A stretch of 64,000 nt of DNA, from NCBI RefSeq assembly GCF_002072955.1, contig NZ_LPUF01000006.1:1-64000 (forward strand). Direction: 5' to 3'. Both the position numbers and the translations under genes were made by a program. Every line of letters starts with the position of its first letter. Positions within the stretch are counted from its first letter, which is position 1. This DNA is from Methyloprofundus sedimenti. Its GTDB lineage: Bacteria; Pseudomonadota; Gammaproteobacteria; Methylococcales; Methylomonadaceae. Shown piece by piece: positions 1 through 64,000 of the stretch. The notes under the pieces are model-generated. The model searched no databases and was not told where the DNA came from. It saw only the letters and a list, made by a program, of their open reading frames with translations.

Positions 1-2
1 GC

Positions 3-1049
3 ATACCGACGGTACGGGATCGAGTGGTACAAACAATATTAAAGCTACTGCTGGAACCGGTCTTTGATCCGCATTTTTCACCGCACAGCTATGGATTTCG
101 CCCAGGGCGAAGCCAGCACGAAGCGGTACAAGCGGCACAACAGATAGTGAACAGTGGCAAGCCCTACGTGGTGGATATAGATCTATCCAAGTTTTTTGAT
201 AGAATCCATCACGACAGGCTGATAGCCCGAATGGGCGAGAAAATATCCGACAAACGGATACTTCGCCTAGTCGGAAACATGTTGCGTAGCGGCGTCATGA
301 TCAATGGCATCGTCAACCCCAGCAAGGAAGGCGCAATGCAAGGGGGCTCACTCAGTCCCTTGCTGAGCAATATCGTTCTGGATGAACTGGATCAGGAATT
401 GGAAAAACGTGGACTGGAATTTTGCAGGTACGCGGACGACTGTAATATCTTCGTAAAATCGCAAAAAGCGGCAGATCGAGTGATGGAAAAAGTCAGCCAA
501 TTCATCGAAAAGAAGCTGAAACTGAAAGTGAATCAGGAGAAAAGCCAGGTGGCTAAATCCGATGCGGTAAAGTTTTTAGGTTTTACCGTGGTTAAGGGGA
601 CAATTGCCATTGCGCATAAAGCCCTGCAAACAGCCATGAGTAAAATCGAAGCACTGACACCGCGAGGTACACATCAGACTCTGGATACATCACTGGACGA
701 GATCAATCAATGGTATGTGGGCTGGTCAAATTACTACAGTTTGACTTACTACCCCTCACAATTGAATAAAATCGAAGCCCATATCAGGCGACGACTACGA
801 TCACGAATAGTCGATCAACAAAAGAGAAAACAGCATCTATATCGAAAACTGGTCAAACGGGGCGTACCACGAAAACAAGCATCAAAAGCCGTCTTTTCAA
901 ACAACAAACGGTGGCAACTCTCCAATGCGCGAGCAGTGACGAGGGCTTATCCGAACAGTTGGTTTATAAATCTGAAAGGGCAGGAAATACGATCCGACCG
1001 AAAGTTAGAGCATTGGTTTGAAGTTTCTCAATGGATACGTCTTGCGTGA
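3..1049 (+). CDS. ltrA: Group II intron reverse transcriptase/maturase (5' partial)
   Basis: The frame is open to the left edge, so the protein starts outside the window; the GTG at 24 is internal. The first visible residues, IPTVRDRVVQ, are the conserved reverse-transcriptase segment of intron maturases. The RT palm follows, with the SYGFRPGRS motif and the catalytic YADD box (about residue 138 of the visible part). After it comes the maturase X domain (WYVGWSNYY). The protein ends shortly afterwards (FEVSQWIRLA) with no HNH endonuclease domain, so retrohoming would have to rely on replication-fork primers or another route, as known for endonuclease-less introns. In the family it splices its own intron RNA and copies it into DNA. 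It looks intact in the visible part. Confidence 0.93.
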   Translation: MPTVRDRVVQTILKLLLEPVFDPHFSPHSYGFRPGRSQHEAVQAAQQIVNSGKPYVVDIDLSKFFDRIHHDRLIARMGEKISDKRILRLVGNMLRSGVMINGIVNPSKEGAMQGGSLSPLLSNIVLDELDQELEKRGLEFCRYADDCNIFVKSQKAADRVMEKVSQFIEKKLKLKVNQEKSQVAKSDAVKFLGFTVVKGTIAIAHKALQTAMSKIEALTPRGTHQTLDTSLDEINQWYVGWSNYYSLTYYPSQLNKIEAHIRRRLRSRIVDQQKRKQHLYRKLVKRGVPRKQASKAVFSNNKRWQLSNARAVTRAYPNSWFINLKGQEIRSDRKLEHWFEVSQWIRLA

Positions 1050-1050
1050 G

Positions 1051-1118
1051 GAGCCGTGTACGGACCCGTACGCACGGTTCTGTGGGCAGACGGGAGCTGC
1101 GGCTCCCTCTGACCCGAT
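1051..1118 (+). ncRNA. Group II intron RNA domains V and VI
   Basis: Positions 1051-1081 fold as domain V: GAGCCGTG pairs with CACGGTTC (one G-T wobble), then a two-base CG bulge, a TACG/CGTA upper stem and a four-base loop. The catalytic AGC triad is at 1052-1054. A second hairpin at about 1086-1114 (arms GGGAGC/GCTCCC) fits domain VI. It starts two bases after the maturase stop, as expected for a group II intron. Confidence 0.85.
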
Positions 1119-1134
1119 CTGGATATGTGTTTAA

Positions 1135-1171
1135 AGGGGCTGTTAAGGTTTATATCTTGAATACAGCCCCT
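1135..1171 (-). terminator. Stem-loop behind the tungstate-binding protein gene
   Basis: AGGGGCTGT (1135-1143) pairs with ACAGCCCCT (1163-1171) around a 19-nt loop, ten bases beyond the stop of the minus-strand binding-protein gene. Read on the minus strand the stem is followed by only a short T run (TTTAA), so it is a plausible but weak intrinsic terminator. Confidence 0.5.
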
Positions 1172-1180
1172 GTGTTAGAG

Positions 1181-1975
1181 TCAATTAGCATCAGGATAAA
1201 ATAATTGCTCACCGTGTTTTTTATAGTCGCCAATCAGTTTCTGGCCTTCAGTACCGGTGATAAAATCTATGTATTTCTTTGCCAGATCATATTTTACGTG
1301 CTTATGTTTAGCCGGATTTACCGCGATAATATGATACGGATTAAACAGGGCCTTATCACCTTCATTAAGGATAACTAAATCTATTTTATCTTTAAATGCA
1401 AGATAGGTACCCCGATCAGTTAGCGTATAAGCCTGTTTTTCATCGGCAATTTTAATTACTGCGCCCATACCTTGTCCAACTTCAAGGTACCAGGGCTTAG
1501 CAGGTGTTATTTCAGCCTGTTGCCATAAAGACAGCTCTTTTTTATGTGTGCCGGAGTCATCGCCACGAGAAATAAAATCGACTTGTGCTTGAGAAATCTG
1601 TTGCAGTGCATTGGCAATAGGTTGATTGATATCAATATTAGCAGGGTTAGATCCAGGCCCAATGAGTACAAAATCATTATGCATCACGGCTTTTCTATCT
1701 ATGCCGTAACCTTCTTGTACGAATTTTAGTTCAGCCGCAGGCGCATGAACAAATACTACATCGACATCGCCATTTTCTCCTAAATGAAGTGCTTTGCCTG
1801 TGCCAACGGCTATGATATCAAGATGCACGTTATAGCGTTTTTCAAATAAGGGGTTGATTACTTTCAGCAAGCCTGAGTTTTCAGTGCTGGTAGTCGTTGA
1901 CATGCGTAAGCTGTCTTGCGCATAGACAGAATTAATAATGAGACAAAAACTAAGTAGAAGTATATTTTTTAGCAT
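1181..1975 (-). CDS. tupA: Tungstate/oxoanion ABC transporter substrate-binding protein, TupA-like
   Basis: Periplasmic solute-binding protein of 264 aa. It begins with a Sec signal peptide (about residues 1-19, ending SVYAQ). The mature N-terminus carries the TupA hallmark TTTSTENSGLL, followed by AVGTGKAL, GDVDVVFVHAP and VMHNDFVLIGPGSNPA, which line the oxoanion pocket in this family. A family member would bind tungstate (or molybdate) and deliver it to a TupB/TupC importer for tungsten or molybdenum cofactor enzymes. The matching ATPase lies divergently 138 bp away, but no permease gene is present in the window; the group II intron occupies the region downstream. Substrate choice between tungstate and molybdate is family-based inference. 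Confidence 0.88.
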   Translation of the reverse strand: MLKNILLLSFCLIINSVYAQDSLRMSTTTSTENSGLLKVINPLFEKRYNVHLDIIAVGTGKALHLGENGDVDVVFVHAPAAELKFVQEGYGIDRKAVMHNDFVLIGPGSNPANIDINQPIANALQQISQAQVDFISRGDDSGTHKKELSLWQQAEITPAKPWYLEVGQGMGAVIKIADEKQAYTLTDRGTYLAFKDKIDLVILNEGDKALFNPYHIIAVNPAKHKHVKYDLAKKYIDFITGTEGQKLIGDYKKHGEQLFYPDAN

Positions 1976-2113
1976 AATAGATGTATTAATTTAAAGAAGA
2001 TTCAAACACTGGTTTATTTCAATTTATAATTGATTAATGCAGATTTTACTGGATAAATCATTTCATACTTAATATTTTATTTGTTTTTCCCTTTTTTCTA
2101 CGCATGAACCTAT

Positions 2114-3097
2114 ATGACAAATATTTATCAATTAAATCAACTATGCTTTGCTTATGCCAATAAGCAAGCACTGTCGCTAGAGAATTTACAGATAGAAGAA
2201 GGAAAAATAACTGCATTAATTGGTGCAAATGGCTCAGGAAAAAGTACTTTACTCAATATACTTGCATTTTTAGCAAGTCCTTCTCAGGGCGAAATCCTTT
2301 TTAGGAACCAAAGTGTCAATAAACGAGATTTAATTCAGTATAGACGGCGCGTGGGTTTTCTTGCGCAAAAGCCTTTTATGCTTGCAGGAAGTGCTTACGA
2401 CAATATTGATTTTGCCTTAAAAATTCACAATCAATTACAGCGTCCTGAGAAAATATTAAAGGTCTTAAAGCAACTGGATATTAGTCATTGTATTCACCAG
2501 CAAGCTAAATTATTATCCGGTGGTGAACTGCAAAAAGTTGCTTTAGCACGTATTCTGGTTTTAGCCCCCGAAGTTTTATTATTAGATGAGCCGTTTAGTT
2601 ATCTGGATCAGAGTAGTGCGCAAGCCCTGGAATTATTTTTGCAAAGTTATACACGGAAAACTGGTAAGACATTGATTTTTAGCACACATGATCGCTTGCA
2701 AGGTTTTGCGTTGGCTGATCATGTGGTAGCTCTCGCTGATGGTATGGAAGTAATGACACCGCTGATTAATGTATTTCATGGTGAAATAAAGCAGCATCAG
2801 TTTCATAGCGGTTCATTGTGCATTCAATTACCTGAAGCCATTAGCAAAGGGCGTCATGCCTCAATTAACCCTCAAGATATTGTGTTATCCACAACAGCAC
2901 TGGAATCGAGCATGCGTAATCACTTTCTGGGGAGGGTTATTATGATTGCTGAAGAAATGGGCGTTGTTCGAGTCAATGTAGATACGGGTGTCATCTTTAA
3001 GGTACTGATAACTTATCAGGCTTTAGACGAATTAAAAATAAAGCTGGGGGAACAGGTATGGGTTAATTTCAAGTCCAACTCTGTCGTAGTTTTTTAA
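2114..3097 (+). CDS. tupC: ABC transporter ATP-binding protein, TupC/ModC-like
   Basis: A 327-aa importer ATPase. Walker A is GANGSGKST (about residues 37-45), the ABC signature is LSGGELQKVALARI, Walker B is VLLLDEP and the switch His is in FSTHD. The C-terminal ~95 residues form a TOBE-like domain (FLGRVIMIAEEMGVVRVNV), seen in oxoanion importers, where it can bind the anion and regulate transport. It is transcribed divergently from the tupA-like gene, which suggests a shared promoter region and a role in tungstate or molybdate uptake. No permease follows it, so a transporter would need a permease encoded elsewhere. No clear Shine-Dalgarno sequence precedes the ATG. Confidence 0.85.
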   Translation: MTNIYQLNQLCFAYANKQALSLENLQIEEGKITALIGANGSGKSTLLNILAFLASPSQGEILFRNQSVNKRDLIQYRRRVGFLAQKPFMLAGSAYDNIDFALKIHNQLQRPEKILKVLKQLDISHCIHQQAKLLSGGELQKVALARILVLAPEVLLLDEPFSYLDQSSAQALELFLQSYTRKTGKTLIFSTHDRLQGFALADHVVALADGMEVMTPLINVFHGEIKQHQFHSGSLCIQLPEAISKGRHASINPQDIVLSTTALESSMRNHFLGRVIMIAEEMGVVRVNVDTGVIFKVLITYQALDELKIKLGEQVWVNFKSNSVVVF

Positions 3098-3517
3098 GTC
3101 TAAAGTGTTCTAAAACTGTGTTACCGCCTTAATATCAATGCACAAGTAATAAAGCATGATCTACACCACAATCATTGTGTTTGAACATACTCTTAAAGAA
3201 CGGTCTGTTGCATAAATATTTAACAGTTCAATTGGGTAAACCACTATGCGTAGTAAAACGGCTACCATCGAAATAACAGGGGAGTTGTAATATTTAGGGC
3301 AAGCCATATCAAAATCAGGATCCAAAGATGCTTCTTTATTAACTGGAAAATTAGATTTTTCTAAAAAATTGCTTACCTATTTAAAATGCAAAAGAGCCAA
3401 AATAAATTTAAGTCATTATTTCTCTTATTGAGTATGGTTCAGGAAAAATACTGCCTGTACTGAAATCGGTGAAACGCTAGGGATAAATAAAATTTTACAA
3501 TATCTAATTTAAATTTC
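3098..3517. other. Intergenic 420 bp, no intact gene; possible transposase relic
   Basis: No open frame of gene size is present. Around 3410-3475 a short plus-strand stretch reads roughly LIEYGSGKILPVLKS, faintly like the helix-hairpin-helix region of IS110-type transposases (GIGKILxLTILxEIGD), but it is broken on both sides. I treat it as a possible relic only. Confidence 0.3.
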
Positions 3518-4597
3518 TCAATTGGCTGATAACGCCTGTTTAGGCAGTATTATTTGTTCTCCTGCCTTTAAGCCCGCAATGATCTTGATACGGCCGTCAG
3601 GGTAACCCTGGCCTATGCGAACAAATCGACGAACTGGCTGTCCGCCTTCCAGTACCCAAACCACATCCAGTTGCCCTACCTGATGCAGATAGCCCTCAGG
3701 AATTAATAAGACTTGTTCATCCCCTTGAGGAATACGGAGTCTGGCAAACATACCTGGAAATAAGCCGGTTTGTTGTTCGTCATGTGTTTTGATCAACAGG
3801 CTGCGTGTGCCGGGATCGGCTGCCGGAACAATCTCAGCAATTGTGACAGGCAGGGTTTTATCCAATGTGTCTATGCGCGCTTCCAATACTTGTCCCGGTT
3901 TCAAGGCGATGGCGACTGATTCACGCACATGCGCTTCGAAACGTAACGAAGCTGGATCGTATATGGATAACAGTGTTTTACCGGGTGAGGCGATATCGCC
4001 TGGTTCGGCATAACGATCGATCACTCGTGCAGCAAATGTTGCTTTTATCTGACTGTAATCCAGCACATATTGTGTTTCATTAAGTGCCTGACGAGCGGAC
4101 AAAAGTTGCGATTTTAAGCTTTCATAGTCAGCTTTTGCGGCTTCAAGATCCACCAGTGTTGCACTTTCTTTGGCATAAAGATTTTGAGTTCTTGTGAAAT
4201 GAGATTTAGCCTGCTGCAAGCGAGCATTGATCACATTCAGGTTTTGCGCAGCCTGAGCACGGCGTGCTTTAAGATTCTGATCATCAAGAGAAACCAGTAA
4301 TTGTCCTGCTTTTATACTATCCCCGGATTTAACATAAATAGCCTTGATTTTTGCCTGAATTTGCGCAGCCACCTGGGTGGTTTGTCCTGATTGCACGGAC
4401 GCGGTTACTTCTTCAAATAGCGGAATGCGCTCAGGAATCAGCGTCAATGTTGGGCCTGAATACTGGTTGACGACTGGATTGATACCGGATGCAATTTTTT
4501 CTTCGAATGCGCCCGCCATCCACAGGATCATCAATAATAAAACCAGGAGGGTAACAATCGATGCCATGAGAGTTTTAAATGAGTTGGACAAGATCAT
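3518..4597 (-). CDS. RND efflux periplasmic adaptor (membrane fusion protein)
   Basis: A 359-aa HlyD/AcrA-type adaptor with an N-terminal signal anchor (about residues 9-31). A lipoyl/barrel-sandwich segment follows (IKAIYVKSGDSIKAGQLLVSLDD), then a helical hairpin (about 110-175, rich in Ala, Gln and Leu), the second lipoyl half (IKATFAARVIDRYAEPGD), a beta-barrel and a membrane-proximal domain ending DGRIKIIAGLKAGEQIILP. In the family it links the inner-membrane RND pump to an outer-membrane channel. Its ATG overlaps the TGA of the upstream pump gene by four bases, so the two are translationally coupled. Pump before adaptor is the reverse of the common order, and no outer-membrane factor is encoded nearby. 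The exported compound cannot be predicted. Confidence 0.9.
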   Translation of the reverse strand: MILSNSFKTLMASIVTLLVLLLMILWMAGAFEEKIASGINPVVNQYSGPTLTLIPERIPLFEEVTASVQSGQTTQVAAQIQAKIKAIYVKSGDSIKAGQLLVSLDDQNLKARRAQAAQNLNVINARLQQAKSHFTRTQNLYAKESATLVDLEAAKADYESLKSQLLSARQALNETQYVLDYSQIKATFAARVIDRYAEPGDIASPGKTLLSIYDPASLRFEAHVRESVAIALKPGQVLEARIDTLDKTLPVTIAEIVPAADPGTRSLLIKTHDEQQTGLFPGMFARLRIPQGDEQVLLIPEGYLHQVGQLDVVWVLEGGQPVRRFVRIGQGYPDGRIKIIAGLKAGEQIILPKQALSAN

Positions 4598-7500
4598 TGC
4601 TCCGTGTCTGTATAAATTAAATAGTAAACCGTCGGGATCACGAACAAAGTAAACAGTGTTGAACCTATAATGCCGAAAATAATAGCAATAGCCAAACCGC
4701 TAAACACTGGGTCGAGGGCTATGACTATATTGCCTAACAGGGTTGTGCCGGCAGTCAGCAAGACTGGTCTCATGCGGATTGTTCCTGCTTTTAGTAGGGC
4801 ATCGCGTAAGGCCAGGCCTTCATTTCTGGCCTGGGTGATAAACTCCACCAGAATCAATGAATTTCTGACCACAATTCCCGCTAAGGCGATCATGCCGATC
4901 ATGGCGGTAGCGGTAAATAACACAGGGTTAGGACTACCATTAATAAACCGTTCACCAAACTGATTGAGTAGCCAGAATCCCGGCATAATCCCAATCACAG
5001 TTAATGGAATCGCCGACATAATAATCAATGATAAAGTTGCGGAGCCGGTTTGTAAGCGAAGAACGAAAAAAATGCCTACCAGCGCAAAGGCAAAGGCCAA
5101 TCCCATATCACGAAACACTTCCACGGTGATTTTCCATTCACCTTCTCCACCCCAGCTAATGTTTACACCGTCCGGGAGTTTCCAGGGAATGCCACCGCCA
5201 GAATTGAAGAAAGTGCGATGCTGCCAGTCTGGTGCTGTATTGGTTGAATTATTCAAATCGGCGCTGACATCGGCGATGACTTCAGCTGGCGTCCGACCTT
5301 CCAACTCGGCCATCACATATACCACCGGCTTTAGATCCTTGTGATAGATGGCTTGATCGGCTTCGGATTCGACAAACTCTCCCAATTCGACCAGTGATAT
5401 CATGGTTGAGCCGAATAGCGATTGTGCCTTTAGTGGTAACTCGCCAAAAGCCTGCTGGCTACTGCGAGCGTATTCAGGCAGGCGTACTTGAATAGGGATA
5501 GGCTGCAATTCGCGCTCCAAATTAAAGTAACCTGCGACAAAGCCTTGATTAGCCAGGCTTAAGGTTTGCGCTAGTGTTTGTGTGGTAATGCCGGACAGCG
5601 CCGCTTTTTCCTTATCGGTTTGAAAACGCCAGCGTGTTTGTGCCGATTCCAAACTGGAATCGATATCCACCACAAAAGGTTCTTGCGCCAAGCGCTGCAT
5701 AACTATCTCTGCCGCTTGTCTTTGTTGCGCGTAATTTGTAAGTGTGTCGCCGTAAAGTTCAGCAACTAAAGTACTTACCACAGGAGGGCCGGGCGGAACT
5801 TCGACTACTTTGACTGAAATACCGTTGTTATTTAATGGCTTTAGCAATGCCCGCAGTCGCATTAGAATCGGATGCGACTGATGCTCTCGCTGTGCTTTGG
5901 GTGCCAGTGTCAAGCGTATGTCAGCCATATTAGGTGCTACACGATAGTCATATTGCCGTACCAGACCATTGAAGTCGATGGGCGATGGTACACCGACATA
6001 AGCCGCTTGAGCGGCTATTTCGGGAAGTTGCGCAGCTAATTGTGTGGCTTGTCGGGTAACAGCAGCAGTTTGTTCCAGACTGCTATATTCCGGCATATCA
6101 ATGATAATCTGCATTTCGTCTTTATTATCAAACGGTAGCAGTTTGAGCGGTACCATCCGTAATACAGGTAGTATGGCTGTTATTAAAAACAGCCCTAGCA
6201 TTAATAGAATCAGACTCCATGCGGTTTTTCGGCTGGCGATACAGGGCGCTACCAGGCGTTCGTATAAACCAGGCTTGGCATTGGCTATAACCGTTTCTGC
6301 GGTAGGTTTGAGCGCCTTGCTGGCCAACCAGGGCGTGACGATAAATGCAACGACAGTCGATGACATAACCGCCACCGGTACATTAAAGGCCATGGGTGCC
6401 ATATAAGGCCCCATCATACCGGTAATAAAGGCCAGCGGGATAAATGCCAGAATAATAGTCAGCGTCGACATCAGCAGTGCTGGACGAATTTCCGCCATAG
6501 CGGCAACAATTCGCTCTTGGAGACTACCGTTACCCTGGCGCATGAAGCGTTCGATATTGTCGATACCGGTAATCGGATCGTCTACTAATAAACCCAAAGC
6601 CAGAATCAGCGCAAATAATGTGACGCGGTTAATGGTGTAGCCGAAAGCCATGTCCAGCATCAGGGTCGCGCCATAGCAAATAGGAATCGCTAAACCGACG
6701 ACTAAAGCCGGCCGCCATCCCAGAAAAATTGCTATGAATAGCACGACTGTTGAAATCGCAAAACCCAAACTGCTGACCAGATTATTAACTTTGTCGTCTG
6801 CTGTTTGCCCGTAATCGCGCAGGATCTCAATATGCACTTCGGGTGGCAATAATTGTTGAGATAGTTTTTGCAATTTCTGATGCACATTTTCCGCTACCGT
6901 AACCGCATTGGCACCACGCTTTTTTCCGATTGCCAGGGTCACCAGTGGATAATCAGCAGAAAATTCATCAGCCAAGGGATGCGCGGTAGCAAAGCTGAGC
7001 CAGTTGTAATGGTCTGTTTCAGCCGGGCCATCTTTGATTTTGGCGATATCAGTTAAATAAACTGGAATACCATTGACACGATTAACAACCAGTTTTCGCA
7101 ATTGCTCGACGCTGGTAATAAAATCACCCGCTTCAAGTTGAATAGCCGTATTGTTTACAGTGACTATGCCGGCATTAATTAACTGGTTGGCGGCTTGAAT
7201 TGCCAAAGCAACATCCAACGCGGTCGTTTGTCGTGCCATCATGCTTTGCGGGTTTAGTAAAACTTGCAGTGTTCGCTGCCGACCGCCAGTAACGTTGATC
7301 TGATTAGTATCAGTAATCTGCTGTAGCTCAACTGTGAGCTCATCGGCAAACCGTCGCAGTTCATAATCACCATACAGATCGGGGTTATCACTCCATAAAC
7401 CAGCGACTAAAATAGGTACGTCATCAACTTCTACCGGTTTGACTAGCCAGTTAGTCACTACCGCAGGAATTTTATCCTGATTGGAATATAATTTACTGTA

Positions 7501-7860
7501 GACGTTCAAGAGTGAATCTTCGCGGTCTTCTCCGACGAAAAAACGTAAAGTAACAATCGTTCGTCCGTTAATGGTTCGAGAATAGACATTTTCGATACCG
7601 GCAATCTGGGTTAGCAGTTTTTCAAGAGGTTGGGTGACTTGTTTTTCAATCTGTCGGGCCGTTAAACCAGGTGCTGTAACCAAAACATTTGCCATTGGCA
7701 CGACGATTTGCGGTTCTTCTTCCCGGGGAGTATAAATCAAAGCCAGCACACCCAGCGATATGGATAGAATAAACACAAACATTGGCAATCCGCCTTGCAG
7801 AGAATAGCTTACCAAGCGGTCTAACAGATGCGGTTTGGGGAAGTCGGATAAATGAGGCAA
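4594..7860 (-). CDS. Efflux RND transporter permease subunit
   Basis: An AcrB/MdtB-type inner-membrane proton-driven pump of 1088 aa, the usual family length. The first membrane helix is near residues 20-40, two large periplasmic loops flank the helices, and the central helix bundle contains LILALGLLVDDPITGIDNIERFM, which carries the conserved acidic residues of the proton relay. The C-terminal half repeats the fold (TAMIGMIALAGIVVRNSLILVEF). The only upstream start in frame is a TTG at 7860, after which the first helix is placed normally; no strong Shine-Dalgarno sequence is visible. It is coupled to the adaptor gene that follows. Sequence style (VEVPPGPPVVSTLVAELYG) suggests a subgroup distinct from multidrug AcrB, but the substrate is unknown. 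Confidence 0.92.
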   Translation of the reverse strand: MPHLSDFPKPHLLDRLVSYSLQGGLPMFVFILSISLGVLALIYTPREEEPQIVVPMANVLVTAPGLTARQIEKQVTQPLEKLLTQIAGIENVYSRTINGRTIVTLRFFVGEDREDSLLNVYSKLYSNQDKIPAVVTNWLVKPVEVDDVPILVAGLWSDNPDLYGDYELRRFADELTVELQQITDTNQINVTGGRQRTLQVLLNPQSMMARQTTALDVALAIQAANQLINAGIVTVNNTAIQLEAGDFITSVEQLRKLVVNRVNGIPVYLTDIAKIKDGPAETDHYNWLSFATAHPLADEFSADYPLVTLAIGKKRGANAVTVAENVHQKLQKLSQQLLPPEVHIEILRDYGQTADDKVNNLVSSLGFAISTVVLFIAIFLGWRPALVVGLAIPICYGATLMLDMAFGYTINRVTLFALILALGLLVDDPITGIDNIERFMRQGNGSLQERIVAAMAEIRPALLMSTLTIILAFIPLAFITGMMGPYMAPMAFNVPVAVMSSTVVAFIVTPWLASKALKPTAETVIANAKPGLYERLVAPCIASRKTAWSLILLMLGLFLITAILPVLRMVPLKLLPFDNKDEMQIIIDMPEYSSLEQTAAVTRQATQLAAQLPEIAAQAAYVGVPSPIDFNGLVRQYDYRVAPNMADIRLTLAPKAQREHQSHPILMRLRALLKPLNNNGISVKVVEVPPGPPVVSTLVAELYGDTLTNYAQQRQAAEIVMQRLAQEPFVVDIDSSLESAQTRWRFQTDKEKAALSGITTQTLAQTLSLANQGFVAGYFNLERELQPIPIQVRLPEYARSSQQAFGELPLKAQSLFGSTMISLVELGEFVESEADQAIYHKDLKPVVYVMAELEGRTPAEVIADVSADLNNSTNTAPDWQHRTFFNSGGGIPWKLPDGVNISWGGEGEWKITVEVFRDMGLAFAFALVGIFFVLRLQTGSATLSLIIMSAIPLTVIGIMPGFWLLNQFGERFINGSPNPVLFTATAMIGMIALAGIVVRNSLILVEFITQARNEGLALRDALLKAGTIRMRPVLLTAGTTLLGNIVIALDPVFSGLAIAIIFGIIGSTLFTLFVIPTVYYLIYTDTEQ

Positions 7861-8530
7861 TGTTATGATAAATTATTAATTTCTAATATTTCATTTTTAC
7901 ACAGCCTCTTAGTTTTTTCAATTTTATAATGAACGCAGGCGCTTATCCAAAGACGTTATTCTTTAATCATTTATCACCCTGAAGGTGCTCGGGAAACGAG
8001 ACAGCTGTACGAATGAGCTTGTGTTCCCAAGTCCCCCGTGGACATGTAACCGGATTTTTTGTCAGAATTTGAGCGATAGGGAGTGAAGGTAAAATATAAG
8101 GTATTCCAAAACGACGTCAAATCTTATTGAAATGGCCAATAATGACCACATATTGTTATAGAATTCCCTCTAAAACATTTCTCTGCCGAGTTATGAGAGT
8201 CAGTACCAGGGTGTGAAGGCTCTAGTTTCGAGCAGTTTTACGGTTGATTGAATGCAATAAGACGCGTATCAGGCTCAAGACAGCAGCCATTTTCTTAACG
8301 GTATAGTGAAATAATTAATTTGCGGAGAGACAAGTCACCGAGGTCACCATAAATAATCAGGTCGCAAGGTGCAAAGCTTTCTTCATTAGTTGTTACTATT
8401 ATATGTTCGTAGGGAGCTTTTTTTGCTATTCAGAGCCTTACATTATTAAGTCAGTATTGGATGTATCTGACAGTAAAATAGAGTATAGTATTCATGTTGT
8501 TAAAAGTGAATATCGAGCGGTGGGTGTGAA
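7861..8530. other. Intergenic 670 bp, no gene recognised
   Basis: This stretch lies between the divergently oriented RND pump and the small Cys-rich gene. No open frame with protein-like composition was found on either strand, and no tRNA-like fold or strong repeat. It must hold the promoters of both flanking transcription units, but I cannot assign -35/-10 elements with confidence. Confidence 0.4.
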
Positions 8531-8740
8531 ATGAAATTTAATCCATGTAAAGGTAGTGATTTTTGTACAGAATCTGGGTCGCATTGTGAAGGTTGCGGCA
8601 GGTCTCATGTGGAAATTGCGGAAACCAGAAATCTGATTCAAGGCCTGGTTGAGTTTGTGCGAAAACAAGATTATGAAAACCCCGAAGATTTTGCTCAGTT
8701 TGTCAGTGGGTCGCTGGTAAAAAAATGTCTGAAATTTTGA
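8531..8740 (+). CDS. Small cysteine-rich protein (DUF1289-like motif)
   Basis: A 69-aa soluble protein. The N-terminus reads NPCKGSDFCTESGSHCEGCGRSHVEI, with Cys at four spaced positions. This resembles the DUF1289 pattern (PC...C......C.GCGR...EI), a presumed metal-binding fold of unknown function. The rest is helical (ETRNLIQGLVEFVRKQ). The composition and the clear motif argue that it is real. It sits 133 bp before dhaL on the same strand. The start is preceded by a G-rich GGTGGGTGTG, only a loose ribosome binding site. Confidence 0.62.
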   Translation: MKFNPCKGSDFCTESGSHCEGCGRSHVEIAETRNLIQGLVEFVRKQDYENPEDFAQFVSGSLVKKCLKF

Positions 8741-8873
8741 ATCAATAGTATTCAAAATAGCTGAACAAAAAGTGTACTATTTACAAAACAAGTTGTTTTA
8801 GATAATATTTTATAACGCAAGTCTCCAGAAATATTACTGGGGATGGCTATTTTAATTGAGAGGAAAAAAGATA

Positions 8874-9506
8874 ATGCAAGTAACTTCAGATATGTTGGCT
8901 GAACTAATTAAAGCCGCGAGTGATACTATGGCAGAGCACGATGCAGAGGTAACTGAGCTGGATAAAACCCTTGGTGATGGTGATCATGTAATTAATATCC
9001 GTCGTGGACTTGGTTTTCTAGTCGAGCAAAGTGAAGAAATAAGCCAGTTAGATTGGGCTGATGCATGGAAAAAAATGGGCATGACCTGCATGAGCAAAAT
9101 CGGTGGTGCTTCAGGTTCTTTAATAGGTACTTTTTTTGTTGCCATGGGAAAAGATGCGGCAGGAAAAACAGTTGATCCTGTGGTTTTTGCTCAAGCCTTT
9201 AATGCTGCAGTAGAAGCAATGAAAGCCCGCGGAAAATCAGATGCTGGTGAAAAAACAATGTTAGATACATTAATTCCGGTAGCTAACTATCTAACTGAAA
9301 ACTGTGGTAAAACCGAGCTTCCTGCTTTATTGGCAGGACTTAAAGAAACGGCTATTAAAGGCATGGAGTCAACAAAAGTCATGCATGCAACACGAGGTCG
9401 TTCTTCATTCCTGGGTGAGCGCAGTGTGGGTCATATTGATGCTGGTGCAAGAAGTACGCAGTTAATGATTTGTGCAATTGCAGAAACAATAGAAGCGAAA
9501 TTATAG
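8874..9506 (+). CDS. dhaL: Dihydroxyacetone kinase subunit DhaL (nucleotide-binding)
   Basis: A 210-aa DAK2/DhaL domain protein. TLGDGDHVINIRRG carries the Asp cluster that coordinates Mg-ADP/ATP; KIGGASGSLIGTFF and GRSSFLGERSVGHIDAGA form the rest of the nucleotide-binding barrel. It transfers phosphate to dihydroxyacetone held covalently on DhaK. The ATG at 8874 is chosen because GAGAGGA lies about 8 bases upstream; a TTG at 8856 is also in frame but has no such site. Unlike the usual dhaKL operon, dhaK lies downstream in the opposite orientation. No PTS-type DhaM is seen, so the phosphate donor (ATP or a PTS protein) cannot be decided from the window. Confidence 0.93.
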   Translation: MQVTSDMLAELIKAASDTMAEHDAEVTELDKTLGDGDHVINIRRGLGFLVEQSEEISQLDWADAWKKMGMTCMSKIGGASGSLIGTFFVAMGKDAAGKTVDPVVFAQAFNAAVEAMKARGKSDAGEKTMLDTLIPVANYLTENCGKTELPALLAGLKETAIKGMESTKVMHATRGRSSFLGERSVGHIDAGARSTQLMICAIAETIEAKL

Positions 9507-9633
9507 GCTGTTCCTTAGTTATAGAGTATGACAACTTTATCTGTTGCATTTAACAAGAATGATTTTTTATTGCTGGTGGATGTGTAACCGGTACAGTAAC
9601 GTGCATTAAAAATCAGTTACAGGATTGTTGTGT

Positions 9634-9657
9634 AAGGTGGGCATTGCCCACCTTTTT
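9634..9657 (+). terminator. Intrinsic terminator of dhaL
   Basis: AAGGTGGGC (9634-9642), a three-base loop, then GCCCACCTT (9646-9654) with the T run continuing to 9657: a nine-pair GC-rich hairpin. It lies about 130 bp behind dhaL, inside the 368-bp space between the convergent dhaL and dhaK genes. The remainder of that space (9658-9874) holds no gene; an imperfect GCCAGCAC/GTGTTGGC hairpin near 9757-9780 may serve dhaK. Confidence 0.82.
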
Positions 9658-9874
9658 ACTTTGTAGGGATTGAAATATACAATACTGTCTTGTTAATGAA
9701 CAAAGCTGAGGTTTGTTATTTCTGGTTAAATTAGGAATGTGTTTTTTTTGGCTTTGCCAGCACCACGGCTTTGTGTTGGCAAGAATGCTGATTAAAAACC
9801 GTGGTAGTGTTCAGGCTAAAATAGTCTATCGTCTGCTGATTTTTTTTCAGACGCTAGAAGGGGATGGGTAAAAC

Positions 9875-10864
9875 CTAGCAACCCCAGCGTAAATTAGCTG
9901 TATGCACAGGCGCATCCCATAATCCGATTAATTCATCATCTAACAAAGTAACCGTAATAGAAACACCTGCCATATCTAAGGCAGTAGTGTACTCACCGAC
10001 CAAAGAACGCTCAATAATAACGCCACGTTCTTCCCAGTATTGACATGCTAAATCAAAGATTAAGTACTGTTCCATTGGCGGAGTAGCACCCAGGCCATTA
10101 ACATGTAGCAGGATTCTTTGTCCTTTTTGTGGCTTTAAATCATCGTCAATCGCTTTGGCAATAATTGCAACAATTTCAGTAGCTGTACCCAGTTTCATGG
10201 TTTTAATGCCGCGTTCACCGTGAATACCGACACCCATTTCCATTTCATCTTCTGCAAGTGTAAAGGTAGGTTCTCCTAACGCAGGAATAGTGCAACTTGT
10301 TAATGCAACACCCATGGATGCAGTACTATTAGCAACACGGTCACCGATTGCTTTACATGTAGCCAGATCTGCGCCATTTTCAGCTGCCGCACCAACCATT
10401 TTTTCAACAATTAATGTTCCAGCAACACCGCGGCGACCAGTACTGTGATCTTTAGGTAAAGATACGTCATCTGCAACAATCACTGATTCAGAAGGGAAGT
10501 CGGTCATTTCAGCGCCGATTTCGAAGTTCATGATATCGCCCGCATAGTTTTTTACTATATATATCACACCCGCTTCGGTGCCCACTGCTTCAGCTGCAGC
10601 CATCATTTGGTCAGGGGTTGGTGAGGTAAAGGTTTGTCCTGGACAAGCAGCATCCAGCATGCCTTTGCCAACAAAGCCTGCATGTAGTGGCTCATGTCCT
10701 GCGCCGCCGCCTGAAATAACAACTACTTTATTTTTAGGAGTAGGGGCTACGCGAGTGATGTAGCAAGGGTCAGGATTTAGCTTTAAAATGTCTTGATGTG
10801 CTTTCGCAACACCTTTTATACTTTCGTTAAACAGGTTTTCGATGGTGTTATAAAATTTTTTCAT
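9875..10864 (-). CDS. dhaK: Dihydroxyacetone kinase subunit DhaK (substrate-binding)
   Basis: A 329-aa DAK1/DhaK domain protein, normal in length. VVVISGGGAGHEPLHAGFVG and NYAGDIMNFEIGAE form the active-site region, DDVSLPKDHSTGRRGVAGT is a conserved loop, and GVGIHGERG (His at about residue 215) carries the histidine that binds dihydroxyacetone as a hemiaminal. The protein forms dihydroxyacetone phosphate together with DhaL. An AGGA sequence precedes the ATG on the minus strand. It ends facing dhaL. The upstream space shared with the TRAP transporter genes contains a perfect 14-bp palindrome (10991-11004), a candidate operator. In one-carbon metabolism this enzyme could recycle dihydroxyacetone, but that is inference. 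Confidence 0.94.
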   Translation of the reverse strand: MKKFYNTIENLFNESIKGVAKAHQDILKLNPDPCYITRVAPTPKNKVVVISGGGAGHEPLHAGFVGKGMLDAACPGQTFTSPTPDQMMAAAEAVGTEAGVIYIVKNYAGDIMNFEIGAEMTDFPSESVIVADDVSLPKDHSTGRRGVAGTLIVEKMVGAAAENGADLATCKAIGDRVANSTASMGVALTSCTIPALGEPTFTLAEDEMEMGVGIHGERGIKTMKLGTATEIVAIIAKAIDDDLKPQKGQRILLHVNGLGATPPMEQYLIFDLACQYWEERGVIIERSLVGEYTTALDMAGVSITVTLLDDELIGLWDAPVHTANLRWGC

Positions 10865-10990
10865 TAGTAGTTTCCTGAAATTATTGTTGTTTTCCTGAGA
10901 TACATATTAGTGCTCGTGTGTGATTATACTTCATGTGCTTTCTGATAGAAAATGCGCTTGTTAAAATCATACCTGGAAAAGGTTGAATAG

Positions 10991-11004
10991 GGTTTGTACA
11001 AACC
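10991..11004. promoter_or_regulatory. Perfect 14-bp palindrome, candidate operator
   Basis: GGTTTGTACAAACC reads the same on both strands and lies 127 bp upstream of the dhaK start, between dhaK and the divergent TRAP genes. The TTGTACAA core looks like a dimeric repressor site, but no regulator gene is adjacent and no second copy was noticed. Function is inferred from symmetry and position only. Confidence 0.4.
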
Positions 11005-11150
11005 GTGTATTCTATATTCGTAATATTCCCTCAGAAACCCTTTTTGCAACAGAATTCTGGTTGAGCGGAGTTTACTTGCTTCAGATTAATTCTGATTATG
11101 ATGCATTTAGAGTTGCGGGCTGAAGTCCGTTTTCATTGTTATGCAGTAAA

Positions 11151-11310
11151 TACTTCGTGCGGTCACATATGCGGTTTTCTAGTAGCCGATTTTAGCCGAT
11201 AGCCGCGTTGCTGAAACAGTTACGTAGCTTGCTATGCGCCTGTTTCAGCGCCTTGCTCTTGACTAAAATCAATTCGCTATAAAATTCCGCATCTGTGACC
11301 GCGCGAAGTA
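11151..11310. repeat. 160-bp palindromic element with terminal inverted repeats (MITE-like)
   Basis: The ends TACTTCGTGCGGTCACATAT (from 11151) and the reverse complement of the sequence finishing at 11310 match with few mismatches over about 28 bp. Inside, CTGAAACAG (11211-11219) and CTGTTTCAG (11239-11247 region) form the apex, and the arms between (TAGCCGATTTTAG... / ...CTAAAATCAATTCGCTA) also pair imperfectly. The whole element can fold into one long cruciform or RNA hairpin and codes for no protein. Its structure suggests a non-autonomous mobile or dispersed intergenic repeat. It is 43 bp before the TRAP permease gene. Confidence 0.72.
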
Positions 11311-11353
11311 TAATAACTGGCTAACATTTATTTATCAGTTTCCAGAAGTATTT

Positions 11354-11887
11354 ATGTCCTTACTTTTTTCTTTTTTTCGGCGTAGTACGCATTCGATTGA
11401 CTCTTTAAACGAGTATGTTGGTCGTTTTGTGTCCTGGTTGACCTTGGTCCTGGTTTTAGTGACATTTTGTATTGTGTTGCTGCGTTATCTATTTGATCTT
11501 AGCTGGGTACCGATGCAGGAGTCTATTATTTATCTGCATGGACTGGTATTTATGCTGGGAGCTGCGTATACACTAAAACATGATAGACATGTACGGGTTG
11601 ATATTGTCTATCAGCGTTGTACGCCAAAAGTCAAAGCATGGATTGATTTATTGGGCACGCTGTTTTTATTGTTGCCTGTGGCTGGATTTATTCTCTGGAG
11701 CAGCTGGGGTTATGTAATGGATTCCTGGGATATATTAGAGAGTTCACGTAACTCAGGAGGCTTGCCTATTATCTATTTACTTAAATCCTGTTTGTTATTG
11801 ATGTCTGGCTTGTTGATCTTACAGGGCTTGTCAATATTTATGAGCAAGATAGTCTACTTATTTGCACCGGGAATAAAGCATGGATAG
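11354..11887 (+). CDS. TRAP transporter small permease (DctQ-type)
   Basis: A 177-aa membrane protein with four predicted helices (about residues 27-49, 63-80, 98-120, 140-163). It has the DctQ-type PMQESIIYLHGLVFMLGAAYTLKHDRHVRVDIV segment, where the conserved Glu and basic patch contact the large subunit. It overlaps the DctM gene by 8 bp. TRAP transporters import organic acids or related solutes with a sodium gradient and need a periplasmic binding protein, which is not encoded in this window. The start follows an AGAAG sequence. The palindromic repeat ends just upstream and may shape its transcript. Confidence 0.88.
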   Translation: MSLLFSFFRRSTHSIDSLNEYVGRFVSWLTLVLVLVTFCIVLLRYLFDLSWVPMQESIIYLHGLVFMLGAAYTLKHDRHVRVDIVYQRCTPKVKAWIDLLGTLFLLLPVAGFILWSSWGYVMDSWDILESSRNSGGLPIIYLLKSCLLLMSGLLILQGLSIFMSKIVYLFAPGIKHG

Positions 11888-13256
11888 TTATATGGCTCTA
11901 TGGATGTTCCTTGCGGTCTTTGTGGTTTTATTGTCAGGTTATCCGGTTGCTTTCGTGCTCAGTGGGACGGCATTGATGTTTGCCTTATTAGGCCTGCAGC
12001 TGGATACTTTTGATGCAGATTTTTTAACGGCTTTGCCCAATCGTTTGTTTGGTATTATAAATAATGAAACGTTGATTGCCGTGCCCTTATTTGTCTTTAT
12101 GGGGGTGATGCTGGAACGGGCAAAGATTGCTGAATCTTTACTGGAGGCAATGTCGGAATTATTTGGTTCCTTACATGGTGGACTGGGTTTGGCAGTAACA
12201 ATTGTGGGCATGCTAATGGCGGCCAGTACAGGTATTGTCGGTGCTACTGTTGTGACTATGGGTCTATTGTCCTTACCGACCATGCTAAAGAGCGGTTATC
12301 ACCCTACGATTTCCTGCGGTATTATCTGTGCCTCAGGCACATTGGGGCAAATTATTCCTCCTTCAATTGTTCTGGTATTACTAGGCGATGTTATGTCTTC
12401 AGCCTATCAGCAGGCACAATTAGAAATGGGAGTTTTCGCGCCTGAAACAATTTCTGTGGGGGATTTATTTGCCGGGGCCATATTACCAGGCTTGTTACTG
12501 GTAATATTGTATCTGATTTATATTACGCTAACAGCGTGGATATGCCCTGCCAGTATGCCAAAGCCGAAAATAACGGAGCGCCATCAATCAGGCTTTTATT
12601 TGCGTGTTTGTAGAAGCTTATTACCCCCCTTGATGTTGATATTAGCCGTATTAGGGTCAATCATTGGAGGCCTGGCAACTCCAACCGAAGCCGCTTCGGT
12701 AGGGGCTATGGGCGCTCTATTCTTGGCATTTATCAACAAGCAGTTAAGTAAAGACATTTTGCAAGAAGTAATGCACAACACAACTCAAATCACCAGCATG
12801 GTATTTATGATCCTGATTGGTGCTGCGCTCTTTTCTTTAGTGTTTAGAGGCTTTGAAGGTGATGAGCTGATTGTCGAACTACTGTCTGATTTACCGGGCG
12901 GGAAATTTGGTGCTCTGTTTATGGTCATGCTGGTGATGTTTTTACTCGGCTTTGTGTTGGACTTTATTGAGATCACTTTTGTTATTGTACCTATTGTTGG
13001 CCCGGTTTTATTAGCGATGGGTATTGACCCTGTATGGCTAGGCATTATGATTGCATTAAATTTACAAACCTCGTTTCTAACGCCGCCTTTTGGTTTTGCA
13101 CTTTTTTACTTACGCGGTGTTGCCCCTGCCGCAGTGACAACCGGACAAATTTATAAAGGTGTTATACCTTTTATTATCATACAATTATTGTTGCTCGGAA
13201 TATTGGCCTACTTTCCTGAGCTGGCAACCTGGTTACCTTCAATTATTTATGCTTGA
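11880..13256 (+). CDS. TRAP transporter large permease (DctM-type)
   Basis: A 458-aa DctM family membrane protein with 11-12 hydrophobic segments. Conserved features include IPLF-type AVPLFVFMGVMLERAKIAE, AASTGIVGATVVTMGLLSLPTML, ASGTLGQIIPPSIVLVLLGD and the C-terminal LNLQTSFLTPPFGFALFYLRG. These match the twin re-entrant hairpins that bind sodium and solute. It is coupled to the small permease by an 8-bp overlap. No binding protein follows: the next gene is lptM, 4 bp downstream, so the TRAP pair may be co-transcribed with lptM-lysA-dapF. The long second loop (AQLEMGVFAPETIS) resembles the mannitol/chloroaromatic-type subgroup, but the substrate is unknown. Confidence 0.93.
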   Translation: MDSYMALWMFLAVFVVLLSGYPVAFVLSGTALMFALLGLQLDTFDADFLTALPNRLFGIINNETLIAVPLFVFMGVMLERAKIAESLLEAMSELFGSLHGGLGLAVTIVGMLMAASTGIVGATVVTMGLLSLPTMLKSGYHPTISCGIICASGTLGQIIPPSIVLVLLGDVMSSAYQQAQLEMGVFAPETISVGDLFAGAILPGLLLVILYLIYITLTAWICPASMPKPKITERHQSGFYLRVCRSLLPPLMLILAVLGSIIGGLATPTEAASVGAMGALFLAFINKQLSKDILQEVMHNTTQITSMVFMILIGAALFSLVFRGFEGDELIVELLSDLPGGKFGALFMVMLVMFLLGFVLDFIEITFVIVPIVGPVLLAMGIDPVWLGIMIALNLQTSFLTPPFGFALFYLRGVAPAAVTTGQIYKGVIPFIIIQLLLLGILAYFPELATWLPSIIYA

Positions 13257-13260
13257 TGTC

Positions 13261-13413
13261 ATGAAAAACAGACGATTATTAATTTTTATATTATTTAGCG
13301 TTATATTAAACGCATGTGGCCAGCAAGGGCCTTTATTTATGCCGGTAGAAGATGAAGTGATACAAAGTCCGCCTCCAATAGAAAGCGACAAGCAAGAAGC
13401 AGGAACCCATTGA
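13261..13413 (+). CDS. lptM: Small lipoprotein LptM/YifL family
   Basis: A 50-aa protein with a lipoprotein signal peptide and lipobox LNAC (Cys at about residue 19), followed directly by GQQGPLFMP, the hallmark of LptM (CGQKGPLYLP type). In Enterobacteria LptM is an outer-membrane lipoprotein that assists maturation of the LPS translocon LptD. The gene sits where the family is normally found, just before lysA and dapF; its TGA overlaps the lysA ATG. A longer in-frame start at 13159 lies inside dctM and would spoil the signal peptide, so the ATG at 13261 is preferred. Confidence 0.82.
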   Translation: MKNRRLLIFILFSVILNACGQQGPLFMPVEDEVIQSPPPIESDKQEAGTH

Positions 13414-14657
13414 TGGATTATTTTAATTATCGTGAACAAAGGCTCTTTGCTGAAGATGTTGCTGTCGAGGACATCATCACCGAATACGGGTCACCATGCT
13501 ATATTTATTCCAAAGCAACTTTAGAACGTCATTGGCATGCCTTTGATTCAGCCTTTGGTAAACAAGCACATTTGATTTGTTATGCGGTTAAAGCCAATTC
13601 CAATATTGCCATCTTAAATACCTTGGCGCTCTTGGGTTCTGGTTTTGATATTGTTTCATTGGGTGAGCTGGAGCGGGTGCTAGCTGCACAAAGTGATCCG
13701 AAAAAAGTGGTTTTTTCAGGTGTGGGTAAGCGTGAAGACGAAATTAGAGCAGCGTTAAAGGTTGGTATTCGTTGTTTTAATATTGAGGTACAAGGTGAAC
13801 TGGATAGAATTAACCAGATAGCTGGCGAGTTAGGCGTGATAGCTCCTGTTTCTTTTCGGGTAAATCCGGATGTGGATGCGAAAACACATCCTTATATTTC
13901 AACTGGTTTAAAAGAAAATAAATTTGGTATTGACATAGAAGGAGCGCTGGATGAATATCGACGCGCAGCTGCAATGCCGCATATTGAAATTGTCGGCATT
14001 GATTGTCATATAGGTTCACAATTAATTGAAACACGGCCTTTCCTGGATGCTTTGGAGCGTGTATTGAAAATTGTTAATGCTTTAAAAGCTGAAGGAATTG
14101 TATTGCATCACTTAGATTTGGGCGGTGGTTTAGGTATTTGCTATAACGATGAAACTCCTCCTGAGCCTGCTGAATATGTTGCTGCTCTTTTAAAAGGGCT
14201 TGGCGATAATAATTTAGAGATTTTACTGGAGCCGGGGCGGGCTATTTCAGGAAATGCCGGTATTTTAGTCACTAAAGTCGAATATTTAAAACCTACCGAA
14301 TATAAGAATTTTGCCATTGTCGATGCCGCGATGAATGATTTAGTGCGCCCATCATTATACGGCTCATGGCAAGCAATTATTCCAGTGCAGTTGGGGAGCA
14401 AGGAGCCAGAGAATGAGTGGGATGTAGTAGGCCCCGTATGTGAAACCGGCGATTTTCTGGGTAAAGATCGACGTTTGGCTCTAAGTCAGGGTGATTTATT
14501 GGCAATTCGATCTTCGGGAGCCTATGGTTTTACCATGAGTTCAAACTATAATTCTAGACCTAGAATCGCTGAGATTATGGTTGATGGTGATCGCATGCAC
14601 TTAATAAGAGAGCGTGAAAGTGTCGCACAATTATGGGCTGGTGAGCATTTATTGTAG
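13413..14657 (+). CDS. lysA: Diaminopimelate decarboxylase
   Basis: A 414-aa fold-type III PLP enzyme that makes lysine from meso-diaminopimelate. CYAVKANSN contains the PLP lysine (about residue 59). HIGSQ, DLGGGLGICY and EPGRAISGNAG bind the cofactor phosphate, and GPVCETGDFLG holds the active-site Cys contributed by the second subunit. The ATG at 13413 overlaps the lptM stop (TGATG); a TTG three bases upstream is less likely. The next gene is dapF, which makes its substrate, so the two form a lysine and peptidoglycan precursor operon. Confidence 0.96.
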   Translation: MDYFNYREQRLFAEDVAVEDIITEYGSPCYIYSKATLERHWHAFDSAFGKQAHLICYAVKANSNIAILNTLALLGSGFDIVSLGELERVLAAQSDPKKVVFSGVGKREDEIRAALKVGIRCFNIEVQGELDRINQIAGELGVIAPVSFRVNPDVDAKTHPYISTGLKENKFGIDIEGALDEYRRAAAMPHIEIVGIDCHIGSQLIETRPFLDALERVLKIVNALKAEGIVLHHLDLGGGLGICYNDETPPEPAEYVAALLKGLGDNNLEILLEPGRAISGNAGILVTKVEYLKPTEYKNFAIVDAAMNDLVRPSLYGSWQAIIPVQLGSKEPENEWDVVGPVCETGDFLGKDRRLALSQGDLLAIRSSGAYGFTMSSNYNSRPRIAEIMVDGDRMHLIRERESVAQLWAGEHLL

Positions 14658-14717
14658 AGCGCAGGGGATACACCTGTACCTTCGTTTTACAACGTTGAGA
14701 TTTATGGAAATAGTTGG

Positions 14718-15548
14718 ATGATAATTGAATTTACAAAAATGCATGGTCTGGGAAATGACTTTGTCGTGGTTGATGCTATTCGACAGCAGATTTCTCTAAC
14801 GCCTGAACAGATTCGGTTTGTTGCTAATCGGCATTTCGGTGTGGGTTGTGATCAGTTGTTATTAGTTGAAAATACTCTGCATTCTGATGCAGACTTTCGC
14901 TATCGTATTTTCAATGCAGATGGGAGTGAAGTAGCACAATGTGGAAATGGTGCGCGTTGTTTCGCACGCTTTATCAGAGACAAAAAATTATCCTATAAAG
15001 ATACTATTCTAGTAGATACTCATGCGGGGCAGTTGTTATTGACTTTTGATAATGATGGGTTAATCACGGTCAATATGGGGATACCACTGCATGAGCCCAC
15101 GCTAATTCCGCTTAAAACAGAGCAGGAAGAAAAGTTGTATACTGTGATGCTTAATAATGTAGAAAAAGCCTTTGGAGCAGTGTCTTTAGGTAATCCACAT
15201 GCAGTATTGCAAGTGGCTGATGTGGAGCTAGCTGTTGTAGACGAAGTCGGTGAAGCGCTGGAAAGTCATGCTTTTTTTCCCGAGAGAGTGAATATCGGCT
15301 TTATGCAGGTAATCGATCGAAATAAGATAAAATTGCGTGTTTTTGAGCGAGGGGCAGGAGAAACTTTGGCCTGTGGTAGTGGGGCCTGCGCCGCAGTTGT
15401 TATTGGTATAGAACAACAGCTATTAGCGAATGATGTGCTGGTTGAGCTACCGGGAGGGCAGCTTAAAATCAGTTGGCAAGGTCGCGGTAACCCTGTTTTT
15501 ATGACTGGACCGGCAGTCAGTGTTTTTGAAGGAAGTATCGAGTTATGA
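14718..15548 (+). CDS. dapF: Diaminopimelate epimerase
   Basis: A 276-aa cofactor-independent epimerase converting LL- to meso-diaminopimelate. The two catalytic cysteines are visible in AQCGNGARCFARF (about residue 75) and LACGSGACAAVV (about residue 219). MHGLGNDFVVVD at the N-terminus is typical. Sixty bases separate it from lysA. It overlaps the following DUF484 gene by 4 bp, the usual pseudomonad/gammaproteobacterial order. Confidence 0.97.
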   Translation: MIIEFTKMHGLGNDFVVVDAIRQQISLTPEQIRFVANRHFGVGCDQLLLVENTLHSDADFRYRIFNADGSEVAQCGNGARCFARFIRDKKLSYKDTILVDTHAGQLLLTFDNDGLITVNMGIPLHEPTLIPLKTEQEEKLYTVMLNNVEKAFGAVSLGNPHAVLQVADVELAVVDEVGEALESHAFFPERVNIGFMQVIDRNKIKLRVFERGAGETLACGSGACAAVVIGIEQQLLANDVLVELPGGQLKISWQGRGNPVFMTGPAVSVFEGSIEL

Positions 15549-16225
15549 GTGAATTGAGTTCAATGGAAGTGGAGGCTTATTTGAAACAGCATCCAGACTT
15601 TTTTCATGAACATTTAGAGTTATTAGAGCATATCAGTATTCCGCACCCGAGTGGTGACGCTGTGTCATTGATTTCTAAGCAATTAGAATTATTTCGTATC
15701 CGACATTATGAAATGGAAACCCAGCTAAATGGACTGATTGAAATCGCCAGAGAAAACGATAATTCTGCTAATAAAATGCACGAACTAATTTTGGCCGTGC
15801 TAGAAGCGGATACGCTGGAAACAGCGATTGAAAATTTGAATGTGGTTATGGCTGAATGCTTTTTAACTGATTTTTTTGCCGTCAGGATTATTAGCGCTGA
15901 CCAGAGTAATAATGCATTGGCGGATTTATTTGTCGATCCTGAAAGTGCAGAGCTAACACATTTTATTACTGAATTAAATAGTAATCAGGCTAACTGCGGT
16001 CGACCCACTTTGGCACAGTCCAGATTTTTGTTTGGTGAAAATGCACTCGAAGTAAAGTCATGCGTTATTATTCCTATGGCGTATACTGAAATTGAAGGTT
16101 TGGTTGCAATCGGCAGCCGTGAAGAAGACCGCTTCCATTACAGTATGGGGCATTTATTTCTAACGCAAATAAGTGAGATTATTGGAACGCGTTTCGCAGC
16201 GTTGTTAAAGAACGCGACAGTATGA
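15545..16225 (+). CDS. DUF484 family protein
   Basis: A 226-aa protein of the DUF484 family. It begins with a short helical head (VEAYLKQHPDFFHEHLELL), then a coiled segment (ISKQLELFRIRHYEMETQL) and a GAF-like C-terminal domain (VMAECFLTDFFAVRII ... IPMAYTEIEGLVAIGSREEDRFHYSMG). Its function is unknown, but it is nearly always found between dapF and xerC. It overlaps both neighbours by 4 bp, so it is translated in one operon with them. Confidence 0.9.
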   Translation: MSELSSMEVEAYLKQHPDFFHEHLELLEHISIPHPSGDAVSLISKQLELFRIRHYEMETQLNGLIEIARENDNSANKMHELILAVLEADTLETAIENLNVVMAECFLTDFFAVRIISADQSNNALADLFVDPESAELTHFITELNSNQANCGRPTLAQSRFLFGENALEVKSCVIIPMAYTEIEGLVAIGSREEDRFHYSMGHLFLTQISEIIGTRFAALLKNATV

Positions 16226-17130
16226 TGCTAGAGCAAGCCAGGCAACAAGTCGCTGACTTTTTACAGCAGATAAAATTCGCAAGGCGTGTTTCTGAGCATA
16301 CAGTGAATAACTATCAGAGGGATTTAAAGCGCTTGAGCAGTTTTTGTGACAAGCATATGATATCGGACTGGGTGGCGTTGAGTTCTGCAGATATTCTTAA
16401 GCATATAGCTGAGCGACATCGTGCGGGTTTATGCAGTAAAAGCCTGCAGCGTGAACTTTCTGCGATAAGAAGTTTTTATTTATTTTTGATGAAAACCGGT
16501 CAGGCAGACAATAATCCGGCGCAACATGTAAAAGCACCAAAACAAGCAAGGAAACTTCCTAAAACTCTTGATGTAGATCAAGTAAGTGCGTTATTGGATG
16601 CTGGTACGAATTCTGTGCTAGAACTGCGTGATGTGGCAATGTTTGAGTTATTTTACTCATCTGGACTGCGATTGAATGAACTGAGTTCATTAAATCTGGC
16701 GGATATAGATGTTTATGATAAGCAATTAACGGTGGTGAAGGGTAAAGGCGGGAAAACGCGGTTGTTACCCGTTGGAAGCAAGGCAATACAGGCGTTACAG
16801 AAATGGCTTAAAGCACGGCCGGCGGTAAATGAAAATGAACGTGCATTGTTCACAAGTACGCAAGGGAAACGTCTAGGAAATCGCAGTATACAGTTGCGTT
16901 TAAAGCAATGGTGTATTAAAAAAGGCATTCCCGAATCAGTCCATCCGCATATGTTACGTCATTCTTTTGCTACACATTTGCTGGAAACCAGTCAGGATTT
17001 AAGAGCAGTGCAAGAATTGCTGGGACATGAAAATATTAGTACCACACAAATTTATACACATCTGGATTTTCAACATCTAGCCGAAGTGTATGATCGCTCA
17101 CATCCGCGTGCTAAAAAATCCAGCAAATGA
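16222..17130 (+). CDS. xerC: Tyrosine recombinase XerC
   Basis: A 302-aa chromosome-dimer resolution recombinase. The N-terminal SAM-like domain (about 1-95) precedes the catalytic domain, which shows Arg in SSGLRLNEL, Lys in VVKGKGGKTRLLPVG, HxxR in HMLRHSFATHLLE, His in LGHENISTTQIYTH and the Tyr nucleophile in IYTHLDF. The length and end (DRSHPRAKK) match XerC rather than a phage integrase. The context dapF-DUF484-xerC supports this. With XerD it resolves chromosome dimers at dif. Confidence 0.95.
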   Translation: MMLEQARQQVADFLQQIKFARRVSEHTVNNYQRDLKRLSSFCDKHMISDWVALSSADILKHIAERHRAGLCSKSLQRELSAIRSFYLFLMKTGQADNNPAQHVKAPKQARKLPKTLDVDQVSALLDAGTNSVLELRDVAMFELFYSSGLRLNELSSLNLADIDVYDKQLTVVKGKGGKTRLLPVGSKAIQALQKWLKARPAVNENERALFTSTQGKRLGNRSIQLRLKQWCIKKGIPESVHPHMLRHSFATHLLETSQDLRAVQELLGHENISTTQIYTHLDFQHLAEVYDRSHPRAKKSSK

Positions 17131-17275
17131 ATTTGAGCATTTTCTCAGGGGATTTATCTATGCCTATTACAGATAAATAATGTTAATATAGTATTTATTA
17201 GTTTGTACTGACGTGATAGATGGTTTTTCTTGTTGAGTTTGCAGACATCATTACTAAATAGAATAGGATTATAAA

Positions 17276-18271
17276 ATGGCAGCCAGCGATTTTTCGCATG
17301 AAGCAGAGACGAAGGGATTCACATGGTTTCTCGGTGTTCTTGGTGCAATTTCGGTCATTGTTATTATCGTACTGTCTGGTTACTGGAGTATTGAGCCTAA
17401 AACTTTCGATGTCATGGCTGAAGCAAAGGGGCGCCAGGAGGCAGAGGGGCTTGATCATATGCCTAATGGTTATGTGTTTGCAAATACCTTAGTGCATATT
17501 GCCGAAACATTACTCTATAAGCCAGGGGGCTATCTTACCAATGATGTTGGTGTGCCAGGCATTCTGCTCGATAATATTCCGAGTTGGGAATATGGTGCAT
17601 TGATTATGTTGCGTGACGGGGCTTCTGCATTAAGAAATCATCTGGCGCGGGCACAATCACAATCAGCGGAAGACCCTGATTTGGCCAGAGCCGAGCCGTA
17701 TTTTTATTATGAACGTAATTCATGGGCTCTACCTTCTACCGAAGCGGAATATGAAAAAGGGATTGCGGCACTGCATGCCTATATGAATCGTTTAGCAGAA
17801 CCGGAACATAAAAACCCGGGGCACTTTTATTCCAGGGCAGATAACTTATGGCAATATGTAGAGATTATTATCAAGCGTCTGGGCGGTATTTCAACTCGTC
17901 TGAGTGCCAGTACTGATCGCTATGAAGCATATGATATTAAACAAGAAAAATCAGCCGCGATTTCACAGACCAGCTGGTTGAAGCTGGATGATGAATTTTG
18001 GCAGGCACGAGGTTCTTGCTGGGCATTGCTACATATATTAAAAGCCATTAAATATGATTTTAGATTGATTTTGGAAGATAAACGCGCAATGGATACTGTA
18101 GAAATTATGATACATGAAATGGAAAATGCCTTGGCACCGATTACCAGTCCAGTTATTTTGAATGGTGATGGCTACGGTATTTCTGCTAATTATTCATTGG
18201 CAATGGCAAGTTATGTATCGCGTGCAAGCGCCGCGGCACTTGATTTACGCGACGTAATGAATAGAGGTTAA
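17276..18271 (+). CDS. DUF2333 family protein
   Basis: A 331-aa inner-membrane protein with one N-terminal helix (about residues 20-40, VLGAISVIVIIVLSGYW) and a large, probably periplasmic domain. Conserved DUF2333 patches are visible: GYVFANTLVHIAETLLYKPGGYLTND, IPSWEYGALIMLRD and DDEFWQARGSCWALLHILKAI. The family has no assigned function. AGGATT lies upstream of the ATG. The DUF4389 gene follows 6 bp downstream, probably in the same operon. Confidence 0.88.
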   Translation: MAASDFSHEAETKGFTWFLGVLGAISVIVIIVLSGYWSIEPKTFDVMAEAKGRQEAEGLDHMPNGYVFANTLVHIAETLLYKPGGYLTNDVGVPGILLDNIPSWEYGALIMLRDGASALRNHLARAQSQSAEDPDLARAEPYFYYERNSWALPSTEAEYEKGIAALHAYMNRLAEPEHKNPGHFYSRADNLWQYVEIIIKRLGGISTRLSASTDRYEAYDIKQEKSAAISQTSWLKLDDEFWQARGSCWALLHILKAIKYDFRLILEDKRAMDTVEIMIHEMENALAPITSPVILNGDGYGISANYSLAMASYVSRASAAALDLRDVMNRG

Positions 18272-18277
18272 TAGATA

Positions 18278-18592
18278 ATGAAAGAAGAGTTACACGACAA
18301 TCTTAAACAGGTTAGCACCTGGAAACGTATAGGTTTCATTCTTGTTTTTGCAGTTATAGCGGGTGTTGTACGAACCTTGATCTGGGTTATTGTGTTATTG
18401 CAAATTGCCTCAGCTTTAATTACTGGAGATACTAATCAGCACATTTTAGGCTTCGGTCAAAAATTAGCAGCGTATTTGTATCATATTATGTTGTTTATGA
18501 CCTTTAATACTGACACAGTACCTTTCCCTTTTTCCGATTGGGAGTTAACAGAAGAAGCTATTAAAAGCAGGGATTTAGTCGCTAAGGAATAG
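18278..18592 (+). CDS. DUF4389 family membrane protein
   Basis: A 104-aa protein with two hydrophobic helices (about residues 17-48 and 63-80) and the DUF4389 pattern KRIGFILVFAVIAG ... FGQKLAAYLYHIMLFMTFNTDTVPFPF. Function unknown. It is translated 6 bp after the DUF2333 gene, so both probably act at the inner membrane. A 200-bp gap with no recognisable gene separates it from dinB. Confidence 0.85.
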   Translation: MKEELHDNLKQVSTWKRIGFILVFAVIAGVVRTLIWVIVLLQIASALITGDTNQHILGFGQKLAAYLYHIMLFMTFNTDTVPFPFSDWELTEEAIKSRDLVAKE

Positions 18593-18792
18593 GGTCCTTG
18601 GTTGCTATAAGTTGACTGAGTTTACCGAAAACATATTACTGTAACTACCTCAAAATGGTTGTTGAGAAGGTGACTTAAAACAAAGCCATTAATCGTTCAC
18701 CCTCTTAATGCTGTATATGGTAATAAGTGAAGCTATATGTGCAGATCAAGAGTTATAAAACATTGAGCTACATCGACACCTAAAGTAAAGCC

Positions 18793-19869
18793 ATGTCTGT
18801 CTCGTTGCGTAAAATCATTCACCTGGATATGGATGCGTTTTTTGCAGCGGTAGAGCAGCGGGATAATTCAAAATATCAGAACAAACCAATAATTGTCGGT
18901 GGTGCACCTGATAGCAGGGGCGTTGTTGCCACATGTAATTATGAAGCAAGAAAATACGGCATTCATTCTGCTATGCCATCATCCCGAGCGTTTAGCTTGT
19001 GTCCCAAAGCTATTTTTGTAAAGCCCCGGTTTGCTATTTATAAAGAAGTTTCATTCGCTATCCGTCAAATATTTTATCAATACACGGCCCTCGTGGAGCC
19101 TGTATCACTGGATGAAGCTTACCTGGATGTCAGTCATTCAGAACTATGTCAGGGGTCTGCAACACGCATCGCACAAACCATAAAGCAACAGATTTTATCC
19201 GAGGTCGGATTAGTTGCATCGGCAGGTATTTCCTATAATAAGTTTTTGGCAAAAATAGCCTCTGATATGGATAAACCAGATGGGCTATATTTGATAACAC
19301 CAGAGCAAGGCCAAGATTTCGTTGCACGATTGCCTATTGGAAAGTTTCATGGTGTGGGTAAAGCGACTGAACGAAAAATGCATGATCTAGGCATAAAAAA
19401 TGGTGCAGACCTTAAACAGTTTTCTTTGCCTGTTTTACAGCAGAATTTTGGTAAATCCGCATTGTTTTTCTTTAATATTGCACAAGGGATTGATGAAAGG
19501 CCTATTCGAGTCGATCGTGAAAGTAAATCCATAGGCACGGAAACTACCTATAGTCAGGATCTTGTGCAGAGTAATGAAATTTATCAACAGCTAACTGAGT
19601 TACTGAATAAGGCTTTGCTCAAAGTATATGCAAAAAAGTTGTATGCGCGTACTTTGACAATTAAAGTAAAATATCACAATTTTCAGCAAATTACTCGAAG
19701 CCTGACTTTTAATAAACCCATTAAAAGCCAACTAGCTGCTGAATCTGTATTTAAGCAATTGTTATGCAAAGACCGTATAGGCGAGAGTAAAATACGCTTA
19801 TTAGGAATTACCTTGTCAACTCTGGAAAAGCAAACAGACTACTATCAGCAAATGGATTTATTTGATTAG
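18793..19869 (+). CDS. dinB: DNA polymerase IV
   Basis: A 358-aa Y-family translesion polymerase. The catalytic carboxylates are in HLDMDAFFAAVEQRD and SLDEAYLDVS; the helix-hairpin-helix region is FHGVGKATERKMHDLGI. The little finger domain spans about residues 240-345. The C-terminus QQMDLFD is a beta-clamp binding motif. Expected to bypass DNA lesions under stress. No LexA box was recognised upstream. Only a short inverted repeat (about 19883-19898) follows the gene. Confidence 0.95.
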   Translation: MSVSLRKIIHLDMDAFFAAVEQRDNSKYQNKPIIVGGAPDSRGVVATCNYEARKYGIHSAMPSSRAFSLCPKAIFVKPRFAIYKEVSFAIRQIFYQYTALVEPVSLDEAYLDVSHSELCQGSATRIAQTIKQQILSEVGLVASAGISYNKFLAKIASDMDKPDGLYLITPEQGQDFVARLPIGKFHGVGKATERKMHDLGIKNGADLKQFSLPVLQQNFGKSALFFFNIAQGIDERPIRVDRESKSIGTETTYSQDLVQSNEIYQQLTELLNKALLKVYAKKLYARTLTIKVKYHNFQQITRSLTFNKPIKSQLAAESVFKQLLCKDRIGESKIRLLGITLSTLEKQTDYYQQMDLFD

Positions 19870-20020
19870 TTTTTAGGGAGAAGCAGGATTTAGCCTGCAT
19901 GACTACTCATCTCTCCACAACTACCCAATTTAATGAAGACAGGAGTAAAAAACTTTAGCAGTTTTGTATAAGCTAAAGCAATAACACTTCTACTAATAAA
20001 GATAATAAAGAGAGGAAAAA

Positions 20021-20206
20021 ATGCAATTAGCAATGTGGGAAAGTATCTTATTAGGCGTCATGGCGCTTGGGCTTATTTTCTGGATGGGTCCTGGCATTAA
20101 AGTGACGCTACAACGTAGTAAGGAGGCGCCGAAAGACTGGCTTGGAGCACTGGTGCCGATAGGGGCTGTAGTATTATTTGTTATTTTTTTAATTTTGATG
20201 GTTTGA
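20021..20206 (+). CDS. Small two-helix membrane protein, unknown function
   Basis: A 61-aa protein with two hydrophobic helices (about residues 7-24 and 44-61) joined by a basic loop (KVTLQRSKEAPKDW). A strong AGAGAGG ribosome binding site precedes the ATG. The yjgA gene starts one base after its stop, so it is co-translated with that ribosome-assembly factor. No family was recognised. Confidence 0.72.
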   Translation: MQLAMWESILLGVMALGLIFWMGPGIKVTLQRSKEAPKDWLGALVPIGAVVLFVIFLILMV

Positions 20207-20207
20207 T

Positions 20208-20753
20208 ATGAGTGAATTTATAGATCCAGAACAGGAAGAAGAAACCTGGGCCATCAGGCCAAATAAATCACAAATAAAACGTGATATCTCAGTTTTGAGT
20301 GATTTATGTGAAGAAATAACGCAACTGGCACCCGCTCAGATAGAACGCTTAAATTTACCAGATAATATCGAGATAGCAATTCTGGAAGCGGCAAAAATGC
20401 CATTCAAAGGAGCAAGGAAACGTCAGCTGAAATTTATTAACGCAATGATGCGTAAGATTGATGTTGAACCGATACAGGCGCAATTAGACAAAATAAAAGC
20501 AAAAAGTGCACATGCTACACGAGAGTTGCATCAACTGGAGCAATTCCGGGAACGTTTTTTAACAGATGACAAGCAGGTTTTGACCGAGTTTCTAGTGCAG
20601 TATCCCAACGCAGATGCACAACATATCCGCCAATTGATTCGTAATGCTAAAAAAGAAATAGCCAGTGAAAAACCTCCTAAATCTTCGCGTTTATTGTTTC
20701 GTTATTTAAGAGAGTTGCTAGATAAGCAAACAGATAAATCTGAAGACTTGTAG
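20208..20753 (+). CDS. yjgA: Ribosome biogenesis factor YjgA (DarP, DUF615)
   Basis: A 181-aa, highly charged helical protein. It shows the DUF615 pattern RPNKSQIKRDISVLSDLCEEITQL, then AAKMPFKGARKRQLKFINAMMRKID, and a C-terminal LIRNAKKEIASEKPPKSSRLLFRYLREL. In E. coli DarP associates with late 50S precursors. Length matches the family. It follows the 61-aa membrane protein gene by a single base. Confidence 0.92.
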   Translation: MSEFIDPEQEEETWAIRPNKSQIKRDISVLSDLCEEITQLAPAQIERLNLPDNIEIAILEAAKMPFKGARKRQLKFINAMMRKIDVEPIQAQLDKIKAKSAHATRELHQLEQFRERFLTDDKQVLTEFLVQYPNADAQHIRQLIRNAKKEIASEKPPKSSRLLFRYLRELLDKQTDKSEDL

Positions 20754-20898
20754 CTCGATTTGTGTATTGATGAGAGCGTGGTTTAGCCCGCTTATATCAT
20801 GTTCAGACAGTCTGCTGAAGGACATGCAAAGCCTCGAGACGCATATAAGCATATGTGGGGTATTGTTGAAAAATGATTAATTTAGAATATAGAGACCA

Positions 20899-22764
20899 AT
20901 GATTAAAAAGTTTAGTAATGTTTTTTTATTGATGTTTTTACTATTGGCTTCTTTTCAGCTAAAAGCAAGTAGCGAAGAGAGGTATGTGGCAATTACTGAA
21001 ATGCTTAAAAACGTGGCAGAAATTAATCAGGAAATTGCAAGCAATGATGATGATGCAACATTACAGATTTTACTGCAGAAAAAAAATAGCATATTTCATA
21101 ATTTACTGTTAATTATTCGTGGCTCTTATATTGAATATCAAGTGCAGGATATCAATGAAGAAGAGCTCATATTATTGCGCTCAAAGATTAATATTAATCT
21201 TTCACGTGGGAATGCGGTCGCAGTACAGCGTGATCAATATGCTTCCGACTTCATTTTGACCAAACGGGCTATTGGGGAATATATCGTTTTTTTAGTTCAG
21301 GCCAGTCGTAATTATCTGTCTAAAGAGGAAATAATCGAGGAATCCAGGAAACGAATTAAATTAATTACGCAAAAAATTGAAGAGACACCTGATCCGATAG
21401 AAGGTGACAGTGAAATTTTTCAGAATCTGGCAGAAAATTATGCTGATTTATTGAAAGTATATGCTGTTTATCAGGATTTCCTGGAATACGTGATAACTAA
21501 TCCTGACGAAATTGTAACCACCAGTTTTTTTCAGAAAATATCTTTAATCAGTTTTATTTCATACATCAATAATAACGCAGTATTTAGAAATATTAATTAT
21601 AAGATTGCACCTTTACGTATTGATATGGGAGGAATTATTGTTTCCCTCTGTATTATGTTGTTGAATATAATTGCTTTTCCACTGGTTTCCAAGGCAAGTA
21701 ACCGACTGGTAGAGCGATTTATTTTAAATGATGAAAAAATAGAAAATGTCGAACTCGTGTTTATGAGTATGTACAAGCCTATTTTATATCTAGTACTTTT
21801 TTTCGGTATAGACTTGTCTATGAACGCCTTGCTATATAAAACCGAAATTAAAATAACCCTCGATTATTTTGTTTATATTGTTTATGCGGTGCTTTATATC
21901 TATTTGCTGTTTAATATAATTGACAGTGTTGCGGTTGTTCACTCCGAACAATCTGAAAAACGCAACAAAGCGTATAGTAAAGAACTGGTCTTATTGCTAG
22001 TAAAGAGTTTGAAAGGTCTGGTTTTTTTAGTTTGTTTAACACTACTATTAAGCCATTTTGGAATTAATATTACGGCAATTCTTTCCACTTTAGGGATTGG
22101 AGGCTTGGCATTTGCTATGGCAGCCAAGGATAGTCTCTCTAATTTTTTTGGTGGTTTGAATATTATGATTGACCGTATCTATAAAATGGGCGACTGGATC
22201 AAAGTCGGCTCTGTTGAAGGAACCGTAGTAGAGATTGGTTTGCGGAGTACCACAGTGAGAACTTTTGATAATGCCTTAATCACAATGCCGAACTCCTTGG
22301 TGTCAACGGCAAGTGTACTAAACTGGAATCGTCGTTCGGTAGGGAGACGTATTAAAATGCATATCGGTGTCACCTATGAAAGTAACATGAATGATATTCG
22401 TCAGGCCTTGCAGGATATCAAAAATATGTTGGCGGAGCATCCTGGAATAGCTAACGCTAAAGAAAGACAAGTATCAAATATAGCCAGAAATAAATTTTTA
22501 ATTCTAGAAGATGTGCATGGTATTAAATCAACACAACTAGTCTTTTTAGATCGTTACAGTGACTTTTCGATGGATATTTTAATCTATTGTTTTTCCAAAA
22601 CTGTAAATTGGGCAGACTGGCTAGAAGTTAAGCAGGACGTAATGTTTAAAATTGCCGAGATTCTGGAAAAAAACAACCTTACCTTTGCCTATCCAACCAA
22701 TGTACAGATTAATCGTAATGAGGAAAGCGCCGTGATGGGTGCAGAAAAGTTAATGGCTGAATAA
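20899..22764 (+). CDS. MscS-family mechanosensitive ion channel
   Basis: A 621-aa protein with a signal peptide (about 1-24), a periplasmic helical region (about 25-240) and several membrane helices between about 245 and 430. The MscS core follows: HFGINITAILSTLGIGGLAFAMAAKDSLSNFFGG is the pore-lining TM3, with its Gly/Ala stripe. The beta domain (DWIKVGSVEGTVVEIGLRSTT) and C-terminal cage come after it. Such channels vent solutes on hypo-osmotic shock. It is a medium-large member, between MscS and MscK in size. Confidence 0.92.
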   Translation: MIKKFSNVFLLMFLLLASFQLKASSEERYVAITEMLKNVAEINQEIASNDDDATLQILLQKKNSIFHNLLLIIRGSYIEYQVQDINEEELILLRSKININLSRGNAVAVQRDQYASDFILTKRAIGEYIVFLVQASRNYLSKEEIIEESRKRIKLITQKIEETPDPIEGDSEIFQNLAENYADLLKVYAVYQDFLEYVITNPDEIVTTSFFQKISLISFISYINNNAVFRNINYKIAPLRIDMGGIIVSLCIMLLNIIAFPLVSKASNRLVERFILNDEKIENVELVFMSMYKPILYLVLFFGIDLSMNALLYKTEIKITLDYFVYIVYAVLYIYLLFNIIDSVAVVHSEQSEKRNKAYSKELVLLLVKSLKGLVFLVCLTLLLSHFGINITAILSTLGIGGLAFAMAAKDSLSNFFGGLNIMIDRIYKMGDWIKVGSVEGTVVEIGLRSTTVRTFDNALITMPNSLVSTASVLNWNRRSVGRRIKMHIGVTYESNMNDIRQALQDIKNMLAEHPGIANAKERQVSNIARNKFLILEDVHGIKSTQLVFLDRYSDFSMDILIYCFSKTVNWADWLEVKQDVMFKIAEILEKNNLTFAYPTNVQINRNEESAVMGAEKLMAE

Positions 22765-22820
22765 GCCTATGATGCCTTCATTTAACAACGAAATTGCACT
22801 ATCTATATGCTTTAAACAAG

Positions 22821-23990
22821 ATGAATAAAGAAATTGAATCCTTGTATGCTGAAATGTGCTCCTGGCGTCAGCATCTGCACCAGTTCCCTGAAACGGCTTT
22901 TGAGGAAGTAAATACTGCGAAATTTATCAGTGAAAAACTTAAAAGTTTCGGCCTGGATGTTCATCTCGGCTTGGGTAAGACAGGTGTTGTAGCAAGTTTA
23001 TCGGCTGGAAATAGCAGTAAAAAAATTGCTTTACGTGCGGACATAGATGCTCTGTTTATTCAAGAGAAAAATGAGCTTAACTATAAATCTAAAAATGATG
23101 GAAAGATGCATGCTTGTGGACACGATGGGCATTCAGCCATGTTGTTGGGAGCAGCAAAATATTTAGCTAATCATTCTGGTTTTGACGGTACAGTTTATTT
23201 TATTTTTCAACCTGCTGAAGAAGGTCGGTCAGGGGCTAAACAAATGATAGATGATGGATTGTTTGACTTGTTTCCGGCGGATTGTGTTTTTGGCCTACAT
23301 AACTTTCCTGATATTCCTCTAGGACATTTTGCCATTAAAGCAGACGCAATGATGGCATCCTTTGATTGTTTCGAGATTGTGTTATCCGGGCAAGCTACGC
23401 ATGCTGCCATGCCCCACCAGGGTAATGATGTTTTGGTTGCTGCAGCGCAAATTATTACTGCTATACAAACTGTCGTCAGTAGAAATGTCGACCCTGCAAA
23501 CTCGGCAGTGCTTAGCATTACTCAGGTTCATGGTGGAAATACCTGGAATGCCATACCTGATTCCGTGGTCTTAAGAGGTACCTACCGATGTTTTACCCAG
23601 GAAACTCAGCAACTGATAAAATCCAGGCTAATACAAATTATTGAATCTCTGGCGCAAGGCTTTGATTTGAAAACTAAAATTACCATTAACCCTGAAAATC
23701 CCGGATACCCTGTCACCAGTAATACGCATGCAGAAACGGCTATAGCCATAGAGGTTGCGCATGAAGTGGTGGGGAAGGATAAAGTTGATTTACAACCTGT
23801 ACCCAGTATGGGCTCAGAAGATTTTGCCTTTATGTTACAGGAAAAACCGGGTTGTTATGTATGGTTAGGGAATGGCTCCTCAAATGGTGGCTGTCTGTTG
23901 CACAATCCTCACTATGATTTTAATGATAAGATTTTAACAGTGGGAGCGAGTTACTGGGTTAAGTTAGTTGAACGGGTTTTAAGTAAATAG
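22821..23990 (+). CDS. M20-family amidohydrolase (hippurate/IAA-amino acid hydrolase-like)
   Basis: A 389-aa cytoplasmic metallopeptidase-fold amidohydrolase. Metal-binding residues appear in HACGHDGHSAML, PAEEG (general base Glu) and FGLHNFPDIPLG; the late SMGSEDFAFM and LLHNPHYDFND complete the site. The dimerisation domain lies at about 180-290. Family members cleave N-acyl amino acids. An in-frame TTG at 22794 is possible, but the ATG at 22821 gives the normal family start (EIESLYAEMCSWRQHLHQFPE). Substrate unknown. Confidence 0.9.
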   Translation: MNKEIESLYAEMCSWRQHLHQFPETAFEEVNTAKFISEKLKSFGLDVHLGLGKTGVVASLSAGNSSKKIALRADIDALFIQEKNELNYKSKNDGKMHACGHDGHSAMLLGAAKYLANHSGFDGTVYFIFQPAEEGRSGAKQMIDDGLFDLFPADCVFGLHNFPDIPLGHFAIKADAMMASFDCFEIVLSGQATHAAMPHQGNDVLVAAAQIITAIQTVVSRNVDPANSAVLSITQVHGGNTWNAIPDSVVLRGTYRCFTQETQQLIKSRLIQIIESLAQGFDLKTKITINPENPGYPVTSNTHAETAIAIEVAHEVVGKDKVDLQPVPSMGSEDFAFMLQEKPGCYVWLGNGSSNGGCLLHNPHYDFNDKILTVGASYWVKLVERVLSK

Positions 23991-24093
23991 ACAGTAAGCG
24001 CAGTGTATTAAGCCTGTTACTTTCAGAAATTATGTGATAATTATACGCATTCGCAATGTTTTAAAACTTAGATGCAATGCATAAGGGAAAGTT

Positions 24094-24918
24094 ATGAGCT
24101 GTAAAGTGTGGCCATTTTTTTTTATATTACTGTTCGTAAATGGAGTCTATGCCATCGATATTACTCGTAATATTCCTTATACCTATGCTGGCCAGCAGAC
24201 TCTTGATTTATTTATGCCTGATGAGACTGGAATTCCAGAGGACATGCTACGTCCCGCTGCTATCGTTATACATGCTGGAGGATGGTCAAATGGTGACTCT
24301 ACCGACATTGAATCTATGGCTGCGTGGTTTGCGAACGAAGGTTTTGTTGTCATAAATGTGAATTATGCATTAGCACCGGAAAACAAATGGCCTGCTCAAT
24401 TCGCTGATGTTATACAAGGCGTTTGGTGGTTGAAAAAGAACGCTGTGCGTTATAACATCAACCCAGATAAGATTCTTGCCGTTGGCGCTTCGGCTGGTGG
24501 TCATCTCGCGGCAATGTTAGGACAGAGTTCAGTAAACAACTTGAATGCTGGAATTGATAGTGAGATTCATGGAGTTGTGTCTTTCTCTGGTGCATGGAAT
24601 CTTCTGGAAGCGGTAACTGAAGATCAGATTTTTTATATCAGTCAGATGTTAGCTGTTGACACGCCTGAAGCACGTTATCTGGCATCGCCAGTATATCTGA
24701 TCAATCGTCATTCTCCTCCAGTACTTATTTTTCATGGTACAGAAGATACACTAGTTCCGTTTCAGCAATCTATATATGCTTGTGAGGTTTATGCAACTAA
24801 AGGGTTAGATTATTGTTTTTTAGTGCCCCTGGAAGGGCATACGCATTTCTCAGTGGTTGAACCTGCAATTTTTGTTAACGCAATACGGGTGTTTTTGAAT
24901 TGGTGGCTTGCTCAATAA
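24094..24918 (+). CDS. Exported alpha/beta hydrolase (esterase, BD-FAE-like)
   Basis: A 274-aa serine hydrolase with a signal peptide (about 1-20, ending GVYA). The oxyanion-hole motif is HAGGW, a variant of HGGGW. The nucleophile elbow is GASAGGHLAAM, the acid is in LIFHGTEDTLVPF and the His in LEGHTHFS. It resembles secreted esterases of the kynurenine-formamidase/BD-FAE group. The Ala in the oxyanion motif is seen in some homologues, so I would not call it inactive. Substrate unknown. Confidence 0.86.
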   Translation: MSCKVWPFFFILLFVNGVYAIDITRNIPYTYAGQQTLDLFMPDETGIPEDMLRPAAIVIHAGGWSNGDSTDIESMAAWFANEGFVVINVNYALAPENKWPAQFADVIQGVWWLKKNAVRYNINPDKILAVGASAGGHLAAMLGQSSVNNLNAGIDSEIHGVVSFSGAWNLLEAVTEDQIFYISQMLAVDTPEARYLASPVYLINRHSPPVLIFHGTEDTLVPFQQSIYACEVYATKGLDYCFLVPLEGHTHFSVVEPAIFVNAIRVFLNWWLAQ

Positions 24919-25137
24919 ATAATATTTAAGGCTAATAACCTTTTTTCAAGATATCCATTAAGCTTTTTGCTCGAAGAAAGTAAAAATAGGATCTAGTTAT
25001 AGTTCCATTATGCAATTGTTAAATTATAATTAAAATTAATCAGGTAATTTTGTGTTCACAATCTATACAGCATTGTTACAGTGACAGCTATTATCTCGAA
25101 TAGTTGAACGATATCAGTCATTTTAGCTTGCTTTAGT

Positions 25138-27756
25138 CTAGAGCAGTTTCGCCACCAGGGCGGTCCAGCCGGTTTGGTGCGAGGCACCGACACCACGGCC
25201 GTTGTCACCATGAAAATATTCATGAAATAGCAGGTAATCCTTGAAATGCGGGTCAGTCTGTAGTTTTTCATTGTTGCCCAATACGGCTCTGCGGCCAGTT
25301 TCATCACGGCGGAACAATAGGGTCAGTCTTGATGTTAACTCATCAGCAACTTCAGTTATGCTCAAGAAATTTCCTGAACCGGTCGGGCATTCAATTTTAA
25401 AATCATCACCATAATAAGTGGCGAAACGTTGCAGTGAAGTGATGAGTAAATAATTAACTGGAAACCACACTGGCCCTCGCCAGTTGGAGTTGCCGCCAAA
25501 TACAGAGGATTCCGATTCGCCTGGCTGGTACTGTACTGAAATGGCATGGCCATTGCAATCGAAAACATAGGGTTCATCGAGGTGAGCTCTGGATAGCGAA
25601 CGTATGCCGTAAGCGGATAAAAATTCACTTTCATCTAACATGCGCTGCAGTAATTTCTTCATGCGGTGTCCGCGCAATAGTGATAATAAACGACGTTTTC
25701 CATGACCAGGTACGTCCCAGAAGGATACAAGTCCAGCCAGATCCGGTCGGTAATTTAGAAACCATTTCAGGCGCAATTTAAAGTGCGGTAATTTTTCCAG
25801 CATTTCCGGCTCAATGATTTCAACCGCAAAAAGCGGGATAAGACCAACCATGGATCGGATTTTGAGCGGTGTCATTTCACCGTTGGGAAAACGCAAGACA
25901 TCGTAAAAAAAACTATCTTCTTCGTTCCAAAGGCCGATACCGTTATCGCCGATATGGGTCATGGCATCGGCGATATACAGGAAGTGTTCAAAAAATTTAG
26001 TGGCGATGTCGTCATATGCATTTTTATGTAATGACAATTCCAGCGCGATACGCATTAGGTTCAGGCTGTACATGGCCATCCAGCTGGTACCATCCGCTTG
26101 ATTAATATGACCGCCTGTAGGTAGGGGCGCGCTACGATCGAACACACCGATATTATCCAGTCCTAAAAAGCCGCCCTGAAAGACATTGTTGTTATCGACA
26201 TCTTTACGGTTAACCCACCAGGTGAAATTTACAATCAGTTTATGCATGGCGCGTTCCAGAAAATCGAGATCGCCTTTTCCTCCGTTAGCATCGCGTTCAG
26301 CCTTGTAAATTTCCCATGCGGCCCAGGCATGAACTGGAGGATTGGCATCATCGAACGACCATTCGTAAGCGGGGATCTGGCCATTGGGGTGCATGTACCA
26401 AACTCGTGTCATTAAAAGAATTTGACTTTTGGCAAAGCTTGGGTCAATCATGGCTAAAGTTATGCAATGAAAGGCAAGATCCCAGGAAGCATACCAGGGG
26501 TATTCCCATTTATCTGGCATGGAAATAATGTCGGCATTATTTAAATGTTGCCAATTGTTGTTACGAATTTTACGTCGTTCGGGGGAAGGACTGGGTTGTC
26601 CCGGGTCGCCTTTTTGCCATTGAGGTATGTCGTAATAATAAAATTGTTTGCTCCATATCATGCCTGCGAATGCCTGACGTTGAATCATTCTGGCTTCATC
26701 ATCTGCTAATTTTTCCTGCAGTTTACTGTAAAAGGCATCGGCCTCTTTCAGGCGAGTTGCAAATATTTTGTCGAAATCGCTAAATGCGTGTTCATTAGGT
26801 TTTTTGCTCAGGCGTAAACGAACTTCTACTTTATTATTAGCGCCTACATTAAAGGTATAGTGTCCACAGGCTTTGGTGCCTTGTTTGTCCGGGTTAACTG
26901 ACTGATGCTGGCCATTAATGACGGCTTCGTGGAATGCATCCTTGAAATATCCATGGCTTTCCTTGCCGTACAGTTTATTCGTATTCGTGTCGTTATCGCA
27001 GAATAACAGTTCTGGAGCACCATCCAGGTAGCAGTAGTAGCTTCCAAGTCTGTCATGAGTTATGTTGATCTGTTGTGATTCTGTGGAGGAAAGTGAAGGA
27101 CGTGTCTCATTGTAACCCCAGCTCCATGTGTTGCGAAACCATAATTGCGGCAAAATATGCAGTAAGGCTGGTTGTAATGCGCGATTATACGCGGTGATAC
27201 GCATCAGAATATCATCTGCGTCATTTTTGGCATATTCGACAAAGACATCAAAATATTTGTCGTCGTCAAAAATACCGGTATCTAGCAACTCAAATTCCGG
27301 ATCTGCCCTGCTACGTCTGCTATTTTCCTCGATCAGCTCTGTGTATGGAAATGCCTGCTGCGGATACTTATAGAGCATTTTTAGGTAAGAGTGACTGGGT
27401 GTGGCATCGAGATAGTAATACAGTTCTTTGACATCTTCGCCATGGTTACCTTGCGCATTGGTTAAACCAAACAGGCGCTCTTTTAAAATTGCATCTCGGC
27501 CATTCCATAAAGTGAGTCCCAGACAAAGCTGTTGATTATTATCGCTAAATCCTGCGATGCCATCTTCTCCCCAGCGATAAGCGCGGCTTCTGGCATAATC
27601 ATGAGGGAAATGATCCCACGCGTCTCCATCGTCACTGTAATCTTCACGTACTGTACCCCATTGGCGTTCGCCCAGATATGGCCCCCATTTTCGCCAGACA
27701 TTGCTAAGCACATCAATGCGCTGTTGTTCAGCTGTATTTTTTTGCTTTGATGTCAT
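25138..27756 (-). CDS. MGH1/GH63-like glycoside hydrolase
   Basis: An 872-aa cytoplasmic protein with no signal peptide. The start WGPYLGERQWGTVREDYSDDGDAWDHFPHDYARSRAYRWGEDG and the (alpha/alpha)6-barrel segments (YEWSFDDANPPVHAWAAWEIYK, GGFLGLDNIGVFDRS, ADGTSWMAMYSLNLMRIALEL, FGGNSNWRGPVWFPVNYLL) are typical of the MGH1-like group within the GH63 clan. Acidic residues in these segments are candidates for the catalytic pair. The family cleaves alpha-glucosides, in some members glucosylglycerate-type compatible solutes, but the substrate here is inference. It is a single-gene unit with a divergent 742-bp upstream space. Confidence 0.88.
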   Translation of the reverse strand: MTSKQKNTAEQQRIDVLSNVWRKWGPYLGERQWGTVREDYSDDGDAWDHFPHDYARSRAYRWGEDGIAGFSDNNQQLCLGLTLWNGRDAILKERLFGLTNAQGNHGEDVKELYYYLDATPSHSYLKMLYKYPQQAFPYTELIEENSRRSRADPEFELLDTGIFDDDKYFDVFVEYAKNDADDILMRITAYNRALQPALLHILPQLWFRNTWSWGYNETRPSLSSTESQQINITHDRLGSYYCYLDGAPELLFCDNDTNTNKLYGKESHGYFKDAFHEAVINGQHQSVNPDKQGTKACGHYTFNVGANNKVEVRLRLSKKPNEHAFSDFDKIFATRLKEADAFYSKLQEKLADDEARMIQRQAFAGMIWSKQFYYYDIPQWQKGDPGQPSPSPERRKIRNNNWQHLNNADIISMPDKWEYPWYASWDLAFHCITLAMIDPSFAKSQILLMTRVWYMHPNGQIPAYEWSFDDANPPVHAWAAWEIYKAERDANGGKGDLDFLERAMHKLIVNFTWWVNRKDVDNNNVFQGGFLGLDNIGVFDRSAPLPTGGHINQADGTSWMAMYSLNLMRIALELSLHKNAYDDIATKFFEHFLYIADAMTHIGDNGIGLWNEEDSFFYDVLRFPNGEMTPLKIRSMVGLIPLFAVEIIEPEMLEKLPHFKLRLKWFLNYRPDLAGLVSFWDVPGHGKRRLLSLLRGHRMKKLLQRMLDESEFLSAYGIRSLSRAHLDEPYVFDCNGHAISVQYQPGESESSVFGGNSNWRGPVWFPVNYLLITSLQRFATYYGDDFKIECPTGSGNFLSITEVADELTSRLTLLFRRDETGRRAVLGNNEKLQTDPHFKDYLLFHEYFHGDNGRGVGASHQTGWTALVAKLL

Positions 27757-28498
27757 GGATAATCCTGTTGAGTATTATATTCAAATTATTAATAATGAAG
27801 AATATCTGTGATTAAGTAAGTAGTTGCGCACATAATATATAATTATTTTCTATTATTTTGAACTCATAAATAATCGTTAATAAAAGTCCTTTTAATACAC
27901 AAGCGATAGAGAAAATCTGGATGTTAGTATAAGCCATGATTGATTCACGACTAAGAAACTAAAAAAACTGATTAGCTACACGGAAGGATGCTGTGATTGA
28001 ACGAGTTAATGTAAAGCAGCGTGAATTGTGGAAGCGATAGAATCAGTAAGTCTTTGTGGTATAAAATCAACGGGTATATGAAAAAGCGTTCTTTAGTAAT
28101 GATTTAAAATCGTTTTTAATAGCACAATTTATCGTTTAAGCAAATGCTAGACTTAGATTAAAAATATATATTTTTATGAACTTGATGACATCCAAACCAT
28201 CTTTATCATTGATTTCTATTCTGAATAGATTATTGGCCAGATTATAATTACAAATGTTACCTAACTGTTAGCATAAGCAATGTAGATTATGTTGTCTTAA
28301 CGCCTCAAATTACAGGGGCTGAACACAGAATACAGTAATTAAAATTTAGTAGTCTTTTTTCCATGTTCTGAACGGGTCTTAGCGACAGATGTTATCCATT
28401 CTTTTCTATCAGATTTTTACACATTTACGAGACTAGTCTAATGTCAGTTTAGATGTAAATATATTTTGCATATAAGATAAAGGATAATAAACAATTCT
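27757..28498. other. AT-rich intergenic 742 bp, no gene seen
   Basis: Both strands are full of stops. There is no protein-like frame, tRNA-like fold or strong inverted repeat. It should hold the promoter of the minus-strand glycosidase near 27757 and the 3' untranslated region of the repeat protein near 28498. Confidence 0.45.
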
Positions 28499-28975
28499 TT
28501 ATTTAATAAGTTCTGAAAAAGGCTTAAGTTGTTCGGTATTATGTTGTCTACACACAGTTAAAAGGTAGGTTTTATCATCAATAGTAACTGAAGTATCTTC
28601 CAATGTGGTTTTGCGTTTACATCTTGTGCCTTTAGCTGTGCTTGCCTGACATTGCTGACCGTTATCCTTTAAATCAATAATGTTTTTGGTCACTGCTACT
28701 GTGTCGGTTTCTGGGATCACGGTTGAAGCTGCTGATGACTTATCCGGTTCAACTCGGGTTGGCTCTTGAACAAGGGCAGAGGCTGTTTTTGTGCCGGTTT
28801 CTGGAATCACAGTTGATGCAGTTGCTGACTTAGCCGGCTTAATTTGGATTGGTTCTTGAACAAGGGCAGTGGCGGCTGATGTGCCCGTTTCTGAAATCAT
28901 GGTGGAGGTTCGTGATACTGGCTCATCAGCTTCAACTGTGGCAGTATCTTCTTGTGATTTTAAGGGGGAACACAA
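28499..28975 (-). CDS. Repeat-containing protein with C-terminal Cys/His motif, probably the 3' part of a frameshifted gene
   Basis: 158 aa from a TTG start that overlaps the preceding gene by 16 bases. It carries a Pro/Thr/Ser/Glu-rich linker built of a 30-residue repeat (STVIPETGT..ASALVQEP....P.KS), then a C-terminal module QCQASTAKGTRCKRKTTLE ... CRQHN. This resembles the small C-x-A-x-T-x-x-G-x-x-C...C..H domains (DUF5763-like), a presumed metal site. Restoring one base in the A run just upstream of the overlap joins it in frame to the signal/membrane segment encoded at 28960-29136, so the two are probably one membrane-anchored protein. Function unknown. Confidence 0.6.
   Translation of the reverse strand: MCSPLKSQEDTATVEADEPVSRTSTMISETGTSAATALVQEPIQIKPAKSATASTVIPETGTKTASALVQEPTRVEPDKSSAASTVIPETDTVAVTKNIIDLKDNGQQCQASTAKGTRCKRKTTLEDTSVTIDDKTYLLTVCRQHNTEQLKPFSELIK
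28706..28905 (-). repeat. 90-bp tandem repeat inside the coding region
   Basis: Two full units with a 90-bp period (28706-28795 and 28796-28885) plus a partial third. They encode the 30-residue repeat of the protein at 28499-28975. The units differ at about a fifth of positions, so the array is not recent. It keeps the frame, which argues for selection at the protein level. Confidence 0.8.
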
Positions 28976-29136
28976 TTTAGTTGTTTTCTGAAAAAGAAGA
29001 TTAAAGTAACAATTACTAAAAAAGGCCAGATGGGTATAAAGCTGGAAATAGTTTCTTCAGCAGCAAATAAATTCCCAGAACTAAGACTAAGACAAGTTGC
29101 GAAGATTGGAGCTGATATACTTTTTTTAGTAAACAT
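28960..29136 (-). CDS. Short signal-peptide/membrane-anchor protein, probably the 5' part of the frameshifted gene
   Basis: 58 aa: an N-terminal signal sequence (FTKKSISAPIFATCLSLSSGNLFAAEE), then a hydrophobic helix (FIPIWPFLVIVTLIFFF) and a short basic end. The ATG at 29136 has AGGGGA about 8 bases upstream; an in-frame ATG at 29163 has nothing similar. The stop at 28960 lies in the coding region of the repeat protein in another frame. On its own it would be a tiny membrane protein; with one base restored it becomes its anchor. Confidence 0.6.
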   Translation of the reverse strand: MFTKKSISAPIFATCLSLSSGNLFAAEETISSFIPIWPFLVIVTLIFFFRKQLNCVPP

Positions 29137-29323
29137 TATGATTCTTCCCCTTTGGTTGAACATTTGTATTCTTTTATTTTCAGTAATTTACTAAAAATAA
29201 CACAAACGAAGCAATTTATAAAATATTTCCTGATAATCTTTCCGTTAAAATACAAAGTCGAAAGTGATGAAATAATTCAGGATACTTTTTCTGTATTAGT
29301 CAACAACTGTCGTTGTCTTATTT

Positions 29324-30725
29324 GGCTCTTCCCGATTTCGCGGGGTGACCACAACATATAGTGTTAAGCATATCCGAATAAACGTCGGCCTTCGACATCA
29401 AGCCAAATATGCTGAAATAAACGCCCTATATCATAAATGCCATAGCAACGTCTTTTGATCACCTTAATTTTGTTATTCAGTCCTTCTACAAAACCACTGG
29501 TTTCACGGCGAAGAAAATAATTAGTGATTTCATGCTGCCAGTTTTGTAAGGTCACTATAAATGAGTTGAAACAGTCCAACTTCAGATTTCTAACCTGCTC
29601 GACCCATGAATTTAGCTCAGCTTCTGCCTGACTTTTACTTAAAGGTCGGTTAAAAATACCCGTCAATGCTTCCCGATAAATATAAATTTGCTTAAGCTCT
29701 GGCGCATAATTAAAGAGTTGTATTAATTTAATTTGTTGCTCTTCATTCAAGTCCCAGAGTGATTTTCGGAATAACCACATCACGCCTTTCAGTTGGGCAT
29801 AATCCTCACTAGAAAGCGTCTTTTTCAGTGTTTTCATCTCTTTTATTCTTGCGTTGTCTGCACAGGCTCGATAGCTTTTGGTCACATGGAATCGATCAAC
29901 CACAACCTCAACGCCATGAAGTTCCTCATACACTGCATTACTGTAGCCGTCATACATATCAACGCAGGCACGTTGTATTGTTCTTTTAATTTCCACGGGA
30001 ATGCTTTGTAGAAATATTTTTACTGTTTCCTTTTTGCGATTTGGCAATACGGCCAAAATGCATTTTTCTCCGCCTTCATTGATCCCTGAAATGATAACAA
30101 CAAAATCTTTATGTCCTTTTTTTAACGCAATCTCATCAAGTCCAAGTAATGGCAGGCTTTTTATTGTCTCCCAATCCACTTCTTGACGAATATAACGATT
30201 AATAATGCCTTCAACAGCCGCTTCATTAATGCCACGTTTGATACTGATGTCGGTTATTGTGCTATTGATTAGGTCGCGCAATATCCACTGTTCATAGGCT
30301 TTAGTATGTGGGCTTTTTTGATCATACCAACTACAGCGCTGAGTGGTTGTCGGGCCTTGATCACAATAAGGGCATTGGTAACGCTTCGGTTTGATCTTAA
30401 TCCAGACGGACTGTTCAAAGATCGGTAAATGGCGTAACGTAATTTCTTTGCCATAGCCATAAAACTTATCGATAGGCTGATGGCATTGCCGACAAGTTGT
30501 GCCTTTGCATGTACTTTGGACTTTAATAATAATTCCTTTTTTAGACTCAGTATCAAATGCCTCTATTTGCACATCGGGTAAATCCAAAGGAATTTGTAAC
30601 AATATCGGGTTCATTTATTTAAAGTTTGCCGTCTAAAAAGATGGCTATCATACCCAGCCTGCACCTAAATAATCAAATAGCAATATACTACATATAGTGA
30701 CTACCCCGCGAAGTCGGGAAGAGCC
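29324..30725 (-). mobile_element. ISL3-family insertion sequence, complete, with 8-bp target duplication
   Basis: Inverted ends GGCTCTTCCCGATTTCGCGG (from 29324) and its near-match finishing at 30725 (one T/C difference in the first ~22 bases) enclose one transposase gene; total 1402 bp. The 8 bases on either side are identical, TCTTATTT at 29316-29323 and at 30726-30733. This is the target duplication expected for ISL3, so the copy arrived as a unit and has not been rearranged since. Confidence 0.95.
29364..30614 (-). CDS. ISL3-family transposase
   Basis: A full-length 416-aa ISL3 transposase. The N-terminal zinc finger has CRQCHQPIDKFYGYG and CPYC, and the HTH region covers about residues 100-150. 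The DDE catalytic domain includes LLGLDEIALKKGHKDF (first D), VDMYDGYSNAV with VDRFHVTKSYR (second D), and SGFVEGLNNKIKVIKRRCYGIYD (E) near the C-terminus. No internal stop or frameshift is present, so it may be active. Confidence 0.95.
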   Translation of the reverse strand: MNPILLQIPLDLPDVQIEAFDTESKKGIIIKVQSTCKGTTCRQCHQPIDKFYGYGKEITLRHLPIFEQSVWIKIKPKRYQCPYCDQGPTTTQRCSWYDQKSPHTKAYEQWILRDLINSTITDISIKRGINEAAVEGIINRYIRQEVDWETIKSLPLLGLDEIALKKGHKDFVVIISGINEGGEKCILAVLPNRKKETVKIFLQSIPVEIKRTIQRACVDMYDGYSNAVYEELHGVEVVVDRFHVTKSYRACADNARIKEMKTLKKTLSSEDYAQLKGVMWLFRKSLWDLNEEQQIKLIQLFNYAPELKQIYIYREALTGIFNRPLSKSQAEAELNSWVEQVRNLKLDCFNSFIVTLQNWQHEITNYFLRRETSGFVEGLNNKIKVIKRRCYGIYDIGRLFQHIWLDVEGRRLFGYA

Positions 30726-30888
30726 TCTTATTTTTGCTTGCAAGCATATCAAGCTAGACTTTTATTTCGGCTGCTGTTAATTGAATTTTTATAATAAGAT
30801 GAAAAGATAAACTGATTTTTTAATGCTATAGAAAGTACAAAGAATGTCTCCTCGGTACTTTCCATAGCAAATAAAACTGAGTTATGGG

Positions 30889-33744
30889 TTAAAGTTTATT
30901 ATGTTCACGTTTAAATGCATCAATATCGATAATCAGTTTCGGATCAGGGAAATCATCATTTATAAATTGATTCCCTAATGCATAACTGCGCAGTTGGCGT
31001 GGGTTTTCAATCAACCAATCTGTGTATACGGCAATTAATCGGTTTTTATCAATTTTACTTACCGCTTCAGCAATGCGTTCTTTGGTATCAAAATCATCAT
31101 TACCACGATCTATTTCCAGCCAGTTTCTATAGCTTCTTGTTTGTAAGCTTTTATCTTTTTCAAGTAAACGGGTGATCAATCCTGCTTTATAGCTTTCAAG
31201 ATCTTGTTCTGAGATAGCTTGCAATTCCTGCAGGTAAGTATCGATAAAGGTATGATATCGATCCTCTATTTCAGGTGCTGATATAACAGGTGATTGCAGG
31301 ATGAAAATAATACCCGGTATATCTTTTATCGGCAGGGCAGCCACTCCAAGATTGTAACCCAGTTGCTGGCGAGTACGCAGATCGGCAAAAAATGCAGAAG
31401 AGATTATTCGCCCTAATAATTGTGCTTCAGCTTGTGATTGGGGGCTTTTATCCGCAGCCTGGAAATAAAGTGCCAGGGCCGCATCATGATTATCAATAGT
31501 TAATCTGCGTGCGTTCAAGGATTTTTCTTGCAAATGGATTACGCCAGCAGCGGGCACTTGTGGCGCATCAGCTTGTAAAGCAAGTTGCTGGTCTAACATA
31601 GATGCAATATTTTCGGCTTCGATAACAGTGCTATTCCCTTGCAGTAGTAGAGTGACGTGCAGTTGTTTTAAAAAATCCTTTGCGAATAGCGTTAAGTCCT
31701 GACGAGTTAAACTAGATAAAGCATTTAACTTTTGTTCATTTGTCCAGCGGCGTTCTACCAGAGTGCGTTTAAGTTCAGCGAGCACTTGTTGAAAGGGCTG
31801 TTGTTTTTGTGCGTTAGTTAATTTCTGTTGATAACGGGCTTTCAATATATGAAAGCGTTTTTCAGTGATTTCAGGTGCTTTGATGGCATCTATAATCTGC
31901 TCTAGCAAAACGGATTGTTTTTGATCATAACCAGAAAGAGCAACGCCCATGCCGCGCTCCGTGGCATATATAGAATAATTTAAACCAGCCAGGCGGGCAG
32001 GGTAGGCATAGCTGTTTAACTGTTTATTTACGATTCCTGTTAAAAGCGAGGTTAATAAACTATTGCGTGGTGTTTTATTGGCAATAGGTGATTGTAGTTC
32101 TATATACAGGTTGCTACGCGGCACATTAAAGCTGGTGTCAAGCTGATGCCATAGATCAAGACCAGGGTTTTGCTTAATTAATTCAGGATGTGCCGAGTCA
32201 GTTTGTGTCGTTTTAAGTGTTAATTCATCGGGTATAAATGGATTCGCGGTGGGTAATGCCAGAGCTGGATTAATAGGTGACTGAGACCAGGTTTCGATCA
32301 ACTCTGGTTTAATCGGAGTAATTCGATAATCGACAAGATAATTTTTTTCAGTTTTATCAGTGGCAATATTTTGTGTATTCAGAGCAATCAGAACTCGATC
32401 AGGTCTTAACTGGTTTAGCAATTGTTTAATGAGTTCAGGTTTATATTGCTCAATAATATAAGGGCCGCGCAATACATCCTGAGGGGCATAATATTGTAAG
32501 TTTCGAGCTAGCATGGTCACTGTGCTGCTGGCATCATGTTGTTCTTGATAGCGAAATTGCAGCATTGCCATCTGTTTCTGTTCCTGGAATATCCATTCCT
32601 GTATATCGTAGTGTTGCAAAAGTCTGATGTATTGAAACACAATATCGATAATTTCATGCGTATGTTGTAAGCCGGCATGGGTCAAATTAATACCGAGATG
32701 CAAGCTTGATTCCTGTGCATTATCACTAAAACCTACTGATGCACTGAGTTCATCTGCCCAGCCTTTTTCTTTTAAGAGAGCAAGAATGCTGCCTTCTCCT
32801 TCGTGTCCGAGTAAAGACTGAAAATACGCGCTGGGCTTGGCAAGGTAATAAGACTGCGTTGCGGGTAATGGGAAAATCAAGCTGAGCTCACGTTTTTCCT
32901 GTAATGATTTGATGTCAATTTGTTGCGCCATTTGTGCTTCAGTTAATAATGGCTCGGTAAATACTTTTTTCTCGGCATAATGGTTAGGAATCGCAGAAAA
33001 TTTGTCGGTGACCCATTTTTTCAAAACCGGCAATGGCTCATTGGCAAGCACTACTAAAGTCATTAAATTAGCTGAATAATGCGTCTTATAAAACTGCAGT
33101 AGATCATTTCTTACCGGGTCATTATCCCTATCGGCAAGTGTTTCCAGACTACCGACACTAAATTTGGCATAAGGGCTTTGCGGATTAAATGCCTGTTGTA
33201 TGCCTGCATAATAACGCCGATTTTCAGTTTTTATTTTGCCTAAGTATTCAGAATTTACCGCATTTTTTTCTCGTTCTACGAATTCTGCATTAAATAATGG
33301 CGCAGTAAAAAACTGACTGAAACGATCTAGTGCAAGTTCCAGCGAGGCGTTTTCAATATCAAAAAAATAGTTGGTATGCTCTCTTGCGGTAAAGGCATTT
33401 CTAGAGCCACCGTGCTGAGCAATAAAGGTTTGATATTCATCAGCATCAGGATATTTTTCAGTGCCTAAAAACAGCATATGCTCCAGGAAATGCGCAAGAC
33501 CATCCCTATCCTCAGGATCGCTGGCACTGCCCACAAAAACATCCAGTGACGCGGCTGCCTTTTTTGTCTCAGGATCGGAAATAATCAGTACCTTTAAACC
33601 ATTATCCAGGGTAAAAGCTTGATATTGACGGCTGTCGTTCTGGCTTTGAATGATATCGGTTTTTTGCATAATCAGGGTAGTTGATGAACAAGCGTAGCAA
33701 AGTAAAGCAGGTATAAGAATAAGGAATTTTGAGTATGAAGTCAT
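30889..33744 (-). CDS. M16-family (insulinase/pitrilysin) zinc protease, lipoprotein
   Basis: A 951-aa protein, about the length of E. coli protease III. The N-terminus is a lipoprotein signal with lipobox CYAC (Cys at about residue 19). The inverted zinc motif HFLEH (about residue 85) is followed by the downstream Glu region, EREKNAVNSEY. Four M16 domain repeats fill the rest, the last with RQQLGYNLG-type DLRTRQQLGYNLGVAAL, which contacts substrate in pitrilysin. It would degrade peptides in the periplasm, anchored to a membrane. Confidence 0.93.
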   Translation of the reverse strand: MTSYSKFLILIPALLCYACSSTTLIMQKTDIIQSQNDSRQYQAFTLDNGLKVLIISDPETKKAAASLDVFVGSASDPEDRDGLAHFLEHMLFLGTEKYPDADEYQTFIAQHGGSRNAFTAREHTNYFFDIENASLELALDRFSQFFTAPLFNAEFVEREKNAVNSEYLGKIKTENRRYYAGIQQAFNPQSPYAKFSVGSLETLADRDNDPVRNDLLQFYKTHYSANLMTLVVLANEPLPVLKKWVTDKFSAIPNHYAEKKVFTEPLLTEAQMAQQIDIKSLQEKRELSLIFPLPATQSYYLAKPSAYFQSLLGHEGEGSILALLKEKGWADELSASVGFSDNAQESSLHLGINLTHAGLQHTHEIIDIVFQYIRLLQHYDIQEWIFQEQKQMAMLQFRYQEQHDASSTVTMLARNLQYYAPQDVLRGPYIIEQYKPELIKQLLNQLRPDRVLIALNTQNIATDKTEKNYLVDYRITPIKPELIETWSQSPINPALALPTANPFIPDELTLKTTQTDSAHPELIKQNPGLDLWHQLDTSFNVPRSNLYIELQSPIANKTPRNSLLTSLLTGIVNKQLNSYAYPARLAGLNYSIYATERGMGVALSGYDQKQSVLLEQIIDAIKAPEITEKRFHILKARYQQKLTNAQKQQPFQQVLAELKRTLVERRWTNEQKLNALSSLTRQDLTLFAKDFLKQLHVTLLLQGNSTVIEAENIASMLDQQLALQADAPQVPAAGVIHLQEKSLNARRLTIDNHDAALALYFQAADKSPQSQAEAQLLGRIISSAFFADLRTRQQLGYNLGVAALPIKDIPGIIFILQSPVISAPEIEDRYHTFIDTYLQELQAISEQDLESYKAGLITRLLEKDKSLQTRSYRNWLEIDRGNDDFDTKERIAEAVSKIDKNRLIAVYTDWLIENPRQLRSYALGNQFINDDFPDPKLIIDIDAFKREHNKL

Positions 33745-33821
33745 AGGCGATTAAGTTTGTTGTGTGTTGTGCATTTAATATTGAAAAAACAGGAAATTAA
33801 GCTATTTGCTTTGGCGTTTTT

Positions 33822-34988
33822 TTAAGCTTGTGTGCTGGTTAATTTAATTTTACTGAACCCACCATTCGCAGTGCGTAAGTTTGTGACCTGACCTTGATAA
33901 AGCCGGGCACTAATTGCGAGAATGGTTTTGCGATAGACAAAAAGCCGAAAATCAGTTTTGAACTTTTCGCCATCCGGAGTAAACGTAATTGTTGGCTTGA
34001 TATGTTGCTGGACTAAGGTTGTTTCAGGCATCAGGCTACTTAGTTTATTTTTGGTTAACTTGTCACCCACGTAAACACCTTGACTGGCATAACTGGTTGT
34101 TGGTTTAAATACCTTGTCTTTACGTCCAGACCATAAGGTATCTTTAGAGAGTGAACTTAGCAGTTGGGTGTGTGGAATAGCCTGTTGTAAACGAGACGCG
34201 ATGGCAGGTGCTAATAAGCCATTAAAAAACTCAGGATGGGACCAGTCAACCATGCGTTGCTTATCTGCTAAAAGCCCATAAATACGTGGGTTAGGTGTTA
34301 AGCATACAGATTGCTGTTGCCATGCATTGGCAATATGCTGCATTTCTGTAGTGTTTAAATAAAAGTCACAATGACGATTATAAATCAGATCGATAGCTTG
34401 ATCTTGATAATACAGTTTCGTACCTTGCATTTCAACTTGCCCCGGGTCGATAATAACGGTTTTTATACCCACTTGTTGAAATAACTGAGCAAATACGCGC
34501 ATTTCAGGATAAAGGAATTGCTGCTCAGGTAAATGGTCTATAATCGCAATTAAGTGTGGTTGGGCATTTGGGTCTTGGCGAAATAAGCGATATTCCTGCA
34601 GAAAAGTAGTTAATAATTTATCGGCCAGTTTGCTGGGGTATTGTATTGCATCGGGTTGATAGCAACGAGTTACAAACCACAAACCACCTGCATTTGTGTT
34701 TACTTCAATCAGTTTGGCCTGTTGAGTATCATCTATATGAAAATCATAGCCCATTAATACCGAGAAGTATTTGGGGTTTACTTGAGCATTGCCGGGGAGT
34801 TTGGGTAATTTGGCTGGGTAAGCTGGATTTTCACAGAGGCTTTGCAGGTCATGTACAACATTGATCATCTGCTTCAAACAGCGGTAAGACAGGTTGACCG
34901 TATGGCGGCTAATGCCTTGTTGTTGGTTTTTCATATTGCGGCGTATTCTTACATGGAACGGAGATAAATTAAATATATGATTATGCAT
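33822..34988 (-). CDS. ATP-grasp-like protein, unknown substrate
   Basis: A protein of about 388 aa with ATP-grasp-type signatures: LIEVNTNAGGLWF early, a nucleotide-lysine type strand KVFKPTTSYASQGVYVGD in the middle, and a C-terminal DFRLFVYRKTILAISARLYQGQVTNLRTANGGFSKI resembling the metal-binding end of glutathione-synthetase-like ligases. No family symbol is assigned. The frame extends upstream to a TTG at 35060, but the ATG at 34988 looks more likely; no Shine-Dalgarno sequence decides it. pssA starts divergently about 95 bp away. Confidence 0.68.
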   Translation of the reverse strand: MHNHIFNLSPFHVRIRRNMKNQQQGISRHTVNLSYRCLKQMINVVHDLQSLCENPAYPAKLPKLPGNAQVNPKYFSVLMGYDFHIDDTQQAKLIEVNTNAGGLWFVTRCYQPDAIQYPSKLADKLLTTFLQEYRLFRQDPNAQPHLIAIIDHLPEQQFLYPEMRVFAQLFQQVGIKTVIIDPGQVEMQGTKLYYQDQAIDLIYNRHCDFYLNTTEMQHIANAWQQQSVCLTPNPRIYGLLADKQRMVDWSHPEFFNGLLAPAIASRLQQAIPHTQLLSSLSKDTLWSGRKDKVFKPTTSYASQGVYVGDKLTKNKLSSLMPETTLVQQHIKPTITFTPDGEKFKTDFRLFVYRKTILAISARLYQGQVTNLRTANGGFSKIKLTSTQA

Positions 34989-35082
34989 ACATGGTTTTCG
35001 TATTAGCGGTGCTTTAAATGCTATACAATAGTTAGGAAATTTTTCTTTAGTTTTAAACAAACTGTTTTATCAAATCTTAGTC

Positions 35083-35832
35083 ATGACAGAATTGAATCAG
35101 AATAGCTCAAAAAAACGTAATCGTGGTATTTATTTATTACCTAACTTGTTCACCACAGGTGCCTTGTTTTCAGGTTTTTACGCGATAGCTTCGGCGATTT
35201 CAGGGCACTATGAAACGGCGGCAATTTTAATTTTTGTTTCCCTGGTACTAGATGGGCTAGATGGACGTGTTGCACGTATGACTAACACTCAAAGTGATTT
35301 TGGTGCTGAATACGACAGTATGGCCGATATGGTTTCTTTTGGTGTTGCGCCTGCTATCGTCATGTATTTATGGTCATTGTCTTCTTTAGGTCAGGCTGGT
35401 TTAATTGGTGCTTTTGTACATTTAGCGGGCGGCGCATTGCGCTTAGCGAGGTTTAATACGCAATTGACAACCCAGGATAAACGCTATTTTCAAGGCTTAC
35501 CCAGTCCGGCAGCAGCCGCTATTTTAGCTGGTCTGGTCTGGATTAGCGAAAAATATACTTATGGTATTGATGATTGGCCGTGGTTAGTATTAATAATGAC
35601 AGTGGCAACCGGTTTATTAATGGTCAGTAATTTTCGTTATTATAGTTTTAAGGATATTAATCTGCGCGGCAAAGTCCCTTTTGTGGCAGTCATTGGTGTT
35701 ATGTTAGGATTTGCCATAACCTTATCAAATCCTGCGACGATTTTATTTTTATTTTTCTTTGGTTATGCCTTGTCAGGACCTGTTGTGACTATGTTATTAT
35801 TACGTCGTAAGCGTCAAGGGCGTATGAACTAA
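35083..35832 (+). CDS. pssA: CDP-diacylglycerol-serine O-phosphatidyltransferase
   Basis: A 249-aa integral membrane CDP-alcohol phosphatidyltransferase. The family motif DG..AR...G..D is visible as DGLDGRVARMTNTQSDFGAEYDSMAD (about residues 48-75), with all catalytic Asp residues. Seven or eight membrane helices are predicted. It makes phosphatidylserine, the precursor of phosphatidylethanolamine. The next gene is leuA; a pssA-leuA order is common in proteobacteria. The 270-bp space behind it holds only a small TGCCC/GGGCA hairpin near 35926-35939. Confidence 0.93.
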   Translation: MTELNQNSSKKRNRGIYLLPNLFTTGALFSGFYAIASAISGHYETAAILIFVSLVLDGLDGRVARMTNTQSDFGAEYDSMADMVSFGVAPAIVMYLWSLSSLGQAGLIGAFVHLAGGALRLARFNTQLTTQDKRYFQGLPSPAAAAILAGLVWISEKYTYGIDDWPWLVLIMTVATGLLMVSNFRYYSFKDINLRGKVPFVAVIGVMLGFAITLSNPATILFLFFFGYALSGPVVTMLLLRRKRQGRMN

Positions 35833-36117
35833 TAAAATGAACCAGACAGAAAGCAAACGCAATATTATGATCAGTCAACGGGCAATACCTTTTTATCTTT
35901 CCACTAGTTGCCTCGGCCGTCATCTGCCCTGCCGGGCATCTCTTTAATATTCTCTAATACACGTTCGATACGGATTCAGCGCGACTCATTCATTCTCTTT
36001 AAGCAGGAACTGGGTGGATGGCTGGGTAAAAGACCAGATTCGCAGGCTCATTCTTAAATAGATCCGTGTCATACTTCAATTGTTGGCTAAACAAAGCCTC
36101 CATGAATGGAATTTCCC

Positions 36118-37653
36118 ATGAAAGATAAATTAATAATATTTGATACAACCTTGCGCGATGGCGAGCAAAGCCCTGGTGCGTCTATGACGCGTGATGAAAA
36201 AGTAAGAATTGCACGGGCTTTAGAACGATTAAAAGTTGATGTGATTGAAGCCGGCTTCCCTGCCGCAAGTGATGGTGACTTTGCTGCTGTAAAAGCGGTT
36301 GCTGGCGCTATTAAAGACAGTACTGTGTGTGGATTAGCAAGAGCGTTAGACAAAGATATTGATAGAGCGGGCGAAGCTTTAAAACAAGCGCAGAGTTCGC
36401 GCATTCATACCTTTATTGCGACTTCGCCTATTCATATGCAAATGAAGTTGAAAATGTCACCCGAACAGGTTATTGAATATGCGGTAAAAGCTGTAAAACG
36501 GGCGCGTCTATATACCGATAATGTGGAATTTTCTCCTGAAGATGCAGGCCGGTCTGAAGAGGATTTTTTGTGTCGTATATTAGAAGCCGTGATTGATGCC
36601 GGAGCGACGACCCTAAACATTCCCGATACAGTAGGGTATAGTATTCCTGCTGAATTTGGTGCGATGATAGCGAATTTAAGACGGCGTATACCCAATGCAG
36701 ATAAAGCCATTTTTTCAGTACACTGTCACAATGATTTAGGCTTGGCTGTAGCTAATTCTTTGTCAGCTGTGATGAATGGTGCAAGGCAAGTTGAATGCAC
36801 CATTAATGGGCTTGGCGAACGTGCAGGCAATGCAGCTTTGGAAGAAGTCGTTATGGCAATTAAAACTCGCCATGATGTTTTTTCTTGTGATACCCGATTA
36901 GATACCCGTGAAATTGTTGCGTGCTCTAAATTGGTATCCAGCATTACTGGTTTTCCGGTACAGCCTAATAAAGCGATAGTCGGTGCGAATGCATTTGCGC
37001 ATGAATCAGGTATCCATCAGGACGGCGTATTAAAAAATCGTGAGACTTACGAAATCATGCGTGCAGAAGATGTGGGCTGGTCGGCAAATCGAATGGTATT
37101 GGGTAAGCACTCTGGACGCAATGCATTCAAAAATCGCATGACTGAATTAGGTTTTGAATTTCAGAGTGAGTCGGAATTAAATGATGCCTTTTATCGCTTC
37201 AAGCAGTTAGCGGATAAAAAACATGAAATTTTTGATGAAGACTTGCAAGCATTAATTACTGCGGTAAATACTGATAGCGAAGAAGAGCACTATAAATTAA
37301 TCGCCTTAAAAGTCTGTTCAGAAACTGGAGAAACGCCGAACGCTAACGTTACTGTTAAAATTGGCAAACAGGAATTCAGTGCTGAATCAGAAGGCAGTGG
37401 TGCAGTAGATGCCAGCTTAAAAGCGATAGATTCTATCGTTAATTCGGATGCTTCTTTGGAGCTTTATTCGGTTAACAGTATTACCAATGGTACTGATGCT
37501 CAGGGTGAAGTAACAGTGCGATTGGAAAAAGGTGGCCGGGTAGTGAATGGTTTGGGAGCTGACACCGATATTGTGATTGCTTCGGCGAAAGCGTATATCA
37601 ATGCTTTGAATAAGCTAGAAGATAAAGGTGAAAAGCAGCACCCGCAGGTGTAA
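36118..37653 (+). CDS. leuA: 2-isopropylmalate synthase
   Basis: About 511 aa, the first committed enzyme of leucine synthesis (2-oxoisovalerate plus acetyl-CoA). The HMGL-like barrel begins [18 protein letters not shown] with the catalytic Arg and metal Asp; [17 protein letters not shown] supplies the HxH metal ligands, and the loop [16 protein letters not shown] is typical. The C-terminal ~120 residues are the LeuA regulatory domain for leucine feedback. The ATG at 36118 has GGA seven bases upstream; an ATG at 36106 adds MEFP and is also possible. No attenuator leader peptide was recognised. Confidence 0.96.
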
Positions 37654-37797
37654 CAGGTTAGCTGCTTAATACCCCTGGATTAGGCTTTGGCTTGTACAGT
37701 GTATAGATTATATGAGCTAAAGTTCACACCTCTGGTTATGAAAGATCAGGATTTTGCTACTTTCTCGCTTATTTAGAGTTTACAGCACTGGTTACTT

Positions 37798-38466
37798 ATG
37801 GATAATACAACACGATTACAGTATTTATCGGCAATGGGTATTGATGTCTGGGTGCCGAGAATTATTGCCGAAAATACTGAAATAGAGGCCATGGCCTCTG
37901 ACGCTGCAAAGGATAGCTGGTCAAGCTTGCATACTGAAATGCGTGCTTGCCAGCAATGTGATTTATGCCAGACTAGACAGCAAGTTGTTATTGGTGCAGG
38001 AAATCAACATGCAGATTATATGTGGATAACCGAAGCACCAGGTCTTGAAGAAGAGCAGCAAGGCTTGCCGTTTGCAGATGATTCAGCCGAGTTGTTAACA
38101 GAAATGCTGAGGGCAATGCAACTAAGCAGGGAGCAGGTTTATATCACGCATATAGTTAAATGTCGTCCCCCTGAAGATCGAGATCCAAAGGCTCAGGAGT
38201 TAGTTGCTTGTGACGCCTTTTTGCAACGTCAAATTGCCTTGATTCAACCTAAAGTATTAATTGCTGTAGGGAGAATTGCGGCACATAAATTATTGCAAAG
38301 CAAAGCCCCCCTGGCGGACTTAAGGGGAATTGAACATCAATTTTCAGGTGTCCCATTGATTACCATGTATCACCCTGCCTATTTGTTACGCTCCTTAACA
38401 GAAAAATCAAAAGCATGGCAAGATATGCAGATGGCTTTAACTCTTTTAAACAAATATAAAAAATAA
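37798..38466 (+). CDS. Uracil-DNA glycosylase, family 4/5-like
   Basis: A 222-aa protein of the UDG superfamily. CQQCDLCQTRQQVVIGAGNQHA is the N-terminal iron-sulfur type cysteine segment. The catalytic motif region is WITEAPGLEEEQQGLPFADDSAELL, and the C-terminal motif is MYHPAYLLR (HPA). VKCRPPEDRDPKAQE provides another cluster Cys. It would remove uracil from DNA; the TEAPG variant replaces the usual GEAPG of family 4, seen also in many gammaproteobacterial homologues. An N-terminal ~45-residue extension is unassigned. Its stop overlaps rimI by one base. Confidence 0.88.
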   Translation: MDNTTRLQYLSAMGIDVWVPRIIAENTEIEAMASDAAKDSWSSLHTEMRACQQCDLCQTRQQVVIGAGNQHADYMWITEAPGLEEEQQGLPFADDSAELLTEMLRAMQLSREQVYITHIVKCRPPEDRDPKAQELVACDAFLQRQIALIQPKVLIAVGRIAAHKLLQSKAPLADLRGIEHQFSGVPLITMYHPAYLLRSLTEKSKAWQDMQMALTLLNKYKK

Positions 38467-39020
38467 TGATAAAACGAGTATTCAATCAAATTAAAAGCTT
38501 AGTGACCTATGATGCAGACAGAGAATTTTACTCCAAAGTTTTTCCCGATTCATTAAGCCAAATAGAACTAATGCGTTTTCGTAAAATGAGCAAAGCGGAT
38601 TTACCACGAATTCTAGAAATAGAAGGGCAGGGTTATAATTACCCATGGAAAGAACCGATATTTCATGACTGTTTAAATGCGGCTCATTATGATTGCTGGG
38701 TGTGTGAAAACACTGAAAATAAAATTAACGCATTCTGTATTGTATCAACGGCTGTTGGTGAGGCAACCGTGCTTAATATTTGTATAGAACCGGATATGCG
38801 TCAGCAAGGTCTGGGACGAAAAGTTATGCAGCATGTTATTGATACAGCAAAAGCAAGGAAAGCTGAGAGTGTTTTCCTGGAAGTTCGTCCCTCTAATGCC
38901 GGCGCAATCGCCTTATATGAAAGCATGGGCTTTAACGAGATTGGTGTCAGACCAGGATATTACAAAGCAGAAAATGGTGAGCGCGAAGATGCCATCATGA
39001 TGGCTTATAGTCTCATTTAA
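38466..39020 (+). CDS. rimI: Ribosomal protein S18-alanine N-acetyltransferase
   Basis: A 184-aa GNAT enzyme. The acetyl-CoA loop is EPDMRQQGLGRKVMQHVI (R-x-x-G-x-G/A), and the C-terminal segment AIALYESMGFNEIGVRPGYYKAENGEREDAIMM is diagnostic of RimI. About 35 residues precede the canonical RimI start, which may reflect a family extension. It is translated with the uracil-DNA glycosylase (TAATG junction), a frequent pairing in gammaproteobacteria. Confidence 0.88.
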   Translation: MIKRVFNQIKSLVTYDADREFYSKVFPDSLSQIELMRFRKMSKADLPRILEIEGQGYNYPWKEPIFHDCLNAAHYDCWVCENTENKINAFCIVSTAVGEATVLNICIEPDMRQQGLGRKVMQHVIDTAKARKAESVFLEVRPSNAGAIALYESMGFNEIGVRPGYYKAENGEREDAIMMAYSLI

Positions 39021-39031
39021 TTTGCATAAAA

Positions 39032-39786
39032 TTGATTAAATTCAAGATCTTAAATTTCAGTCAGGTTTGCATTCTGTTCCTTGTTATTCAAGGAACGCTA
39101 TTTATCTTGCTGCGTGGCTCAGATGCATTATTACCAGCACTTATTCTAATTTCGCTTGTGTATATTTTATTGTTTTTTTTCTCCATGAATCTGAACTGTA
39201 ATTTCTATTTAAAAGCGAAAAATAATGCAAAAAAAGGCTGTGTACTTTTGGGCTTTGATGATGGTCCTGCCCCTGAAATGACCTTAAAAATACTGGATAT
39301 TTTAGATCAATATCATGCTCAAGCGGTTTTCTTTCTTATCGGGGAAAACGCCATCAAATACCCTGATATTGTTAGAGAAATTATCAACAGAGGCCACTTG
39401 GTCGGTGGACATACCCTGCACCATCCTACAAATTTTGGTACTCTGGATTTAGTCCGGGCTGAAGAAGAAATTATGCAGGGTATCTACGTTATAGAAGAGA
39501 TTATTAACCAGAAAGTCACACTTTTTAGACCTCCGTTTGGTGTAACTAATCCGGTAATTGCCACTATCATTAAAAAAATAATTTAGAGGTGTTAGGCTGG
39601 AATATAAGGTCTTATGATACTATCAATGTTAATGTACAGAAAATGCTACTGCGAATTACCCGAAAAATTAAAAGTGGCTCTAGTATACTTTTGCATGACC
39701 GGGTCAAGAATACTGTAGAAATACTCCCGGATATTTTGCAGGATATTCAAAATAAACAACTGAATATTTCCCCTCAAGCAGATTAG
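39032..39786 (+). pseudogene. Polysaccharide deacetylase (NodB domain), frameshifted
   Basis: Two membrane helices (about 10-50) lead into a NodB carbohydrate deacetylase domain: LGFDDGPAPEMT (catalytic Asp and metal Asp), GGHTLHHP (metal His pair) and RPPFGVTNP. The frame stops at 39584-39586 just after IKKII. In another frame the missing end resumes at once: VLGWNIRSYDTINVN ... ILLHDRVKNTVEILPDIL. One base lost in the run around AATAATTTAG restores a continuous protein of about 250 aa. The loss falls between two A/T runs, so it may be real or an assembly error. TTG at 39032 is the only start near the front. Confidence 0.85.
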
Positions 39787-39927
39787 TCAGTTTGGGTTAA
39801 AGAGAGGCATATTCCCATAAATTGCGCTGAGTATGGAACATTCCTTTTTACTCTCAGTAAGAGAAGGGGAACTGGAACCCGCAAGAGTCTAAATCAGTAA
39901 TATTAAATATCTTTTTTGGAGAAAATC

Positions 39928-40563
39928 ATGGTTGAAAATAGTCGGCAAGAGGAACAACTAGCAGCACGGGACACAGTAATCCGTGGTAATGATATTCATA
40001 ATGAGGTTCGACAAATCGTTGTTGATGCTTTGAAAAATGGGCAGATGGAGCCTGAGCATATCAAAGAAGTTCTGCAGGCAGTCGTCAATGGTGCTGTTGA
40101 GGGCGCAACTGAAAGTGAACCCGAAGCAAAAGAAATATTGCAACAAACAATCGCAGGGATAGATGATGCTTTAAGCCAGATTGCTCAGGCCTCTTCTCTG
40201 GCAATTGAAGAAGCCGCTGATAATGTTGAGCAATTTAACGAGCATGATTTGAAACGTGCTTTAACTGACTTAAATGACCTGGAAAAGCTGTTTTTTGATA
40301 CTTTGAATGATGTCGCAAAAGGCGGTCAGAAAGTGACTTCCGACATCATAAACAAACTCGTTCACCATCTGCAGCATAGCTCTACTTCAGTTGGCCGTAC
40401 TGTCGAAGAAACTTCCAGTCACTTAAGAACGTTTCTTTCCAGCAAAGGTAAAAATATTCCGCTAGCTGATATTGCAAAAACAACGGGTGCTTCTGTAGCG
40501 AGGATTGCTAGTGGTTTGCTCGCGGGTATTGCAGATAGTTTATCTGCTGACGAAAAAAAGTAA
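39928..40563 (+). CDS. Conserved helical protein, DUF6781-like (tentative)
   Basis: A 211-aa soluble, mostly helical acidic protein with no signal peptide. It has a C-terminal segment of Ala, Gly and Ser (FLSSKGKNIPLADIAKTTGASVARIASGLLAGIADSL). I recognise the general type (DUF6781) only tentatively and assign no function. TTTGGAG lies eight bases before the ATG; an in-frame TTG at 39916 overlaps this site and is less likely. The UbiB-like kinase follows after 45 bp on the same strand, so they may be co-transcribed. Confidence 0.68.
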   Translation: MVENSRQEEQLAARDTVIRGNDIHNEVRQIVVDALKNGQMEPEHIKEVLQAVVNGAVEGATESEPEAKEILQQTIAGIDDALSQIAQASSLAIEEAADNVEQFNEHDLKRALTDLNDLEKLFFDTLNDVAKGGQKVTSDIINKLVHHLQHSSTSVGRTVEETSSHLRTFLSSKGKNIPLADIAKTTGASVARIASGLLAGIADSLSADEKK

Positions 40564-40608
40564 ATCGATGAGCATCATTCAGCAACTGTAAGAGCACAAT
40601 ATCGTTCA

Positions 40609-42270
40609 ATGATATTAGGAACTTTAAATGCAGCTAAGGATCTTGGCCGGGTACATGAAATTGCATTAATCCTGATTCGTTATGGTTTTGGTGATATGGT
40701 TCGGCGTCTAGGTTTGTCGAATATCATTGATCGAGCCGGAAAAGTATTACATTGGTCAGAGGTAGAAGAGCTAGCTCATCTAGAGCCTCCGGCTCGAGTA
40801 CGCAGGGCTTTGGAGGAAATGGGGCCTACTTATGTGAAACTGGGCCAAATTTTGGCAACTCGTGCTGATTTATTTTCTGCAGAATGGATAAATGAGTTTG
40901 CAAAGCTACAGGATCAGGTACAGGCAGTTCCTTTTTCCGAAATCGAACCTCAATTACTAGAAGATCTGGGTGGACAGATTGACGATTTTTTTTCTGAGTT
41001 TAATCACCAGCCTTTTGCAACCGCATCCATAGGTCAAGTTTATCTTGCGCGATTAAAAAGAGGGCATCAGGTTATCGTTAAAGTACGGCGACCTGGAATT
41101 AGACCCAAGGTTGAGGCGGATTTGCGTTTGTTAAAGCAAATAGCTGAAATTGCCGAACGGGAAAGTAAAGATTTTCGTCGCTTTCAACCTAAAGAAATTA
41201 TTCATCAATTTACCTTATCAATGCGCCGCGAACTGGATCTGGCGGGTGAGTGTCGCAATGCAGAGCGGATCGCTAGCGCATTTTCCAATGATCCTGTTAT
41301 TATCATTCCCAAAGTGTACTGGCAATGGACCAGTGAACGAATGAATGTGCAGGAATACATTGATGGCATTCCTGCTCGTGACCTTGTGGCCATAAATAAT
41401 GCAGGTCTGGATCGTAAGCAATTAGCACGCAATGGCGCAGAAATAGTGATGAAAATGGTTTTGGAAGATGGCTTTTTCCATGCTGACCCGCATCCTGGCA
41501 ATCTGTTTTTTCTACCCGAAAATCGTATAGCATTTATTGATTTTGGCATGGTGGGTCGATTGACTGAGGAACGGCGCTCTCAGCTTGTGCATCTTTTACA
41601 GGGGGTTGTTGCCAGAAATACCAGCCAGGTGGTCAGGATTTTATTGAAATGGGCGGGTGATACACTGGCAAACACGGAGAGTCTAACTACCGATGTAGAT
41701 GGCTTAATTGATCAATATCATGATGTTTCACTTAAAGATATAGATATAGCAGGTTTTTTAAATGATTTGACCACCTTGTTGCGAGATCATCAGCTAAAGT
41801 TGCCTCCTGATCTGACTTTGCTAATGAAAACGTTAATTACTCTGGAAGGAATGGGACGGCAATTAGATCCAGATTTTAATATTGTGCAGGTAGCGACCCC
41901 TTTTTTACAGCGAGCTTTATTCAAGCGCTATACCCCCGATGCCATTGTAAAGCAAAGCTGGCAAAGTTTTTCCGGTATGCTCGAGTTGTTAACCGAACTG
42001 CCCAACGACTTGCACCGCTTACTGGATCTGGCGCGACGTGGAGCGTTAGGTGTACGCCTTGATATTGCAAAACCTGAGTGGTTAGCTAAAGAGTTAGACA
42101 GAGTAGTGAATCGTTTATCAGTCAGCCTGATCACTTCAGCTTTAATTGTCGGTAGCTCTATCGTTTCCACAGTGGAAGGTGGAGCCTCTTCATTTCTCGG
42201 ACTGATAGGGTTTGTCGGTGCTTTTATGGGCGGAATCTGGTTATTGTTCTCTATCTGGCGTAGCGGTTAG
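40609..42270 (+). CDS. UbiB/AarF-family protein kinase-like (ABC1)
   Basis: A 553-aa protein of the UbiB/ABC1 atypical kinase family, similar in length to E. coli UbiB (546). The KxGQ motif is in PTYVKLGQILATRADLF, the Ala-rich nucleotide loop in ATASIGQVYLARLKRGHQVIVKV, and the metal site in FFHADPHPGNLFF and AFIDFGMVG. One or two membrane helices end the protein. It may support ubiquinone synthesis, but the usual ubiE-ubiJ-ubiB cluster is absent, so I do not use the symbol. No Shine-Dalgarno sequence is visible. Confidence 0.88.
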   Translation: MILGTLNAAKDLGRVHEIALILIRYGFGDMVRRLGLSNIIDRAGKVLHWSEVEELAHLEPPARVRRALEEMGPTYVKLGQILATRADLFSAEWINEFAKLQDQVQAVPFSEIEPQLLEDLGGQIDDFFSEFNHQPFATASIGQVYLARLKRGHQVIVKVRRPGIRPKVEADLRLLKQIAEIAERESKDFRRFQPKEIIHQFTLSMRRELDLAGECRNAERIASAFSNDPVIIIPKVYWQWTSERMNVQEYIDGIPARDLVAINNAGLDRKQLARNGAEIVMKMVLEDGFFHADPHPGNLFFLPENRIAFIDFGMVGRLTEERRSQLVHLLQGVVARNTSQVVRILLKWAGDTLANTESLTTDVDGLIDQYHDVSLKDIDIAGFLNDLTTLLRDHQLKLPPDLTLLMKTLITLEGMGRQLDPDFNIVQVATPFLQRALFKRYTPDAIVKQSWQSFSGMLELLTELPNDLHRLLDLARRGALGVRLDIAKPEWLAKELDRVVNRLSVSLITSALIVGSSIVSTVEGGASSFLGLIGFVGAFMGGIWLLFSIWRSG

Positions 42271-42727
42271 GTTGTAATGCGACATTAACACAGGTGCGTT
42301 AATGTCGCGCTCCGGTGGAGCACCATATTAGCAATCTGTTTTTTACTCTACTCCTGATTTTATTCCTGAATTCGAAATTCAGGACCTGAGCCTCTATTCT
42401 TGCTCTGTTCTCTAAACCCGCTTCGACTTTGGACATCAGTGCTTGAAAGTGTGCGATATGAATAGAAGGAAGTCAATGCTACAAAAAAGCATTCATGGTA
42501 TTGGCAACTGATATAAATGCCATCAGGCATTGAGGTGATATGACTAATAATCAAATGTCTTAGCCGGAAAAGCTTTTATTTATTCCATCTTATATCAAAA
42601 AAAGCGTATATCTCTATGTTTTTTATAGTTAATTTGAGTGGGCACATCAGGATCTACCCCCTTTTTTTCCTATATACTTCAGTACTAAGAGCATACATTT
42701 CTCATACACAATCGAAGGGATTGCAAT
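42271..42727. other. Intergenic 457 bp with several hairpins, no gene
   Basis: No coding frame was found. Three perfect inverted repeats are present: the 42279-42308 stem-loop (listed separately), GCTCC/GGAGC at 42309-42321, and CCTGAATT/AATTCAGG around 42365-42383. The promoter of nadE must lie toward the right end. Confidence 0.5.
42279..42308 (+). terminator. Stem-loop behind the UbiB-like gene
   Basis: GCGACATTAAC (42279-42289) and GTTAATGTCGC (42298-42308) form a perfect 11-bp stem with an 8-nt loop, eight bases after the stop. There is no T run, so it could be a processing or transcript-stability element rather than an intrinsic terminator. Confidence 0.5.
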
Positions 42728-44401
42728 ATGCTTAAAATTGCTATTAAGCAGATGAACTCTACCGTTGCTGATTTTACGGGCAATACAAACATGATGATCG
42801 ATGCCATGCAAGCAGCAGCAAGGAAAAGCACTGACCTTCTGGTATTTCCTGAATTATCTCTTTGTGGCTATTATCCATATGATTTAATTTATGAGCCTTT
42901 TTTTATACACCAATCCGACCAAGCTTTATCTCATTTACTTGAAGCTTCAAATCAGTTCCCAGAACTCACCAGTATTATTGGTACAGTCCGTAGAAATAAA
43001 GGCTCAGGAAATCCCTTTTATAATGCCCTGGTCGTTATTAGCAACGGTAAAGTTATCGCCGAGTATTACAAGCAGTTGCTACCTACTTACAATGTATTTG
43101 ATGAACGAAGGCACTTCGAGCCTGGACCGGCAGTCCCCTGTTTAATTACAGTGAACAACATAAAAATTGGCTTGTTAATCTGCGAAGATAGCTGGAATGA
43201 TTCTGAACGAAAGTACACTGTAAACCCTTTTAGAGCATTAGTAGTACAAAAACCTGAGCTACTAATAATTATTAATGCTAGCCCATCAAATATAGGCAAG
43301 CGAGAGCAACGGCATAATATTTTGTCAAACGTTGCCAGACATTATCAGCTACCTCTGTTATCGGTTAATTCAGTCGGTGGCCAGGATAGTCTGGTGTTCG
43401 ATGGCGCTTCTTTTGCAATAAATGACAAAGGTGTTGTTATCTATGAAGCAGCGCAGTTTACTGCTACTCAAGAATATATTTGTTTTGATGCACAAGGCTT
43501 TAAGAATTATTCTTCTAGCCCGTGTACATCCTCCAATAATGAACTGGCATTTAAGCAGATAATATTAGGTTTAAGAGACTACTCTCGCCGATGTGGTTTT
43601 AATAAAGTAGTGATTGGCTTATCTGGTGGAATTGACTCAGCTCTCACCCTGACTTTAGCCGTTGATGCATTAAGTGCTGATAATGTTATCGGAATTACGA
43701 TGCCTTCGGTTTTTTCTAGTAAAGGCTCGGTCTCTGATTCAAAGAAACTGTGTGAAAACCTGGGGGTAAAGTTGATTAATCACCCGATTAAACAACTGGT
43801 TGAACAATATTCAATCGATTTCAGCAAAGCATTTAACAAAACATTGCAAGGACTTACTTTAGAAAATTTACAAGCCCGGATTCGTGGCACAATCTTGATG
43901 GAATATTCTAATGAATTTGATGCCTTACTGTTATCCACAGGAAACAAATCTGAAATATCCATTGGTTACTGTACGCTCTATGGTGATACTAACGGAGGGT
44001 TGAACCTATTAGGTGATCTCTATAAAACAGAGGTTTACAGTCTATCTGAATATATTAACAATCGCGCAGGATATGATGTTATCCCGATGAATATTATTAA
44101 CAAAGAGCCGTCAGCTGAATTAGCAGTCAATCAGAAAGATACTGATACTTTACCGCCCTATGAAGTTTTAGATGAAATTCTGAAATATTTAATTGAAGGC
44201 AAACAATTATCAGAAATTGAATATGCACATGTGAAAAATTATATTACTCAATTAGATGAAACTGATCCAGCTCTGGTTAATAAAGTTAGAAAAATGATTG
44301 CCCATAATGAATATAAGCGCTTTCAAGCACCACCAATTATTAGATTACGTGCAAGAGCCTTTGGCAACGGCAGGCAAATGCCTATAACTGCAAAATATTA
44401 G
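42728..44401 (+). CDS. nadE: Glutamine-dependent NAD+ synthetase
   Basis: A 557-aa bifunctional enzyme. The N-terminal nitrilase-fold glutaminase (about 1-250) shows its Glu/Lys/Cys triad in FPELSLCGYYPYD, YYKQLLPTYNVFDE and GLLICEDSWN. The C-terminal synthetase has the PP-loop GLSGGIDSALTL and STGNKSEISIGYCTLYGD. It amidates deamido-NAD with ammonia drawn from glutamine. AAGGGA lies ten bases upstream of the ATG. It forms a single-gene unit. Confidence 0.95.
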   Translation: MLKIAIKQMNSTVADFTGNTNMMIDAMQAAARKSTDLLVFPELSLCGYYPYDLIYEPFFIHQSDQALSHLLEASNQFPELTSIIGTVRRNKGSGNPFYNALVVISNGKVIAEYYKQLLPTYNVFDERRHFEPGPAVPCLITVNNIKIGLLICEDSWNDSERKYTVNPFRALVVQKPELLIIINASPSNIGKREQRHNILSNVARHYQLPLLSVNSVGGQDSLVFDGASFAINDKGVVIYEAAQFTATQEYICFDAQGFKNYSSSPCTSSNNELAFKQIILGLRDYSRRCGFNKVVIGLSGGIDSALTLTLAVDALSADNVIGITMPSVFSSKGSVSDSKKLCENLGVKLINHPIKQLVEQYSIDFSKAFNKTLQGLTLENLQARIRGTILMEYSNEFDALLLSTGNKSEISIGYCTLYGDTNGGLNLLGDLYKTEVYSLSEYINNRAGYDVIPMNIINKEPSAELAVNQKDTDTLPPYEVLDEILKYLIEGKQLSEIEYAHVKNYITQLDETDPALVNKVRKMIAHNEYKRFQAPPIIRLRARAFGNGRQMPITAKY

Positions 44402-44619
44402 ATCCGTTAGCTTTAGATCTGGGCTGAAAACTCTCATGTCGATGATTCGGCTTTATCCTTGATCAAACCGCGCGGCCAAAGCCTATCCACAAGAATGCGT
44501 CGGCCGTCATGCTTGTCAGGTTGGTTATATACCCTTTTAATCCTGAATCGATAATGTTCTGGCTGTTGCATTTATGAGGTGACCATTTTCAATGGCCTCC
44601 ACAGCAGTCAAAAGCCCCG

Positions 44620-44644
44620 CTATCGAGACCTGTTTTATCGATAG
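44620..44644 (-). terminator. Possible terminator of the nitric oxide reductase gene
   Basis: On the minus strand CTATCGA pairs with TCGATAG around an 11-nt loop, starting 7 bases beyond the stop. It is followed by CGGGGCTTTTG, so only four T follow after a GC-rich gap. The 249-bp space to nadE is otherwise empty. Confidence 0.45.
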
Positions 44645-44650
44645 GATTAT

Positions 44651-46939
44651 TTATTCCACACAGCGCGCACCCAGCCAACCCTTGATGGAGGCTATGACCA
44701 ACGGTACGGCACCCAATAGAATAAATACCAAGTCACCGGGGAGTCGTAGCCATTCAATCAGGCGCGAGCGCTCGCTGCCAATGTAGTCAAGGCTACGCGC
44801 GTGCCAATAACCATGCTGAACGACATCCCAGACCTGTAACACGCCGCTGGGGAACAAACTCATGCTTAGCATTAGAGCCAGGCCGACGTTGCTGCCCCAA
44901 AATCCGACCTTAACGTATTTCTCGATGTCGACCCAGCGTGCTTCATCGCTGGTCTGGCGCAACACAAAAACCATCAGCGCCAGTGCCAGCATGCCAAATA
45001 CGCCCATCATCGCGGCATGGCCATGGTTGGGCGTTAGTTGGGTGCCGACCTCATAGTAGCTGACGATAGGCAGGTTGATGAGAAAGCCGAAAATACCGGC
45101 GCCGACGAAGTTCCAGAAGCCGACAGCCATCAAAAAGTAGAAAGTCCATTTATGCGGTATGGCGACTGATTTGCCGCAAATATCGCAATCAGCACGTGTG
45201 GTGCGGACAAAATCCCAGGCGTCCAGGGTTAGCAGTGTCAGCGGCACCACTTCCAGTACTGAGACCATGGCCGACATCGCCATGTTGACACTACTTTGGC
45301 CGGTAAAATACCAGTGATGACCGGTGCCGATCAGGCCGCCAGCGAAATATAAAATGGCATCGAGGTAAATCACTCGAAGCGCAACATTAAGTCGGGTAAG
45401 ACCCAGTTGATAAAACATCAACGCCACCAATGTGGTGGCGAAGAATTCAAAGAAACCTTCGACCCATAGATGAATGATCCAAAAACGCCAGGTATCGACC
45501 ACGGTGAAGTTAGTCTTGGCCCCATAGAAGAGTGCTGGTATGTAGAACAGCGGAATTGCCAGGGAAGCCAACAGAAACAACCTTACCAAAGGTTTCGCGA
45601 CTGGCTCACACAAGGATTTCGGCTGCACCAACTTAAATAATATCGCAAACCACACCAATAGACCGACAATCAGCAAGTACTGCCACAGCCGGCCGAGCTC
45701 CAGGTATTCCCAACCCTGATTGCCGAGCCAGAACCACCATTGACCCAGCATTTGAGAAATCCCCGCCCACTCACCTATCAGGCTGCCGCCTATGACCACG
45801 ACGAAAGCAGCGAATAACAGATTTACCCAGCCTGCTAACCAGCGCGGTTCATCCTTGCGTAGCGATCGGCCGAGAAACAAGGCCGCGGCGACAAAGGCAG
45901 TAGCTATCCAGAAAACGGCTAATTGCAGATGCCAGGTACGCATCAGATTGCTGGGAAATATGGCTTCCAGTTCAAGGCCGTAAAAACTGCCAGGGTCGGC
46001 GCGATAGTGTGCCGTTGCACCGCCCACCAAAGTCTGGGCAAGAAACAGCAGAGCGACCACCACAAAAAATTTCACCAGTGCTAGTTGACCGGCGCTGGCT
46101 TGACCCGGTAGCAGATGGGGATGTACATGCTCTCCGCTGCTAATCCAACCAAGATAATCGAATTTGCCGAACATCAATAATACGATACCAATGCCGGCCA
46201 GCAATACGATAAGACTCAATGCACTCCACAACAGTGCATCGGGAATGGCTGTATTACCAACACTAGGGTCGTATGGAAAATTGTTGGTATAGGAATAGTT
46301 CTCATCGGGGCGATTAGTCACCGAGGCCCAAGCTGTCCAAGTCACGAAGGCGGTAATTTGCTGCAATTCAGTTGGATCGCTGATCAGGCCACGCTGGAGT
46401 CCACCGTTACGTTCGGGGTTCAGAAAATAATCTGTCCAATAAGCAATCTGCTTATGGTAAGCCGTGGTTTCCGACCGGGTCAGATGCAGCGTTGTGCTGG
46501 CGGCATCATAATGATTGGTTTTTAGTTCGACCGCCACTTGCGCATACACAGCCGCTAGTTGACCGGGTGTCAGTGCAACTAGTGGCTGGTGATATTGTTG
46601 TTGCGCAATAGCCGTGGCAGTGTCTTCGCCGATACGGTGCAATGCCTCGGCCGAATAATCCGGCCCCAGGTATGCGCCATGCCCCCAGATACTGCCGTTG
46701 TTCATCAATCCGTATTTGAGAAAGATTGCCTGGCCCTCGCTGATGTCATCGCCGGTAAACAAGGGTACGCCTTGCGCATCAAGTACCTGTGTGGGGATCG
46801 GTGGAGCATTACGATAAGCCAACGATGTGATGGTGATTAGCCCCGCAAAGCCCAATACCATTACGATCAATACTGTGCGCAGCCACCATGGAGACAATGC
46901 AGGATTCTCTGCAATTAAGGGTTGTGCGGTAATATTCAT
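44651..46939 (-). CDS. norZ: Quinol-dependent nitric oxide reductase (qNor)
   Basis: A 762-aa heme-copper superfamily enzyme that reduces 2 NO to N2O with electrons from quinol, at the inner membrane. The N-terminal ~230 residues form the NorC-like periplasmic domain with no CxxCH, as in qNor. The 12-14 helix NorB part follows: MRTWHLQLAVFW (heme ligand), HLWVEGFFEFF (FeB His and Glu, about residues 488-493), GTGHHWYF (the other two FeB His, about 538-540) and HGHAAMMG (heme ligands). Both residues that are changed in nitric oxide dismutases, the FeB His and the Glu, are retained, so this is a true reductase. A good AGGAG lies before the ATG. A decayed reductase-like gene sits 38 bp upstream. 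Confidence 0.95.
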   Translation of the reverse strand: MNITAQPLIAENPALSPWWLRTVLIVMVLGFAGLITITSLAYRNAPPIPTQVLDAQGVPLFTGDDISEGQAIFLKYGLMNNGSIWGHGAYLGPDYSAEALHRIGEDTATAIAQQQYHQPLVALTPGQLAAVYAQVAVELKTNHYDAASTTLHLTRSETTAYHKQIAYWTDYFLNPERNGGLQRGLISDPTELQQITAFVTWTAWASVTNRPDENYSYTNNFPYDPSVGNTAIPDALLWSALSLIVLLAGIGIVLLMFGKFDYLGWISSGEHVHPHLLPGQASAGQLALVKFFVVVALLFLAQTLVGGATAHYRADPGSFYGLELEAIFPSNLMRTWHLQLAVFWIATAFVAAALFLGRSLRKDEPRWLAGWVNLLFAAFVVVIGGSLIGEWAGISQMLGQWWFWLGNQGWEYLELGRLWQYLLIVGLLVWFAILFKLVQPKSLCEPVAKPLVRLFLLASLAIPLFYIPALFYGAKTNFTVVDTWRFWIIHLWVEGFFEFFATTLVALMFYQLGLTRLNVALRVIYLDAILYFAGGLIGTGHHWYFTGQSSVNMAMSAMVSVLEVVPLTLLTLDAWDFVRTTRADCDICGKSVAIPHKWTFYFLMAVGFWNFVGAGIFGFLINLPIVSYYEVGTQLTPNHGHAAMMGVFGMLALALMVFVLRQTSDEARWVDIEKYVKVGFWGSNVGLALMLSMSLFPSGVLQVWDVVQHGYWHARSLDYIGSERSRLIEWLRLPGDLVFILLGAVPLVIASIKGWLGARCVE

Positions 46940-46977
46940 GCTGTGTCTCCTTTAGTAAGCACCTAATACAGTCGTCA

Positions 46978-47277
46978 TCAGTAGCCTGAAAACTCTTCCG
47001 TGCGCATGTTGTCGTCGTTAACGCCTGCTTCGCTCAGTATTTACCGCATCGCATTCACCATCTCGGGTGGGCTGTCGATGTATTTCAGGAGCATGGCTTT
47101 GCTGATAAGTCTGCTTTCCACATGCCACTCGCGTCTGGACTTTTTCATCTGCGCCATCGTAGCGACAAAAGTGTAGTTTGGATTTGCAGGGTGAGATTCT
47201 CTCAAATCGTCCAGAAACGCAGCATCTTGCGGTGTTCAGTTGGAATAAAAGACTACGATACAAAGCCGTACATCTTT
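46978..47277 (-). pseudogene. Remnant of an FAD/NAD(P)-binding reductase domain
   Basis: One minus-strand frame gives the C-terminal NAD-binding part of a ferredoxin-NAD(P) reductase-like protein: VVFYSN-stop-TPQDAAFLDDL, then NPNYTFVATMAQMKKS, AMLLKYIDS, PPEMVNAMR-stop-ILSEAGVNDDNMRTEEFSGY and a natural stop at 46978-46980. The ending (G/PP.MV.AM...L.EAGV....R.EEF.GY) is diagnostic of this family. It has two internal stops, and about a dozen residues (the strand between YIDS and PPEM) are missing. The N-terminal FAD domain is gone. It ends 38 bp before norZ on the same strand, so it once shared the operon. Confidence 0.8.
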
Positions 47278-47788
47278 AGTTATTAGAGGTGGAAATTTAG
47301 CATCGATACTCCCCCAATGTCAACATACCTGTCGTCTGTGAAATTTAATATTAGGAGGCAGAAATAACCATATTTAACCTGAGTTCTGAATAAGATGTCA
47401 TAACAAAGGTAATAAATCTTCTCTACGTAAGTTGAGTGCAGGCTTTTTTTCCTGGTAAGAAGGGGCGGCATCATTGGATGCGTCATGTGTTGTTAGCAGC
47501 ATTCTATCGCAAACCTAAAGGCCGGAAACATTTGATTGTGTATAGAGATCCAGCTCGATCCTAACAAAGCCGGAAGCAGACCAAACGCGAAAAAGAACCG
47601 TAGTTACTAATTCTGTTACCTTCCTTGCTCGCTCGGAAAGCTTGCAAGTATGTTCAGTTTGATCTTCCGGCGGGCTCTCGGAGTTAGCGCAGATGATGTT
47701 GAAAGGATATTTTGAGAGTCTCGAAGCGGCCTAAATTTGAGGGGGATACCTCAGAGACTGACTCTTTTAGTTTCTTCATTGACCGTGC
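47278..47788. other. 511 bp without an intact gene; possible transposase scraps
   Basis: No functional frame is present. Around 47475-47560 a plus-strand stretch reads WMRHVLLAAFYRKPKGRKHL, with a loose likeness to the region before the HSDxGxQ motif in IS3-type OrfB proteins, then breaks. I rate this as possible decay of an IS element. Nothing else was recognised. Confidence 0.3.
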
Positions 47789-48961
47789 TTAATGGGCATT
47801 ATCATGATGCCATTTCGGCATCATAACAATATTGTTTGCATTTAGACCTTGATCTTTAAAAGTATCAATCGTCATTTTCACAGTCGATTTTTGCAAATCA
47901 ACTACCGTAATAGAACCGTCATTCATACCAGGTAAATTTAAAAGGTTATTTTGCACAAAGGCATAACGTTCATCAGGAGAAAAAACAACATGATGTGCGC
48001 CCTCTGCCGTAGCAATCGATTTTTCAAGTATCGGTTTAGCTGGATTTTTAATATCGAAAATATTTAAATAACCTGGACTTGCTGTCGTAATATACATTTT
48101 GTCAAGTTTATGGCTAAAGTAAATTTCTAAAGGAACGCCTTGTTTTAAAGGGTTAAAATCAAAAATTTGTGAAAAACTAAAATTTTGACTCATGCTATTC
48201 CAGACGCCTGTCCACAAGGTATTGCCAAACATGGTATTGATATAAAGCCGTACTGGATTTGATTTAGGTAAAAATACCGCCTCAACAGGGGCTGAGCCTG
48301 AAGGTGATGCTTTTTCTGACATTTTATGCGTAGAGAGTATTTTACCGCTACGGGCTTTAATGACCGTTACTGTTTCATCGGCATCTCCTAAATCAGTTGG
48401 GTGCACCGTGTTAGCAATGACAATTCGATTAATTTCATCGTTTATGCCAATACCGTGCGGATGGCGAATAAATTTTTTGCTTGTCGCTGTTTTGGGTGCA
48501 GCAATGACTTTAATCTGTTTATCTGTTTGTGCATCACCCATAATGACATTGCTAGAACCCATACAGGTGACATACCATCTTTCTTCATCGTCTGAAAAGA
48601 CCAGGTCTTCAGCTACCTGACACTCAGGAACAGAAATGGTCTTAAGTTCAAAAGGTTGTTTTGTCATATCGATTACTTGCAAGGGATTGCTACCCAAGGA
48701 AGCGACATAAGCTTTGGTCATATTTTTGTTATAAAAAATATGATGTGCCACTAAATCAGTAGGTAATGGAATATCCGTTACAATTTTTCCAAAATTACCA
48801 GAATTGAAATCAAGATCAATAATCGCTATGCCTTCCCGTTTTGGCGTTTGATCGGGTTTACTTTGATAATTAACTAACGCTAAAATTTCAGCTTGTGCCA
48901 GCATTGGATAAAGTAAAGTTAAAATAATAAGTGATTTTTTTAAAATATATGTTTTTTTCAT
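47789..48961 (-). CDS. Exported YncE/YVTN-type beta-propeller protein
   Basis: A 390-aa protein with a signal peptide (about 1-25, ending AQA) and seven-bladed propeller repeats. Blade signatures include AIIDLDFNSGNFGKIV, TKAYVASLGSNPLQVIDM, RHPHGIGINDEINRIVIANTVHP, MYITTASPGYLNIFDI, AHHVVFSPDERYAFVQN and SITVVDLQKSTV. Propellers of this type lack enzymatic motifs and often carry protein- or metal-binding roles in the periplasm. The second ATG (48961) has GGAG eight bases upstream; the first, at 48967, sits too close to it. It follows the OsmC gene after 48 bp, probably in the same operon. Confidence 0.85.
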   Translation of the reverse strand: MKKTYILKKSLIILTLLYPMLAQAEILALVNYQSKPDQTPKREGIAIIDLDFNSGNFGKIVTDIPLPTDLVAHHIFYNKNMTKAYVASLGSNPLQVIDMTKQPFELKTISVPECQVAEDLVFSDDEERWYVTCMGSSNVIMGDAQTDKQIKVIAAPKTATSKKFIRHPHGIGINDEINRIVIANTVHPTDLGDADETVTVIKARSGKILSTHKMSEKASPSGSAPVEAVFLPKSNPVRLYINTMFGNTLWTGVWNSMSQNFSFSQIFDFNPLKQGVPLEIYFSHKLDKMYITTASPGYLNIFDIKNPAKPILEKSIATAEGAHHVVFSPDERYAFVQNNLLNLPGMNDGSITVVDLQKSTVKMTIDTFKDQGLNANNIVMMPKWHHDNAH

Positions 48962-49009
48962 AAACATTTCTCCAGAGGATTAGAGCAGGTTAGTTACACT
49001 GCTTTATTT

Positions 49010-49567
49010 TCAATAGGGTAAAGGATGGTCTGTGACTTTTAACGATGTTTCAAAGTTAATCGGGTTCGCCAAATTAAATAAATTGGGAGAGCTCGCCTTA
49101 ACCCTTTCATGAATTTTTTCAAATTGTTCGGCTGTTGCATCTCCCGTTATAAAAACAGTAAATTTTACTGTGTCGTAGCCGTTCTTGATAGTTGGGTCTA
49201 TTCCCAGAAAACCCCGTAAATCAATATCTCCAGTTGTTTCTATGCGCAGAGTATCTATTTTAATGCCTTCAACAGCACAAAGTGTTGCGTACCCGACTAT
49301 TATGCAGGCATTCAAAGCGGTTAACAGATAATCTTGAGGGTTTGCAAATTGGTTGGTGCCTAAAAATTCAGATGGCTCGTCTACTTTAAGGTTAAAATTT
49401 CTTTCTACCTTTTCACCTCCTACTGAAAAAGCATTAACCTGTGTATCAGAGCGTGTGCCGCCTTGCCAGGTGGTTGTTACGCCCCATGAGGTCATACCTT
49501 GCTGCGGGTCGTTGGTAACTTGGCCTGTTATATTTTTTAATGCATCAACATCAATACCATTCAGCAT
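49010..49567 (-). CDS. OsmC-family protein
   Basis: A 185-aa OsmC/Ohr fold protein. It has PSEFLGTNQFANPQDYLLTALNACIIVGYATLCAVEGI (first Cys, about residue 88). In the C-terminal segment (KASSPNLFNLANPINFET) the resolving or second Cys of Ohr/OsmC is replaced by Ser, so the standard peroxidase two-Cys cycle is not available. Such one-Cys OsmC proteins may act on persulfides, thiols or other reactive species. The context next to SQR-like and rhodanese genes fits that, but it is inference. Confidence 0.87.
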   Translation of the reverse strand: MLNGIDVDALKNITGQVTNDPQQGMTSWGVTTTWQGGTRSDTQVNAFSVGGEKVERNFNLKVDEPSEFLGTNQFANPQDYLLTALNACIIVGYATLCAVEGIKIDTLRIETTGDIDLRGFLGIDPTIKNGYDTVKFTVFITGDATAEQFEKIHERVKASSPNLFNLANPINFETSLKVTDHPLPY

Positions 49568-49876
49568 AGATAAATCCTCATGAAAATAATCGTGTTTATA
49601 AATTAAGTTTGGTGAAAAATAAGATCAACAGGCTAAAGAGTTGCTCTACTGAACAGTAATCTGTGAAGTGAGAGGCTCTTTAGTCTGCATAACTGAGTGA
49701 ACAATAGTCTCTCCCATTAAGTGGGTCACTACAATTTAATGACCTGTTAAATAGGTTATGATTAAGATGATAACATGAGCTCCGCTAACGCTCGACCCAC
49801 TCTACCTATACTAGACACTCATATATTGCAAATCAATCTCTTTTGTTTTGTTGAAATTTTTTATCGTGCATAGAGA
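49568..49876. other. Intergenic 309 bp in the redox cluster
   Basis: No gene was found. An imperfect dyad TGACCTGTTAAATAGGTTA (about 49740-49758) slightly resembles the TGACC(A/G)GTCA motif found upstream of three genes in this cluster, but the second half differs, so I do not call it an operator. A promoter for the osmC/propeller genes probably lies here. Confidence 0.4.
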
Positions 49877-50290
49877 TTAATCATTTTTCATCTGCTGGCC
49901 AATAATACGCATAGTCCCGATAAAAAAATGCAATGAACGACGGACATCGGGATCGTTTAGGGAACTGATCAATTGAAACAAACCGGGAGGCTTTTCTAAT
50001 GCTTCTGTTTGTGCATTCGCCATACGCACAGCATTACCACCTGTCCAGCCCAGTGCTAAAATTTCCTCGCCTACTTTAGTAGTTTTTTCCAGTGCCGCTT
50101 CATCAAGAAATTCGATATTGTCTGATATGACTGACAATAAATCGATGATGTTGTCGAACCGACCGGCTTGTACTAAGGGAGCTGTTTTATCGATTAAGTT
50201 CTTAATGCCTTCGAGGGTTGCAGGGTCATTAAGGGCCGTATCCGACATAAGTTTTTCTACATTTGTATTTAACTGCTTTTCTTCAGACAT
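49877..50290 (-). CDS. DUF1641 family protein
   Basis: A 137-aa helical cytoplasmic protein. The DUF1641 pattern is visible in LEGIKNLIDKTAPLVQAGRFDNIIDLLSVISDNIEFLDEAAL and the C-terminal LFQLISSLNDPDVRRSLHFFIGTMRIIGQQ. DUF1641 genes are typically found beside FAD/NAD(P) oxidoreductases of the SQR type, as here. AGAGGA lies before the ATG at 50290. It follows the flavoprotein gene by 17 bp, so both are translated from one message. Its function is unknown; a membrane or partner-protein role is possible. Confidence 0.85.
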   Translation of the reverse strand: MSEEKQLNTNVEKLMSDTALNDPATLEGIKNLIDKTAPLVQAGRFDNIIDLLSVISDNIEFLDEAALEKTTKVGEEILALGWTGGNAVRMANAQTEALEKPPGLFQLISSLNDPDVRRSLHFFIGTMRIIGQQMKND

Positions 50291-50307
50291 AAGTAATTCC
50301 TCTGTAA

Positions 50308-51507
50308 TCAAACTATTCCACGTGCAACAGCCCAATAAATACCGCGATTAAATGTTTTACGCATTAATCCCCCTAGCTTGGTAGGTGGTGCGACTTGTAC
50401 ATCATGTTTATAGTCGTACCAGAGTGGCATGCCAGCTTCCAACCCCATTTGAGCGATCGCCTGTACTTTCCCATCATAGATAGCAGAGGTATAACCGCGA
50501 CGAATTTCCGAAGCGATATTTTCCACGATAACAGGTGATTGGTTATGACACGTGCCTCCGGCTTTACTCACTGGCAAATCAACGGTATCCCCCATCACAT
50601 AGACATTTTCGGTACCATACATTTTTAAGGTTTCAAAGTCAGTAGGTAACCAGCCTTCATTGTTTTGTGCTTCTGACTTTCCTGAATTAATAACGGCATC
50701 TACCGCACGGATAGGTGGAGTGGCCATTAAAATATCGAATTCCTGGGATTTTCCTTCCTCCGAATAAGCTATTTTTGCTTCGGGATCGACCTTATCTAAA
50801 GTAAAGCCGCGTTGATATTTAATATTTTTACTATCGAAAATAGTAGGCAACACATCACAGGTGGGTTTCTGTAAAAATAAACAATTACGCAATAATTGAG
50901 AGACGGTAGGATAACTGTAAATAATCTCTACACGGTCGCGCACGCCGCGTTTACGTAAATATTCATCAAGCATTAACGTGGTTTCGATTGGGGCAATACC
51001 ACATTGATGAGGTACGTTAGGGGTTTTGGGGAAATTGACCGTAATAAATATGCGTCCCTCTTCGATGGTGCGTAATTTATGCGCGAGTTGTTGCGCCGCT
51101 TTAGTCTGATAAAAATGATCACCTGCCTCTTTCAACCCTTCAATGCGTTCTGGCGCCGGAATACAGCCTGTTGAAATAACAAGATACTCATAATCGTATC
51201 GCTTGCCACTTTCACAGAGGACGCGATTTTGCTCAAATTCAAAGCCTTCCACGCCATCGACATGAAAAATAATTTCCGGGCGTAATAATGAACGTTGCTT
51301 ACGGACTAATTCATGAGGATGAAAAGCATTAAAAGCCACATACATATTGGCTGGCTTGTAAATATGGTTAGGGGAGTTTGAGAGCATCATAATCTCAATT
51401 TCACCTTTTAGAATCTCCGGATAAAATTTAGCGACTAAGTTGTTAGCGGTCATCGTGCCGCCAATCCCACCGCCAACGACGATAATGCGTTTTGTCGAGC
51501 TAGTCAT
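50308..51507 (-). CDS. SQR-like FAD-dependent oxidoreductase
   Basis: A 399-aa flavoprotein resembling sulfide:quinone reductase. The N-terminal FAD motif is VVGGGIGGTMTANNL; a second dinucleotide site is near the middle, and the C-terminal FAD clamp is NVYVMGDTVDLPVSKAGGTCHNQS. Cys residues sit in VISTGCIPAPERIEG and VPHQCGIAP, in positions where SQR carries its redox cysteines, with a third Cys in GGTCHN. The C-terminal tail (MRKTFNRGIYWAVARG) is amphipathic, as needed for quinone and membrane contact. It may oxidise sulfide or another thiol-type donor. A GAAGGAG site precedes the ATG. Confidence 0.87.
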   Translation of the reverse strand: MTSSTKRIIVVGGGIGGTMTANNLVAKFYPEILKGEIEIMMLSNSPNHIYKPANMYVAFNAFHPHELVRKQRSLLRPEIIFHVDGVEGFEFEQNRVLCESGKRYDYEYLVISTGCIPAPERIEGLKEAGDHFYQTKAAQQLAHKLRTIEEGRIFITVNFPKTPNVPHQCGIAPIETTLMLDEYLRKRGVRDRVEIIYSYPTVSQLLRNCLFLQKPTCDVLPTIFDSKNIKYQRGFTLDKVDPEAKIAYSEEGKSQEFDILMATPPIRAVDAVINSGKSEAQNNEGWLPTDFETLKMYGTENVYVMGDTVDLPVSKAGGTCHNQSPVIVENIASEIRRGYTSAIYDGKVQAIAQMGLEAGMPLWYDYKHDVQVAPPTKLGGLMRKTFNRGIYWAVARGIV

Positions 51508-51606
51508 AATGACTCCTTCAATTGATTATTCAGTGAAGGGTCAACTTGCCAGGTGCATCGATAATGAATATCTAGCACCGTGGACAAGAAGCCCCGTTTT
51601 ATTTAG

Positions 51607-51786
51607 TCAGTCGATTTGTTTAAGAGCGCCGGAAGGACATTGATTGATTACTTTGGTGATTTCAGCGTCAGTCGCTTTGTCCGGTTCGATCACAAATTGT
51701 CCGTCTGCCACTTTAAATACCTCGGGCAGTGATTCAACACAGTTGCCGGAGTGCGTGCATGTTTGTTTATCCCATTGTATTTTCAT
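51607..51786 (-). CDS. Divergent single-cluster ferredoxin (Fer4_19/DUF1271-like)
   Basis: A 59-aa small iron-sulfur protein. The cluster motif is TCTHSGNC near the start and NQCPSGAL near the end; only three Cys are visible, so a [3Fe-4S] cluster or a non-Cys fourth ligand is likely. The middle (ESLPEVFKVADGQFVIEPDKA) is typical of this short ferredoxin group. GGAGG overlaps the end of the upstream DUF4242 gene, nine bases before the ATG at 51786, which therefore is the start. It could pass electrons to or from the SQR-like flavoprotein that follows. Confidence 0.84.
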   Translation of the reverse strand: MKIQWDKQTCTHSGNCVESLPEVFKVADGQFVIEPDKATDAEITKVINQCPSGALKQID

Positions 51787-51791
51787 GGTAC

Positions 51792-52076
51792 TTAACCTCC
51801 GCACTGTTCTGCAGTTGTTGGATTAATCATGGTTTTTACTTCGGCAATAGAATTTGCCGGAAATTCACCACGTTCTGCATGTGTTTTAATGCTTTGTTTA
51901 TCGGGGGCGATATAAATGCAATAGATCTTATCGTCCGTTACATAACTTTCCACCCACTGAATTTGTGGCCCCATATCGTTCAGAATACAGCAGGATTTTT
52001 GTGATACTTGTTGTAATTCAGTTGCAGTTAATTGGCCTGCATTAGGGATTTCTCGTTCAATAATATATTTAGGCAT
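51792..52076 (-). CDS. DUF4242 family protein
   Basis: A 94-aa protein of the DUF4242 group. MPKYIIEREIPNAGQLTATELQQVSQKSCCILNDMGPQIQWVESYVTDDKIYCIYIAPD is the ferredoxin-like alpha/beta fold of this family, whose best-known members bind nickel. The metal role here is not proven. It has two vicinal Cys (SCC) and more at the C-terminus. It begins after its own operator-like motif (52098-52107). Its stop lies five bases before the ferredoxin start, so the two are coupled. Confidence 0.85.
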   Translation of the reverse strand: MPKYIIEREIPNAGQLTATELQQVSQKSCCILNDMGPQIQWVESYVTDDKIYCIYIAPDKQSIKTHAERGEFPANSIAEVKTMINPTTAEQCGG

Positions 52077-52097
52077 ATTGCCTCCTATGCGGTTATA

Positions 52098-52107
52098 TGA
52101 CCAGTCA
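52098..52107. promoter_or_regulatory. TetR-type operator-like site before DUF4242
   Basis: TGACCAGTCA, a TGAC..GTCA palindrome, lies 22 bp upstream of the DUF4242 ATG and just beyond the terminator of the rhodanese gene. The same motif recurs before the rhodanese gene (52620-52629) and, as CGACCGGTCA, before tetR. Confidence 0.65.
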
Positions 52108-52122
52108 TCTTTAGTTGGTCGT

Positions 52123-52157
52123 TAAAAAAAACGATATAGGCCATCATGGCCATATCG
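52123..52157 (-). terminator. Intrinsic terminator of the rhodanese gene
   Basis: Read on the minus strand: CGATAT and TGGCC pair with their complements around ATGATG-type loop bases (stem 52132-52157, one bulged base), followed by eight T (52123-52130). It lies 44 bp beyond the rhodanese stop, and the DUF4242 promoter/operator begins right after it. Confidence 0.82.
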
Positions 52158-52200
52158 CTTAAAAGTTTGTTAGTTAAAAAGTTTTTTAAATGATTAATGC

Positions 52201-52596
52201 TTATGACTGTGGTGGAATTTTCACCGCTAATTCAGCCGCTTTCCAGGCTGTAATGCCGCCATTTATATTCCTGATATTTTTAAAGCCCATTTGTTGCATC
52301 ACAGCCGCCGCCATGGCAGAGCGCCCCGAACTGGCGCAAAGTAATAACCATTTTTTATCACGATCCATCAATTCTTCACGGCGGCCCGCGTATTGACGGT
52401 CAGCCGCCGCTTCCAGTATTCCACGAGGAATATTTAATGCGCCTTCAATAGTACCTGATATAAATTCTGCAGGTTCCCGTACATCCAGTACCTGATAGCC
52501 TTCATCCAAGAGAGGTTTAACATTTAATACATCAATTTCGCGTATTTGTGATTTTGCTTGTTTAACAAAATCCATTAAGGTTTTTTCTTCGCTCAT
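52201..52596 (-). CDS. Single-domain rhodanese
   Basis: A 131-aa sulfurtransferase. The rhodanese CH2A/B-type patches are VLDVREPAEFISGTIEGALNIPRG and WLLLCASSGRSAMAAAVMQQMGFKNIRNINGG. The active-site loop CASSGR contains the persulfide Cys (about residue 87) and the anion-binding Arg, so it is probably active. It would move sulfane sulfur from or to thiols. It has its own operator-like motif upstream and terminator downstream. It lies between tetR and the DUF4242-ferredoxin-SQR genes. Confidence 0.93.
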   Translation of the reverse strand: MSEEKTLMDFVKQAKSQIREIDVLNVKPLLDEGYQVLDVREPAEFISGTIEGALNIPRGILEAAADRQYAGRREELMDRDKKWLLLCASSGRSAMAAAVMQQMGFKNIRNINGGITAWKAAELAVKIPPQS

Positions 52597-52619
52597 ATCA
52601 AAATCCTATAGTTATTAGC

Positions 52620-52629
52620 TGACCAGTCA
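52620..52629. promoter_or_regulatory. TetR-type operator-like site before the rhodanese gene
   Basis: TGACCAGTCA lies 24 bp upstream of the rhodanese ATG. The surrounding ~37 bp (CATCTT, TTGxTCGTTA and the A run) are nearly the same as at 52098-52134, so the whole promoter-side segment is duplicated between the two genes. Confidence 0.65.
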
Positions 52630-52642
52630 TCTTAGATTGATC

Positions 52643-52679
52643 GTTAAAAAAACGACACAACCGCTCGCTGTCTCGTTTT
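52643..52679 (-). terminator. Intrinsic terminator of tetR
   Basis: On the minus strand AAAACGAGACA pairs with TGTGTCGTTTT (one mismatch) around a short GC-rich loop, ending in seven T. It lies 25 bp beyond the tetR stop, followed directly by the rhodanese operator motif. Confidence 0.8.
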
Positions 52680-52703
52680 GCTTTGTTCCTACCCTACAAT
52701 CAG

Positions 52704-53291
52704 CTAGGCAATAAAATAATCATACAGTAAGGTGTCACAAAACTCTTGTAACGGTTGCACAGACTGTTCAATTTTCATCCGTAACAACGCGCCTTGCCAG
52801 TTGTTTACCAACAAGTTAGCCATAATTTCGGCGCTCCTGTCAGTACGTACCGTGCCTTCTTTCTGTGCTTGCAGTAATGCCTTATATTGCAGCACTTTGT
52901 AGCGCTCGACAGCTGATTTTAGTGCCTGATTGCATCGTTCACTGGTATCGCCAATTTCCCCCATCAGGTTGCCCAGTAAACATCCCCCTTTGTATCCATT
53001 CTTTTCCACTGCAACAATAAGCTCTGCATAGTAGTTTTTTAAAGCAGTGAGCGGGTCAACCTGTGAATGTTGTAGATGCCTCGTTAATAGCTGAATAAAG
53101 GGTTCTATATAATGGGTAATAGCTTGAGCAGCAAATTCTTCTTTGCTATCAAAATAGCTATAAAATGAACCTTTGGGCACCTGTACGGCACTTACAATTT
53201 CGTTAATACCTGTCGCATGATAGCCCTGGTTCATCAACAGATAAACACCTTGGTCGAGTAATCTTGTGCGTTTGGATTGCTTGTTTATCAT
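52704..53291 (-). CDS. TetR/AcrR-family regulator (NemR/AcuR-like)
   Basis: A 195-aa one-component repressor. The N-terminal HTH is TRLLDQGVYLLMNQGYHATGINEIVSAVQVPKGSFYSYFDSKEEF. The ligand-binding half holds KNGYKGGCLLGNLMGEIGD, where NemR-type proteins carry a reactive Cys, and a second Cys shortly after (SERC). A thiol-reactive signal such as an electrophile or sulfane sulfur is therefore plausible. A CGACCGGTCA site lies 16 bp upstream of its start, which suggests autoregulation. Similar sites before two neighbouring genes suggest they are its targets. Confidence 0.92.
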   Translation of the reverse strand: MINKQSKRTRLLDQGVYLLMNQGYHATGINEIVSAVQVPKGSFYSYFDSKEEFAAQAITHYIEPFIQLLTRHLQHSQVDPLTALKNYYAELIVAVEKNGYKGGCLLGNLMGEIGDTSERCNQALKSAVERYKVLQYKALLQAQKEGTVRTDRSAEIMANLLVNNWQGALLRMKIEQSVQPLQEFCDTLLYDYFIA

Positions 53292-53306
53292 AATTGACTT
53301 ATAGAA

Positions 53307-53320
53307 TACGACCGGTCATA
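53307..53320. promoter_or_regulatory. TetR-type operator-like site before tetR
   Basis: TACGACCGGTCATA (53307-53320) has the palindromic core GACCGGTC. It shares GACC(A/G)GTCAT with the two sites before the DUF4242 and rhodanese genes. Its position is 16 bp before the start codon, where binding would block initiation. Confidence 0.65.
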
Positions 53321-53365
53321 TATTTTGTCAAGAAATATTTTCCCTACAAAGTTAGAGTCTGACTC

Positions 53366-54906
53366 GAATGGCACTTACTTAAGAATAAAACACATAAATC
53401 ACAGTGAGTTACTTTATTTTCTTCGGGTGTCCATTCTTTCTAATCACTGCTCTTGCTTCTTCTCTAGGTTTCATTAACAAGGAAAAAGGCTTTGGTCTTC
53501 TTTTTACTGCACGAGGCTCTATTCGACCAGAACGATTTCCAACCCGCTGCTGAGCAATTAATACAAATAATGATTCTTCAATGACTCCTGTACCAGTAAG
53601 AGCCGTCTGTTGAGTCCATGCCAACCACAATTGTAGTGTATGCTTAAAGCTAAGCTGGCGTGGTAATATATCGACTAATAAAGCCGTTTGAGCCATCAAT
53701 AGTCGAATCAGATTATAGGCCAGAAAATAGACCCATATCTCCTTTTCACTCATTTCGGGTGTTTTACAGCTGAGCGTTTCCATGCCCATCGTCGTTTTTA
53801 TATTCCGGAAATCAACTTCAATCTGCCAGCGTTTTTTATACAAAACCTTGAGTTCTGGTTTCGATGCTTCTTTAGGGCATAGCAATGTTGTTATGAGTAT
53901 CTTGCCATGAGTGCTTAACTCACGGATAAGTAACGTTTTCGGTGCAACATCATAGTGCGCTTGTGTCATCCAGTCTGGTTTGATCTTTGGTTTGGTTAGT
54001 TCGATTAAGTGATCTCTGGTGCCTATTCGTTTGCCTTTCCTAAAGTCAGTTACCCGTTTACGCGCGCCCATTTGCTCAAAGACGGCATCAATGCCTTTTT
54101 CACGCAGTGAAGCTAACAAAAAATAGGTACCATAAAAAGCATCGCCAAGAACAAGGTCTCCCGTATCAAAGGTGTCTATAATATTACGAAGCAAACTTTG
54201 CTCATCTGAGCCTTTTCCATTGAACCGTCCTATCGACGCATTTAAAACGGCCCCACTTGAAAGGCAGATAACGCCAACCAACCGACAAATTGGAAAACCA
54301 AGTCCTGGTTTTTGACCACTCTGCTGAGGATATACTGCCTGATTTTCAACGGTGTCGGGCATTGTTACAGTGGTTCCATCAATTAAATGTACACGCCTTC
54401 CATGCCAGCGCCATTGCTCAGGGATTTGACAGTTAATGAGCTCACCTGTCTGGCAAACTAGGTCAGAAACCATTGCTAATGGCAAACGCTGTCTTGCTCG
54501 ACAATAACCACCCGTAGAGGTACTAACAGGTGCAAGGCCACCAATGATACGTTTTATTGCTGCATCATTGACCGCTTTTTGACAGGAGCGATCTTCACTC
54601 AAGGCTTGTGCTAAAAAAATTGAAAGTGTTTCTGTGGGCGGATAAAGTCGCTCTCGATGTTCAGGTAATAAGGTGTCAATTCTTGATAGCAGTTCAGGGC
54701 AGGTGAGCAGGTTAAAAAATTGATACGAATCTGTCTTTTCTGCACATTTTTTTATTCTTTGTTGTTGGCAGCGTAAAAATTTGTTATTAATAAACATTAA
54801 GGCAGGTTCCTCGGTGATGGCTAAGTTGTTTTGTCGCAATCAGTTTATCATCGAACCTGCCTTTTTTAATATTTTCAGTAGCTTATATCTTAAGTAAGTG
54901 CCATTC
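53366..54906 (-). mobile_element. IS4-family insertion sequence with 11-bp target duplication
   Basis: Perfect inverted ends GAATGGCACTTACTTAAGA (from 53366, and its reverse complement ending at 54906) flank a single transposase gene. Outside them the 11-bp direct repeat GAGTCTGACTC stands at 53355-53365 and 54907-54917. Because this repeat is itself palindromic, the exact split between inverted end and target duplication is uncertain by a few bases. IS4 elements make 10-13 bp duplications. Confidence 0.9.
53409..54839 (-). CDS. IS4-family transposase
   Basis: An intact 476-aa DDE transposase. It has HLIDGTTVTMPDTVENQ (first D), LVLGDAFYGTYFLLA (second D) and the IS4 Y-x2-R-x3-E-x6-K signature in YKKRWQIEVDFRNIKTTMGME. 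The N-terminal region is a typical IS4 head (PELLSRIDTLLPEHRERLYPP). No internal stop. The element sits 75 bp upstream of tetR on the same strand, so it may affect tetR expression. Confidence 0.95.
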   Translation of the reverse strand: MRQNNLAITEEPALMFINNKFLRCQQQRIKKCAEKTDSYQFFNLLTCPELLSRIDTLLPEHRERLYPPTETLSIFLAQALSEDRSCQKAVNDAAIKRIIGGLAPVSTSTGGYCRARQRLPLAMVSDLVCQTGELINCQIPEQWRWHGRRVHLIDGTTVTMPDTVENQAVYPQQSGQKPGLGFPICRLVGVICLSSGAVLNASIGRFNGKGSDEQSLLRNIIDTFDTGDLVLGDAFYGTYFLLASLREKGIDAVFEQMGARKRVTDFRKGKRIGTRDHLIELTKPKIKPDWMTQAHYDVAPKTLLIRELSTHGKILITTLLCPKEASKPELKVLYKKRWQIEVDFRNIKTTMGMETLSCKTPEMSEKEIWVYFLAYNLIRLLMAQTALLVDILPRQLSFKHTLQLWLAWTQQTALTGTGVIEESLFVLIAQQRVGNRSGRIEPRAVKRRPKPFSLLMKPREEARAVIRKNGHPKKIK

Positions 54907-54917
54907 GAGTCTGACTC

Positions 54918-55172
54918 AAGTTAATTTAAATAATTAGACATTTGAATCATCATTTTTGAATTCTCGATTAGGGAGCTGAGCCTCTGCTTTTCAATGAAGC
55001 GTAGCGGAATTGTCGTCCAATTCTATCATCTTGTATGTATATTATTTTCCTTTGTTCAGTAATCATAGCGCCTTCTTGCAGCCAAATAGAAAATGATCTT
55101 TTATCCTTTGGTGACTGCTCCTCAAACCTCTCCACGCCACCGCCTTGAGCAACGTGGAGATGGTACTCAGAA
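54918..55172. other. 255 bp between the IS4 copy and katG remnant; no recognised gene
   Basis: A 76-codon minus-strand frame (54968-55198) runs through it and overlaps the 3' end of katG, but it lacks a ribosome binding site and a recognisable domain. I do not annotate it as a gene. Confidence 0.4.
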
Positions 55173-56341
<1,169 letters not shown>

Positions 56342-56372
56342 TCAAGTAAATTCGTACATAACGATCGGTTTT

Positions 56373-57212
56373 TTAAGCGGCTTCTTTCTCCGCTTGGATT
56401 GGGGTTAAATAATTGTTATAACTATGTACACGGAAACTATTGTAATACTTGATGTATTGCATAATATCTTTCTCTGCCTGTTCATAAGATGAATAAAAAG
56501 TCTTAGGCATCCATTCAGATTTAAAGCTTCTAAAACAACGCTCCATAGGTGCATTATCCCAACAGTTACCACGCCGACTCATGCTTTGCTTGATCTCATA
56601 TTCCGACAATTGCTGCTGGAATACCTTACTGGTGTAATGGCACCCCTGATCAGAATGAAACATCAAGTTCTTGGGCTCTCCTCTAGCCGCATAAGCTAAT
56701 TTTAACGCTCGTGTAGTCAATACTGAGTCAGGACTAGTTGAGCAAGCCCACCCCACGATACGGCGCGCATTTAAATCAATCACCAATGCTAAATATATCC
56801 AGCCTGTACCCGACCAAATATAGGTGACATCACCACACCAAACTTGATTAGCCAGTTCGGTAGAAAATTCACGGTTTAAGTGGTTATCCGCTATGTTTGA
56901 TGGCTTTTCAGCCACCTTGTAACGATGTGCGCCTGGCTGTTTACTTGTCAGCTCCGCTTCTTGCATTAAACTCCGTGTTTTGAAGCGTCCAACAGATTCA
57001 CCTTGCTGTTTTAATTGAGCAGAAAGGGTACGACTCCCCGCTGAACTGCGGCTCGCTTCATGTAACGCAATAACCTTGGATTTTAACCTGTCTCGCTCAG
57101 GATCTGCCTTGTTTGCATGCTTACGGTGGTAGTTGTAACTACTACGACTCATCTCAAATGTTTGCAATAATTCGCATTGTTTGTATTGCTCTCTTAACTC
57201 ATCAATTAGCAT
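56373..57212 (-). CDS. IS3-family transposase OrfB
   Basis: A 279-aa catalytic part with an rve integrase domain. The N-terminal HTH_21 region is MSRSSYNYHRKH. The DDE residues are in VWCGDVTYIW, LMFHSDQGCHYTS and NAPMERCFRSFKSEW (with spacing D..D-35-E). It has no internal stop. It starts on an ATG that overlaps the orfA stop by one base, and can also be reached by frameshift from orfA at 57251-57257. Confidence 0.93.
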   Translation of the reverse strand: MLIDELREQYKQCELLQTFEMSRSSYNYHRKHANKADPERDRLKSKVIALHEASRSSAGSRTLSAQLKQQGESVGRFKTRSLMQEAELTSKQPGAHRYKVAEKPSNIADNHLNREFSTELANQVWCGDVTYIWSGTGWIYLALVIDLNARRIVGWACSTSPDSVLTTRALKLAYAARGEPKNLMFHSDQGCHYTSKVFQQQLSEYEIKQSMSRRGNCWDNAPMERCFRSFKSEWMPKTFYSSYEQAEKDIMQYIKYYNSFRVHSYNNYLTPIQAEKEAA

Positions 57213-57514
57213 TAAAATTGATACACGTCCGATATTAAGAGAGCTGAAGCCTTTTTTAAAATTTCTTTTTCCCTTGTTAATTTCTTTATTTGGGCTTCCA
57301 GGTCTTGAATCTTTTGCTGATCAGAAGTAATCGCTCGGCTTCCTTTTGGCGTAACACCATGACGCTCTTCTTTTAATTGAGTGACCCAACGGCGCATTGC
57401 TGTAGTTCCAACGCCCATAGCTTCGCAAGCATCATTTATGGAATATGCCTGATCTAATACCAGACTGGCCGCTTCATGTTTAAATTCTGTTGTATAACTT
57501 TTTCGTTTACTCAT
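57212..57514 (-). CDS. IS3-family transposase OrfA (HTH protein) with frameshift site
   Basis: A 100-aa protein with an IS3-type helix-turn-helix (YTTEFKHEAASLVLDQAYSINDACEAMGVGTTAMRRWV) and a C-terminal leucine-zipper-like coiled coil (KIQDLEAQIKKLTREKEILKKA). At 57257-57251 on the minus strand the sequence is A AAA AAG in frame, the standard slippery heptamer of IS3 elements. A -1 slip there enters the orfB frame without a stop, giving the OrfAB fusion transposase. Confidence 0.93.
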   Translation of the reverse strand: MSKRKSYTTEFKHEAASLVLDQAYSINDACEAMGVGTTAMRRWVTQLKEERHGVTPKGSRAITSDQQKIQDLEAQIKKLTREKEILKKASALLISDVYQF

Positions 57515-57616
57515 TGGTCTGCATCTTTGATTAAGGGGTTATTATAAACTCCTATCGTTTAGTACAGGATTATTAGACCACTACAAGAATCCATTCATGC
57601 GATTGCTGAGCGATAT

Positions 57617-58957
<1,341 letters not shown>

Positions 58958-59767
58958 TCATAAAGCTGGCCTTACTTCTCTACACTTCGGATACCCACTA
59001 CATCCCCAAAACTGCTTCCCCTGATTATCACCACGCTTAGCAGTTCTCAATACCATTGCTTCTCCACATTTAGGACAAGTATTCGCAGCGTTTTTTAGTA
59101 CGGGCTTAACTTCTATTGGACGTTGCTTTTCAGCAACTAACGTTTTGACATGCTTAACATGATCTCTATGAGTTTTAAGTGATGGCTTTAATCTACCAGT
59201 AGATATTTGGGCACAAATATCCTTAACTTCAGATTCAGTGAATACCGATTGAGTTTTGTTTTTGATGTATCGAATATAGCCACCAGCATAAACGACATTA
59301 TCCGGCATAACCGTTTTAAAGGTGCTGTCGCCAACAAAAACGACAATGGAAAATATCGTGCTTGGCTCAATGTTTAGAGCAGCTTGCAATGTTTGAGTAT
59401 GCTTATAATTTTGATGTAGTGGGTTCTGGAATTTAGAAGTATGGCGGTAAATCTTCTGAGTCCATGTTTTTTGATTTTCACTGCCAAAGATCCAGCCTTT
59501 CATATTCTTGGTTTCAATAACGAAAACACCATCCCTGGAAACAATTACATGGTCTATTTGGGTAGTTCCGTCTTCAGTTGGAAGTGTGACATTTTTAAAT
59601 AAAGTGTACTTACTCTTATCGAGTAGAAACTTAGCTGCTAAATTTACCTGCAGCTCTCCAATAACGCCTTTCATAAAAGATGTCTTTAGAAAACTAATAG
59701 CGAGAAGGGCAGGGATTAGCCACCAATAGGCAGCAAAAAGTTGTTCAAAGATAGATGTCATATTCAT
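58958..59767 (-). CDS. NERD-domain protein with topoisomerase-type zinc finger
   Basis: A 269-aa protein. One membrane helix (about residues 10-28) precedes a NERD nuclease-related domain: GVIGELQVNLAAKFLL, QIDHVIVSRDGVFVIETKNMKGWIFG (the D..ETK catalytic-type set) and TIFSIVVFVGD. A C-terminal zinc ribbon follows, CPKCGEAMVLRTAKRGDNQG then CSGYPKCR, as found in DNA topoisomerase I. NERD proteins are presumed nucleic-acid processing enzymes. Its start lies 15 bp after the cold-shock/Excalibur gene, so both are co-transcribed. Confidence 0.9.
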   Translation of the reverse strand: MNMTSIFEQLFAAYWWLIPALLAISFLKTSFMKGVIGELQVNLAAKFLLDKSKYTLFKNVTLPTEDGTTQIDHVIVSRDGVFVIETKNMKGWIFGSENQKTWTQKIYRHTSKFQNPLHQNYKHTQTLQAALNIEPSTIFSIVVFVGDSTFKTVMPDNVVYAGGYIRYIKNKTQSVFTESEVKDICAQISTGRLKPSLKTHRDHVKHVKTLVAEKQRPIEVKPVLKNAANTCPKCGEAMVLRTAKRGDNQGKQFWGCSGYPKCREVRPAL

Positions 59768-59782
59768 TATTACTTTTAACTC

Positions 59783-60361
59783 TTAAAATTGTCGCTCGCA
59801 GGGAATACCGTCACCATCGCCATCCATTTTAGTGCCAGGACAATGACCAAGATAAAATACAGCTTCTTCATAAGAGTCCATTTCTGTACACCAAACTTTA
59901 CCTTGGCATTGGAATCTTTCTATTTGTCTTATTGGCTGAACTCTCAGTGTAGCACCAGGGTGAGTTACTGAAGGTTCTTGTGAAACTTTGTTATAAATAA
60001 AAACAGCTATGCCAACGAAAATAACAGCGGGTAAAAAATTAAAGTTATTCTTTGGTTTTGCCGTTTTTCTATATGCTCTTGGCTTAGTACGAGTTGGGAT
60101 TTGTTTCTCGCGTTTATATTTTATAGGCTCTAAAGTAAGTATTTGCCTAACGCCTTCAATCCTGGCATTAACTGCACGGGTTTTACCGTTAGTATCAGTC
60201 CCTATTTCATAATGAATAATATCGCCAATAACTGGCTTACGTCCCATGCCCTTAAATGCTGTAATATGGATAAAAATATCACTTTTGCCATTTTCCGGGG
60301 TTATAAAGCCAAATCCTTTAGCATCAATCCAGCGTATTAATTTTCCTTTCTTAGTTTCCAT
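59783..60361 (-). CDS. Cold-shock-domain, membrane helix and Excalibur-domain fusion protein
   Basis: A 192-aa three-part protein. Residues about 3-70 are a cold-shock domain with KGFGFITPENGKSDIFIHITAF (RNP1/RNP2-type nucleic-acid strands). A basic linker leads to a membrane helix (about 108-124, FLPAVIFVGIAVFIYNKV). The C-terminus is an Excalibur domain with YLGHCPGTKMDGDGDGIPCE, a DxDxDGxxCE calcium motif and two Cys. The topology would put the nucleic-acid domain inside and the Excalibur part outside. The function is unknown; co-transcription with the NERD protein points to nucleic-acid handling at the membrane. Confidence 0.88.
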   Translation of the reverse strand: METKKGKLIRWIDAKGFGFITPENGKSDIFIHITAFKGMGRKPVIGDIIHYEIGTDTNGKTRAVNARIEGVRQILTLEPIKYKREKQIPTRTKPRAYRKTAKPKNNFNFLPAVIFVGIAVFIYNKVSQEPSVTHPGATLRVQPIRQIERFQCQGKVWCTEMDSYEEAVFYLGHCPGTKMDGDGDGIPCERQF

Positions 60362-60943
60362 TATTCAATTTTCTCATAATAACAGAACATCCCTTTAGCT
60401 CAATTGACGATAATGATAGGGTATTCCACCACTCCATAAAATGAAAGCTATTGTGCTGGAGGTGGTACATCGAGGTCAACAAAACTTTTTCTGATTACCC
60501 ACAAGCTTCAGCTATCTTTAAAACATGCGTATAAATCTAATGAAGCCCGTATGACGTTTACGGAATGTGGGGAATAGGTGCCATGAATATCCCGTATTCC
60601 GCTAGCGCCATAACGCGCTACAAAGAATTTTAGTTATAGGCTGGAAGTTATACGTAATCAGGAAACTTTTAGAAACCTCGACCCTGAAATTAAACGTAAC
60701 CCACAAAACTGATTCATACCAGTGAATTGCTAGCGATCACACGTTAATAAGGTAAAAAGCAATAATTGTTTTTTGGTTGCTGCAGTTTTGTATACACAGC
60801 TTCTCTTGCAATAGCGAAAAATCGTATATATAAATCAAAAGGGTCATATATTAATAACGCCACTTTTCAATGTAAATTTTGCATTAACACTAGAAAGCTC
60901 TAGCGTAGAGCATTGATGCCAACTCTTTATTAAGATCTGTCAA
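60362..60943. other. Intergenic 582 bp, no gene recognised
   Basis: AT-rich, with no coding frame on either strand and no tRNA-like fold. It includes the promoter region of the cold-shock/NERD pair at the left and the end of hslO at the right. Confidence 0.45.
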
Positions 60944-61819
60944 TTAATGCTGGGTTTTACTGTGAGGCTGAACCACGGCCCCTAAAAAAACGCGCGCTAT
61001 ATCAACTTTATCAAAATGATATTTTGCACTACAAAACTCGCAGTCAGCAATGATCTCTCCATGCTCGGCCAGAATTTCATCTACTGTTTCGCGGCCCAGC
61101 GATAATAACGTCGTTTCGACTTTTTCAGCCGAGCAGCGACATTTGAAGCTAATCGGTTCTGCAGCAAACAGGCGTACTTGTTCTTCATTAAATAAGCGGT
61201 GTAATACCTCTTCACAAGATAGTGATAGCAATTCCTGTTCGGTAATGGTATTGGCTAAAGCCTCAATACGTTGCCAGTCTTCCCGAGTCTGTTCATCTTG
61301 CTGTGCAGGCAGTTCTTGAATAAACAAAGCAGCGGCCTGATTTTTATTGGCAAATATCCATAGCCGGGTGTTCAATTGTTCAGATTGTGCAAAGTAGGCT
61401 TCTACTGCTTCGGCAAGACGTGATCCTGTTAACGGCACGATTCCCTGATATGGATCGCCAGAAGTTGGTTCTATGGTTAACACCAGTCGGCCAGAACCTA
61501 ATAATTCAGGTAGACTGTCACCGGAAATAGTCTCATCGCAACGAGCCCAGCCTCGAATTTCTCTGTTATTTGTACTTTGAGCAACCAGTGATTTTAATGG
61601 CCCATCTCCCTGGACCTGGATAATCAAATTGCCATCAAATTTAATTGTTGCAGAAAGTAACGTTGCCGCAGCAAGGGCTTCTCCTAATATTTGCTTGACT
61701 GCATCCGGATATTGGTGATGTTGTTTTGCTGCTTGCCAGCTAGCGGATAAATTTAACCATTCGCCTCGAACGGCTAATCCATCAAATAAAAAACGGCGTA
61801 AAACATCTTTTTCTTGCAT
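60944..61819 (-). CDS. hslO: 33-kDa chaperonin Hsp33
   Basis: A 291-aa redox-regulated holdase chaperone. The C-terminal zinc switch shows CRC (in FKCRCSAEKV) and CEFC, the four Cys that bind zinc in the reduced state and form disulfides under oxidative stress. N-terminal DVLRRFLFDGLAVRGEWL and the middle GDGPLKSLVAQ are typical. It protects unfolding proteins in the cytoplasm. A single-gene unit; queC is divergent. Confidence 0.95.
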   Translation of the reverse strand: MQEKDVLRRFLFDGLAVRGEWLNLSASWQAAKQHHQYPDAVKQILGEALAAATLLSATIKFDGNLIIQVQGDGPLKSLVAQSTNNREIRGWARCDETISGDSLPELLGSGRLVLTIEPTSGDPYQGIVPLTGSRLAEAVEAYFAQSEQLNTRLWIFANKNQAAALFIQELPAQQDEQTREDWQRIEALANTITEQELLSLSCEEVLHRLFNEEQVRLFAAEPISFKCRCSAEKVETTLLSLGRETVDEILAEHGEIIADCEFCSAKYHFDKVDIARVFLGAVVQPHSKTQH

Positions 61820-61949
61820 AGCTAGGTGTCGTATATTGGTTTGTATTAGCGCATATTATAGCTTTACTTATTCAGTCTGCGCAGGGATATTCAATTGATT
61901 ACTTATAGTCAGTATAATAGCAATACAGGAACTTAACTATTCAAGCAAT

Positions 61950-62639
61950 ATGACAAAAAAAGCAATTATCTTATTATCGGGCGGACTAGACTCGGTCACT
62001 GTCCTGGCGATGGCAAAACGGCAAGGCTATACCGTCTATGCCTTGAGTTTTGATTATGGACAAAAACATAATGCAGAACTTATTTCCGCCAGAAAAATAG
62101 CACCAGACTATCAAGTCGCAGTACACAAAGTGATTAAACTGGGGCTGGGTGAAATTGGCGGGTCAGCTTTAACAGATGATGCCTTAAATGTCCCTGTTAC
62201 ACCCCAAACAGGGATCCCCGTCACTTATGTGCCTGCCAGGAATACCGTATTTTTATCGTTTGCTCTGGGCTGGGCTGAGGTGTTAGATGCACATGATATT
62301 TTTATTGGTGTTAATGCGGTGGATTATTCTGGTTATCCCGATTGTCGTCCACAGTTTATTGAGGCCTTTCAGGCGCTGGCAAATGTTGCTACCAAAGCGG
62401 GTGTAGAAGGGCATAAAATTAAAATACATGCGCCCCTTATTCATATGAGTAAGGGTGAAATTATACAGAGTGGCATTGAATTACAGGTCAATTATGCACA
62501 GACTGTATCCTGTTACGCGGCTAGCCCGGAAGGCTTTGCTTGTGGTGAATGCGATGCCTGTCGCTTAAGGAAAACAGGGTTTGCCGAGGCTGGAGTGCCT
62601 GATCCGACACGTTATCAGGCTGGATGTGCTGGCGAATAG
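61950..62639 (+). CDS. queC: 7-cyano-7-deazaguanine synthase
   Basis: A 229-aa enzyme that turns 7-carboxy-7-deazaguanine into preQ0 with ATP and ammonia, for queuosine. The PP-loop is [15 protein letters not shown]. The zinc Cys set is [24 protein letters not shown] near the C-terminus. [24 protein letters not shown] is a conserved substrate loop. Followed by the ubiquinone hydroxylase gene after 85 bp. Confidence 0.96.
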
Positions 62640-62724
62640 CCGCTGTTTTATAATAATGATTGGCAATCATCAGCATAGTTCATGGTGCTATAATTATCGG
62701 CTTGGCTGGTAGAGGAATGTTGAA

Positions 62725-63939
62725 ATGAAAGAAGAATATGATGTAATCATTGTTGGCGGTGGCATGGTCGGTGCTGTAGTTGCCTGTGCTCTGGGTAATA
62801 GTGATTTAAAGGTCGCTCTGATTGAACAAGCTATGCCCGAAGAATTTTCTCCTGAGCAGGCGCATGATTTGCGCGTTTCTGCTTTAAGCATTGCTTCACA
62901 ACAAATTCTACAAACTGTCGGTGCATGGGATGCTGTAATCGCCATGCGTATGTGTCCTTTTAAACGAATGCGTGTATGGGAAACTGCTGGTGATACCGAA
63001 TTTAATAGTGATGCTATCGCTTATGATGCTTTAGGTTATATCGTTGAAAATCGTGTGACTCAACTGGCCTTACTGCAAAGAGCGCAGGAATTTTCTAATA
63101 TTGATTTTTTATGTCCCTCTATTATCAGGAAAATTCATTATGCCGATGGCAAAGGCAGTATACAGCTGGATGATGGCCGGGTTTTGTCCGCCAAAGTATT
63201 GGTCGGTGCAGATGGTGGCCAATCGCGATTAAGACAAACTGTGGGTGTGGGTGTGACTAGTTGGGATTATCAGCAACATGCAATGGTTATCTATGTAGAA
63301 ACGGACTATGAGCAACAGGATATTACCTGGCAGCGTTTTGTACCGACCGGACCGCAGGCTTTCTTGCCTTTATCGGGGAATTATGGCTCTATCGTCTGGT
63401 ATAACACGCCTGACGAAGTTCGGCGTTTAAAGACTTTATCTGACGAAGAATTACTGATTGAATTAACAAAAACCTTTCCTGACTGTCTGGGGAAAATTAA
63501 TAAGATTCTAGGTGTCGCCAGTTTTCCTTTAAAGCGCCAGCATGCACAGGAATATGTGAAACAGGGTATAGCATTAGTTGGCGATGCAGCGCATATGATT
63601 AACCCCCTGGCAGGTCAGGGGGTTAATATAGGTTTGCTGGATGCCGCAATGCTGGCAGAAGTGTTAATTGAGGCCAGTAATAAAGGTAAAAATATTGCAG
63701 ATGTAGCGGTGCTCAAGAGATACGAACGGTTAAGGCGCAACGAAAACCTAAAAATGATGACGGTAATGGATCTGTTTTATCGCATCTTTAGTAACACAGT
63801 GATGCCCGTTAAATTTTTCAGGAATTTAGGCCTGGGCTTGGCTGAGCGTATGACTCCGCTTAAAAATAAAGTAATGCGTGGTGCAATGGGTCTGGAAGGG
63901 CGCTTACCTAAATTAGCAAAAGGTGAAACGATTATTTAA
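62725..63939 (+). CDS. UbiH/UbiF-family FAD-dependent hydroxylase
   Basis: A 404-aa flavin monooxygenase. The FAD motif is DVIIVGGGMVGAVVACALG, the middle LVGADGGQSRLRQTVGVGV is the DG motif, and ALVGDAAHMINPLAGQGVNIGLLDAAMLAEVL is the GD motif with the UbiH-type Pro-Leu-Ala-Gly-Gln-Gly run. It hydroxylates a ubiquinone precursor ring; whether it is UbiH, UbiF/UbiI or VisC-like cannot be decided here. Its TAA overlaps the next start (TAATG). Confidence 0.9.
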   Translation: MKEEYDVIIVGGGMVGAVVACALGNSDLKVALIEQAMPEEFSPEQAHDLRVSALSIASQQILQTVGAWDAVIAMRMCPFKRMRVWETAGDTEFNSDAIAYDALGYIVENRVTQLALLQRAQEFSNIDFLCPSIIRKIHYADGKGSIQLDDGRVLSAKVLVGADGGQSRLRQTVGVGVTSWDYQQHAMVIYVETDYEQQDITWQRFVPTGPQAFLPLSGNYGSIVWYNTPDEVRRLKTLSDEELLIELTKTFPDCLGKINKILGVASFPLKRQHAQEYVKQGIALVGDAAHMINPLAGQGVNIGLLDAAMLAEVLIEASNKGKNIADVAVLKRYERLRRNENLKMMTVMDLFYRIFSNTVMPVKFFRNLGLGLAERMTPLKNKVMRGAMGLEGRLPKLAKGETII

Positions 63940-64000
63940 TGAATAATTCGATTGCATTTAGAACTCTTTTATTTAAAGAGGTTCGTCGTTTTACACGGAT
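63939..64000 (+). CDS. ABC-2 type permease, N-terminal fragment (cut by window edge)
   Basis: An ATG overlapping the previous stop begins MNNSIAFRTLLFKEVRRFTR and runs off the window. The TLL.KEVRRF start is typical of YadH-type ABC exporter permeases. Only 20 codons are visible, so the family call is tentative. Confidence 0.5.
   Translation, partial: MNNSIAFRTLLFKEVRRFTR

Follow-up and report, generated by a model that had tools for sequence, protein, structure and literature searches.

A TetR-type repressor with conserved Cys104 and Cys120 probably governs both methanethiol oxidation and a sulfide/sulfane-sulfur module, in which a DUF1641 protein would couple an SQR-like flavoprotein to quinone. 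The 64-kb stretch of DNA analyzed here (the window) carries eight minus-strand genes that a preliminary description had grouped together, a grouping borne out by gene calls and domain searches (47789-53291). The same description had linked these genes to the handling of sulfide, persulfide or thiol electrophiles under a TetR sensor. Of this proposal, synteny, the conserved operators and the connection to a methanethiol oxidase lend good support to a sulfur role under a dedicated TetR, and there is partial support for sulfide. Along with methane, methanotrophs can encounter both methanethiol and sulfide.

Gene Content and Distribution of the Module

All eight genes lie on the minus strand. The product of tetR (52704..53291) has TetR_N and TetR_C_13 domains, belongs to the AcuR/NemR branch and carries Cys104, Cys120 and Cys185. 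The next gene encodes a single-domain, dispensable rhodanese (52201..52596); several relatives have only a remnant or a broken copy of it or lack it altogether, and in-frame stops were found in two of 12 near full-length rhodaneses (loci L014 and L024). A terminator-like hairpin with a T run (52139..52151, minus strand) lies between the rhodanese gene and that of a DUF4242/SCO4226-like small protein (51792..52076), the consensus scan behind it having found 6 such structures against a shuffle mean of 4.4. DUF4242 is a frequent companion of the window TetR's clade, and it is followed by a Fer4_19 ferredoxin (51607..51786, ATG start at 51786), in which three Cys were counted, as previously described, and which is missing in some relatives. 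The SQR-like flavoprotein (50308..51507), the adjoining DUF1641 protein (49877..50290), proposed as a quinone-coupling subunit, an OsmC-like protein (49010..49567) and a beta-propeller (47789..48967) complete the cluster.

When synteny was compared across relatives, as had been suggested, a tetR-DUF4242-SQR-DUF1641 core was seen to recur, while OsmC was not conserved with it. A search of related loci did not turn up the OsmC-like protein in any of them; it was seen in the window only and is thus placed outside the conserved module. It had been listed as a cluster member with one Cys, but it has two in all, one of them belonging, by eye, to the usual catalytic pair. The core is shared by methanotrophs and six Candidatus Nitrotoga genomes and its flanks differ, which is consistent with horizontal transfer. 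The cluster probably represents a horizontally transferred sulfur-oxidation or detoxification module, whose regulator would have been drawn from a methanotroph methanethiol-oxidation operon. A TetR search on plasmids returned three records, none of which reached 60% identity. The possibility that the window's contig (C6) is a plasmid or mobile element was considered and rejected, the right-flank genes scanned including the chromosome-type hsp33, queC and adenosine deaminase.

The Predicted Palindromic Operator

The earlier description placed the motif GACCRGTCAT ahead of tetR, the rhodanese gene and DUF4242; the window has exactly three copies, at these places. With up to one mismatch it has 11 matches, compared to a shuffle mean of 3.7, and none of 100 shuffles reached that number. 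Each copy is part of a longer near-palindrome with the 12-bp form RYGACYRGTCRY. The predicted operators O1, ahead of tetR (ACGACCGGTCAT on the plus strand, 53308..53319), and O3, ahead of DUF4242 (ATGACCAGTCAT on the plus strand, 52097..52108), fit this form without mismatch, while O2 (52619..52630), predicted ahead of the rhodanese gene and 22 bases from its start, has one mismatch. In addition, O1 overlaps the spacer of a TTGACA-17-TATTCT promoter (53331-53303) ahead of tetR.

A scan of the upstream regions of related clusters (12 loci; shuffle means 0.00), also proposed earlier, revealed RYGACYRGTCRY without mismatch at 10 of 10 usable tetR and 12 of 12 DUF4242 genes, at nearly fixed distances from both. 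When up to two mismatches to ATGACYRGTCAT were allowed, an operator preceded the rhodanese gene in 11 of the 12 loci whose rhodanese is close to full length; at this threshold it was absent in L020 and from the rhodanese remnants of L021 and L029. Furthermore, tetR was found in 48 of 74 mtoX (methanethiol oxidase) loci, and in 44 of those 48 an operator with at most one mismatch lies within 80 bp of it (25 without mismatch). The corresponding count for DUF4242 is 33 of 48 usable loci (28 without mismatch), with shuffle means of 0.27 for tetR and 0.24 for DUF4242 and a largest value of 2. In propeller operons, the operator is present before tetR in 12 of 15 cases and before DUF4242 in 9 of 16.

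The genome to which the window belongs (4.29 Mb) contains nine perfect matches, fewer than the 22 of a reversed-pattern control; a genome-wide excess of the palindrome was thus rejected, and only position speaks for operators. Four of the nine lie at the tetR loci of the window and of contig C3, and the other five are inside ORFs of 631, 234, 279, 115 and 64 aa. The perfect match at C1:2001579 was taken as coding, since it falls within an ORF resembling an ABC ATPase.

It is very unlikely that another factor binds the palindrome and that the TetR is unconnected to it: although binding by the TetR is itself a prediction, the palindrome overlaps the tetR promoter spacer and is found again alongside the TetR clade in three different gene contexts. 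In the model that we prefer, a TetR dimer would bind RYGACYRGTCRY and repress its own promoter as well as those of the rhodanese gene and DUF4242, and the same TetR clade and operator would govern tetR-DUF4242-mtoX, located here on contig C3.

The TetR Regulator and Its Possible Signal

The NemR-type Cys segment previously reported for the TetR is indeed present, as Cys104 aligns with the Cys of the GC(L) segment of NemR (4yze) and AcuR (3bru). Since this place is common to both proteins, it is not specific to NemR. Among 80 related sequences, C104 is conserved in 80 and C120 in 77; at the position of C120, E. coli NemR has a Met and AcuR has no Cys. NemR is released from DNA by electrophiles or hypochlorite and has other target genes. 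In a midpoint-rooted tree with 36 of 77 inner branches open, the cluster TetRs form a single clade (SH-aLRT 100) adjoining an mtoX-linked TetR of the window's genus, and the starred branches alone would also fit propeller-linked TetRs that arose only once.

The best curated match of the window TetR is AcuR (model NF051457), with 151.7 bits, below the cut-off of 247. This match, together with the alignment of Cys104 with the Cys of NemR and AcuR, would fit a regulator that, like these two, senses an aldehyde or another electrophile (formaldehyde, quinone or an acrylate-like compound), the sulfur genes then serving thiol repair; formaldehyde is itself a product of methanethiol oxidation. In the accessible part of the work on AcuR of Rhodobacter sphaeroides, a regulator of the same TetR branch, AcuR kin sense acrylate, which counts against sulfur sensing, and the autoregulated promoter overlaps the operator and the start codon lies near the -10 box, as is predicted here (PMC3017554). 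However, the operator given there, TAATAGAC-n6-GTCTATTA, is unlike RYGACYRGTCRY, and the operon, acuR-acuI-dddL with acrylate as inducer, differs from the window cluster (PMC3017554). Moreover, the conserved core of TetR, DUF4242, SQR and DUF1641 is devoid of an aldehyde-removal gene, and no mtoX was found in the six Nitrotoga genomes searched, whose completeness is not stated and which keep this core, an observation that favors an inducer not made by MtoX. An electrophile as the signal therefore seems unlikely to us.

A sulfur signal is the reading that we favor. A small molecule, most likely sulfide-derived sulfane sulfur or else methanethiol, would react with Cys104, with Cys120 as its candidate partner thiol, and the TetR would then release DNA. 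To our knowledge, no thiol-based sulfane-sulfur or methanethiol sensor of this kind has a TetR fold. CstR and FisR, along with SqrR, BigR and YgaV, are regulators responding to sulfide or sulfane sulfur, and all five are of the ArsR, CsoR or sigma54 type, not TetR. The likeness to the window lies in the genes controlled, which include SQR, rhodanese and similar ones, as far as the accessible parts of the sources go (SqrR, BigR and YgaV: PMC9995734, PMC5823870, PMC9774250). Among the matches listed in a search of the literature on persulfide, sulfane sulfur and hydrogen sulfide, none mentioned 'TetR family'.

The SQR-Like Flavoprotein and DUF1641

The SQR-like flavoprotein scored 246.2 bits against type III SQR (NF049943), under the cut-off of 525. 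By sequence, human SQOR, bacterial SQR and flavocytochrome c sulfide dehydrogenases are among its nearest relatives of solved structure. The first and the C-terminal Cys of human SQOR, which we take to be its catalytic pair, served as alignment reference: C169 aligns with the first, and the place aligned to the C-terminal one is not Cys. All 19 homologues have C115, C169, C209 and C217, and C320 is conserved in 18 of the 19. The gene is rare at class level, being detected in two of 369 genomes including its own (E<=1e-100).

The DUF1641 protein carries a PF07849 domain (38 bits, cut-off 21), and its gene directly follows the SQR-like gene in six of six fetched non-cluster homologues (62-90% identity). 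The pair occurs without other cluster-gene matches nearby on pKLC102 and in Comamonas, Morganella, Proteus and Halomonas. According to the accessible text on the B. subtilis formate dehydrogenase ForCE, the DUF1641 relative ForE1 is required for menadione reduction, characterised relatives couple the enzyme to menaquinone, and the DUF1641 partner is encoded beside the catalytic subunit, which is a Mo/W enzyme there and the SQR-like flavoprotein here (PMC8808070).

The score under the SQR cut-off, the C-terminal SQOR Cys without a counterpart, the settings in which the pair stands without nearby matches to other cluster genes and the lost or broken rhodanese and ferredoxin of some relatives could all be accommodated by a general quinone-linked dehydrogenase with a substrate other than sulfide, rhodanese and ferredoxin being bystanders. 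We consider this improbable in view of the nearest solved relatives, the conserved Cys residues and the association with both rhodanese and the mtoX regulator. In the reading that we prefer, the flavoprotein and DUF1641 would transfer the electrons of sulfide to quinones, with DUF1641 in the part that ForE plays in formate dehydrogenase, and the sulfane sulfur would be taken up by the rhodanese.

Association With mtoX and the Propeller

The same TetR clade and operator are located upstream of mtoX in many methanotrophs. Our analysis revealed mtoX in 138 of 200 relatives, and the gene is described as widespread in methanotrophs in the accessible part of a published study (PMC9003020). Methylotuvimicrobium buryatense is a relative that carries an mtoX in addition to the cluster. 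Among 97 stretches examined (71 of 141 mtoX and 21 of 51 propeller places being left unread), 41 carry tetR, DUF4242 and mtoX, 16 carry tetR, DUF4242 and the propeller (L135 included), and none carries mtoX and the propeller together. In 18 of the 97 loci the examined stretch has mtoX but lacks both tetR and DUF4242, and three of four mtoX loci outside the relatives are without both. The literature searched revealed no TetR regulator of mtoX and, for methanotrophs, no regulator of this gene of any kind. In the mtoX operons of Hyphomicrobium and Ruegeria, as far as described in the accessible text, a beta-propeller oxidase gene has SCO1/SenC and MauG neighbours, likewise on contig C3; in R. pomeroyi, however, an IclR-family gene is directly upstream of mtoX instead of TetR-DUF4242, and the window cluster differs from these operons in having a remote propeller and no mtoX (PMC5739008).

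The propeller has no Pfam match and is probably secreted, judging by eye from a signal-like N-terminus. Of 22 propeller loci examined outside the cluster, 15 have the propeller behind tetR-DUF4242, in the place otherwise taken by mtoX. Against the MtoX profile NF052453 it scored 31.2 bits, under the cut-off of 650, while hhalign to MtoX gave a probability of 91.8 and an E of 7.6e-7 over 340 columns, bearing in mind that beta-propellers match each other easily. A Foldseek search of its model (pLDDT 69.9) against the PDB placed 2ece, of the SBP56 family, first (TMq 0.70), with 1001 chains matching at E<=0.001. It thus appears to be a remote homologue of SBP56/MtoX only, and it may, like MtoX, act in the periplasm to oxidize methanethiol or a comparable small thiol.

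More tentatively, and as something possible rather than probable, the TetR clade could be a thiol-based sulfane-sulfur/methanethiol sensor in control of methanethiol oxidation in a large part of Methylococcales, with the propeller as a second, unrecognised methanethiol-oxidising family replacing MtoX behind tetR-DUF4242 and the switch carried into nitrite oxidisers. If so, one short palindrome would define the regulon and name its likely sensor, a replacement could be proposed where MtoX is missing, and DUF1641 and DUF4242 would gain a setting for testing their roles. Both the switch and the MtoX look-alike are open to direct test.

In the window's own genome, the only mtoX is found on contig C3, beside the closest TetR paralogue (68%) and with two perfect operators, and its product is a full member of the MtoX family (785.8 bits against NF052453, above the cut-off). 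The C3 DUF4242 gene is frameshifted, the sole such case among 49, so the mtoX operon of this genome may not be fully intact. The C3 operator before DUF4242 also falls within a 110-aa ORF on the opposite strand, which was set aside.

Gene content and spread of the SQR cluster

The window comes from contig C6 (87,784 bases), and the 4.29-Mb genome carries one match to PF02461 (AMO/pMMO family); judged from its sequence, the host looks like a methanotroph. Gene calling and a motif scan placed the eight cluster genes and three palindromes where the preliminary description had put them. The SQR-like protein was found in 9 of 200 relatives including the genome itself (E up to 1e-30), one of which, G165, has SQR-DUF1641 only, and at 14 loci of the species collection. 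Synteny held up at 11 of these 14 (L016-L025, L029), where tetR, DUF4242, SQR and DUF1641 stand together; the tetR start is not intact in L018, and DUF1641 is split over two frames in L023. Thiomargarita L026, on a contig of 3,487 bases, shows propeller-DUF4242-ferredoxin-SQR-DUF1641 without tetR, and Halomonas L027 and Morganella L028 have SQR-DUF1641 alone.

Other members vary among the cluster loci compared. The rhodanese gene is reduced to a remnant in L021 and L029, contains in-frame stops in L014 and L024, and was not found in L022 and L025, while the ferredoxin gene is truncated in L022 and was not found in L020 and L024. OsmC, initially counted as a member, is present in the window only among these loci, and we no longer include it. 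The locus of G005, from the window's genus (L135), keeps tetR-rhodanese-propeller-DUF4242-ferredoxin-DUF1641; this genome gave no SQR match, although DUF1641 is retained in the cluster. G070 carries two cluster copies (L042, L043) about 384 kb apart on its contig C2, with in-frame stops in the rhodanese gene of one copy.

The NG86 synonymous distances of the window SQR gene, taken pairwise, are 0.49, 0.37 and 0.38 to Nitrotoga L020, L021 and L024, versus 0.79 to Methylobacter luteus, 0.67 to Methylomonas lenta and 0.49 to Methylotuvimicrobium buryatense, so that the Nitrotoga genes are as close as, or closer than, those of the same family. Outside the cluster genes, the flanks have little in common: just four gene groups recur, each at two loci. 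The nearness of the Nitrotoga SQR genes, the sporadic spread and the unshared flanks thus indicate that the cluster moved by horizontal transfer. The signal is less clear for tetR, with distances of 0.57-0.87 to Nitrotoga, 0.42 to M. buryatense and 0.86 to M. luteus.

As to the window's own flanks, an IS4-family transposase gene (53409-54839) stops some 90 bases short of the tetR operator O1, and two overlapping frames at 55173-56272 match parts of a katG-like peroxidase gene, apparently a broken remnant, adjoined by an IS3-type integrase gene. A nitric oxide reductase gene (norB, 44651-46939) lies 850 bases past the propeller gene; norB had no match in the related loci searched.

Operator and TetR regulator

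The scan of related upstream regions showed that the palindrome is kept: the 12-mer RYGACYRGTCRY occurs with zero mismatches before tetR at all 10 usable loci of the 12 cluster loci, and before DUF4242 at 12 of 12. It lies 15-28 bp from the tetR start and 17-20 bp from that of DUF4242, with gene starts assigned by alignment. The window's O1 overlaps a promoter of the form TTGACA-17-TATTCT in its spacer. This promoter ranks in the top three sigma-70 matches of the stretch and is alone among those three in lying on the minus strand; the scan gave 18 matches overall, versus 16.8 for shuffled sequence. Some 11 bases separate the -10 box from the ATG, a short distance that recalls the leaderless transcript of acuR (PMC3017554). 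The operator and the TetR very probably belong together, with binding predicted.

Cys104 is conserved in 80/80 TetR sequences, Cys120 in 77/80 (Val in three propeller-linked ones) and Cys185 in 63/80. AcuR and NemR also have a cysteine aligned with Cys104, but at the place of Cys120 they have Phe and Met, respectively. Other sulfane-sulfur sensors form a sulfur bridge between two thiols, and by analogy the second thiol of the TetR would suit such a bridge; an inducer of the sulfur type is slightly favoured. A quick tree groups the cluster TetRs in a single clade (support 100), which adjoins the mtoX-linked TetR L081 of the window's genus (support 92). The propeller-linked TetRs take four changes on this tree, and a single origin is still compatible with the strongly supported branches alone.

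TetR and operator at mtoX loci

The closest TetR identified elsewhere in this genome, on contig C3 (68% identity), adjoins the genome's only SBP56-family match, a full NF052453 methanethiol oxidase (MtoX) gene; the product of the gene that follows combines SCO1/SenC and MauG domains. The DUF4242 gene between tetR and mtoX (L038, 5882-6150) is frameshifted, the sole one split over frames among 49 DUF4242 matches at mtoX loci. Methanotrophs were already known to carry mtoX (PMC9003020), and in R. pomeroyi an IclR-type gene has been described upstream of mtoX (PMC5739008). No TetR regulator of mtoX or of the cluster was named in the titles and abstract beginnings of open-licence PMC papers among the matches listed.

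Our analysis located 141 mtoX places, spread over 138 of the 200 relatives. Seventy of these places were read (30 tool-given loci and 40 chosen, about one per genus), which with four from outside the relatives gives 74 loci; tetR is present in 48 and DUF4242 in 49 (E up to 1e-8). With up to one mismatch, the operator lies within 80 bp before tetR in 44/48 loci and before DUF4242 in 33/48 usable ones, against means of 0.27 and 0.24 (maximum 2) in shuffle controls. The stricter pattern ATGACYRGTCAT, again with up to one mismatch, was found between -700 and +60 of mtoX in 33/74 loci, compared with 0/74 in 760-bp mtoX coding stretches and 0-1/74 in single-base shuffles. G729, an outside genome of another class, has the order tetR-operator-mtoX-MauG, and the remaining three outside loci have neither tetR nor DUF4242. 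In G025 and G091 the mtoX stretches (L060, L077) show no tetR or DUF4242; the propeller loci of these genomes (L133, L132) have DUF4242 upstream, L133 also a broken tetR.

The propeller protein

The propeller was found in 47/200 relatives at 51 places, 30 of which were read. Of those read, 22 lie outside the SQR cluster: tetR and DUF4242 occur together at 15, DUF4242 alone at three and neither at four. Genomes with the propeller lack mtoX more often (23/47 versus 39/153 of the others; Fisher p 0.004, kinship uncorrected), also when at least 90% completeness and at most 5% contamination are required (22/46 versus 23/112; p 0.0009, kinship uncorrected). None of 97 stretches holds both genes; whole genomes can carry both.

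In a profile search of solved structures, the SBP56-family structure 2ece came second, at E 0.05 only, and it ranks first against the AlphaFold propeller model (pLDDT 69.9, pTM 0.74). Thus, the propeller is probably a remote SBP56 relative and not an MtoX member. The next structural matches include thiocyanate dehydrogenases, copper enzymes acting on a sulfur compound. His75-His76, Cys116, Cys135, His171, His214, His325-His326 and His392 are invariant in 15 propellers, a combination compatible with a copper site, and MtoX has a conserved His pair within the stretch aligned to the propeller. We put about even odds on the predicted activity of the propeller towards methanethiol or a similar thiol.

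Proposed sulfur chemistry of the module

Among solved structures, the SQR-like protein is closest in sequence to human SQOR and further flavoproteins that oxidise sulfide. For Methylophaga, mtoX has already been linked to genes of sulfide oxidation, since its mto clusters contain SQR and persulfide dioxygenase genes (PMC6548844), and sulfane sulfur rather than H2S has been reported as the product of rhodobacterial enzymes (PMC10936201). The module is predicted to serve sulfide or sulfane-sulfur oxidation, which we consider likely. The sulfur role under a TetR proposed at the outset (sulfide, persulfide or thiol electrophiles) is partly supported, and we widen the reading to a methanethiol/sulfide regulon.

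When its DUF1641 partner ForE1 is missing, the formate dehydrogenase of B. subtilis no longer reduces menadione and loses most of the menaquinone bound to it (PMC8808070); by analogy, we propose that DUF1641 may provide quinone coupling for the SQR-like protein. Nickel binding is described for SCO4226, a characterised member of the DUF4242 family (PMC4186839). DUF1641 adjoins the SQR-like gene in 6/6 fetched non-cluster homologues of 62-90% identity (L013, L027, L028, L030, L031, L032); no adjacent DUF1641 was found in L015, which holds a 26% relative. The non-cluster loci include the conjugative plasmid pKLC102 (L030), where the pair (9962-11594) lies within conjugation genes, near a DsbA-family gene.
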